Shown piece by piece: positions 1 through 33,834 of a DNA stretch of 33,834 bases. The notes below the pieces were generated by a model. That model was not told the origin of the DNA, made no database searches, and worked only from the letters and a program-made list of their open reading frames with translations. This DNA comes from Nevskia sp. Its GTDB lineage: Bacteria; Pseudomonadota; Gammaproteobacteria; Nevskiales; Nevskiaceae. The position numbers were made by a program, and so were the translations under genes. Location of the stretch: contig JADHNH010000032.1 of NCBI GenBank assembly GCA_016779605.1, forward strand, positions 1 to 33,834, given 5' to 3'. The first letter of the stretch is position 1. Every line of letters begins with the position of its first letter.

Positions 1-170
1 AGGCCATGCAGCCCCAGGCCGGCCGAGCGCACGAACAGGCCGGCCAGCGGGATCAGCACCAGCAGCGACAGGTAGCTCAGCGTGAAGCCCATCGCCAGGC
101 CGAAGCCCGGCAGCACCGAACGCGCGGTGCGCGCTGGCGGCGGCGGCGTGTCAACGGCGACAGCGCTCAT
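1..170 (-). CDS. cysT: Sulfate ABC transporter permease CysT (N-terminal part only)
   Basis: This is the first 56 codons of a gene that runs off the left edge. Translation from the ATG at 170 gives a short polar, proline-rich start followed by VLPGFGLAMGFTLSYLSLL and an LVLIPLAGLF stretch, which is the start and first membrane helix of CysT/CysU-type sulfate/thiosulfate permeases. In the family, CysT pairs with CysW in the inner membrane and is powered by CysA. Its start overlaps the stop of the upstream amidotransferase-like gene by 4 bases (ATGA), so the two are probably translationally coupled. It is the fourth gene of the minus-strand sulfate operon that begins with sbp. Confidence 0.88.
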   Translation of the reverse strand, partial: MSAVAVDTPPPPARTARSVLPGFGLAMGFTLSYLSLLVLIPLAGLFVRSAGLGLHG

Positions 171-790
171 GCGAAGTCCAGTTCGGCGGCGGTATAGGTC
201 TTCTGCTGCGGCTGCGGCGCCGGTTCCAGCACCAGGTGCCGGCGATCGATCCAGCGCGTGTTGGACAGCCACAGGTCTTCGAACACCACGCCGTGGCGGT
301 GGTTGAAGAAGATCCAGCGCCGCGCCTGCGTGTCCAGCACCGCGACCTTGTTTTCCGGGGTCAGGCCCGCCTCGACCAGGGTGAGAAAGCTCGGGTGGGC
401 CAGCAGGTCCGGCCAGTTGGCGGCCAGCGGGCGCAGCAGGTCCACGGCGAAGTGCCAGCTGTCCGAGCGGCCCGCCACGCGCGAGCGCAGGCGCAAAGTG
501 CCGTTGTGCATCAGGTAGAAGCGATCGCTCACCTTGATCGGGTGGGTGTTGTCGACCGCATCCGAGCCGCGCGTGCGCAGGCGCAGGTGCAGGCACAGCT
601 CGGCGTCCTTCAAGGCCCGCATGCGCTTGTCGATGCGCGCGGCGTCGACCTCGGCGTAGCGCTCGACCAGCAGCTCGCCGCCGGCCTGGAAGCCCATCAG
701 GCCCCAGCCGTCGCGGTTGAAGGCGGCGGCCGCGTCGATCAGTTCGCGCGGCACGCGAACGCCGGCGGGCTTGTGCAGGATCAGGCACAT
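167..790 (-). CDS. Class II glutamine amidotransferase-like protein
   Basis: This 207-residue protein begins MCLILHKPAG. Cys2 would become N-terminal once Met is removed, as in N-terminal-nucleophile class II glutamine amidotransferases. A conserved-looking FNRDGWGLMGF segment (about residues 24-34) and the stretches LRLRTRG and HPIKVSDRFYLMHNGTL (about 70-100) match the Asn/His-containing fold of this hydrolase group. It is short and has no synthase domain, so if active it may act as a glutaminase-like hydrolase or work with another protein. It lies between molbindin and cysT and overlaps cysT by 4 bases. Its role in a sulfate operon is not known to me. The family call is firm; the function is open. 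Confidence 0.8.
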   Translation of the reverse strand: MCLILHKPAGVRVPRELIDAAAAFNRDGWGLMGFQAGGELLVERYAEVDAARIDKRMRALKDAELCLHLRLRTRGSDAVDNTHPIKVSDRFYLMHNGTLRLRSRVAGRSDSWHFAVDLLRPLAANWPDLLAHPSFLTLVEAGLTPENKVAVLDTQARRWIFFNHRHGVVFEDLWLSNTRWIDRRHLVLEPAPQPQQKTYTAAELDFA

Positions 791-826
791 GGGGTGGCTC
801 CGGTGGCGGTGAGGTTCAGGTGATGG

Positions 827-1045
827 TCAATCGAGCCGCGCCACCAGCACGTCGGTGGCCTTGATCAGCGCCAGCGCGGTATCGCCCTCGCGCAAGGGCA
901 GGCGGTCCACCGAGCTGGTGCTGACCACCGCCGAGATGATTCCCGAGGAGGTTTCGATCTCCACCTCGGACACCACCGAGCCGCGGCGGATGTGGATCAC
1001 GGTGCCGCGCAGCTGGTTGCGCGTATTGACTGCGGTGATGGACAT
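827..1045 (-). CDS. Molbindin (single TOBE/Mop domain molybdate-binding protein)
   Basis: This 72-residue protein starts MSITAVNTRNQLRGTV. Almost the whole chain is one TOBE/Mop domain: RNQLRGTVIHIRRGSVVSEVEIE (about residues 9-31), then a serine-rich loop and LREGDTALALIKATDVLVA near the end. Molbindins form hexamers that store or buffer molybdate (sometimes tungstate) in the cytoplasm. The ATG at 1045 was chosen because the Mop domain starts there; the open frame reads further upstream, but that part is antisense-like translation of sbp. It sits 35 bases after sbp and before the amidotransferase-like gene. Sulfate transporters of this class can carry molybdate, and the window also encodes a molybdenum nitrate reductase and MoeA, so a buffering role is plausible. 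Confidence 0.88.
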   Translation of the reverse strand: MSITAVNTRNQLRGTVIHIRRGSVVSEVEIETSSGIISAVVSTSSVDRLPLREGDTALALIKATDVLVARLD

Positions 1046-1050
1046 GGCGG

Positions 1051-1079
1051 TTCCCGTAATCCCTCGTAATTCCCGTATG
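1051..1079. repeat. Short GGGAATTACG-type repeat between sbp and the molbindin gene
   Basis: The spacer between sbp and the molbindin gene is made almost entirely of three near-identical units of about 10 bases. On the minus strand these read roughly ACGGGAATT, ACGAGGGATT and ACGGGAA. The unit resembles the GGGAATCGG repeat seen at 6211-6312 and inside nasA. I infer a degenerate relative of that family; it could also be a chance low-complexity stretch. Confidence 0.45.
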
Positions 1080-1080
1080 C

Positions 1081-2091
1081 CTACCTGGCGGTCTGCGTCT
1101 GGTAGATCTGGTCGAACACGCCGCCGTCGCCGAAGAATTTCGGCTGCGCCGTGCGCCAGCCGCCGAAACGGGCGATGGTCACCAGGTCCAGCTTGGGAAA
1201 GTCGCCGGCGTGCTCGGCGGCCACCTTGGGGTCGAGCGGGCGGTAATGGTTGGCGGCGATGATCTCCTGCGCTTCGGGCGTGTACAGGTAGCGCAGGTAG
1301 GCTTCCGCCACCTTGGCGGTGCCATGCTTGGCGGCGTTCTTGTCCACCACCGCCACCGGCGGCTGCGCCAGGATCGAGATCGACGGCGGCACGATGTCGA
1401 ACTTGTCGGCGCCGAACTCGTTGATCGCCAGGTAGGCCTCGTTTTCCCAGGTGATCAGCACGTCGCCCTGGCCGCGCTGGGCGAAGGTGGTGGTGGAGCC
1501 GCGCGCGCCCGAGTCCAATGTCGGCACGTTGCGGTACAGCGCGGTGATGAATTCGCGCGCCTTGGCGTCGTCGTCCTTGTACTTCTTCAGGGCGAAGGCG
1601 TAGGCCGCCAGGAAATTCCAGCGCGCGCCGGCCGAGGTCTTCGGGTTGGGCGTGATCACCGCCACGCCCGGCCGCACCAGGTCGTCCCAGTCCTTGATCT
1701 GCTTGGGGTTGCCCTTGCGCACCAGCAGCACGATGGTGGAGTTGTACGGCGTGCTGTCGCCCGGCAGGCGCGACTGCCAGTTGTCGGGCACCAGGTCGCC
1801 GTTGTCGTGCAGCGCGTCGATGTCCGAGGCGATGCCCAGGGTGGCGACGTCGGCCTCGAGGCCGTCGATGATCGCCCGCGCCTGCTTGGACGAGCCGCCG
1901 TGCGACTGCTTGATGGTCAGGGTCTCGCCGGTCCTGGCCTTCCACTGCTCGGCGAACTTCGCGTTGATCTGCTGGTACAGCTCGCGGGTCGGGTCGTAGG
2001 AGACGTTCAGCAGCTCGGCCGGGAAGGCGAGCGCGGGAACCACGGCGGCGGCGGCAAACAGCGTGGCGGCGAACTTGGTGCGGCGTGACAT
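1081..2091 (-). CDS. sbp: Periplasmic sulfate-binding protein
   Basis: This 336-residue solute-binding protein of a sulfate ABC transporter has a classical signal peptide ([12 protein letters not shown] ... ALAFPAE, cut near residue 25). The family signatures [11 protein letters not shown] (just after the signal) and [15 protein letters not shown] (about residues 65-79) are present, with [12 protein letters not shown] in the second lobe. It captures sulfate in the periplasm for the CysT/CysW permease. The start at 2091 is preferred because AGGGAGGGA lies 9 bases upstream; the ATG at 2100 would sit directly on that ribosome site. It is the first gene of the operon sbp - molbindin - amidotransferase-like - cysT. 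An A+T-rich region with a dyad lies upstream. Regulation by CysB is the rule in this family but is not proven here. Confidence 0.95.
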
Positions 2092-2138
2092 GGCAAGCAT
2101 TCCCTCCCTGATGGAGGCGCTATCTTGCGAGTCGCCGG

Positions 2139-2157
2139 TTATTTTGAAAAAGAATAA
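2139..2157 (-). promoter_or_regulatory. A+T-rich dyad upstream of sbp
   Basis: In the 96-base gap between ygfZ and sbp there is an abrupt A+T-rich block with the imperfect dyad TTATTTT-N5-AGAATAA (6 of 7 positions complementary). It lies about 50-70 bases upstream of the sbp start, where a promoter or activator site such as CysB would be expected. No specific factor can be named from the sequence. Confidence 0.4.
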
Positions 2158-2187
2158 TGAGGTCGTTGAATAGGCCGCGCAGGAATA

Positions 2188-3231
2188 TCAGACGACCTCG
2201 CTCCAATCGAATTTCAGTGCCGCGCCGTCCACCGCGCCCAGACGCAGATCGGCGCCCGGGTCGAGGCCGAGGCTTAGCACGGCGAGCAAGGCATATCCAC
2301 CCTGCGCGTCCGGCGCGGCTTCGACGATGCTGCCCACCGGCTGGCCGTCGCCGCCCGCGGCATGCACCGGCATCCCCGCCGCGGGCTCGCCGGCCGCGCA
2401 ATGCCCGCCGAACATGCGCCGCTTGAGGTTGCCCAGGTAGTGCAGGCGCGCCACGATTTCCTGGCCCGGGTAGCAGCCCTTGGTGAAGCTGATCGCGCCG
2501 AGGCGGTCGAGGTTGAGCATCTGCGGGACGAACTGGTCCGCGGTGGCCGGCCGAATCGACGGCAGGCCCGCGCCGATGTCCAGCAGCCGCCAGGCTGCGC
2601 TGCCGGCCGGGCGTGCGTGCGCGCTGCATGCCGCCCACAGCGCCGCCAGCCGTTCGCCGGGGCCATGCACGCTGTAGCGCGGCACGGCGCCGGGGCGGCG
2701 CATCACCAGCACCTCGCCGTCGCGCGCGCAGCCCCAGTCCGACGGCGGCACCGGCAGCCCGGCGGCGCCGAGCAGGCCGGCGGCGCCCGCGCCGGCCAGG
2801 CCCAGCGCCGGCAGCGCGCCGCTGGCGTCGTCCAGGCTCAGCTTGGAGCGCAGCACGTACATGCGCAGGCGCTTGAGCGCCGCGGCCAGCAACTCGCGGC
2901 GCAGCTCCAGGACGATGGCGTCGCCGGCGCGGAACAGCGTGAACAGTGCCAGCACGCGGCCCTTGGGGCTGCTGTAGCTGGACAGCTGGGCGGCGTCGGC
3001 GGTCAGCGCGCGCACGTCGCCGCTGAGCTGGTTCTGCAGGAACGTTTCGGCGTCGGCGCCGCTGGCGCGGATCGCGCCGAGCTGGGTCAGCGGTACGATC
3101 ACGTCGCCGGACAAGGCGGCCGCGGCCTCGGCGCGCGCATCGCCGAACCTGCATTCGCCCTGCGCGTCGACGGCGCTTCCCGCCGCTCCCGGCCAGGCGA
3201 TATCGTCCGAAGCTGGAATTTTCGTTGCCAT
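2188..3231 (-). CDS. ygfZ: Folate-binding tRNA-modifying/Fe-S maturation protein YgfZ
   Basis: This 347-residue protein has an N-terminal aminomethyltransferase-like (GcvT-type) domain and the YgfZ signature KGCYPGQEIVAR at about residues 235-246. The family uses tetrahydrofolate and helps repair or mature Fe-S proteins, with the signature cysteine essential. Here it faces the succinate dehydrogenase operon across only 42 bases, a sensible neighbour since SdhB carries three Fe-S clusters. No strong ribosome site precedes the ATG at 3231. The C-terminal part (about residues 265-347) matches the usual YgfZ beta-barrel end. The length is typical of the family. Confidence 0.93.
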   Translation of the reverse strand: MATKIPASDDIAWPGAAGSAVDAQGECRFGDARAEAAAALSGDVIVPLTQLGAIRASGADAETFLQNQLSGDVRALTADAAQLSSYSSPKGRVLALFTLFRAGDAIVLELRRELLAAALKRLRMYVLRSKLSLDDASGALPALGLAGAGAAGLLGAAGLPVPPSDWGCARDGEVLVMRRPGAVPRYSVHGPGERLAALWAACSAHARPAGSAAWRLLDIGAGLPSIRPATADQFVPQMLNLDRLGAISFTKGCYPGQEIVARLHYLGNLKRRMFGGHCAAGEPAAGMPVHAAGGDGQPVGSIVEAAPDAQGGYALLAVLSLGLDPGADLRLGAVDGAALKFDWSEVV

Positions 3232-3273
3232 GCCGGTGGGAATTTTGTCACACTATCGCGGATAGACAGCCCC

Positions 3274-3510
3274 ATGCATCCCACTTCTCCAACCACCCCC
3301 GCGCCTGAGCCTCCGGTCAGGAAGCATCGCCCCGCAACGAACGCGGCCGGCGATTCCTCCGCAGCCGTGCCGCTGGCGGCGATCCTCGCCGCGGCGCCCG
3401 TCCCCGAAACGGTCCCCGGGATCGTTCCCGAGATCGGCGGACGCAAGGATGGCACCGATCCGACACGCTTCGGCGACTGGGAGAAGAACGGCCGGTGCAT
3501 CGACTTCTGA
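3274..3510 (+). CDS. Succinate dehydrogenase assembly factor 4-like protein (DUF1674)
   Basis: This 78-residue protein has a variable proline/alanine-rich first half and a conserved tail GRKDGTDPTRFGDWEKNGR, followed by CIDF. That tail is the hallmark of DUF1674/SdhAF4 proteins, which in eukaryotes bind flavinylated SdhA and promote its joining with SdhB. The gene opens the sdh operon, 44 bases before sdhC, which fits the role. The ATG at 3274 is the first in frame after the divergent spacer. No clear ribosome site is seen, so the start is less certain than the identity. It is easily missed because of its size. Confidence 0.9.
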   Translation: MHPTSPTTPAPEPPVRKHRPATNAAGDSSAAVPLAAILAAAPVPETVPGIVPEIGGRKDGTDPTRFGDWEKNGRCIDF

Positions 3511-3554
3511 ATGCGCTGGCCGGCAACGTATAACGACCCCAAGGAGTGCAGCCC

Positions 3555-3962
3555 ATGACCGCCAAGCCGAGTCCCGGTTCCAATGCCTCGCGCCCGCTGT
3601 CGCCGTTCATGCTCGGGCAGTACTACCGCTTCCAGATCAGCTCGGTGCTCTCGTTCGGCCACCGCCTCACCGGCATGGCGCTGTCGTTCGGCACGCTGTT
3701 CCTGGCCGCCTGGGTGATGTCGGCCGCGGCCGGCCAGGATGCCTTCGACCAGTTCTCGGCCTGCGCGCGCAGCCCGGTCGGCCTGTTCCTGCTGCTCGGC
3801 TGGAGCTGGTCGCTGCTCTACCACCTGTGCAATGGCGTACGCCACCTGGTGTGGGATGCGGGCTACGCCTTCGAGAAGAAAAACGTCGACGCCGGCGGCT
3901 GGATCGTGGTGGTGGCGTCGCTGCTGCTGACCGCGGCGGTGTGGGTCGCGGCGTACGTTTGA
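3555..3962 (+). CDS. sdhC: Succinate dehydrogenase cytochrome b556 subunit SdhC
   Basis: This 135-residue membrane anchor subunit of complex II has three hydrophobic segments (about residues 30-55, 70-95 and 110-133). The family motif SVLSFGHRLTGMAL holds conserved Ser/His/Arg residues near the quinone site, and LYHLCNGVRHLVWD holds the heme-ligand histidine region. AAGGAG ends 9 bases before the ATG at 3555, which decides that start over an in-frame GTG at 3546. With SdhD it anchors SdhAB in the inner membrane and passes electrons to ubiquinone. It is followed by sdhD after 67 bases. Confidence 0.95.
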   Translation: MTAKPSPGSNASRPLSPFMLGQYYRFQISSVLSFGHRLTGMALSFGTLFLAAWVMSAAAGQDAFDQFSACARSPVGLFLLLGWSWSLLYHLCNGVRHLVWDAGYAFEKKNVDAGGWIVVVASLLLTAAVWVAAYV

Positions 3963-4029
3963 TGGAATTCCGCTGGTTGACGCCGGCCGCTCGCGGCCAG
4001 GCCATCCGAACAAACTTGGGAGATCGATC

Positions 4030-4410
4030 ATGAGTCTGCGCTCACCGTTGTCGCAGGCGCGCGGCCTGGGCTCGGCCAAGGAAGGCGTGGGCCACTGGTG
4101 GGCCCAGCGCCTCACCGCCCTGGCGCTGGTGCCGCTGTCGCTGTGGTTCGTGTTCAGCGTCGCGCACTACCGCATCGCCGACTACGCCACCATGGTCGCC
4201 TGGCTGCACAACCCCTATGTCGCCGTCGCCCTGGTGCTGTATTTCGTGGCCCTGTTTTACCACTCCGCGCTGGGCGTGCAGGTGATCGTGGAGGACTACG
4301 TCGCCAACGAGGCGCTCAAGCTGAGCGCCATCGTGCTGGTCAAGTTCGCCCATTTCGCGCTCGGCGCCGCGGCGATTTTCGCCGTGCTAAAAATCGCTTT
4401 CGGAGCCTGA
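4030..4410 (+). CDS. sdhD: Succinate dehydrogenase hydrophobic membrane anchor SdhD
   Basis: This 126-residue protein has three membrane helices. Its N-terminal cytoplasmic part reads [20 protein letters not shown], a typical SdhD opening with Trp/Arg residues near the quinone pocket. The second helix segment [17 protein letters not shown] contains the conserved His and Asp-Tyr pair expected for heme b and quinone binding. It follows sdhC and ends 2 bases before the sdhA start, so translation is probably coupled. The AACTTGGGAG-type ribosome site precedes the ATG at 4030. Together with SdhC it forms the membrane part of complex II. Confidence 0.94.
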
Positions 4411-4412
4411 CC

Positions 4413-6206
4413 ATGGCAGCCGCATACCCAATCGTCCACCATGAATACGACGTCGTCGTGGTCGGCGCCGGCGGCGCCGGCCTGCGCGCCACCGTCGGCC
4501 TGGCCCAGGCCGGCCTGAAGACCGCCAACCTGACCAAGGTGTTCCCGACACGCAGCCACACCGTGGCGGCGCAGGGCGGCATCTCGGCGGCGCTGGCCAA
4601 CATGGGCGAGGACGACTGGCGCTGGCACATGTACGACACCGTCAAAGGCTCGGACTGGCTCGGCGACCAGGACGCCATCCAGTTCATGTGCCGCGAGGCG
4701 CCGCAGGCGGTGATCGAGCTGGAGCACTGGGGCGTGCCGTTCTCGCGCACCCCCGCGGGCCGCATCTACCAGCGCCCGTTCGGCGGCATGACCACGCGCT
4801 TCGGCGAAGGCACCGCGCACCGCACCTGCGCCGCCGCCGACCGCACCGGCCACGCCATGCTGCACGCCATGTACCAGCAGTCGCTGAAGGCGCGCGGCGA
4901 GTTCTTCATCGAATTCTTCGCCGTCGACCTGCTCACCGACGCCGACGGCTCGGTGCACGGCGTGCTGGCCTGGGACCTGTCCACCGGCGAGCTGCACCGC
5001 TTCCGCGCGCAGATGGTGATCCTGGCTACCGGCGGCTACGGCCGCGCCTATTTCAGCGCTACCTCCGCGCACACCTGCACCGGCGACGGCGGCGGCATGG
5101 CGCTGCGCGCCGGCATCCCGCTGCAGGACATGGAGTTCGTGCAGTTCCATCCCACCGGCATCTACGGCGCCGGCTGCCTGATCACCGAGGGCGCGCGCGG
5201 CGAGGGCGGCTACCTCACCAATTCCAAGGGCGAGCGCTTCATGGAGCGCTACGCGCCCAACGCCAAGGACCTGGCCAGCCGCGACGTGGTGTCGCGCTCG
5301 ATGACCATCGAGATTCGCGAGGGCCGCGGCGTCGGCGAGCACGCCGACCACATCCACCTGCACCTGGAGCACCTGGGCCCCGAAGTGCTGCACAAGCGCC
5401 TGCCGGGCATCTCCGAGTCGGCGCGTATCTTCTCCGGCGTGGACGTCACCAAGGAGCCGATCCCGGTGCTGCCCACGGTGCACTACAACATGGGCGGCGT
5501 GCCGGCCAACGTGCACGGCGAGGTGGTGACCTGCACCGACGGCGCCACCGACAACGTGATCCCGGGCCTGATGGCGGTGGGCGAGGCCGCCTGCGTATCG
5601 GTGCACGGCGCCAACCGCCTGGGTTCGAATTCGCTGCTCGACCTGGTGGTGTTCGGCCGCGCCGCGGCGGAGCGCTGCGCGGCGGTGGTCAAGCCGGGCG
5701 GCAAGCACAAGACCATCGCCAAGGAATCCGAGGAGCGCGCGCTGGCGCGCTTCGACGGCCTGCGCCATGCCAAGAAAGGCAGCCTGCCCACCGCCAAGGT
5801 GCGCCTGGCGATGCAGAAGACCATGCAGAACCACGCCGCCGTGTTCCGCACCGGCGAGACGCTCGACTCCGGCATGGTGCAGCTGAAGAAGGACATCGAG
5901 GCGTTCCGCGAGGTGCAGGTGGCGGATGCCTCGCTGGTGTGGAACTCCGACCTGATGGAGACGCTGGAGCTGGACAACCTGCTGGGCCAGGCGCTGGTGA
6001 CCATGGCTTCCGCGCAGAACCGCAAGGAGTCGCGCGGCGCGCACGCGCGCGAGGACTTCCCGGACCGCGACGACACCAACTGGCACAAGCACACCCTGGC
6101 CTGGCGCAGCGCCGAGACCGAGGTCAAGCTCGGCTACCGGCCGGTGCACATGTTCACGCTGGACGACGAAGCCCAGGTGATTCCGCTGAAAAAGAGGACG
6201 TACTGA
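4413..6206 (+). CDS. sdhA: Succinate dehydrogenase flavoprotein subunit SdhA
   Basis: This 597-residue protein oxidises succinate to fumarate. [13 protein letters not shown] is the FAD-binding Rossmann motif (residues about 13-25). [15 protein letters not shown] holds the histidine that carries covalent 8-alpha-N3-histidyl FAD. QFHPTG, the TEGARGEGG active-site segment and [19 protein letters not shown] are all present. The C-terminal helical domain and the [11 protein letters not shown] ending are standard. The ATG at 4413 was chosen because the flavoprotein sequence begins there and it lies just after sdhD; the open frame continues upstream only as an out-of-frame reading of sdhD. Flavinylation is expected to depend on SdhE, encoded downstream. 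Confidence 0.98.
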
Positions 6207-6210
6207 TACC

Positions 6211-6312
6211 GTCGGGAATCGGGAATGGAGAATCGGGAATCGTGAAAAGCGCCGGCGGCCGACATCGCGCCCGGCTTTGACGATTCCCGATTCCCGTCTA
6301 CCGATTCCCGGC
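6211..6312. repeat. Inverted pair of GGGAATCGG-type repeats between sdhA and sdhB
   Basis: The 125-base sdhA-sdhB spacer is filled by two arms. The left arm (about 6211-6255) has GGGAATCG units and ends GGGAATCGTGAAAAGC. The right arm (about 6271-6312) has the reverse complement units and starts GCTTTGACGATTCCCG. The arms can pair as a long imperfect hairpin around a GCCGGCGGCC-type centre. Positions 6213-6236 (24 bases) recur exactly, in reverse orientation, at 28448-28471 inside nasA. Positions 6274-6289 recur in reverse at 28308-28323. From memory, GGGAATCGG repeats are dispersed in Xanthomonadaceae genomes; this was not searched. It interrupts an operon that normally has a short spacer. 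Confidence 0.85.
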
Positions 6313-6329
6313 TTTTACGGAGTAAAAGC
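6311..6329 (+). promoter_or_regulatory. Hairpin presenting the sdhB ribosome-binding site
   Basis: A perfect 8-base inverted repeat, GCTTTTAC-GGA-GTAAAAGC, ends 2 bases before the sdhB ATG. The GGAG Shine-Dalgarno lies in its loop and at the start of the 3' arm. It could modulate sdhB translation or simply expose the site in a loop. It directly follows the right repeat arm, so it may be a by-product of insertion. Confidence 0.5.
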
Positions 6330-6331
6330 AG

Positions 6332-7117
6332 ATGGCCCAGATCACGCTGCCGAAGAATTCGAAGATCGACAAGGCTGCCGGCAAGACCTACAAGGCGCCG
6401 GCCGGGGCGAAGAACGTCCGCGTCTTCAAGATCTACCGTTACGACCCGGACACCGGCGCCAACCCGCGCGTGGACACCTACGAGGTGGACATGGATACCT
6501 GCGGGCCGATGGTGCTGGACGCGCTGATCAAGATCAAGAACGAGATCGACGCCACGCTGACCTTCCGCCGCTCCTGCCGCGAAGGCATTTGCGGATCGTG
6601 CGCGATGAACATCGACGGCACCAACACCCTGGCGTGCCTGAAGGGCTGCGGCGACGTCAAGGGCGAGGTCAAGGTCTACCCGCTGCCGCACATGCCGGTG
6701 GTCAAGGACCTGGTGCCGGACCTGACCCATTTCTACGCGCAGTACGCCTCCATCGAGCCCTGGCTGAAGACCGACAGCCCGGCGCCCTCGCGCGAGCGGC
6801 TGCAGTCGGAAGAGGACCGCGCCAAGCTCGACGGCCTCTACGAGTGCATCCTGTGCGCCTGCTGCACGACCAGCTGCCCGAGCTACTGGTGGAACGGCGA
6901 CCGCTACCTCGGCCCCGCCGTGCTGATGGCGGCCTACCGCTGGCTGGTGGACTCGCGCGACGAAGCCACCGGCGAGCGCCTGGACCAGCTCGAGGATCCG
7001 TTCAAGCTGTACCGCTGCCATACCATCCTCAACTGCTCGCGCACCTGCCCTAAGGACCTCAACCCGGCCAAGGCGATCGCCGAGACCAAGAAGATGCTGG
7101 TGGAGCGTAAGGGCTGA
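6332..7117 (+). CDS. sdhB: Succinate dehydrogenase iron-sulfur subunit SdhB
   Basis: This 261-residue protein passes electrons from SdhA flavin to quinone. The plant-type [2Fe-2S] cluster is bound by [16 protein letters not shown] and a later Cys (ACLKGCGD). The C-terminal ferredoxin-like part has [12 protein letters not shown] and [17 protein letters not shown], giving ligands for the [4Fe-4S] and [3Fe-4S] clusters. An N-terminal extension ([18 protein letters not shown]) is typical of this group. GGAG in a small hairpin loop precedes the ATG. It follows sdhA across a repeat-filled spacer and is followed 70 bases later by sdhE. Confidence 0.97.
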
Positions 7118-7187
7118 AGACGATGCCCCGGCCCGCCGCGCCCCAGCCGCGGGCCTTCGTGGCTGCCAGGCCGGTGCAGGCGCATTG

Positions 7188-7421
7188 ATGGTGGAACGCC
7201 AGCGCCTGCGCATGCGCTGCCGCCGCGGCATGCGCGAGCTCGACGTGCTGCTCGAGCGCTACCTGGCGCGGCAGTACGACGCCGCGCCGCCGGCCGAGCA
7301 GCAGGCGTTCCAGCGCCTGCTGGAGCGCGAAGACCCGGAGCTGTGGGCCTGGGTGCTCGGCCAGTCCGAGCCGCCGCCAGATCTTGCCGATGTCCTCAGC
7401 CGCCTCCGGCGCCACGCTTGA
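7188..7421 (+). CDS. sdhE: FAD assembly factor SdhE
   Basis: This 77-residue helical protein has the family's diagnostic CRRGMRELDVLLERYL segment (residues about 10-25), including the RGxxE motif needed for flavinylation of SdhA. The rest (FQRLLEREDPELWAWVLG) fits the five-helix SdhE/YgfY fold. SdhE binds SdhA and promotes covalent FAD attachment. In-frame TTG (7185), ATG (7188) and GTG (7191) codons are adjacent; ATG is chosen by default, as no clear ribosome site separates them. It overlaps the next gene (ygfX) by 32 bases, indicating coupled translation. Confidence 0.93.
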   Translation: MVERQRLRMRCRRGMRELDVLLERYLARQYDAAPPAEQQAFQRLLEREDPELWAWVLGQSEPPPDLADVLSRLRRHA

Positions 7422-7821
7422 CCTGCGTCTGCGCGCCTCGGCGCGCGCCCTGCGCTGGCTGGTGGCCCTGCATGCCGGCGCCATCCTGCTGACCCTGGCC
7501 GCGCGGCCGCCGCACTGGGCGGGGCTGGGCATGGCGATCCTGTTCGCGGCGAGCTGGGCCTCGCTGCGCCGCCATCCCGCCTTCGGCTACGGGCCGCGCG
7601 CCCTGGCCCGGCTGGTGCGCCATCCCGACGGCAATTGGACGCTGGAGAACGCCGCGGGTGCGCAGGACGGAGCCGAGCTGCTCGGCAGCAGTGCCGTGCT
7701 GGGCGAGCTCATCGTTCTCAACTTCCGCCTGAAGAGCGGCGCGCGGCGCAGCCGGGTGCTGCTGGGCGACGAAACCGACGCGGAATCCTTGCGGCGGCTG
7801 CGTGCCCGCCTGCTGGCCTGA
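7390..7821 (+). CDS. YgfX/CptA-like membrane protein
   Basis: This 143-residue protein has two adjacent hydrophobic segments near the N terminus (LRWLVALHAGAILLTLA and WAGLGMAILFAASWASL, about residues 18-60). A soluble part follows with the pattern WTLENAAG ... VLGELIVLNFRLKSG. This is the layout of YgfX/CptA proteins, almost always encoded right after sdhE. In E. coli, YgfX was described as an inhibitor of FtsZ/MreB paired with YgfY; its link to SdhE function is debated. The gene overlaps sdhE by 32 bases in another frame. The assignment rests on layout and position more than on a sharp motif. Confidence 0.72.
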   Translation: MSSAASGATLDLRLRASARALRWLVALHAGAILLTLAARPPHWAGLGMAILFAASWASLRRHPAFGYGPRALARLVRHPDGNWTLENAAGAQDGAELLGSSAVLGELIVLNFRLKSGARRSRVLLGDETDAESLRRLRARLLA

Positions 7822-7840
7822 GCGCCTAAGGAATATCTCT

Positions 7841-7995
7841 GAATAAGTCCGTCCTGGACTTATTCCGAAGACGGCGGTCGAAAAGTGTGATTTTCAACGG
7901 CCTTCCATTTCAATGGCTTGTGCCATTGAAAGTGGTTGGGCCAGCCGTGGCCCAAACGGGAAGCTCCGGGAAGCTCTGAAAAATCAGAGCTTCCC
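7841..7995. repeat. Array of consecutive hairpins between convergent genes
   Basis: Almost the whole 173-base gap between ygfX (+) and the SDR gene (-) folds into successive stem-loops. They are 7841-7865 (10-bp stem, loop GTCCT), about 7876-7897 (weak, GAAAA/TTTTC core), 7908-7931 (10 bp, loop TTGT), 7936-7955 (8 bp, loop GCCG) and 7968-7995 (12 bp, loop AAAA). The last one ends on the SDR stop codon and can serve as a two-way terminator, although no long T-run follows. The rest looks like a structured dispersed element; I cannot name its family. Confidence 0.75.
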
Positions 7996-8843
7996 TACAG
8001 CCCGAACTGGGATGCCACGAAACCGTCCCAGGCACGATCGGACATCATCCGGCGCATGGTCATCAGCAGTCTTGCCGACGGCGTCACCGTGTAGCGGGCG
8101 CGCGGATGGCGCGCGCTCAAGGCACGCTCGATCACCTTGGCCACCGCGTCCGGCTCGCCGCCCAGGCGCGCCAGCGGGCCCTTCTCGTAGGCTTCCTGCG
8201 TGGCCTGTCCCACGCGCCGGTTGAACTCGGCGTAGGGGCCGGCGGCGTCGGCGCCGTCCAGCGCGGCCAGCGCCGCCTTGTCGAACGCGGTGCGGATCAG
8301 CCCCGGCTGCACCACCACCACCTGCACGCCGAACCGCTTCACCTCCACGCGCAGCGCGTCGCTCAGCGCTTCGAGCGCGTACTTGCTGGCGTGGTACCAG
8401 CCGCCGCCGGGGAAAGTGAGGGTGCCGCCCATCGAGCTGATGTTGACGATGCGGCCGTGGCCGCATGCACGCATGCCGGGCAGCACCAGCTGGGTCAGCC
8501 GCATCAGCCCGAACACGTTGGTCTCGAACTGCGCGCGCGCCTGCGCCGGCGTGACCGATTCCACCGCGCCGCTCTGGCTGTAGCCGGCGTTGTTGACCAG
8601 CGCGTCGATGCCGCCGGCCTGCGACTGCACCGCGTCCACCGCCGCCTGCATCGAGGCTTCGTCGGTCACGTCCAGCGCCAGGGTCTTGCAGCCGCGCTGG
8701 CGCAAATGCTCCAGGCTCTGCGCCTTGCGCGCGCTGGCGAACACGTTCCAGCCGGCCTGGGCCAGCCGCTCGGCGGTGGCCTGGCCGATGCCGCTGGAGC
8801 AGCCGGTGATGAGCACGGTGCGGGTGTTGGGGTCGGTGGCCAT
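7995..8843 (-). CDS. Short-chain dehydrogenase/reductase
   Basis: This 282-residue classical SDR has TGCSSGIG (cofactor-binding glycine motif, about residues 14-21), LVNNAGYSQSG (structural NNAG), ISSMGG with the catalytic Ser region, and YHASK with the Tyr/Lys pair. An Arg (ASARKAQ) follows the second strand, suggesting NADP preference, but this is inference. GAGGAGA lies 10 bases before the ATG. The substrate cannot be read from sequence. It diverges from a TetR regulator across a short region with dyads, so that regulator probably controls it. Confidence 0.9.
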   Translation of the reverse strand: MATDPNTRTVLITGCSSGIGQATAERLAQAGWNVFASARKAQSLEHLRQRGCKTLALDVTDEASMQAAVDAVQSQAGGIDALVNNAGYSQSGAVESVTPAQARAQFETNVFGLMRLTQLVLPGMRACGHGRIVNISSMGGTLTFPGGGWYHASKYALEALSDALRVEVKRFGVQVVVVQPGLIRTAFDKAALAALDGADAAGPYAEFNRRVGQATQEAYEKGPLARLGGEPDAVAKVIERALSARHPRARYTVTPSARLLMTMRRMMSDRAWDGFVASQFGL

Positions 8844-8872
8844 GCTGTGATGTCTCCTCGTCGAAGGTGGGG

Positions 8873-8962
8873 TATCAAATATAGGTTATCATTGATAGGG
8901 TGACATTATTAAGTCAAGCGCCCACAAATGCAAGCCGGTAAACTGAATACCGATAACTTATC
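8873..8962. promoter_or_regulatory. Candidate TetR operators in the SDR/tetR divergent region
   Basis: Two symmetric sites lie between the divergent genes. The first is 8873-8897, an imperfect 25-bp palindrome with outer arms TATCAA and TTGATA (18 of 25 positions symmetric). The second is 8952-8962, a perfect GATAA-C-TTATC, 19 bases before the tetR ATG. Both share the TTATC/GATAA core. The region is much more A+T-rich than its surroundings. Binding by the adjacent TetR-family protein is inferred. Confidence 0.5.
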
Positions 8963-8981
8963 TGCAGGAGACGCTATCCGC

Positions 8982-9638
8982 ATGCCCAAGACCGCCGAAG
9001 CCACCCGCCGCGGCAGCCGCCAAGCCAAGGGCGAGGGGTACCGCACGCGCGCGGCCATCCTGCAGGCGGCCAGGGCCTTGTTCTCGGAAGTCGGCTTCGA
9101 GGCGACCACCGTCCGGCGCATCGCCGAACGGGTCGGCATCACCTCGACCACCCTGTATTTCCATTTTCCGGACCGGCTGGCGATCTTCTACGAGCTGTGC
9201 GAGGCGGCGCTCGGCGAGCTGGTGGCGCGCATGCGCGAACACGCGGCGTCGATTGCCGACCCGGAGGCGCGGCTGCGCGCCCTGATCGGCGATTACCTCG
9301 CCTTCGGCCTGGACCACCCGCACGAATACGAGCTGTTGTTCATGACCAAGCCGCTGCCGAAGAATTACTGTGCGCCGGCGCAGGAAGGCACGGGCCCGAC
9401 CGCGTCTGCGGAGCTGGAACGCATCTTCCTGGACGCGGTCGCCGCGTGCTGCGGCGCGGCGCCGGATGCGCCGGACGTGGACAACCTCGCGCACCTGGCC
9501 TGGATGTGCGGGCATGGCCTGGTGGCGCTGTCGATCTCGCACCCGGAGATCGAATGGGAGGCGCGCGAGCGCCGCATCGCGCTGATGACCGACATGATCG
9601 TGCGCGGCCTGCGCGGCTTGACCGCGCCGGCGGCCTGA
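8982..9638 (+). CDS. TetR/AcrR family transcriptional regulator
   Basis: This 218-residue protein has the TetR HTH domain at about residues 20-70: TRAAILQAARALFSEVGFEATTVRRIAERVGITSTTLYFHFPDR (given here only to locate it; key elements are TVRRIA, GITSTTLY and FHF). The C-terminal ligand domain is generic. The ATG at 8982 is chosen because CAGGAGA lies 10 bases upstream; the in-frame ATG at 8928 has no ribosome site. It diverges from the SDR gene and precedes the cupin gene by 62 bases on the same strand. It likely represses the SDR and itself; the ligand is unknown. Confidence 0.9.
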   Translation: MPKTAEATRRGSRQAKGEGYRTRAAILQAARALFSEVGFEATTVRRIAERVGITSTTLYFHFPDRLAIFYELCEAALGELVARMREHAASIADPEARLRALIGDYLAFGLDHPHEYELLFMTKPLPKNYCAPAQEGTGPTASAELERIFLDAVAACCGAAPDAPDVDNLAHLAWMCGHGLVALSISHPEIEWEARERRIALMTDMIVRGLRGLTAPAA

Positions 9639-9700
9639 ACGCGCGGCGCCGGTACTGCTAATCTTTCCAGGCTTAATACAAATCTCCGGAGGAGACGATC

Positions 9701-10180
9701 ATGGCTGACTCATCGGCGGCGCCCGCGGGCGTTCCCAGCGCGGCGCATCGCGGCGAAAGCGAGCTGCCGTTCGTGACGTTCATGCCCGGCGTGGACCTGC
9801 AGGCGCTGCAGATCGACGTCGAGGCCGGCCTGTGGGTGGTGCGCACGCGCTTCGCCGCCGGCATCACCCTGCCGCGCCACAAGCACACCGGCGAGGTGTT
9901 CGCGGTGACCAAGTCGGGCTCCTGGCGCTACCTGGAATACCCGGAAGTGAATACCGCCGGCTCCTACCTGTACGAGCCGGCCGGCTCGGTGCATACCCTG
10001 CACGTGCCGGCGTCGAACAAGGAAGTGACCGACGTGTGGTTCGCCATCCGCGGCGCCAACCTCAACCTCGACGAGAAAGGCAACGTCGCCAGCGTGTGGG
10101 ACGCGCAATACATCCTGGACACCTATCTGGCGCTGTGCGAGCAAGCCGGGCACCCGCGGCCGAACGTCATCCGCGGCTGA
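9701..10180 (+). CDS. Cupin, 2,4'-dihydroxyacetophenone dioxygenase-like
   Basis: This 159-residue single-domain cupin has the metal motif PRHKHTGEVFAVTKSG (about residues 65-80) with two His and a Glu, and a second motif EPAGSVHTLHVP with the third His. The patterns VDLQALQIDVEAGLWVVRTRFA and WRYLEYPEVNTAGSYLYEP closely resemble the 2,4'-dihydroxyacetophenone dioxygenase family, iron enzymes that cleave a C-C bond next to a ketone. The true substrate is uncertain because many family members are uncharacterised. GGAGGAG lies just upstream of the ATG. It could be co-transcribed with the tetR gene. A GC-rich hairpin follows it. Confidence 0.8.
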   Translation: MADSSAAPAGVPSAAHRGESELPFVTFMPGVDLQALQIDVEAGLWVVRTRFAAGITLPRHKHTGEVFAVTKSGSWRYLEYPEVNTAGSYLYEPAGSVHTLHVPASNKEVTDVWFAIRGANLNLDEKGNVASVWDAQYILDTYLALCEQAGHPRPNVIRG

Positions 10181-10194
10181 GACCGGGCGAACGC

Positions 10195-10220
10195 GGGCGG
10201 CGCGGAGAACCGCGCCGCCC
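10195..10220 (+). terminator. Hairpin after the cupin gene
   Basis: GGGCGGCGCGG-AGAA-CCGCGCCGCCC forms a perfect 11-bp stem with a tetraloop, 14 bases after the cupin stop codon. No T-run follows, so it is a terminator-like or mRNA-end structure rather than a classical intrinsic terminator. Confidence 0.55.
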
Positions 10221-10294
10221 CGGCCTCTGCGGCGTCGGGCATCGATGTCCGAAAACGGCGAGACAGGCATCCGCCGCATGACTAGACTGCAGCC

Positions 10295-11740
10295 ATGCAC
10301 CTGGATTCCGAGCTCTGTTACCGCAGCCTGACCGCGCGCGACGCGCGCTTCGACGGTCAGTTCTTCGTCGGCGTCACCAGCACCGGAATTTACTGCCGGC
10401 CGGTATGTCCCGCGCGCACGCCGCGGCAGGACCGCTGCCGCTTCTTCGCCAACGCGGCGTCGGCCGAGCATGAAGGCTACCGGCCCTGCCTGCGCTGCCG
10501 GCCGGAGCTGGCGCCGGGGCGTGCGCCGGTCGACTCGGTGGGGCGCCTGGCCGCCGCGGCGGTGGCGCGCATCGAGGCCGGCGCGCTCAACGAGGACGGC
10601 ATCGACGCGCTGGCGGCCGAGCTTGGCATCGGCAGCCGCCAGCTGCGGCGCGCCATCGAGCGCGAATACGGCGTGGCGCCGGTCGAGCTGGCGCAGACGC
10701 AAAGGCTGCTGCTGGCCAAGCGCCTGCTGACCGACACCGACGTGAAGGTGGCGGACGTCGCGTTCGCCAGCGGCTTTTCCAGCCTGCGGCGCTTCAACCA
10801 CCTGTTCCGCTCGCGCTACGGCTTGAGCCCCACGGGCCTGCGGCGCCGGCAGGCGCCGGCATCGGCGCCCGGCGCGCTGCGGCTGAAGCTCGCCTACCGG
10901 CCGCCGCTGGACTGGGACACGCTTGCGGGGTTCCTGGCCGGGCGCGGCGCGCCGGGCGTGGAATACGTCGACGGCCGCCGCTACCTGCGCAGCGTGCACA
11001 TCGGCGCCTGCAAGGGCTGGTTTGCCGCCGAGCCTTTGGCCGGCGAGTCCGCGCTGCGCATCGACGCCTCGTTGTCGCTGCTGCCGGTGCTCACCGTGCT
11101 GCTGGCGCGCCTGCGCCACCTGTTCGACCTCGACGCCAACCCGCAGGCAGTGGCCGAGCACCTGGGCCGCGACCCGCGCCTGCGTGAGTCCTGCCTGCGC
11201 AATCCCGGGCTGCGCGTGCCCGGCGCCTTCGACGCCTTCGAGCTGGCGCTGCGCGCGGTGCTGGGCCAGCAGGTCACGGTGAAGGCCGCCTCGACCATCT
11301 ACGGCCGCTTCGCGCGCGCCTTCGGCGAGCCGCTGCCGGAGCCCTACGGGCTGCTGACGCAGACCGGCCCGGATCCGCAGCGCATCGCCGCGGCCGGGAT
11401 CGACCAGCTCGCCGGCCTGGGCATTCCCGGCAAGCGCGCCGAAACCGTGCGCGGGCTGGCGCGCGCCCACTGCGAAGGGCGCCTGCGCCTGCATCCCGGC
11501 GCCGACCCCGAGGCGACACAGGCGCAGCTGGTGGCGCTGCCCGGCATCGGCCCCTGGACCGCGCAATACGTCGCGATGCGCGTGCTGCGCGATCCGGACG
11601 GATTTCCTGCCGCGGACTTAGGCGTACTGCGCGCCCTGGGCGTGGCCAAGCCGGGCGAGGCACTGGCGATCGCGGAAGGATGGCGGCCGTGGCGGGCGTA
11701 CGCGGTGATGCACTTGTGGCGGTCCTATTCGGGGGGATGA
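10295..11740 (+). CDS. Ada-AlkA fusion: adaptive response regulator and 3-methyladenine glycosylase
   Basis: This 481-residue fusion has three parts. Residues 1-75 are the Ada zinc domain with STGIYCRPVCPARTP and YRPCLRCRPE, whose four Cys bind zinc and accept methyl groups from phosphotriesters. Residues about 85-190 are an AraC-type HTH domain (VADVAFASGFSSLRRFNHLF). Residues about 195-481 are an AlkA glycosylase with the helix-hairpin-helix LPGIGPWTAQYVAMR and the catalytic Asp region FPAADLGV. It would sense alkylated DNA, activate repair genes and remove alkylated bases. The O6-methylguanine transferase domain is absent but is supplied by ogt just downstream. Confidence 0.93.
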   Translation: MHLDSELCYRSLTARDARFDGQFFVGVTSTGIYCRPVCPARTPRQDRCRFFANAASAEHEGYRPCLRCRPELAPGRAPVDSVGRLAAAAVARIEAGALNEDGIDALAAELGIGSRQLRRAIEREYGVAPVELAQTQRLLLAKRLLTDTDVKVADVAFASGFSSLRRFNHLFRSRYGLSPTGLRRRQAPASAPGALRLKLAYRPPLDWDTLAGFLAGRGAPGVEYVDGRRYLRSVHIGACKGWFAAEPLAGESALRIDASLSLLPVLTVLLARLRHLFDLDANPQAVAEHLGRDPRLRESCLRNPGLRVPGAFDAFELALRAVLGQQVTVKAASTIYGRFARAFGEPLPEPYGLLTQTGPDPQRIAAAGIDQLAGLGIPGKRAETVRGLARAHCEGRLRLHPGADPEATQAQLVALPGIGPWTAQYVAMRVLRDPDGFPAADLGVLRALGVAKPGEALAIAEGWRPWRAYAVMHLWRSYSGG

Positions 11741-11745
11741 TGATC

Positions 11746-11949
11746 GGTCCGCAAATGAACGCCAATAAACGCCAATGAAAAGCCGACGTTCCTTCGGATT
11801 GTCATTCCGAGCGCAGCGAGGAATCTGGCCGCAGCGCGCTTCGAGGGGGTCGTTGCATCTGCTCCCCAGTGTCATGAATTAAACCACCGCCATTCATCGT
11901 CCGCTTTTATTCGGATCTATTCGCGCCAATTGGCGTTCATTTGCGGACC
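11746..11949. mobile_element. MITE-like element with 21-bp perfect terminal inverted repeats
   Basis: Positions 11746-11766 and 11929-11949 are perfect 21-base inverted repeats beginning GGTCCGCAAATGAACGCC. They bound a 204-base non-coding stretch. A tandem AAACGCCAAT-like unit follows inside the left end. Inside lies a second repeat type, GTCATTCCGAGCGCAGCGAG (about 11800-11820), which I recall as a dispersed bacterial repeat. No open frame for a transposase exists and no target duplication was found. A shorter relative lies at 26604-26707. It fills the gap between ada-alkA and ogt. Confidence 0.72.
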
Positions 11950-11965
11950 ATTTTCCTGACTCAAC

Positions 11966-12493
11966 ATGAACGAAAAACTTGCGAGCACCTATTACAGCCT
12001 GCTGCCCAGCCCGATCGGCGATCTGCTGCTGCTGTCCGACGGCGAGCACCTCACCGGCCTGTACATGCGCAACCCGCGCGTCGCCGACGGCTGCAAGCGC
12101 GACGATGCCGGCCTGGCGCCGGCGCGGGCGGAGCTGCGCGCGTATTTCGCCGGCGAGCTGCGCGAGTTCGCGGTGCCGTACGCGCTGGCGGGCACGCCGT
12201 TCCAGCGGCGCGTGTGGAGCGAGCTGGCGCGCATTCCCTATGGCACGACGATCAGCTACGGTGAATTGGCACGGCGGCTGGGCGACCCCAAGGCGTCGCG
12301 CGCGGTGGGCCTGGCCAACGGCCGCAACCCGGTGTCGATCGTCGTGCCCTGCCATCGCGTGATCGGCGCCGACGGTTCGCTCACCGGCTACGGCGGCGGC
12401 ATCGAGCGCAAGCAGTGGCTGCTGCGGCACGAAGGCGTGCTGCCGGCGGCGGCGGACCTGTTCGCAGCAGCCGGAGCGGCAGCGCGCCCCTGA
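11966..12493 (+). CDS. ogt: Methylated-DNA-[protein]-cysteine S-methyltransferase Ogt
   Basis: This 175-residue O6-alkylguanine-DNA alkyltransferase has the acceptor motif [21 protein letters not shown] (Cys in PCHR at about residue 130), the helix-turn-helix [20 protein letters not shown], and the arginine finger and Asn region GLANGRNPV. The N-terminal part ([26 protein letters not shown]) is typical of Ogt/AdaB. It repairs O6-methylguanine by suicide transfer to Cys. It lies downstream of the Ada-AlkA fusion, probably in the same adaptive response, but a MITE-like element separates the two. Its start is only 16 bases after the right inverted repeat. Confidence 0.95.
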
Positions 12494-12497
12494 GTTT

Positions 12498-12658
12498 GTA
12501 GGCTGGGTTGAAGCCCAGTTGCGCAGGCTGGGTTGAGGCACGAAACCCGGCTTGACCGCTACTCCTCTGACTTGCTGGGTTTCGCCTACGGCTCAACCCA
12601 GCCTACGACCGCGATCCAGCTTTGTAGGCTGGGTTGAAGCGCAGCGGAAACCCAGCAG
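12498..12658. repeat. Cluster of four GTAGGCTGGGTTGA repeats
   Basis: Copies lie at 12498-12518, 12524-12551 (degenerate), 12574-12606 (inverted) and 12624-12658. A full unit reads GTAGGCTGGGTTGAAGCGCA followed by GCGGAAACCCAGC, so each copy can fold on itself (GCTGGGTT/AACCCAGC) and the inverted copy can pair with the others. I recall this as a dispersed intergenic repeat in many gammaproteobacteria. It lies between the convergent ogt (+) and GMC (-) genes. The remaining 12659-12762 shows nothing further. Confidence 0.8.
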
Positions 12659-12762
12659 GCAGCCGAGGATTGCGAGGTGCCAGTTTCCACCTTGCTTCCC
12701 CGGCCGGCCCATGGGCTGCCGGCGCGGCGACCGCCGCTGCGGCGCCGCACGGAATCCGATCC

Positions 12763-14426
12763 TCAGATCCCGGCGGCGATCCAGCGCGCCGCCTTCTCGG
12801 CGATCATCAGGGTCGGTGCGTTGGTGTTGCCGCTGGTGATGGTCGGCATGATGCTCGCGTCGACCACGCGCAGGCCGGCCACGCCGCGCACGCGCAGGTG
12901 GCTGTCCACCACCGCCGCGGGGTCGTCCGCGCGGCCCATCTTCGCGGTGCCCACCGGGTGGAAGATGGTGCTGCCGATGTCGCCGGCGGCGCGCGCCAGC
13001 TCGTCGTCGCTGCGGTACTGCGCGCCGGGCTTGAACTCTTCCGGCTGGTACGGCGCCAGCGCCGGCTGCGCGACGATGCGCCGCGTCACCCGCAGCGAAT
13101 CGGCGGCGACCTGGCGATCCTCGGCGGTGCTCAGGTAGTTCGGCGCGATGGCCGGCGCGTCCTGGAAGCGCGGCGAGCGGATGCGCACGCTGCCGCGGCT
13201 GGTCGGATTGAGGTTGCACACGCTGGCGGTGAACGCCGGAAACGTGTGCAGCGGCTGGCCGAAGGCGTCCAGGCTCAGCGGCTGCACGTGGTATTCGAGG
13301 TTCGGGTGCGGCTGCGCCGGGTCGCTGCGGGTGAAGGCGCCGAGCTGCGAGGGCGACATGCTCATCGGCCCGCTGCGCAGCAGCACGTATTCCAGGCCGA
13401 TGCGCAGCTTGCCGTGGAGCTTCGACGCCAGCGTGTTCAAGGTCTTGGCACCCTGCACCTGGTAGACCGAGCGGATCTGCAGGTGGTCCTGCAGGTTGGC
13501 ACCCACCCCGGGCGCATCCACCGCAACGGCGATGCCGTTCTGCCCGAGCAGGGCGGGGGGGCCGATGCCGGACAGCTGCAGCAGCTGCGGCGAGCCGATG
13601 GCGCCGGCGCTCAGGATCAGCTCGCGCGTCGCCTGCACGTTCAGCGCCTCGCCGCCGCGCAGCAGCTCCAGGCCGGTGCAGCGCAGGCGGCCGTCGGCAT
13701 CGTGCGCCAGCAGCAGGCGCCGGGCCTGGGCCTGCGTCCACAGCGTGAGGTTCGGGCGCTTGCGCAGGATCGGGCGCAGGAAGGCCTTGGACGCGTTCCA
13801 GCGCCAGCCGCCCTTCTGGTTGACCTCGAACAGGCCGACGCCGTGGTTGTCGCCCTGGTTGAAGTCCTCGGTGGCGGGGATGCCGGCCTGCTGCGCGGCC
13901 AGGGCGAAGGCTTCCAGGATGTCCCAGCGCAGGCGCTGCTTTTCGATGCGCCACTCGCCGCTGCCCTGGTGCAGGGCGGCGAAGGCTTCCGCGGCGTCCT
14001 TCAGCAGGTGCCGCCGATCCGGGTCGAGCCGGTAGTGGCCTTCGTGCGCGCGGAAATCCGGCACGCAGCTGCTCCAGCTCCAGGCGTCGTCGACGGCGAG
14101 CCGCGCCCAGCCGTCGTAATCGCGCGCCTGGCCGCGCATGTAGATCATGCCGTTGATGCTGGAGCAGCCGCCGAGCGTCTTGCCGCGCGGGTAGAGCAGG
14201 CTGCGTCCGTTCAGGCCGGGCTCGGGCTCGGTGCGGTAGCGCCAGTCAGTGCGCGGGTTGTCGATGCAGTAGAGGTAGCCGACCGGGATGTGGATCCAGG
14301 GATAGGTGTCGCGGCCGCCGGCCTCCAGCAGCAGCACGCGGCGCGCCGGGTCCGCGCTGAGGCGGTTGGCCAGCAGGCAGCCGGCGGTGCCGGCGCCGAC
14401 GATGACGTAGTCGAACGCGGGCTGGC

Positions 14427-14430
<4 letters not shown>
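12763..14430 (-). CDS. GMC family FAD-dependent oxidoreductase (choline dehydrogenase-like)
   Basis: This 555-residue alcohol-oxidising flavoprotein has [18 protein letters not shown] (FAD-binding, residues 6-23). GMC signature 1 is [20 protein letters not shown] at about 80-99. Signature 2 is [15 protein letters not shown] at about 255-269. The C-terminal catalytic His lies in HPVGTAKMG, with [16 protein letters not shown] after it. The ATG at 14430 overlaps the stop of the upstream aldehyde dehydrogenase by 4 bases, so the two are coupled. It likely oxidises an alcohol to an aldehyde with a membrane or quinone acceptor. The substrate is not readable; choline is only the nearest named family member. 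Confidence 0.93.
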
Positions 14431-15920
<1,490 letters not shown>

Positions 15921-16097
15921 CGCTCCTCGTTCTCCTGGCGCGCACGCCGCCGGGCGCTTTGCGCCCTGGTATTCGCGCGGTCAATTCTAAACGCGGACGT
16001 CGGCGCGGGTCCGCATCGCAAGCTGGATCGACCGTCGAATCCGTGCAAGCATTGAATTACGGCACGCCCCGGCGGCAACTGCGGAAAGGAGGACGAC

Positions 16098-16904
16098 ATG
16101 ACGGCAAAGACCGTGCTCATCACCGGATCGACCGACGGCGTCGGCCGGCGCGTTGCGCAGCGCCTGGCCGCCGGCGGCGCCACCGTTCTATTGCACGGCC
16201 GCAGCCGCGAGCGCGGCGAGGGCCTGCGCGATGAAATCCGGCGCAGCGGCGGCAATGCGCAGTTCTATGCGGCGGACCTGGCTTCGCTGGCCGAAGTGCG
16301 TGCGCTGGCCGCCGCGGTTGAGCGCGACCACCGGCACCTGGAAGTTCTGGTCAACAACGCCGGCATCGGCAGCAGCAACCCGCCCGGCCGCCACACCAGC
16401 GCCGACGGCCACGAGCTGCGCTTTGCGGTGAATTACCTGTCCGGCTACCTGCTGACCCGGCTGCTGCTGCCGCTGCTGCGCGCGAGCAGCCCGGCGCGCA
16501 TCGTCAACGTCAGCTCGATCGGCCAGCAGGCGATCGATTTCGCCGACGTCATGCTGGAGCACGGCTACAGCGGCGGCCGCGCCTACTGCCAGAGCAAGCT
16601 GGCGCAGATCCTGTTCACCGTCGACCTCGCCGCCGAGCTGGCCGGCAGCGGCGTCACCGTCAACTGCCTGCATCCGGCCACCTACATGAATACGACGATG
16701 GTGCGCGCCGCCGGGGTGGCGCCGACCAGCACGGTGGAAGAGGGCGCCGACGCGATCCTGCAGCTGGTCGAGTCGCCGGCGCTGGACGGCAAGACCGGGC
16801 TGTTCTACAACGGCCTGCGGCCGGCGCGCGCCGACGCCCAGGCCTACGACGCGGCCGCCCGCGAGCGCCTGCGCGCGCTCAGCCTGCGCCTTGCCGGCGC
16901 CTGA
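16098..16904 (+). CDS. Short-chain dehydrogenase (retinol dehydrogenase-like)
   Basis: This 268-residue SDR has TGSTDGVG (residues about 8-15), HGRSRERGEG after the second strand (Arg suggests NADP), LVNNAGIGSS, VNVSSIGQQ and the catalytic YCQSK. The long loop NPPGRHTSADGHELRFAVNYLSGYLLTRLLLP is characteristic of retinol-dehydrogenase/WWOX-like SDRs. AAAGGAGGACGAC directly upstream of the ATG is a strong ribosome site. The gene diverges from mmsA across 177 bases, in which GGGCGC-TTT-GCGCCC (15953-15967) is the only clear hairpin. The substrate is unknown. Confidence 0.9.
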   Translation: MTAKTVLITGSTDGVGRRVAQRLAAGGATVLLHGRSRERGEGLRDEIRRSGGNAQFYAADLASLAEVRALAAAVERDHRHLEVLVNNAGIGSSNPPGRHTSADGHELRFAVNYLSGYLLTRLLLPLLRASSPARIVNVSSIGQQAIDFADVMLEHGYSGGRAYCQSKLAQILFTVDLAAELAGSGVTVNCLHPATYMNTTMVRAAGVAPTSTVEEGADAILQLVESPALDGKTGLFYNGLRPARADAQAYDAAARERLRALSLRLAGA

Positions 16905-16973
16905 GCCGCCGGCGCGCGTCGGGCACAGGATGCGGCGGGCAAAGGGGCTCTTCGCCCAGGGCCGCCCGAGATC

Positions 16974-18257
16974 TCAGAGCCTGAACTCCAGCCACAACCA
17001 GTACTTGGCGGTGCCGTAGGTCTTGCCGGACGCAGCCGGGTAATGGTCGGGGTAGTAGCGCGCGTACTTGGTGCCCACCGCAAAGCCCTTGCCCAGCGGC
17101 CGCGTGATCTGCGCGTCCAGTTCGGAGCCGTAGTGTGCGGCGGACGGGTCGTCGGACTCGAAGTCGTGCCAGACGGCGCCGATGGCGGCTTTCTCGACCG
17201 TGCCGCCGGCGCCGAAGTACAGGTCGCGGATGCCGGCGGCCGGCGTGGTCAGGAACTGGTCGGCCCAGCCCTGGAACGAGTGCAGCGTGGCCAGCGGCGT
17301 CTGGAAGCCGTAGTGGCCGTCGCCCTGCAGCACCTCGTAGCCCAGCCTTGCGTTCAGCGGTCCGCGCGCGGCGCCGAGCTCGGCCAGGTAATAGCCGGCG
17401 TGGATCGGTGCGGACGCGGCGTCGCGGTAGCCTTGCTGGTAGGCGTACTCGGCCGCGTAGCCGAGCTTGAAACCGCCGAGCGGTACCGTGCCGCCGGCGC
17501 GCGCGCCGTAGGTGGCGGTGTCGCGCCGCGGATTGTTCGGCGCAGCGCCGGCGGCCGGCGGCAGCGGCGCGTCGTTCTTGAAGTCGAGCAGGTAGGCGTA
17601 GGCGGTGATCGATAAAGCCGCGGCGGGCGCGTAGTTGAGGTTGAACAGCTGCGAGGCCTTCAGGCCGATGTTGCGGGTGTTGATGCCGTTGATGAGGTTG
17701 GAGCGGAACGAGTTGACGTTGTACAGGTAGGCGTAGTTGAACGTCAGCTTCGGCAGCCAGGTGCCGGTCAGGGTGACGCCGTCGTAGGTCTGCAGGTGCT
17801 GGCGCCAGCCGACGTCGCCGACGAAGCGCGCGTTGTCGTAAACCAGCCGCTGCCGGCCGAACTTGATCGCCGTCATCGGCAGGCCGCTGTAGCGGATCCA
17901 GGCCTGGCTGACGCCGCTGCCGTCGGGGTCGGCCACCACCGGGTAGCGGCTGCGGCCGTTGTCGGTGCTGTTGAAGTGGTCGGCGCCGATCGCCGTGACA
18001 TTCTCGAGCTGCACTTGCGCATCCAGCGCGTTCCATTTGCCCGTGGTATAGCCCAGGCGCGTGCGCAGGGTGAATGCGCGCGCGGCGTCGTCGAGGTTGG
18101 CCTGGTTGACGTTCTCGTAGCGCAGGCGCAGGTCCAGGTCGGGCCGGCCGCTGCGCAATGACGGCGCAACCGCGGCCAGGTCGTCGAAGGCAACGGCGGC
18201 ACCGCCGCAGGCGATACCGATTACGGCCACGCACGCGGCGAGAGTTGCGGATTTCAT
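16974..18257 (-). CDS. Outer-membrane channel, alginate-export/porin-like beta-barrel
   Basis: This 427-residue protein has a signal peptide (MKSATLAACVAVIGIACGGAAVA, cut before FDDL). The remainder alternates short aromatic-rich strands, for example LDLRLRYENVNQANLDD, KFGRQRLVYDNARFVGDVGW, YDGVTLTG and the terminal YWLWLEFRL ending in Leu. This pattern fits outer-membrane barrels of the alginate-export family. The start at 18257 has AAGGGAGC nearby. It lies downstream of nasS on the same strand, with a strong terminator just 35 bases before its start, so it is probably attenuated. I infer a role in passage of nitrate or a related anion across the outer membrane; this is from context, not motif. 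Confidence 0.8.
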   Translation of the reverse strand: MKSATLAACVAVIGIACGGAAVAFDDLAAVAPSLRSGRPDLDLRLRYENVNQANLDDAARAFTLRTRLGYTTGKWNALDAQVQLENVTAIGADHFNSTDNGRSRYPVVADPDGSGVSQAWIRYSGLPMTAIKFGRQRLVYDNARFVGDVGWRQHLQTYDGVTLTGTWLPKLTFNYAYLYNVNSFRSNLINGINTRNIGLKASQLFNLNYAPAAALSITAYAYLLDFKNDAPLPPAAGAAPNNPRRDTATYGARAGGTVPLGGFKLGYAAEYAYQQGYRDAASAPIHAGYYLAELGAARGPLNARLGYEVLQGDGHYGFQTPLATLHSFQGWADQFLTTPAAGIRDLYFGAGGTVEKAAIGAVWHDFESDDPSAAHYGSELDAQITRPLGKGFAVGTKYARYYPDHYPAASGKTYGTAKYWLWLEFRL

Positions 18258-18292
18258 GCTTGGAATGCTCCCTTGGAAATTCTTGCGGAAAC

Positions 18293-18339
18293 AAAAAAAG
18301 GCGCCTGTCCCACGGCGGTAAGCCGGGGAAAGACGCCTT
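18293..18339 (-). terminator. Intrinsic terminator in the leader of the channel gene
   Basis: On the minus strand a 13-bp stem with one mismatch (5' arm AAGGCGTCTTTCCC, 3' arm GGGACAGGCGCCTT) closes a 14-base loop and runs into a T7 tract. The U-run ends 35 bases before the channel-gene ATG. It may end the nasTS transcript and also act as an attenuator for the channel gene, since no room for a promoter remains downstream. An alternative short stem (AGACG-AAGG-CGTCT) uses part of the 5' arm and would compete with the terminator. That loop does not match the ANTAR consensus. Confidence 0.85.
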
Positions 18340-18524
18340 CGTCTGGGGATTCGCGAGCGGGTGCCGCCGATGGCTATGGCCGGTGAACCGGCCGCCCGCA
18401 CAGTGCGCAAGCAATCAGCCGCAAATCACATGCCAGTGTCCTGCGGTAAAGCTGGAACCCGTCTTGATAAACCTGGCGAGCGCAGGCAGTTGGCAAGCGC
18501 GGTGATTTTTGAGACGGGTTCTTC

Positions 18525-19709
18525 TCAGGTGGGCGCGAATACCGCGCCGTCGACGAACCGGTCGGGGCCCATGGCGATGGTGCCGCCGCTGCCGCCGAGC
18601 GTCCAGGCGGCGGCATGGGTGCCTTCGGACTTGCGGTCCTCGCGCGGGGCGGCGGCGCCGACCTGCTGCGCCGCCAACCGGTAGAGGTCGGGCCGGTACA
18701 CCGCGGCGGCGACGGCGGCGCAATCGGCGTCGGCCGGCAGGGCGTGCCAGCGCCGCATCTGCTGCAGGAACCACTGCGCCTGCGACACCCAGGGGAAACC
18801 GGCGGCGCCGGCGTCGAACACCAGGCCGGGGCCGAACTCGCCCTCCGCCGCGCCGGGCTGCAGCGCCGCGGCGATGCAGGCGGGCGGGGCGTCGATGTAG
18901 CGGCCGTCGCCGAGCAGGCGCGCCGCCTCGGCGCGGTTTTCCGCGCGGTCGAGCCAGCGGTTCGCCTCGATGATCGCCGCGACCAGCGCCAAGTGCGTGG
19001 CCGGATGTGCCTGCGCCCAGGCGCGGGTGACGCCGAGCACCTTCTCGGGGCTGTTGTTCCAGATCTGGAAGCTGCTGACGATGCGCCGGCCCAGGCCGAG
19101 CGTTTCGGCGACTTCCGCCCACGGCGCGCCGACGCAGAAGCCGTCGATGCGGCCGGCTTCGAGCTGCGCGACCGCCTGCGGCGGCGGCACCGCGATGAGG
19201 TTGAGGTCGTGATCGGGCCGGATGCCGGCGCAGGCGAGCCAGTAGCGCAGCTCGTAGTTGTGCGTCGAAAAAGGGTAGACGTGGGCGAACACCGCCGACG
19301 GACGCCCGCTGGCGCGGTCCACTTCGATCACGCGCCGCAGCGCCTGCGCCCAGCCGAGCGCGCCGTGCTCGTCCGGCCGCCGCAAGGCCTGCAGGCGCCC
19401 GTGCAGCGCATTGGCGACGACGATCGAATTGCCGTTCAGGTTCAGGGTCAGTGCGGTCAGCATCGGCACCTGGACTGCGTCCAGGCCCAGCGTCGCCGCC
19501 AGCGGCATCGGCGCCAGCAGCTGCGCCGCGTCCAGCCGCTCGGCCACCAGCTTGTCGCGCACCGCGGCCCAGGCCCGCTCCAGCGCGATTTCCACCTCCA
19601 GCCCGTGGCGTGCGAAGAAGCCCTTGGCCTGGGCGACCACGATCGGCGCCGAGTCGGCCAGCGGCATGATGCCGACGCGGAGGAAATTCTTTTCGGGCAG
19701 CGCGGCCAT
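18525..19709 (-). CDS. nasS: Nitrate sensor NasS (NrtA-like substrate-binding protein)
   Basis: This 394-residue cytoplasmic relative of NrtA nitrate-binding proteins has no signal peptide (it begins MAALPEKNFLRVGIMPLADS). PIVVAQAKGFFARHGLEVEI, PFSTHNYELRYWLACAGI, RIDGFCVGAPWAEVAE and VSSFQIWNNSPEKVLGVT are family segments. In studied systems NasS binds NasT and holds it inactive; nitrate or nitrite binding frees NasT. It follows nasT by 32 bases in the same operon. The start at 19709 is the first Met where homology-like sequence begins. Confidence 0.93.
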   Translation of the reverse strand: MAALPEKNFLRVGIMPLADSAPIVVAQAKGFFARHGLEVEIALERAWAAVRDKLVAERLDAAQLLAPMPLAATLGLDAVQVPMLTALTLNLNGNSIVVANALHGRLQALRRPDEHGALGWAQALRRVIEVDRASGRPSAVFAHVYPFSTHNYELRYWLACAGIRPDHDLNLIAVPPPQAVAQLEAGRIDGFCVGAPWAEVAETLGLGRRIVSSFQIWNNSPEKVLGVTRAWAQAHPATHLALVAAIIEANRWLDRAENRAEAARLLGDGRYIDAPPACIAAALQPGAAEGEFGPGLVFDAGAAGFPWVSQAQWFLQQMRRWHALPADADCAAVAAAVYRPDLYRLAAQQVGAAAPREDRKSEGTHAAAWTLGGSGGTIAMGPDRFVDGAVFAPT

Positions 19710-19741
19710 GGTGCTTGGGTCGATCCTGGAGGGGGCTTGAG

Positions 19742-20311
19742 CTACAGCAACTCGGCCGCGGCGATCAGTGCACGCGCGGCCTCGCCGATCTTGAGGCCGC
19801 GGTCCATCGCCATCTTGCGCAGCAGCTCGTAGGCCTGCGGCTCGTTCAGCGAGCGGCGCTGCATCAGCAGCCCCTTGGCGCGGTCGACGTCGCGGCGGTC
19901 GGCCAGGCGGCCGCGCGCCTCGTCGAGCTCGCGCTTGAGCGCCTGGTGCTCGTGGAAGCGCGCGATGGCCACTTCCAGGATCGGCTTGAGCCGCTGCGGG
20001 CTGAGGCCGTCCACCACGTAGGCGCTGACGCCGGCGCGAACCGCGCGGCGGATGGTGTCGCCGCCGGCGTCGCCGGCGAACATCACCACCGGGCGGGGGC
20101 AGTCGCTGGAGATGCGGTTGAGCGACTCCAGGGTGTCGCGGCCGGGCGCATCGACGTCGATCAGGATCACGTCGGGGGAGTGTTGCCGAACCGCAGGCAA
20201 CAGCTCGGCCTGCGTGTCCAGGCGCACGCAGACGGAATAGCCGGCCGCGCCCAGCGCCTGTTCGACCTGCTGCATGCGCGCAGGATCGTCGTCCACCAGC
20301 ATGATTCGCAT
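19742..20311 (-). CDS. nasT: ANTAR-domain antiterminator NasT
   Basis: This 189-residue response-regulator-like protein has a receiver domain (MRIMLVDDDPARM ... VILIDVDAPGRDTLESL; Asp-rich pocket present) over residues 1-120. A coiled-coil linker (HEHQALKRELDEARGRLADRR) follows, then a C-terminal ANTAR RNA-binding domain (VDRAKGLLMQRRSLNEPQAYELLRKMAMDRG). It should bind paired hexaloop hairpins in leader RNAs to favour expression of nitrate genes. The Met at 20311 is chosen because the receiver fold starts there; an in-frame ATG at 20422 would add 37 unlike residues. NasS is encoded immediately downstream. Its own leader carries a terminator and an ANTAR-like hairpin (20469-20516). Confidence 0.94.
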   Translation of the reverse strand: MRIMLVDDDPARMQQVEQALGAAGYSVCVRLDTQAELLPAVRQHSPDVILIDVDAPGRDTLESLNRISSDCPRPVVMFAGDAGGDTIRRAVRAGVSAYVVDGLSPQRLKPILEVAIARFHEHQALKRELDEARGRLADRRDVDRAKGLLMQRRSLNEPQAYELLRKMAMDRGLKIGEAARALIAAAELL

Positions 20312-20468
20312 CAGGGCGTGGACCAAGGCGCGGCGGCGCCCGGCGACCGGGTTCGGCTCCGCGCACTGTGCGCCTTCATCGGCGCGCGTGGCGGGGGCGT
20401 GCTGCTGCGGCCGTGCGCGCATCTTGCGCCCTGCGTGGTCGGCGTCTCATTCAGTTCCTGTCGCTCAT

Positions 20469-20516
20469 AAAAAAAGCCCTGCCGTCCAGACTCGACGGCA
20501 GGGCCCCGTTGCCCTG
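20469..20516 (-). promoter_or_regulatory. nasT leader: ANTAR-type hairpin overlapping an intrinsic terminator
   Basis: On the minus strand, CAGGGC-AACGGG-GCCCTG (20516-20499) is a 6-bp stem with a hexaloop carrying A1 and G4, the ANTAR target signature. Its 3' arm is also the first part of the terminator 5' arm (20504-20494). The terminator has a perfect 11-bp stem GCCCTGCCGTC/GACGGCAGGGC, a 7-base loop, then T7 (20475-20469). The two structures exclude each other. No gene lies upstream on this strand that would need a terminator here. A second hexaloop, AACGGC at 20562-20557, has only a weak stem (about 4 bp beyond a G-G mismatch). NasT autoregulation is inferred. Confidence 0.78.
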
Positions 20517-20845
20517 GCCTGCGGATCCCGGCTGCCCGATTGTTCCGCAAGGGATCGCCGTTCACCCACTGGCCGTCGATCCACGGTTACAAGCCAAGCA
20601 ATAAACCTGCCATCGGCTGGTAAGGTTGCCAGAACGCCAGTCGAGGGCTTCGGGGCGAGCGCGCGACGACCGCGGATGCGGCCATGCGCCATCTCGGCGC
20701 ACAACTCCGGAGCACGAGCGTGGCAAAAGTGCAGGAGCCATTGCCGCCCGGGCGCGGGAGCTCCTCAATCCACCCGCCATTAATCCGGAATCCGTCCGTT
20801 CGGGCGCGCCCGCCGCCGATGTTCGTTTCATGGCCCGTTAGTTGC
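20517..20845. other. Non-coding stretch between the divergent nasT and narK leaders
   Basis: I see no gene here. On the minus strand GATCCC/GGGATC (20523-20556) and TGCGGA/TCCGCA (20519-20548) can form alternative stems just upstream of the nasT ANTAR hairpin. A long-range AGGAGC/GCTCCT stem spans about 20732-20764. Promoters for both divergent transcripts must lie in or near this stretch, but no convincing -35/-10 pair or sigma-54 site was found. Confidence 0.5.
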
Positions 20846-20943
20846 TTATACGAGTCATCCAGGCAAAGGCGTCTGGTCAGCGGCTGGCAAGCCGCGCGCG
20901 GTCAACGGCGTCCGCTCCAAAGAATCCATCTCTTTACGGAGCG
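20846..20943 (+). promoter_or_regulatory. narK leader: two ANTAR-type hairpins and a Shine-Dalgarno-masking stem
   Basis: P1 is CCAGGC-AAAGGC-GUCUGG (20859-20876, 6 bp with one G-U). P2 is GCGGUC-AACGGC-GUCCGC (20898-20915, one U-U mismatch). Both hexaloops have A1 and G4. Between them lies GCGGCU-GGCA-AGCCGC (20880-20895). A later stem pairs 20913-20923 with 20931-20943 (11 bp, 2-base bulge, 7-base loop) and buries the GGAG ribosome site (20938-20941), 5 bases before the ATG. It shares 20913-20915 with P2, so P2 and masking compete. TTATAC at 20846-20851 is a possible -10 that would start the RNA just before P1. Confidence 0.75.
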
Positions 20944-20946
20944 TCC

Positions 20947-22344
20947 ATGAAACAAGTCCTGGCTTCCCTGCGGTGCGGCAACTGGCGCGCGCTGCTGGCG
21001 TGCTTCCTGTATTTCGACACCGGCTTCACCGTCTGGGTGATGCTCGGCCCGCTCGCGCCCTTCATCGGCAGGGACATCCGCATGAGTCCGGCCGAAACCG
21101 GCTTCCTGGTGGCGGTGCCGGTGCTGTCGGCGGCGATCCTGCGCGTCACCTTCGGCAACCTGTTCCAGTCGTATGGCGGGCGCCAGCTCGCGCTGGCCGG
21201 CATCGCCCTGTCGGCGATCCCGTCGCTGGTGCTGCTGGTGCTGCCGCATGCGCCGTCGTACACGCTGCTGCTGGTGCTGGGCGTGTTCCTCGGCGTGGGC
21301 GGTGCCAGCTTCGCGGTGGCGCTGCCGATGGCGGGCAGCAATTACCCGCCGCGCGTGCAGGGCCTGGTGCTGGGCCTGGCCGCCGCCGGCAACATCGGCG
21401 CGGTGCTCGACGGCTTCCTGTTTCCCACGCTGGCGCAGCACTATGGCTGGCAGCGCGCCACCGCGGCGGCGCTGCCGCTGCTGGCGCTCACGGCACTGGC
21501 GGTGTGGCTGTGGGCGCAGGACCGCAGCGTCAAGGCGCAGCGCAGCCCGCGCGCACTGGCCGGCTTTGCCGCCGCGCTGGCCGGCCTGGTCGGCCTGGTG
21601 CTGCTGGTGCACGCCGGCGTGTTCGGCGCCGGCAAGGCCGGGCTGCTGCTGCTGCCGCCGCTGGGCGCGGGCCTGGCCATCGCGGTGCTGCCGCGCGCCT
21701 ACCGGTCGGTGCTGGTCGAGCGCGACACCTGGGTGGTGATGCTGGTGTACAGCATCACCTTCGGCGGCTTCGTCGGCATGTCGTCGTATGTCAGCCTGCT
21801 GCTCACCACCCTGTACAAGATGTCGCGCATCGACGCCGGCCTGCTGATGGCGGCCTTCGCCTTCACCGGCGCCATGGTGCGGCCGGTCGGCGGCTGGCTG
21901 GCCGACCGCGTCACCGGCGTGCGCGCCCTGCTGGTGCTGCTGGCGGCGATCTCGGCGCTGGATTTCGCCTTCGCCGCGGTAATGCCGGCGCTGGGCGGCG
22001 GCATCGCGCTGCTGCTGTGCCTGTACTGCTGCTTCGGCCTGGGCAACGGCGCCACCTTCCAGCTGGTGCCGCACCGCTGGCGCGGCAGGACCGGCCTGAT
22101 GACCGGCATCATCGGCGCCGCCGGCGGCATCGGCGGCTTTTACCTGCCGGTGATCATGGGCATCGCCCAGGAAAGCACCGGCAGCTACCAGATGGGATTC
22201 GCCACCTTCGGCACCCTGGCCGCCGCCGCCTTCGCGCTGGTGGTGGTGCTGCGCACGCAGTGGCTGGAATGGGCGATGCCGGCGCACGAGCTGCCGCTGG
22301 CCGTCCGGCCCGACGCGATGCTCGAAGGCGCGCACGCCGAATGA
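20947..22344 (+). CDS. narK: Nitrate/nitrite transporter of the NarK/NasA MFS family
   Basis: This 465-residue protein has 12 predicted membrane helices. The two nitrate signatures are present: GVGGASFAVALPMAGSNYPP (about residues 118-137) and FGLGNGATFQLVPHRW (about 365-380). The substrate arginines sit in AAILRVTFGN (TM2) and GAMVRPVGGW (TM8). It imports nitrate for assimilation. The ATG at 20947 has GGAG 5 bases upstream, inside a masking hairpin; the open frame upstream of it covers the leader RNA. The stop overlaps an in-frame upstream ATG of nirB (ATGA at 22341-22344). It is the first gene of the plus-strand nitrate operon. Confidence 0.95.
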   Translation: MKQVLASLRCGNWRALLACFLYFDTGFTVWVMLGPLAPFIGRDIRMSPAETGFLVAVPVLSAAILRVTFGNLFQSYGGRQLALAGIALSAIPSLVLLVLPHAPSYTLLLVLGVFLGVGGASFAVALPMAGSNYPPRVQGLVLGLAAAGNIGAVLDGFLFPTLAQHYGWQRATAAALPLLALTALAVWLWAQDRSVKAQRSPRALAGFAAALAGLVGLVLLVHAGVFGAGKAGLLLLPPLGAGLAIAVLPRAYRSVLVERDTWVVMLVYSITFGGFVGMSSYVSLLLTTLYKMSRIDAGLLMAAFAFTGAMVRPVGGWLADRVTGVRALLVLLAAISALDFAFAAVMPALGGGIALLLCLYCCFGLGNGATFQLVPHRWRGRTGLMTGIIGAAGGIGGFYLPVIMGIAQESTGSYQMGFATFGTLAAAAFALVVVLRTQWLEWAMPAHELPLAVRPDAMLEGAHAE

Positions 22345-22418
22345 ACCCCCAAATGAACCCGGAAATGAACCCCGACCAGTCCGCAAACACCGGCTCCGCT
22401 ACCGGGCAGGAGAGCACC

Positions 22419-24980
22419 ATGCATCCCCTCCGCGTCGTCGTCGTCGGCAACGGCATGGTCGGCCACAAGCTGGTCGAGCAGCTCGCCGCCCGGCCCGCCA
22501 TGCACATCACCGTGCTGTGCGAGGAGCCGCGCCCGGCCTACGACCGCGTGCACCTGTCGGAGTTTTTCGCCGGCAAGAGCGCGCAGGACCTGTCCCTGGT
22601 CGAGCCCGGGTTCTTCGAGCGGCACCCGCAGCTGCAACTGCGCCTGGGGGCGCGCGCCGCGCAGATCGACCGCGCCGCCAGGCAGGTGACGCTGGCCGAC
22701 GGCGCGACCGTCGGCTACGACAAGCTGGTGCTCGCCACCGGCTCGTATCCGTTCGTGCCGCCGCTGCCGGGCAGGGAGCGTCCCGGTTGCTTCGTCTACC
22801 GCACCATCGAAGACCTGGAAGCCATCGCCGCGGCCGGCCGGCAGGCGAAGGTGGGCGTGGTGGTCGGCGGCGGCCTGCTGGGGCTGGAGGCCGCCAAGGC
22901 GCTCAAGGATCTCGGCCTGGCCACCCACGTGGTGGAGTTCGCGCCGCGGCTGATGGCGGTGCAGCTCGACGACGGCGGCGGCCGCATCCTGCGGCGCAAG
23001 ATCGAGCTGCTCGGCGTGACCGTGCACACCGGCCGCAACACCACCGCGATCGTCGACGGCGCGGACGCGCGCCACCGCATGCAGTTTGCCGACGGCGGCG
23101 CGCTGGAGACGGACCTGATCGTGTTCTCCGCCGGCATCCGCCCGCGCGACGAGCTGGCGCGCGCCTGCGGGCTGGCGGTGGGCGAGCGCGGCGGCATCGT
23201 GATCGACGAGGCCTGCGCGACCTCCGACCCGGACATCTACGCGGTGGGCGAGTGCGCCCTCTACTCGGGCCGCATCTACGGGCTGGTGGCGCCGGGCTAC
23301 CGCATGGCGGAAGTGGCGGCGGCGCGGATTGCGGCGGCGCTGGAGCCGCCGGCGGCCGAGCTGCCCCGTTTCACCGGCGCCGACATGAGCACCAAGCTCA
23401 AGCTGATGGGCGTGGACGTCGCCAGCCTGGGCGATGCGCACGGCGCCACGCCCGGCGCGCTGGCCTACAGCTTCGTCGACGAACGCCAGCAGGTCTACAA
23501 GAAGCTGGTGGTGAGCGAGTGCGGCAGGTACCTGCTCGGCGGCGTGCTGGTGGGCGCCGCCGAGGACTACGGCAGCCTGCTGCAGACCCTGCTGAACCGC
23601 ATGGAATTGCCGCCGCGGCCGGAAACGCTGATCCTGCCGCCGCTGGACGGCGACGCCAGGCCCGCCCTGGGCGTGGCGGCGCTGCCGGCCGCCGCGCAGA
23701 TCTGCTCGTGCAACAACGTCAGCAAGGCCGGCATCTGCGCCGCCGTCGACGGCGGCTGCACCACGCTGGGCGCGATCAAGAAGGCGACCAAGGCCGCCAC
23801 CTCCTGCGGCGGCTGCGGCCCGCTGGTGACGCAGATCCTCAAGCACGAGCTGGCCGCGCGCGGCGTGGCGGTGAGCAACCACCTGTGCGAGCACTTCCCG
23901 CATTCGCGCCAGGAGCTGTACCATCTGGTGCGCGTCGGCAACCTGCGCAGCTTCGACGAGCTGCTGGCGCGCCACGGCAAGGGCCGCGGCTGCGACGTCT
24001 GCAAGCCGGCCGCCGCCTCGATCCTGGCCTCGTGCTGGAACGAGCACGTGCTCAAGCCGCGCCACGCCAAGTTGCAGGACACCAACGACTACTACCTCGC
24101 CAACATCCAGAAGGACGGCACCTACTCGGTGATCCCGCGCGTGCCCGGCGGCGAGATCACGCCGGAGAAGCTGATCGCCATCGGCGAGGTGGCGCGCAAG
24201 TACCGGCTCTACACCAAGATCACCGGCGGCCAGCGCATCGACCTGCTCGGCGCGCAGGTGCAGCATCTGCCGCTGATCTGGAAGGAGCTGATCGAGGCCG
24301 GCTTCGAATCCGGCCACGCCTACGGCAAGGCGGTGCGCACGGTGAAGTCCTGCGTCGGCAGCACCTGGTGCCGCTACGGCGTGCAGGACAGCGTCGGCCT
24401 GGCGATCGAGCTGGAGAACCGCTACCGCGGCATCCGCTCGCCGCACAAGCTCAAGTTCGGCGTGTCCGGCTGCACCCGCGAATGCGCCGAGGCGCAGGGC
24501 AAGGACGTCGGCGTGATCGCCACCGAGAAGGGCTGGAACCTGTACGTCTGCGGCAACGGCGGCGTCAAGCCGCGCCATGCCGACCTGCTGGCGGCGGACC
24601 TCGACAAGGCGACCCTGCTGCGCTACGTCGACCGCTTCCTGATGTTCTACATCCGCACCGCCGACCGCCTGCAGCGCACCTCGGTGTGGCTGGAAAACCT
24701 CGAAGGCGGGCTGGACTACCTCAGGCAGGTCGTCTGCGACGACAAGCTCGGCATCGCCGCCGGGCTGGAAGCCGAGATGAAGCTGCTGGTCGACACCTAC
24801 GAGTGCGAATGGAAGAAGGCGATCGGCGACCCGGCGATCCTGCGGCGCTTCCGCACCTTCGTCAACAGCGACGCCGCCGACGCCGAGCTGAGCTTCGTCG
24901 AGGAGCGCGGCCAGCTGCGCCCGGCCACCGCCGAGGAGCGCGCGCTGGAGCGGCAGATGCCCGAACAGGCCGCCGCATGA
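22419..24980 (+). CDS. nirB: Assimilatory nitrite reductase large subunit NirB
   Basis: This 853-residue protein reduces nitrite to ammonium with NADH. It has FAD and NAD Rossmann domains (VVVVGNGMVGHKLVEQL at the start; VVVGGGLLGLEAAKAL at about 150). A BFD-like [2Fe-2S] domain has CSCNNVSK and CGGCGP near residues 428-470. The ferredoxin-sulfite/nitrite reductase half has CVGSTWCRYG and CTRECAEAQGKDVG, ligands of siroheme-[4Fe-4S]. GGCAGGAGA lies 6 bases before the ATG at 22419. Upstream in-frame ATGs (22341, 22353, 22365) would add MNPQMNPEMNPD and a linker. The stop overlaps the nirD-fusion start by 4 bases. Confidence 0.96.
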   Translation: MHPLRVVVVGNGMVGHKLVEQLAARPAMHITVLCEEPRPAYDRVHLSEFFAGKSAQDLSLVEPGFFERHPQLQLRLGARAAQIDRAARQVTLADGATVGYDKLVLATGSYPFVPPLPGRERPGCFVYRTIEDLEAIAAAGRQAKVGVVVGGGLLGLEAAKALKDLGLATHVVEFAPRLMAVQLDDGGGRILRRKIELLGVTVHTGRNTTAIVDGADARHRMQFADGGALETDLIVFSAGIRPRDELARACGLAVGERGGIVIDEACATSDPDIYAVGECALYSGRIYGLVAPGYRMAEVAAARIAAALEPPAAELPRFTGADMSTKLKLMGVDVASLGDAHGATPGALAYSFVDERQQVYKKLVVSECGRYLLGGVLVGAAEDYGSLLQTLLNRMELPPRPETLILPPLDGDARPALGVAALPAAAQICSCNNVSKAGICAAVDGGCTTLGAIKKATKAATSCGGCGPLVTQILKHELAARGVAVSNHLCEHFPHSRQELYHLVRVGNLRSFDELLARHGKGRGCDVCKPAAASILASCWNEHVLKPRHAKLQDTNDYYLANIQKDGTYSVIPRVPGGEITPEKLIAIGEVARKYRLYTKITGGQRIDLLGAQVQHLPLIWKELIEAGFESGHAYGKAVRTVKSCVGSTWCRYGVQDSVGLAIELENRYRGIRSPHKLKFGVSGCTRECAEAQGKDVGVIATEKGWNLYVCGNGGVKPRHADLLAADLDKATLLRYVDRFLMFYIRTADRLQRTSVWLENLEGGLDYLRQVVCDDKLGIAAGLEAEMKLLVDTYECEWKKAIGDPAILRRFRTFVNSDAADAELSFVEERGQLRPATAEERALERQMPEQAAA

Positions 24981-26554
24981 GCGCGCGCACATTGTGGCGC
25001 ACGGTCTGCGCGCTCGACGAGATCCTGCCCGACACCGGCGTGGCCGCGCTGGTCGGCGGCAGCCAGGTGGCGGTGTTCCGCATCGGCGAGTCCGAGGAGG
25101 TCTACGCGATCGGCAACCGCGATCCGTTCAGCGGCGCCAACGTGCTGGCGCGCGGGCTCACCGGCGATCTCGGCGGCGAGCTGGTGGTGGCCGCGCCGGT
25201 GTACAAGCAGCACTTCCGCCTGCGCGACGGCGGCTGCCTGGAAGATGCGGGCGCCGGCGTGCCGGTGTACCCGGTGCGGGTGTTCAACGGCGCGGTGCAG
25301 GTCGGGCTGGCGCTGGAAAGCGCCGCGCCGGTGCGGCGGCCGCGCCTGGTGATGATCGGCAACGGCATGGCCGGCATGCGCGTGATCGAAGAGCTGCTGC
25401 GGCTGGCGCCGGACGCCTACGACATCACCGTCTTCGGCGCCGAGCCGCACGGCAACTACAACCGCATCCTGCTGTCGCCGGTGCTGGCGGGCGACAAGCG
25501 CTTCGACGAGATCGTGCTGCACGACCTCGCCTGGTACCGGCGCCAGGGCATCAGCCTGCACGTCGGCGACCCGGTCGCGGCGATCGACCGCGTACGCCGC
25601 GTGGTGCGCACGCAGGGCGGAGCGGAAGCCGGCTATGACCGCCTGCTGATCGCCACCGGCTCCTCGCCCAACCGCCTGCCGATCCCCGGCAACCAACTGC
25701 CCGGCGTCACCACCTTCCGCGACCAGTCGGACCTGCGCGCCATGCTCGACGCCTGCGGCGGCCGGAGCCGCGCCGCGGTGATCGGCGGCGGCCTGCTCGG
25801 CCTGGAGGCCGCCGCCGGCCTGGCCCAGCGCGGCATGGAAGTCACCGTGATCCACAGCGGCGAAGTGCTGATGGAGCGCCAGCTCGACGCCTATGCCGGC
25901 GCGCTGCTGCGCCGTTCGCTGGAACAGCGCGGCATCGCCTTCGTCACCTCGGCGCGCAGCGTTGCGGTGGAGGGACAGGGGCATGCGTCAGGCGTGCGCC
26001 TGGCCGACGGCAGCCTGGTGCCGGCCGAACTGGTGGTGATGACCGCCGGCGTCACCCCGAACATCGGCCTGGCGCAGGCCGCCGGCATCCAGTGCGGCCG
26101 CGGCATCCTGGTGGACGACACCCTGCAGACCTTCGACCCGCGCGTCTACGCGGTGGGCGAGTGCGTGCAGCACCGCAACGCCACCTTCGGCCTGGTGGCG
26201 CCGCTGTGGGAGCAGGCGCGCGTCTGCGCGGCGCACCTGGCGGGCACCGGCCACCTGCGCTATTCCGGCTCGGTGGTCGCCACCTCGCTCAAGGTCACCG
26301 GCATCGACCTGCTGTCGGCCGGCGAGTTCGCCGGCGGCGAGGGCTGCGAGGTGCTGCTGCTGCGCGACCCCGAGGCCGGCATCTACAAGCGGCTGGTGCT
26401 CAAGGACCGCAGGATCCGCGGCGTGCTGCTCTACGGCGACATCGCCGACGGCCCCTGGTACCTGGAGCTGATGCGCGAGCGGCGCGACGTGGGCGGCCTG
26501 CGCGACCGGCTGCTGTTCGGGCGCGCGCAGGCCGACGTGCAGGCCGCGGCCTGA
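24977..26554 (+). CDS. NirD fused to an FAD/NAD(P)-dependent oxidoreductase
   Basis: This 525-residue fusion has two parts. Residues 1-110 are NirD, the Rieske-fold small subunit of nitrite reductase, with the family segment AIGNRDPFSGANVLARGLTG and KQHF but without Rieske Cys/His ligands, as usual for NirD. Residues about 118-525 are a pyridine-nucleotide disulfide-type oxidoreductase with VMIGNGMAGMRVIEELL (FAD), VIGGGLLGLEAAAGLAQRG (NAD(P)), and VYAVGECVQHRNATFGLV. This half resembles the N-terminal half of NirB and NasB-type electron-transfer subunits. It may feed electrons to NasA. It starts on the nirB stop (ATGA). NirD is usually a separate protein of about 110 residues. Confidence 0.9.
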   Translation: MSARTLWRTVCALDEILPDTGVAALVGGSQVAVFRIGESEEVYAIGNRDPFSGANVLARGLTGDLGGELVVAAPVYKQHFRLRDGGCLEDAGAGVPVYPVRVFNGAVQVGLALESAAPVRRPRLVMIGNGMAGMRVIEELLRLAPDAYDITVFGAEPHGNYNRILLSPVLAGDKRFDEIVLHDLAWYRRQGISLHVGDPVAAIDRVRRVVRTQGGAEAGYDRLLIATGSSPNRLPIPGNQLPGVTTFRDQSDLRAMLDACGGRSRAAVIGGGLLGLEAAAGLAQRGMEVTVIHSGEVLMERQLDAYAGALLRRSLEQRGIAFVTSARSVAVEGQGHASGVRLADGSLVPAELVVMTAGVTPNIGLAQAAGIQCGRGILVDDTLQTFDPRVYAVGECVQHRNATFGLVAPLWEQARVCAAHLAGTGHLRYSGSVVATSLKVTGIDLLSAGEFAGGEGCEVLLLRDPEAGIYKRLVLKDRRIRGVLLYGDIADGPWYLELMRERRDVGGLRDRLLFGRAQADVQAAA

Positions 26555-26603
26555 GACCTGATCCCGCTGTTGTGGCTCACCGGCCCGACTGACCTGGCAA
26601 TGC

Positions 26604-26707
26604 GGTCCGCAAATGAACGCAAATAAACGCGAATGCGATTCCGATCAATGATTGTTCGCCAACTTGATTTGCAGTTATTGGCGTTCATTGGCGTTCATTT
26701 GCGGACT
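26604..26707. mobile_element. Short MITE-like inverted-repeat element upstream of nasA
   Basis: The ends GGTCCGCAAATGAACGCAAA (26604) and the reverse complement of AGTCCGCAAATGAACGCCAA (ending 26707) match the 21-base ends of the 11746-11949 element with a few changes. The interior of about 60 bases has no open frame. Within each end the AACGC unit is repeated. The right end lies only about 20 bases before the nasA start, so the nasA 5' region is built by this element. Confidence 0.7.
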
Positions 26708-26727
26708 GCTGCTTGCGGAATTGTCAG

Positions 26728-29457
26728 GTGACTTCAGCGGTTCGCACCACCTGCCCCTACTGCGGCGTCGGCTGCGGCGTGCTGGTGACGCCTGCCGCGG
26801 ATGGCGGTGCCGCCATCGCCGGCGATCCGGACCATCCGGCCAACTTTGGCCGCCTGTGCTCGAAGGGCGCGGCGCTGGGCGAGACGCTGGGCCTGGCCGG
26901 GCGCTTGCTGCATCCGCAGATCCGCCGCGCGGACGGCAGCGGCGGATGGCGCACGGAGCCGGTGGAGTGGGGCGCCGCACTCGATCATGTGGCCGAACGC
27001 TTCACCGGCATTATGCGGCAGCACGGGCCGGAGTCGGTGGCGCTGTACGTGTCCGGCCAGTTGCTCACCGAGGACTACTACGTCGCCAACAAGCTGGTGA
27101 AGGGCTACTTCGGCACCGCCAACATCGACACCAACTCGCGGCTGTGCATGTCCTCGGCGGTGGCGGGTCACAAGCGCGCCTTCGGCGAGGACGTGGTGCC
27201 GTGCAGCTACGCCGACCTGGAACAGGCGGACCTGGTCGTGCTGGTCGGCTCCAACACCGCCTGGTGCCACCCGGTGGCGTACCAGCGCATCGTCGCGGCG
27301 CGCGAGCGCAATCCGCAGGCGCGGCTGGTGGTGATCGACCCGCGGCGCACGCCGACCTGCGACCTCGCGGACCTGCACCTGCCGCTGCGCGCCGGCACCG
27401 ACGTGGACCTGTTCAACGGCCTGCTGGCCCACCTGGACGGGACGGGCGCGCGCGACGCGGCGTTCGTCGACGCCCGCACGCGTGACGCGCAAGCCGCGCT
27501 TGAAGTCGCCCGCCGCGGCGGCGGTGTGGAGCAGGTGGCGCAGCGCTGCGGGCTGGACGCCGGCAAGCTGGCGCAGTTCTACGCGCTGTTCGCCGCCACG
27601 CCGCGCGTGGTCACGCTGTTCTCGCAGGGCGTGAACCAGTCCAGCAGCGGCACCGACAAGGTCAACGCCATCATCAACTGCCACCTGCTCACTGGCCGCA
27701 TCGGCAAGCCCGGCGCCGGGCCGTTCTCCATCACCGGCCAGCCCAACGCGATGGGCGGGCGCGAAGTGGGCGGGCTGGCCAACATGCTGGCGGCGCACCT
27801 GGAGCTGGGCGAGCCGCAGCACCGCCGGCTGGTGCAGGCGTTCTGGGGCAGCCCGCGCGTCGCCGACCGGCCGGGGCTCAAGGCGGTGGAACTGTTCGAA
27901 GCGATCGGCCAGGGCCGCGTGAAAGCGGTGTGGATCATGGCGACCAACCCGGCGGTGAGCCTGCCGGATGCGGACCGCGTGCGCGAGGCGTTGCGCGGCT
28001 GCGAGTTGGTGGTGCTGTCGGACTGCATGGCCGGCACCGACACGGCGCGGCTGGCGCACGTGCTGCTGCCGGCCGCCGCCTGGGGCGAGAAGGACGGCAC
28101 GGTGACGAACTCCGAGCGGCGCATTTCGCGCCAGCGCGCCTTCCGCGCCGCGCCGGGGCAGGCGCGGCCGGACTGGTGGATGGTCTGCGAGCTGGCCCGG
28201 CGCATGGGCTTTGCGGAAGGCTTCGCATTCCGCTCGGCCCACGAAATCTTCCTGGAGCACGCGCGGCTGTCGGGGTGGCTGAATGCCGGGAATGGGGAAT
28301 CGGCAGTCGGGAATCGTCAAAGCGGCACGGTCTTCAGGGCTTTCAACGTCGAAGGATTGTCCGACTTGAGCGCAGACCAGTACGAGAGGCTCGAGCCGGT
28401 GCGCTGGCCGGTGCTGCGCACCGCCGCTGGCGCTGCTTCTACGGTTGCCGATTCTCCATTCCCGATTCCCGGCCGCATGGCCTTCGTACCCACGCCGCCG
28501 CGGGCCCCGGCCCATGCCCCCGACGCCGAGTACCCACACGTCCTCAACAGCGGTCGCATCCGCGACCAGTGGCACAGCATGACGCGCACCGGCAGCGCGC
28601 CGCGCCTGGCCGCGCACCGGCCGGAGCCGTTCGTCGACATCCACCCGCAGGACGCGCTGGAGGCGGGGGTGCGCCACGGCGAGCTGGCGCGGCTGTCCTC
28701 CCGCTGGGGCGCGATGGTGGCGCGTGTGCGCGCGGGCGACGAGCAGCGGCGCGGCGACCTGTTCGTGCCGATCCACTGGAGCGACGCCTTCGCCGCCGAC
28801 GCGCGCGCCGGCGCGCTGGTCAACCCGGCGGTGGACCCGGTGTCGGGCGAGCCGGAGTTCAAGCACACGCCGGTGCGCATCGAGCCTTTCGGCGTCGACT
28901 GGCACGGCTTCGTGCTGCACCGCGAACCGCTGGACGAGTCCGCGCAATTGGCCGCATTCGCGTACTGGGCGCGGTCCGTCGGCGGCGGCCACCACCGTTA
29001 CGAATTCGCCGCGCGCGGCCGCCGGATCGACTGGGCCGCGTGGGCGCGCGCGCGGCTGGGCGGGGCGGGCGAGTGGGTGGATTACGCCGACCCCGGCGAA
29101 GGCATCTACCGCGCCGCGCGCCTGGCTGCCGGCAAGCTGCAAAGCTGCCTGTTCGTCTCGCCGCGGCCCGACCTGCCCGGGCGCGAATGGCTGGCCGGAC
29201 TGTTCGCCCTGGAACGGCTGGGGGCTGCCGAACGGCGCGCGCTGCTGTCCGGCCGGCCGTCAGCCGGGGCGGACGCCGGTGCCACCGTGTGCGCCTGCTT
29301 TGCCGTCGGCCGGCGCACGCTGCAAAGGGCGATCCGCGAGCAGGGCTGCACCACGCCGCGCCAGCTCGGCCAGAAGCTGCGGGCAGGCACCAACTGCGGT
29401 TCCTGCCTGCCCGAGCTGCGCCGGCTGATCGAGGAGACCCTGGCGCCGGCAGAGTGA
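26728..29457 (+). CDS. nasA: Assimilatory molybdenum nitrate reductase catalytic subunit
   Basis: This 909-residue enzyme reduces nitrate to nitrite in the cytoplasm. The N-terminal [4Fe-4S] motif is TTCPYCGVGCGVLV ... LCSKG. Molybdopterin-domain segments include TANIDTNSRLCMSSAVAGHK, LVGSNTAWCHP, QGVNQSSSGTDKVNAI and IMATNPAVSLPDADRV. The C terminus has a BFD-like [2Fe-2S] domain (VCACFAVGRR ... GTNCGSCLPEL). It uses the GTG at 26728; an in-frame TTG lies at 26713, and neither has a strong ribosome site. Residues 519-532 and 574-582 are translated dispersed repeats. Electron supply by the NirD-FAD fusion is plausible. Molybdenum cofactor needs MoeA, encoded nearby. Confidence 0.95.
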   Translation: MTSAVRTTCPYCGVGCGVLVTPAADGGAAIAGDPDHPANFGRLCSKGAALGETLGLAGRLLHPQIRRADGSGGWRTEPVEWGAALDHVAERFTGIMRQHGPESVALYVSGQLLTEDYYVANKLVKGYFGTANIDTNSRLCMSSAVAGHKRAFGEDVVPCSYADLEQADLVVLVGSNTAWCHPVAYQRIVAARERNPQARLVVIDPRRTPTCDLADLHLPLRAGTDVDLFNGLLAHLDGTGARDAAFVDARTRDAQAALEVARRGGGVEQVAQRCGLDAGKLAQFYALFAATPRVVTLFSQGVNQSSSGTDKVNAIINCHLLTGRIGKPGAGPFSITGQPNAMGGREVGGLANMLAAHLELGEPQHRRLVQAFWGSPRVADRPGLKAVELFEAIGQGRVKAVWIMATNPAVSLPDADRVREALRGCELVVLSDCMAGTDTARLAHVLLPAAAWGEKDGTVTNSERRISRQRAFRAAPGQARPDWWMVCELARRMGFAEGFAFRSAHEIFLEHARLSGWLNAGNGESAVGNRQSGTVFRAFNVEGLSDLSADQYERLEPVRWPVLRTAAGAASTVADSPFPIPGRMAFVPTPPRAPAHAPDAEYPHVLNSGRIRDQWHSMTRTGSAPRLAAHRPEPFVDIHPQDALEAGVRHGELARLSSRWGAMVARVRAGDEQRRGDLFVPIHWSDAFAADARAGALVNPAVDPVSGEPEFKHTPVRIEPFGVDWHGFVLHREPLDESAQLAAFAYWARSVGGGHHRYEFAARGRRIDWAAWARARLGGAGEWVDYADPGEGIYRAARLAAGKLQSCLFVSPRPDLPGREWLAGLFALERLGAAERRALLSGRPSAGADAGATVCACFAVGRRTLQRAIREQGCTTPRQLGQKLRAGTNCGSCLPELRRLIEETLAPAE
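28285..28473. repeat. GGGAATCGG-type repeats translated within nasA
   Basis: The left copy (28285-28323) is in plus orientation and encodes AGNGESAVGNRQS. The right copy (28447-28473) is inverted and encodes ADSPFPIPG. 28448-28471 is identical in reverse to 6213-6236, and 28308-28323 is identical in reverse to 6274-6289. The roughly 120 bases between the copies encode FNVEGLSDLSADQYERLEPV, which looks like normal NasA sequence. Both copies keep the frame open. Confidence 0.85.
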
Positions 29458-29483
29458 TCGCAGTTCCCGGCCGAGCTCTCAAG

Positions 29484-29513
29484 TTCCCCTCTCCCGCGGG
29501 CGGGAGAGGGGAA
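29484..29513. terminator. Strong hairpin between convergent nasA and the small peptide gene
   Basis: TTCCCCTCTCCCG-CGGG-CGGGAGAGGGGAA forms a 13-bp perfect stem with a 4-base loop, 26 bases after the nasA stop and 16 before the end of the convergent peptide gene. No T-run follows on either strand. CCCTCTCCCGCGGG hairpins are also known as common intergenic repeats, so it may be both. Confidence 0.6.
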
Positions 29514-29529
29514 GCAAAACACGCTCGGC

Positions 29530-29694
29530 TTAAACCGCCGGCACGAGGTTGGTATGGTGGCCGCCGGGTGCGCCGCCGCCGCTGACCTTGCCGAGCTCCT
29601 CGGTGCTGAGCTCGCCGCTGGCCTTCTTCGCCGGGTGGGCGGACGCGCGCTTGGCGGACTTTGCGGCGGGCTTGCCGCCCTTGGACTTCTTCAT
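29530..29694 (-). CDS. Small peptide with double-glycine leader motif (bacteriocin/RiPP precursor-like)
   Basis: This 54-residue peptide has a Lys/Ala-rich residue 1-26 region (MKKSKGGKPAAKSAKRAS), then ELSTEELGKVSGG at 28-40. That matches the double-glycine leader pattern ELSxEELxxVxGG cut by C39-peptidase ABC exporters. A 14-residue tail, GAPGGHHTNLVPAV, follows. CAGGAGA lies 8 bases before the ATG at 29694, a strong ribosome site, which supports a real gene. No exporter, peptidase or modification enzyme is in the window. It is convergent with nasA and divergent from the amidase. A secreted peptide is inferred; an unrelated small basic protein is possible. Confidence 0.65.
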   Translation of the reverse strand: MKKSKGGKPAAKSAKRASAHPAKKASGELSTEELGKVSGGGAPGGHHTNLVPAV

Positions 29695-29936
29695 GCTGAA
29701 TTCTCCTGGTCGTTGGTGATCCATCCGGCGATGCCTGTGGCGGCAGCCGGCTTCCGTGCGGATTCGCTCCGGATACTGATAAAGACGTGAACCGGCCGGG
29801 CCGGGGGACATGAATCAGGGGCGGACAGACCGCTGTGGGCGGCGTTTTGCCGGGGCCGATGTGATGCAGTTCGCTGTTGTATGCTCTTTACGAAAGCCGG
29901 CGCTGCCGGCCAGGCCAACCCGAGGGGATTTTTGCA

Positions 29937-31316
29937 ATGCACTTCCAGACGATCGCCGACCTGTCCGACGCCATCCGCCGCAAGTCCATCTCCCCGGTCG
30001 AGGTGACGCAGCACATGCTGCGCCGGATCGAGACCACCCATGCGGCCTACGGCGCCTATGTCACCGTCACCGCCGAGCGGGCCCTGGAACAGGCCGCCGC
30101 AGCGGAGGCCGCGATCATGCGCGGCGGCTGGCGCGGACCGCTGCACGGCGTGCCGTTCGCCCTGAAGGACATCATCTACACCGACTTCGCGCCCACCACC
30201 GGCGGCACCCTGATCAACGCCGATTTCCGCGCCGAGTTCAACGCCACCGTGGTCGAGCGGCTGGAAGCGCAGGGCGCGGTGACGCTGGGCAAGGTCAAGA
30301 CCACCGAGCAGGCCTTCGCCATCCACCACCCCTCGGTGCAGCCGCCGCGCAACCCCTGGAACCCCGAATATTTCTCCGGCGTGTCGTCCAGCGGCTCCGG
30401 CGTCGCCGCTGCCGCCGGGCTGGCCTACGGTACCCTGGGCTCGGACACCGGCGGCTCGATCCGCTTCCCCTCGGCCGCCAACGGCGTCACCGGCTTGAAG
30501 CCCACCTGGGGCCGCGTCAGCCGCTATGGCGTGTTCCCGCTGGCATGGTCGCTGGACCACATCGGGCCGATCGCGCGCAGCGCGGTGGACGCTGCCATCA
30601 TCCTGCAGGCCATCGCCGGCTGGGACCCGCGGGACCCCACCGCGCTGCACGCGCCGGTGCCGGACTACCTGGGCGGGTGCTCCGGCAGCATCAGCGGCCT
30701 GCGCATCGGGCTGCCGATGGAATACGCCACCAGCGGCGTGGCCGCCGAGGTGGTGGAGGCCCTGCAGGGTGCGGTGGCGGCGCTGCAGCTGCAGGGCGCG
30801 GTGATCAAGGAAATCGAGTTCCCGCCGTACCAGGAAGCGCTGGCGGCCTGGGGCCCGCTGTGCAGCGTGGAAACCGCGATGGCGCACGAAGCCACCTATC
30901 CCTCGCGCGCCAAGGACTACGGCCCGGTGCTGGCCGGATTCATCGAAGCCGGCCGCCAGACCAGTGCGCGCGACCTCGCCGCCGCCTACCTGTCCAAGTT
31001 CGACTTCAGCAACCGCCTGGCCGGCGTGTTCAAGGAAGTGGACCTGCTGATCATACCCACGCTCACCACCTGCGTACCCACCGCGCAGGCCTGGGAAGAG
31101 GCGGTGGTCGCCGGCGCGCTGGCCGACGCCATCCGCTTCACCGGCCCGTTCGACGTGTCCGGCAGCCCGACGCTGACCCTGTGCAACGGCTTCGACGCCA
31201 AGGGCCTGCCGCTGAGCTTCCAGCTTGCCGGCCCGCACCTGTCCGAGGGGCTGCTATTCAAGGCGGGCGCGGCCTACCAGCGCGTCACCGACTGGCACCT
31301 GCGCCATCCCGGCTGA
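29937..31316 (+). CDS. Amidase signature family hydrolase
   Basis: This 459-residue amidase has the Ser-cisSer-Lys triad of the family: Lys in GVPFALKDIIYT (about residue 78), cis-Ser in VSSSGSGVAAAAGLAYGTLG, and the nucleophile Ser in GSDTGGSIRFPSAANGVTGL (about 175-180). PTWGRVSRYGVFPLAWSLDHIGP is a family segment. GAGGGGA lies 8 bases before the ATG at 29937. It hydrolyses an amide to acid and ammonia; the substrate is unknown. GatA is unlikely, as no gatB or gatC is adjacent. Ammonia release would fit the nitrogen neighbourhood, but this is weak context. Confidence 0.93.
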   Translation: MHFQTIADLSDAIRRKSISPVEVTQHMLRRIETTHAAYGAYVTVTAERALEQAAAAEAAIMRGGWRGPLHGVPFALKDIIYTDFAPTTGGTLINADFRAEFNATVVERLEAQGAVTLGKVKTTEQAFAIHHPSVQPPRNPWNPEYFSGVSSSGSGVAAAAGLAYGTLGSDTGGSIRFPSAANGVTGLKPTWGRVSRYGVFPLAWSLDHIGPIARSAVDAAIILQAIAGWDPRDPTALHAPVPDYLGGCSGSISGLRIGLPMEYATSGVAAEVVEALQGAVAALQLQGAVIKEIEFPPYQEALAAWGPLCSVETAMAHEATYPSRAKDYGPVLAGFIEAGRQTSARDLAAAYLSKFDFSNRLAGVFKEVDLLIIPTLTTCVPTAQAWEEAVVAGALADAIRFTGPFDVSGSPTLTLCNGFDAKGLPLSFQLAGPHLSEGLLFKAGAAYQRVTDWHLRHPG

Positions 31317-31332
31317 GGCGGCGTTCCGCATG

Positions 31333-31357
31333 CACCCCTCCCATTGAGGGAGGGGTG
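31333..31357. terminator. Bidirectional hairpin between amidase and SDR genes
   Basis: CACCCCTCCC-ATTGA-GGGAGGGGTG is a perfect 10-bp stem with a 5-base loop, 17 bases after the amidase stop, between convergent genes. No T-run follows. It may be a terminator or a common CCCTCCC-type intergenic repeat. Confidence 0.6.
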
Positions 31358-31416
31358 GCGGAGCGGCAAGCGTGAATGCGCTCCGCACCGGCTGGGGTGC
31401 GGATCGGCGCCATGCC

Positions 31417-32190
31417 TCAGCGATGATGCTGGCAGTCGTCCACGCGGATGCAGGTGCCGGTGACGAAATCCGACGAGGGCGACACCAGGTAGAGCAGCGT
31501 GCTGTCCAGCTGCGCCGCGTCGCCCAGGCGGCCGCGGGGATAGCCCTTGGTGAGGTCGCCCATGCGCTCCAGCATGCCGGCGAGCATCTCGGAGTTGAAT
31601 GCGCCGGGCGCGATGGCGTTGACGTTGATGTTGAACTTCGCCCACTCCACCGCCAGCGCCTCGGTGAGCCGCACCACGCCGGCCTTGGTGATGGAGTAGA
31701 GCGCCGCGCCGTTGCCGCCGTAGTCGAACGCCGCCGCCGAGGAGATGTTGACGACGCGGCCCGGCAGCTTGGCGGCCATCAGCCGGCGCGCGAACTCGCA
31801 GGACAGGATGTAGGGCGCGCGCAGGTTGGTGTCGAGCACGGTGTCGATCAGCTCGACCGACATCTTGGTGGCGCGCTGCGCGTCCGGCACGCCGGCGTTG
31901 TTGACCAGGATGGTGACCGGCCCCAGCGCCTTTTCCGCCTCGCCCACCACCTTGAGAAGTTGCCCGGCGTCGGTCACGTCGAGCTGCAGCGGCAGTGCGG
32001 TGCCGCCGGCATGGCGGATCTCCGCCGCGGCCTGCTCCAGCCGGTCCAGGCGCCGGCCTGTGAGCGCCACCTTGGCGCCGCAGCTCGCCAGCACGCGGGC
32101 GAAGCGCAGCCCCAGGCCCGACGAGGCGCCGGTGACCAGGGCGGTTTGACCTTTGAGGTCGACGGAAAAGTTGGGCAGCGGCAGGTTCAC
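31417..32190 (-). CDS. Short-chain dehydrogenase/reductase (3-oxoacyl reductase-like)
   Basis: This 257-residue SDR has LKGQTALVTGASSGLGLRFA with the TGASSGLG cofactor motif at about residue 18, TGRRLDRLEQ (Arg pair suggesting NADP), LVNNAGVPDAQ, VNISSAAAFDYGG and the catalytic YSITK. The tail DFVTGTCIRVDDC is the usual SDR ending. The GTG at 32190 is chosen because GAGGAGAACGCC precedes it directly; upstream in-frame codons have no support. It is convergent with the amidase. Upstream on the same strand lies an ArsR regulator, separated by two hairpins. The substrate is unknown. Confidence 0.9.
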   Translation of the reverse strand: MNLPLPNFSVDLKGQTALVTGASSGLGLRFARVLASCGAKVALTGRRLDRLEQAAAEIRHAGGTALPLQLDVTDAGQLLKVVGEAEKALGPVTILVNNAGVPDAQRATKMSVELIDTVLDTNLRAPYILSCEFARRLMAAKLPGRVVNISSAAAFDYGGNGAALYSITKAGVVRLTEALAVEWAKFNINVNAIAPGAFNSEMLAGMLERMGDLTKGYPRGRLGDAAQLDSTLLYLVSPSSDFVTGTCIRVDDCQHHR

Positions 32191-32299
32191 GGCGTTCTCC
32201 TCGAATAGGTCCGCGCATTTTATGACGGCCGCTGAAGTCTGACTTGCCGGTCGAGGGCTGCGCGGGGAAATTTGCCGCATGGCGGTCGCCGCCGAGCCG

Positions 32300-32345
32300 C
32301 TCTTCGCAACAAGCGAAGAGAGCCTCAGGCCTCAATCCCGAGGCC
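32300..32345 (-). terminator. Two adjacent hairpins at the end of the ArsR gene
   Basis: CTCTTCGC-AACAA-GCGAAGAG (32300-32320, 8 bp) and GGCCTC-AATCCC-GAGGCC (32328-32345, 6 bp) lie side by side. The second overlaps the last codons of the ArsR gene. They could end its transcript before the SDR gene; no U-run follows on the minus strand. Confidence 0.5.
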
Positions 32346-32996
32346 GCGAAACCACAGTTTCCCGGAAGGGGTGACGCACAATACGCGAGTTTCTTGGCGC
32401 ACGAGGTGACCCGTTTCGAGGAGAAATTGCAGTACCCCGCCGGGGAAGCGTCCCGCCAGGTGGAAACGTCGCTCGGTCCAGTCCAGGCACAACCGCACCT
32501 CCCGCCTGTCCACCGAGGTTGCCCTGGCGGCGAAGCCGAATTCTTCCGCCCAGCGCGAGCCCGCCCTGGTGAGGGCGACGGCGTCGCCGTCGATCTTGAT
32601 GTAGGCGCGTTTGGCCAAGGCACAGGCCAGGGCGACACCGAGGCTCCCGGCCATATGGTTGTAGCAGCAGCGGGCCGCGGCCAGCTTCGCGGAGCGCGGG
32701 TCCTGCACAACCGCTGGCGTGACGCGGGGACGGGCCAGTCCGGCGAGGGCTTCGAGCGCCACCGCGACGCGCTCGTCGGCGAGACGGAAATAGCGGAACC
32801 GTCCCTGCGTCCAGACCGAGACAACCCCGCCATCCAGCAGCTTGCGCAGATGGCCGCTGGCGCTCTGCGGCGTAATACCCGCCAGCTGCGCCAGCCTTCC
32901 GGCTGGAAGTGCGCTGCCGTCCGCAAGCGCGGCCAGCATGGCTTCGCGTGTCGGATCGGCCAGCAGTGCCGCGATCCCGGAAAATCCGCGAGGCAC
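32325..32996 (-). CDS. ArsR-family winged-helix regulator
   Basis: This 223-residue protein has an N-terminal ArsR winged-helix domain (ALLADPTREAMLAALADGS, RLAQLAGITPQSASGHLRKL and VSVWTQGRFRYFRL, residues about 8-80). The C-terminal domain has CYNHMAGSLGVALA and LDWTERRFHLAGRFPGGVLQ, as in longer ArsR-type regulators. It lacks the metal-binding ELCVCDL motif of classical ArsR, so a non-metal signal is likely. AGGAGACCACCC precedes the GTG start at 32996. It follows the SnoaL-like gene by 23 bases, suggesting one operon. Confidence 0.87.
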   Translation of the reverse strand: MPRGFSGIAALLADPTREAMLAALADGSALPAGRLAQLAGITPQSASGHLRKLLDGGVVSVWTQGRFRYFRLADERVAVALEALAGLARPRVTPAVVQDPRSAKLAAARCCYNHMAGSLGVALACALAKRAYIKIDGDAVALTRAGSRWAEEFGFAARATSVDRREVRLCLDWTERRFHLAGRFPGGVLQFLLETGHLVRQETRVLCVTPSGKLWFRGLGIEA

Positions 32997-33019
32997 GGGT
33001 GGTCTCCTGTGCTCGGTGA

Positions 33020-33466
33020 TCAGACCGGACGATATCGGTCTTGTTCCAGCACCTTTACTGCAAGCCAGCCCCAGTACACGCAATGGCGCTGAATCAGTCC
33101 ATCGACGATTTCCATGGACTCCACCAGGTCCATCTGCTCGTCCTCTGCGGCGATGCGCGGATATTCCCAGATCAGCTTCCTGCCATCCGTGAAAAAGCCG
33201 GAACGATGGCGTTTGCGCAGGCTCGGCGTGCGCAAGAACACTTTTTCCACGAACGCCCGCAGCGCGGCGCGCCCCTGGATCACGCCAGACTCCACTCCCA
33301 GCAGGTGCCGCACGAGCGGACTCTCAAGGCAGGCAGATTCCGCATACAACTCCATGGCCGCATCGAGGTCCTTGCGTCCCAGCGAGTCATCCCAGGCCAG
33401 ATAAATGCGCTCCGCATTGCGCATGGCTGGGATGTCGGGTTGAGACGCGGCGTTGGTCCTGTCCAT
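33020..33466 (-). CDS. SnoaL-like (NTF2-fold) protein
   Basis: This 148-residue protein has the SnoaL/NTF2 cone fold pattern: AERIYLAWDDSLGRKDLDAAMELYAE near the N terminus, GRAALRAFVEKVFL in the middle, and the strand-rich end KLIWEYPRIAAEDEQMDLVESMEIVDGLI. Such proteins bind small hydrophobic ligands or act as isomerases, hydrolases or cyclases; none can be chosen here. The ATG at 33466 has AGGAG 8 bases upstream, preferred over the GTG at 33475, which overlaps that site. An ArsR regulator follows 23 bases downstream. Confidence 0.82.
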   Translation of the reverse strand: MDRTNAASQPDIPAMRNAERIYLAWDDSLGRKDLDAAMELYAESACLESPLVRHLLGVESGVIQGRAALRAFVEKVFLRTPSLRKRHRSGFFTDGRKLIWEYPRIAAEDEQMDLVESMEIVDGLIQRHCVYWGWLAVKVLEQDRYRPV

Positions 33467-33616
33467 GTTGGTCACTCCTGAAAGCTTGGGCGAATTCAGT
33501 GTGCGGCAGTGTTTCGCCGGAACGTTTCACCGCGCAACGAAGCGAGCTGGGCGGCGGAGCATCCGCCCCGACAGGATTGCCACCGAGCCGGAAGCGATCT
33601 GCCGCCGCGTGCGGTG

Positions 33617-33834
33617 TCAGGCGGGCAGCGGTGTCCATGGAACAACGTTTCCCGCGACGCAGGCGGCATCTCCCAGCGCGACCCGCACCAGCACGTCCGC
33701 CGACGCGAGGTTCGACAGCATGTGCGAATCCTGGTTGGGCAAGGGGTGCAGCAGGGCCCGGCCGTCGGCGTCGTATTCCAGCCGCATGCGCAGCAGCCGC
33801 TCGCGCTGCGGGTCGCGCTCCACCGCTGCGGCCA
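33617..33834 (-). CDS. moeA: Molybdopterin molybdenumtransferase MoeA (C-terminal part only)
   Basis: The last 72 residues of a protein enter from the right edge. MRLEYDADGRALLHPLPNQD and SHMLSNLASADVLVRVALG, with the beta-rich end AGNVVPWTPLPA, match the C-terminal domain (domain IV) of MoeA. MoeA inserts molybdate into molybdopterin to make the cofactor needed by the nitrate reductase NasA in this window. The domain call rests on the SHMLxxLAxADxL pattern. The 141-base gap to the SnoaL-like gene shows nothing clear. Confidence 0.8.
   Translation of the reverse strand, partial: AAAVERDPQRERLLRMRLEYDADGRALLHPLPNQDSHMLSNLASADVLVRVALGDAACVAGNVVPWTPLPA

Follow-up and report, generated by a model that had tools for sequence, protein, structure and literature searches.

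The DNA analyzed here (the window) is a contig of 33,834 nucleotides from Nevskia sp., and it carries on its plus strand an operon in the order narK, nirB, a nirD-oxidoreductase fusion and a nitrate-reductase-type gene, with nasT and a nasS-like gene running divergently. The narK gene (20947-22344) encodes a NarK-type nitrate/nitrite MFS transporter of 465 residues (PF07690, 113 bits; TIGR00886, 266 bits, below its cut-off of 311.7), and is followed by nirB for the nitrite reductase large subunit (22428-24980, start approximate; NF011565, 1327 bits), by a NirD domain fused to an FAD oxidoreductase (24977-26554; TIGR02378, 105 bits, plus oxidoreductase matches), and by a nitrate-reductase-type molybdoenzyme gene resembling nasA/nasC (26713-29457; NF047855, 412 bits, below its cut-off of 1100). 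On the minus strand nasT (19742-20422, start possibly at 20308) encodes a protein with receiver (PF00072, 54.5 bits) and ANTAR (PF03861, 66.9 bits) domains, and behind it lies a nasS-like gene for a candidate nitrate sensor (18525-19709; PF13379, 266.8 bits). The ANTAR domain of NasT gives the only PF03861 match found in the genome. Its gene is the divergent neighbor of the narK leader, in keeping with the first-pass annotation of this DNA, which placed NasT next door.

The narK leader is short. A sigma54-like promoter (TGGCCCG-TTAG-TTGCT, 20831-20846, plus strand) leads us to infer a transcription start near 20857, 2 nt before the first hairpin, P1, and so ahead of P1 as the first-pass proposal presupposed; a consensus scan of the window found no sigma70 site. 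A weak NtrC-like site, TGCGCCATCTCGGCGCA (20685-20701, plus strand), with two mismatches to the consensus, is favored by position alone, the window holding 54 such matches where 59.6 are expected, which makes the NtrC-site search uninformative. P1 (20859-20876) is exactly as it was first described, with a stem of 6 bp including one G-U pair (CCAGGC/GUCUGG) and the hexaloop AAAGGC (20865-20870). For the second hairpin, P2 (20898-20915; GCGGUC-AACGGC-GUCCGC), the hexaloop at 20904-20909 was correctly assigned, but the six pairs claimed for its stem are not there: a U-U mismatch at 20902/20911, next to the closing pair, leaves 1 + 4 pairs. Folding places a GC-rich hairpin between the two (20880-20895), and the Shine-Dalgarno (SD) sequence of narK, GGAG (20938-20941), lies five bases 5' of the ATG at 20947.

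Both hairpins thus have the six-base loop with A at position 1 and G at position 4 that defines the dual hexaloop of ANTAR targets, and the pair is not a chance occurrence, since 300 dinucleotide shuffles, scanned on both strands, give an expectation of 0.003 such pairs per 33.8 kb, where one was observed. We consider it very likely that the narK leader is an ANTAR target of the NasT type, to which NasT is predicted to bind. P2 ends 22 nt 5' of the SD, and the ribosome-binding site and start codon lie outside the hairpin, which sets the leader apart from the "sequester" group of actinobacterial translational ANTAR RNAs. No intrinsic terminator was found on the plus strand in 20360-21000, and because neither a U-run nor a terminator follows P2 we have not filed the leader as an ANTAR antiterminator. 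Neither the window nor 20 loci from relatives gave an Rfam match that reached the gathering threshold. The narK RNA family RF03032, whose consensus has a sigma54-like GGCaC...UUGC at its start and CAAAGACGUCGC at its end, matched 20832-20875 weakly (18.8 bits, E 0.1, under the gathering score of 43.2), in an alignment where 30 model positions go undisplayed opposite 4 bases.

When the window leader was folded freely, P1 and an SD-masking stem (20913-20943) formed, P2 was absent with a small GCGC hairpin in its place, and the SD was paired with a probability near 1. The masking stem competes with P2 through the shared bases 20913-20915, as had been noted, and it does hide GGAG in the free fold; it is not the continuous 11-bp helix first proposed, consisting of CGCUCC/GGAGCG (20913-20918/20938-20943) and AAAGA/UCUUU (20919-20923/20931-20935) separated by an unpaired AC bulge. 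The fold energy of the leader is unremarkable (z -1.78; 10/200 shuffles equally stable). Forcing P2 costs about 6 kcal/mol, and leaves a remnant of the masking stem, UCC/GGA plus AAAGA/UCUUU (3+5 bp), worth -2.7 kcal/mol alone.

The divergent nasTS transcript has a leader of its own on the minus strand, with a sigma54-like promoter (TGGCAGGTTTATTGC, 20598-20612), a P1-like hairpin (20551-20567; loop AACGGC at 20562-20557, closing G-G mismatch), a P2 with six perfect pairs (20499-20516; CAGGGC-AACGGG-GCCCUG), and an intrinsic terminator with a U7 run that overlaps P2 (20469-20507; region fold z -3.67). By its sequence this leader looks terminator-type, with the classical layout, and therefore the window seems to hold terminator-type and terminator-less leaders back to back. 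No like leader was found at 17 other nasT genes examined, apart from an AGCGCC hairpin that G021 and G032 share and that in G032 is followed by a U-run.

We define here a new class of terminator-less leaders, whose members, as far as sequence goes, share P1 and P2 and their position. Its definition is a sigma54-like site, P1, a P2 with a mismatch at position 2 ending 26-31 nt from the start codon, no U-run, and a narK-type gene, and the window leader has all of these features. The class comprises 13 leaders from one family and three genera: the window, G002, G005, G010, G011, G013, G014, G015 and G016 from the window's genus, G021, G032 and G063 from genus g5, and G066 from genus g11. Besides the window, nine were recovered by pattern among 85 genomes of the order, and three more by a covariance model of those nine; the pattern search hit 17 places, comprising 10 class members (window included), two terminator-type leaders (G001, G007) and five that were left aside. 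The nine-member model, built without the window, had P2 as its best window match (13.5 bits, E 0.039), and P2 alone was found there, with no full-length match. Over 369 sampled genomes the class-wide patterns gave chance-like matches, bar a few terminator-type leaders, and the narrow spread of the class therefore speaks for these patterns and samples only. A minus-strand candidate in G021 (L225) with a mismatched P2 was left out on account of its loops, AGCGCT and AAGGTC, and of the downstream frame, which by eye does not resemble narK.

A narK-type gene lies downstream in 13/13. In the other 12 members it is a second narK-type gene, whose identity to the G032 gene is 75-100%; nirB comes next in the eight loci for which the following gene was fetched, with nirD- and nasA-like genes in four. 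The promoter spacing GGC-N8-TGC is identical throughout, and the geometry is tight, with 8-11 nt from the assumed start to the P1 loop, 31-39 nt between P1 and P2, and, counted from the end of P2, 15-22 nt to the SD and 26-31 nt to the start codon. Nowhere in the class does a U-run follow P2, the longest T run in the 110 nt after the P2 loop being two or three in all 13 leaders.

Conservation of the hairpins in relatives, on which the first-pass proposal had been made to depend, held for P1 and P2. Pairs 1-6 of P1 are standard in 13/13 although the stems differ, from CCAGGC/GUCUGG in the window to CGUGGUU/GAUCACG in most members and CGGUUC/GAACCG in G066. Over seven distinct hairpins 94.6% of cells are paired and two-sided changes occur in 6/8 pairs; none of 500 shuffles reached either the paired cells or the covariation score, and slid partners pair in 32-50%. 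P1 thus has the compensatory change by which an ANTAR target is recognized. The P2 stem, GCGG-N-C/G-N-CCGC, is nearly invariant across the class, and for this reason P2 provides conservation, not covariation.

The mismatch at the second position of P2 is present in 13/13, as U·U, C·A, C·U, G·A or U·C. We compared it over 56 rows of hexaloop pairs from fetched loci, many of them closely related, and in the rows where a U-run or a terminator arm follows P2 the same position is paired in 42/42. The remaining 14 rows are 11 distinct short-class leaders, one truncated terminator-type locus (L112, completed in L234), and two chance-like rows (L227). Because independent changes are few, the kept mismatch by itself is suggestive but falls short of proof. 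The three closing pairs of the stem are contacted by EutV through their backbone (PMC8934654), and by analogy the mismatch would lie at the site of protein contact. A mismatch there may keep the hairpin weak and hence dependent on NasT.

The masking stem is another matter. Pairing of the SD with the 3' arm of P2 or with the spacer has a probability of 1.00 for the window and for G066, against 0.00-0.44 for the remaining 11 leaders, so that the masking stem, found in 2/13, is a feature of two members, G066 alone among the 12 relatives having a shorter version. We rejected SD hiding as a shared feature of the class, since among ten leaders only that of the window was more hidden than its spacer shuffles (SD as hidden in 3/200 shuffles for the window, and in 126-200/200 for the other nine). 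In nine other members the 5' arm of P1 is able to pair around the start codon (six pairs, standard in 9/9, with one-sided changes only), and in seven of these nine the 3' arm can pair with CUCACGU. As a conserved alternative helix this too was rejected: it holds within the genus, with no covariation signal (282/500 shuffles reach the covariation score and 16/500 the paired cells), and the CUCACGU half is absent in G021 and G032. In these models the members seem to reach occlusion through different pairings, the masking stem of the window being one local solution.

The first-pass annotation had further held that P2 opens the ribosome site. We measured coupling as the cost of keeping the region from the SD to codon 3 unpaired, with P1 and P2 forced or not. 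Forcing the hairpins lowers the opening cost by 2.4-8.0 kcal/mol in 13/13, where means for base-shuffled downstream sequence are 0.5-1.7, and for nine terminator-type controls, with the ribosome site taken as -9 to +9, the corresponding lowering was -3.5 to +0.4 in eight and +2.7 (2/100) in L110. For the window the shift in opening cost is -4.5 kcal/mol (11/400 base shuffles, 75/400 dinucleotide shuffles). Singly, only G032 (3/400), G063 (9/400), the window and G066 (12/400) fall below 0.04 on base shuffles, the others standing at 25-96/400. Combined by Fisher's method, p was 0.0005 when six spread members were taken and 2e-5 with eleven, values that are too small because the leaders are related; dinucleotide shuffles of such short segments weaken the test (combined p 0.005, eight leaders).

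Base by base, the picture is mixed. Forcing P1 and P2 opens the start codon further in 12/13; in the window alone it becomes less open (0.70 to 0.47 unpaired). The SD is more open in four (the window, G066, G015 and G016) and less open in nine. The probability of an unpaired SD rises from 0.00 to about 0.1 (0.08-0.10) in the window and from 0.00 to 0.24 in G066, leaving it mostly paired still, in the window because the 3+5 bp remnant and other partners remain. The claim that P2 opens the site is thus supported by the predicted cost of opening, which falls in every class leader but not in eight of nine terminator-type ones, and is not clearly borne out for the SD itself, which is predicted to be barely freed. 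In these folding models it is doubtful that P2 formation alone, with no protein bound, would free the SD, and the mixed picture has slightly lowered our confidence in translational activation.

Among narK orthologs with ANTAR leaders the closest are those of G001, G007 and G009; each leader combines a sigma54-like promoter with two or three hexaloops and ends in a terminator that has a run of T8-T9. These three are the terminator-type cases among the eight closest orthologs, of which the window itself is one; no recognizable ANTAR leader was found at the narK orthologs of G006, G012 and G017, and in G004 narK stands at the operon end. Four class genomes (G002, G011, G013, G015) have a terminator-type ANTAR leader as well, on the same contig. 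The NirB of the window groups with the terminator-type operons of G001, G007 and G009 (99/98), whereas the NasT proteins of those three genomes form a clade apart from 16 others that include the window's (100/100); window NasT is 57-63% identical to the NasT of short-class genomes and 42% to that of G001/G007/G009. This difference in grouping suggests that the leader came with the regulator, in a comparison that amounts to one contrast, has long branches for window and G004 NasT, and puts the terminator-type G004 on the window's side. A further 80 narK loci, mostly from Paraburkholderia, say nothing for or against the model: in many of them a sigma54-like site lies 71-131 nt 5' of narK, and in that stretch no ANTAR pair was found.

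ANTAR proteins are best known as antiterminators. NasT is so described in three papers (PMC5424462, PMC6759348, PMC3795266), and is said in the last of these to be freed by nitrate or nitrite. Terminator-less ANTAR matches near ribosome sites were raised as possible translational targets by Ramesh 2012 (PMC3369931), and an actinobacterial survey puts about 37% of ANTAR RNAs over the ribosome-binding site or start codon (PMC8164766). Translational ANTAR control has thus already been proposed elsewhere, and what is new is the terminator-less variant of NasT type; in the open-access literature searched we found no report of NasT control of translation.

The reading that we prefer, at about an even chance, is that NasT controls the translation of narK, probably as an activator. 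Without free NasT the fold of the leader would pair the SD in the window and G066, and the region of the start codon in the other members, and P1 and P2 would not both be formed. Nitrate would free NasT from NasS, NasT would then bind the P1 and P2 hexaloops and hold the hairpins, and the held hairpins would weaken the occluding fold and let the 30S subunit load. The transcription start, NasT binding and the assignment of the on and off states are predictions within this scheme. On the models, then, the earlier idea of a translational switch in place of an antiterminator was most likely right in kind, and probably right that the switch turns on; the missing terminator and the predicted coupling speak for it, while the masking stem has to be given up as a conserved element. 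More tentatively, we entertain a wider reading in which one NasT would have two outputs from one intergenic region, antitermination of nasTS on the minus strand and translational activation of narK on the plus strand, the latter through a terminator-less leader with a selected P2 mismatch that would leave the hairpin reliant on NasT, in a class that would track a NasT lineage rather than the operon under its control.

Other outputs have to be weighed against activation. With no U-run terminator in the leader, Rho is left open, and termination by Rho in the untranslated leader or early narK, which NasT would prevent either directly or by allowing translation, is unlikely but the least so of these alternatives; a block in translation and Rho polarity usually coincide. 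Rho alone would account neither for the 26-31 nt between P2 and the start codon nor for the cheaper predicted opening of the site. Somewhat less probable again is the opposite sign, in which NasT bound at P2 upstream of the ribosome site would block 30S loading and repress translation. The actinobacterial survey describes ANTAR RNAs that overlap the ribosome-binding site or AUG as repressing translation, citing repression in mycobacteria (PMC8164766), a Bradyrhizobium narK with predicted NasT hairpins is reported to be higher in a nasT mutant (PMC6759348), and the SD becomes less open in 9/13 when P1 and P2 are forced. Against this, P2 ends 26-31 nt before the start codon, with the SD outside it, and opening the whole site becomes cheaper in 13/13; the release of NasT by nitrate or nitrite (PMC3795266) comes when the operon is needed.

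The leader could also be a decayed antiterminator, its terminator lost and its hairpins mere remnants or bound by NasT to no output. That G001, G007 and G009, relatives of the same genus with the closest narK-nirB operons, have full terminators fits such decay, but against it stand the P1/P2 geometry, shared by 13 leaders across three genera, the compensatory changes in P1 and the mismatch retained in P2, and we think it improbable. Ordinary antitermination at a terminator missed further down in narK would agree with the NasT targets described in the work cited above, which use or are assumed to use antitermination; with T runs of two or three at most within 110 nt of the P2 loop in 13/13, and no terminator in 20360-21000, it is very improbable.

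The narK leader stands beside known systems in some respects and apart in others. As with the leaders of Paracoccus nasA and Bradyrhizobium nosR and with NasR in Klebsiella nasF (PMC5424462, PMC6759348), a NasS-NasT pair (or NasR) is combined with hairpins before nitrate or denitrification genes, and the sigma54-like promoter and A1/G4 hexaloops are shared with the NasT-type leaders of the fetched relatives. Unlike the antitermination leaders of NasT/NasS, that of the window has no terminator, and its P2 keeps a mismatch and lies almost equally far from the start codon throughout the class. The dual hexaloop with A1 and G4, and a second hairpin that overlaps a competing element, recall the EutV-type motif of Ramesh 2012 and Walshe 2022; the EutV targets described there act on terminators, and the mismatch here falls at the closing pairs that EutV contacts (PMC8934654). 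Actinobacterial translational ANTAR RNAs likewise have hairpins at the ribosome site and a translational output, but many of those contain the ribosome-binding site or AUG, and binding to them is described as repressing (PMC8164766), whereas here the motif is upstream and is predicted to make opening of the site cheaper.

If true, our preferred reading would give NasT, in proteobacteria, an output at the level of translation that may be positive, alongside the repression described for actinobacteria. The presence of terminator-type and terminator-less leaders in one genome would make it possible to test the same protein on both outputs, and the kept mismatch in P2 would offer a simple mark by which more members of the class may be found.

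The consensus of the Rfam family RF03032 ('narK RNA'), as seen via positions 20832-20875 of the window, opens with a sigma54-like GGCaC...UUGC, and because this element stands at its start, promoter sequence may form part of the family. In the consensus of RF00625 ('Pseudomonas sRNA P11'), a sigma54-like start is accompanied by a CuuCAACGauGaag hairpin, by CAAAGGCGUCC and by the arm of a terminator. This family was weakly matched (26.7 bits; cut-off 70) by a sigma54 and ANTAR leader at the locus L153 (1489-1624), and P11 may be an attenuated NasT leader rather than an independent sRNA.

Terminator-type leaders upstream of narK at two relatives' loci, L003 and L005, carry an extra, third A1/G4 hexaloop hairpin 5' of P1, with the loops ACAGGC and AAAGGC. 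In the relative G004 (L234, 10200-10400), a terminator-type ANTAR leader precedes nirB, and narK is the last gene of the operon.

The position-2 mismatch of P2 seen in terminator-less narK leaders recurs in the relative G021, where the minus strand of L225 carries, near 5255, a sigma54-like site, a P1 whose loop is AGCGCT, and the P2-like hairpin GCGGCC-AAGGUC-GUCCGC; the frame downstream is not narK-like. Many Paraburkholderia narK leaders (Burkholderiales loci L033-L109) begin with a sigma54-like site ~110-130 nt upstream of narK and lack an ANTAR pair in the stretch between that site and narK. Blocks such as CCGGUGC and AAUCAGUUU..GAGGAU are common to these leaders ahead of the start, and perhaps a different leader regulator acts on them.

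In the divergent nasTS leader of the window (20469-20612, minus strand), a sigma54-like promoter is followed by ANTAR-like hairpins, and an intrinsic terminator with U7 overlaps the second of these, P2, a layout which suggests that the nasTS operon is controlled by classical antitermination by NasT itself, that is, by autocontrol.
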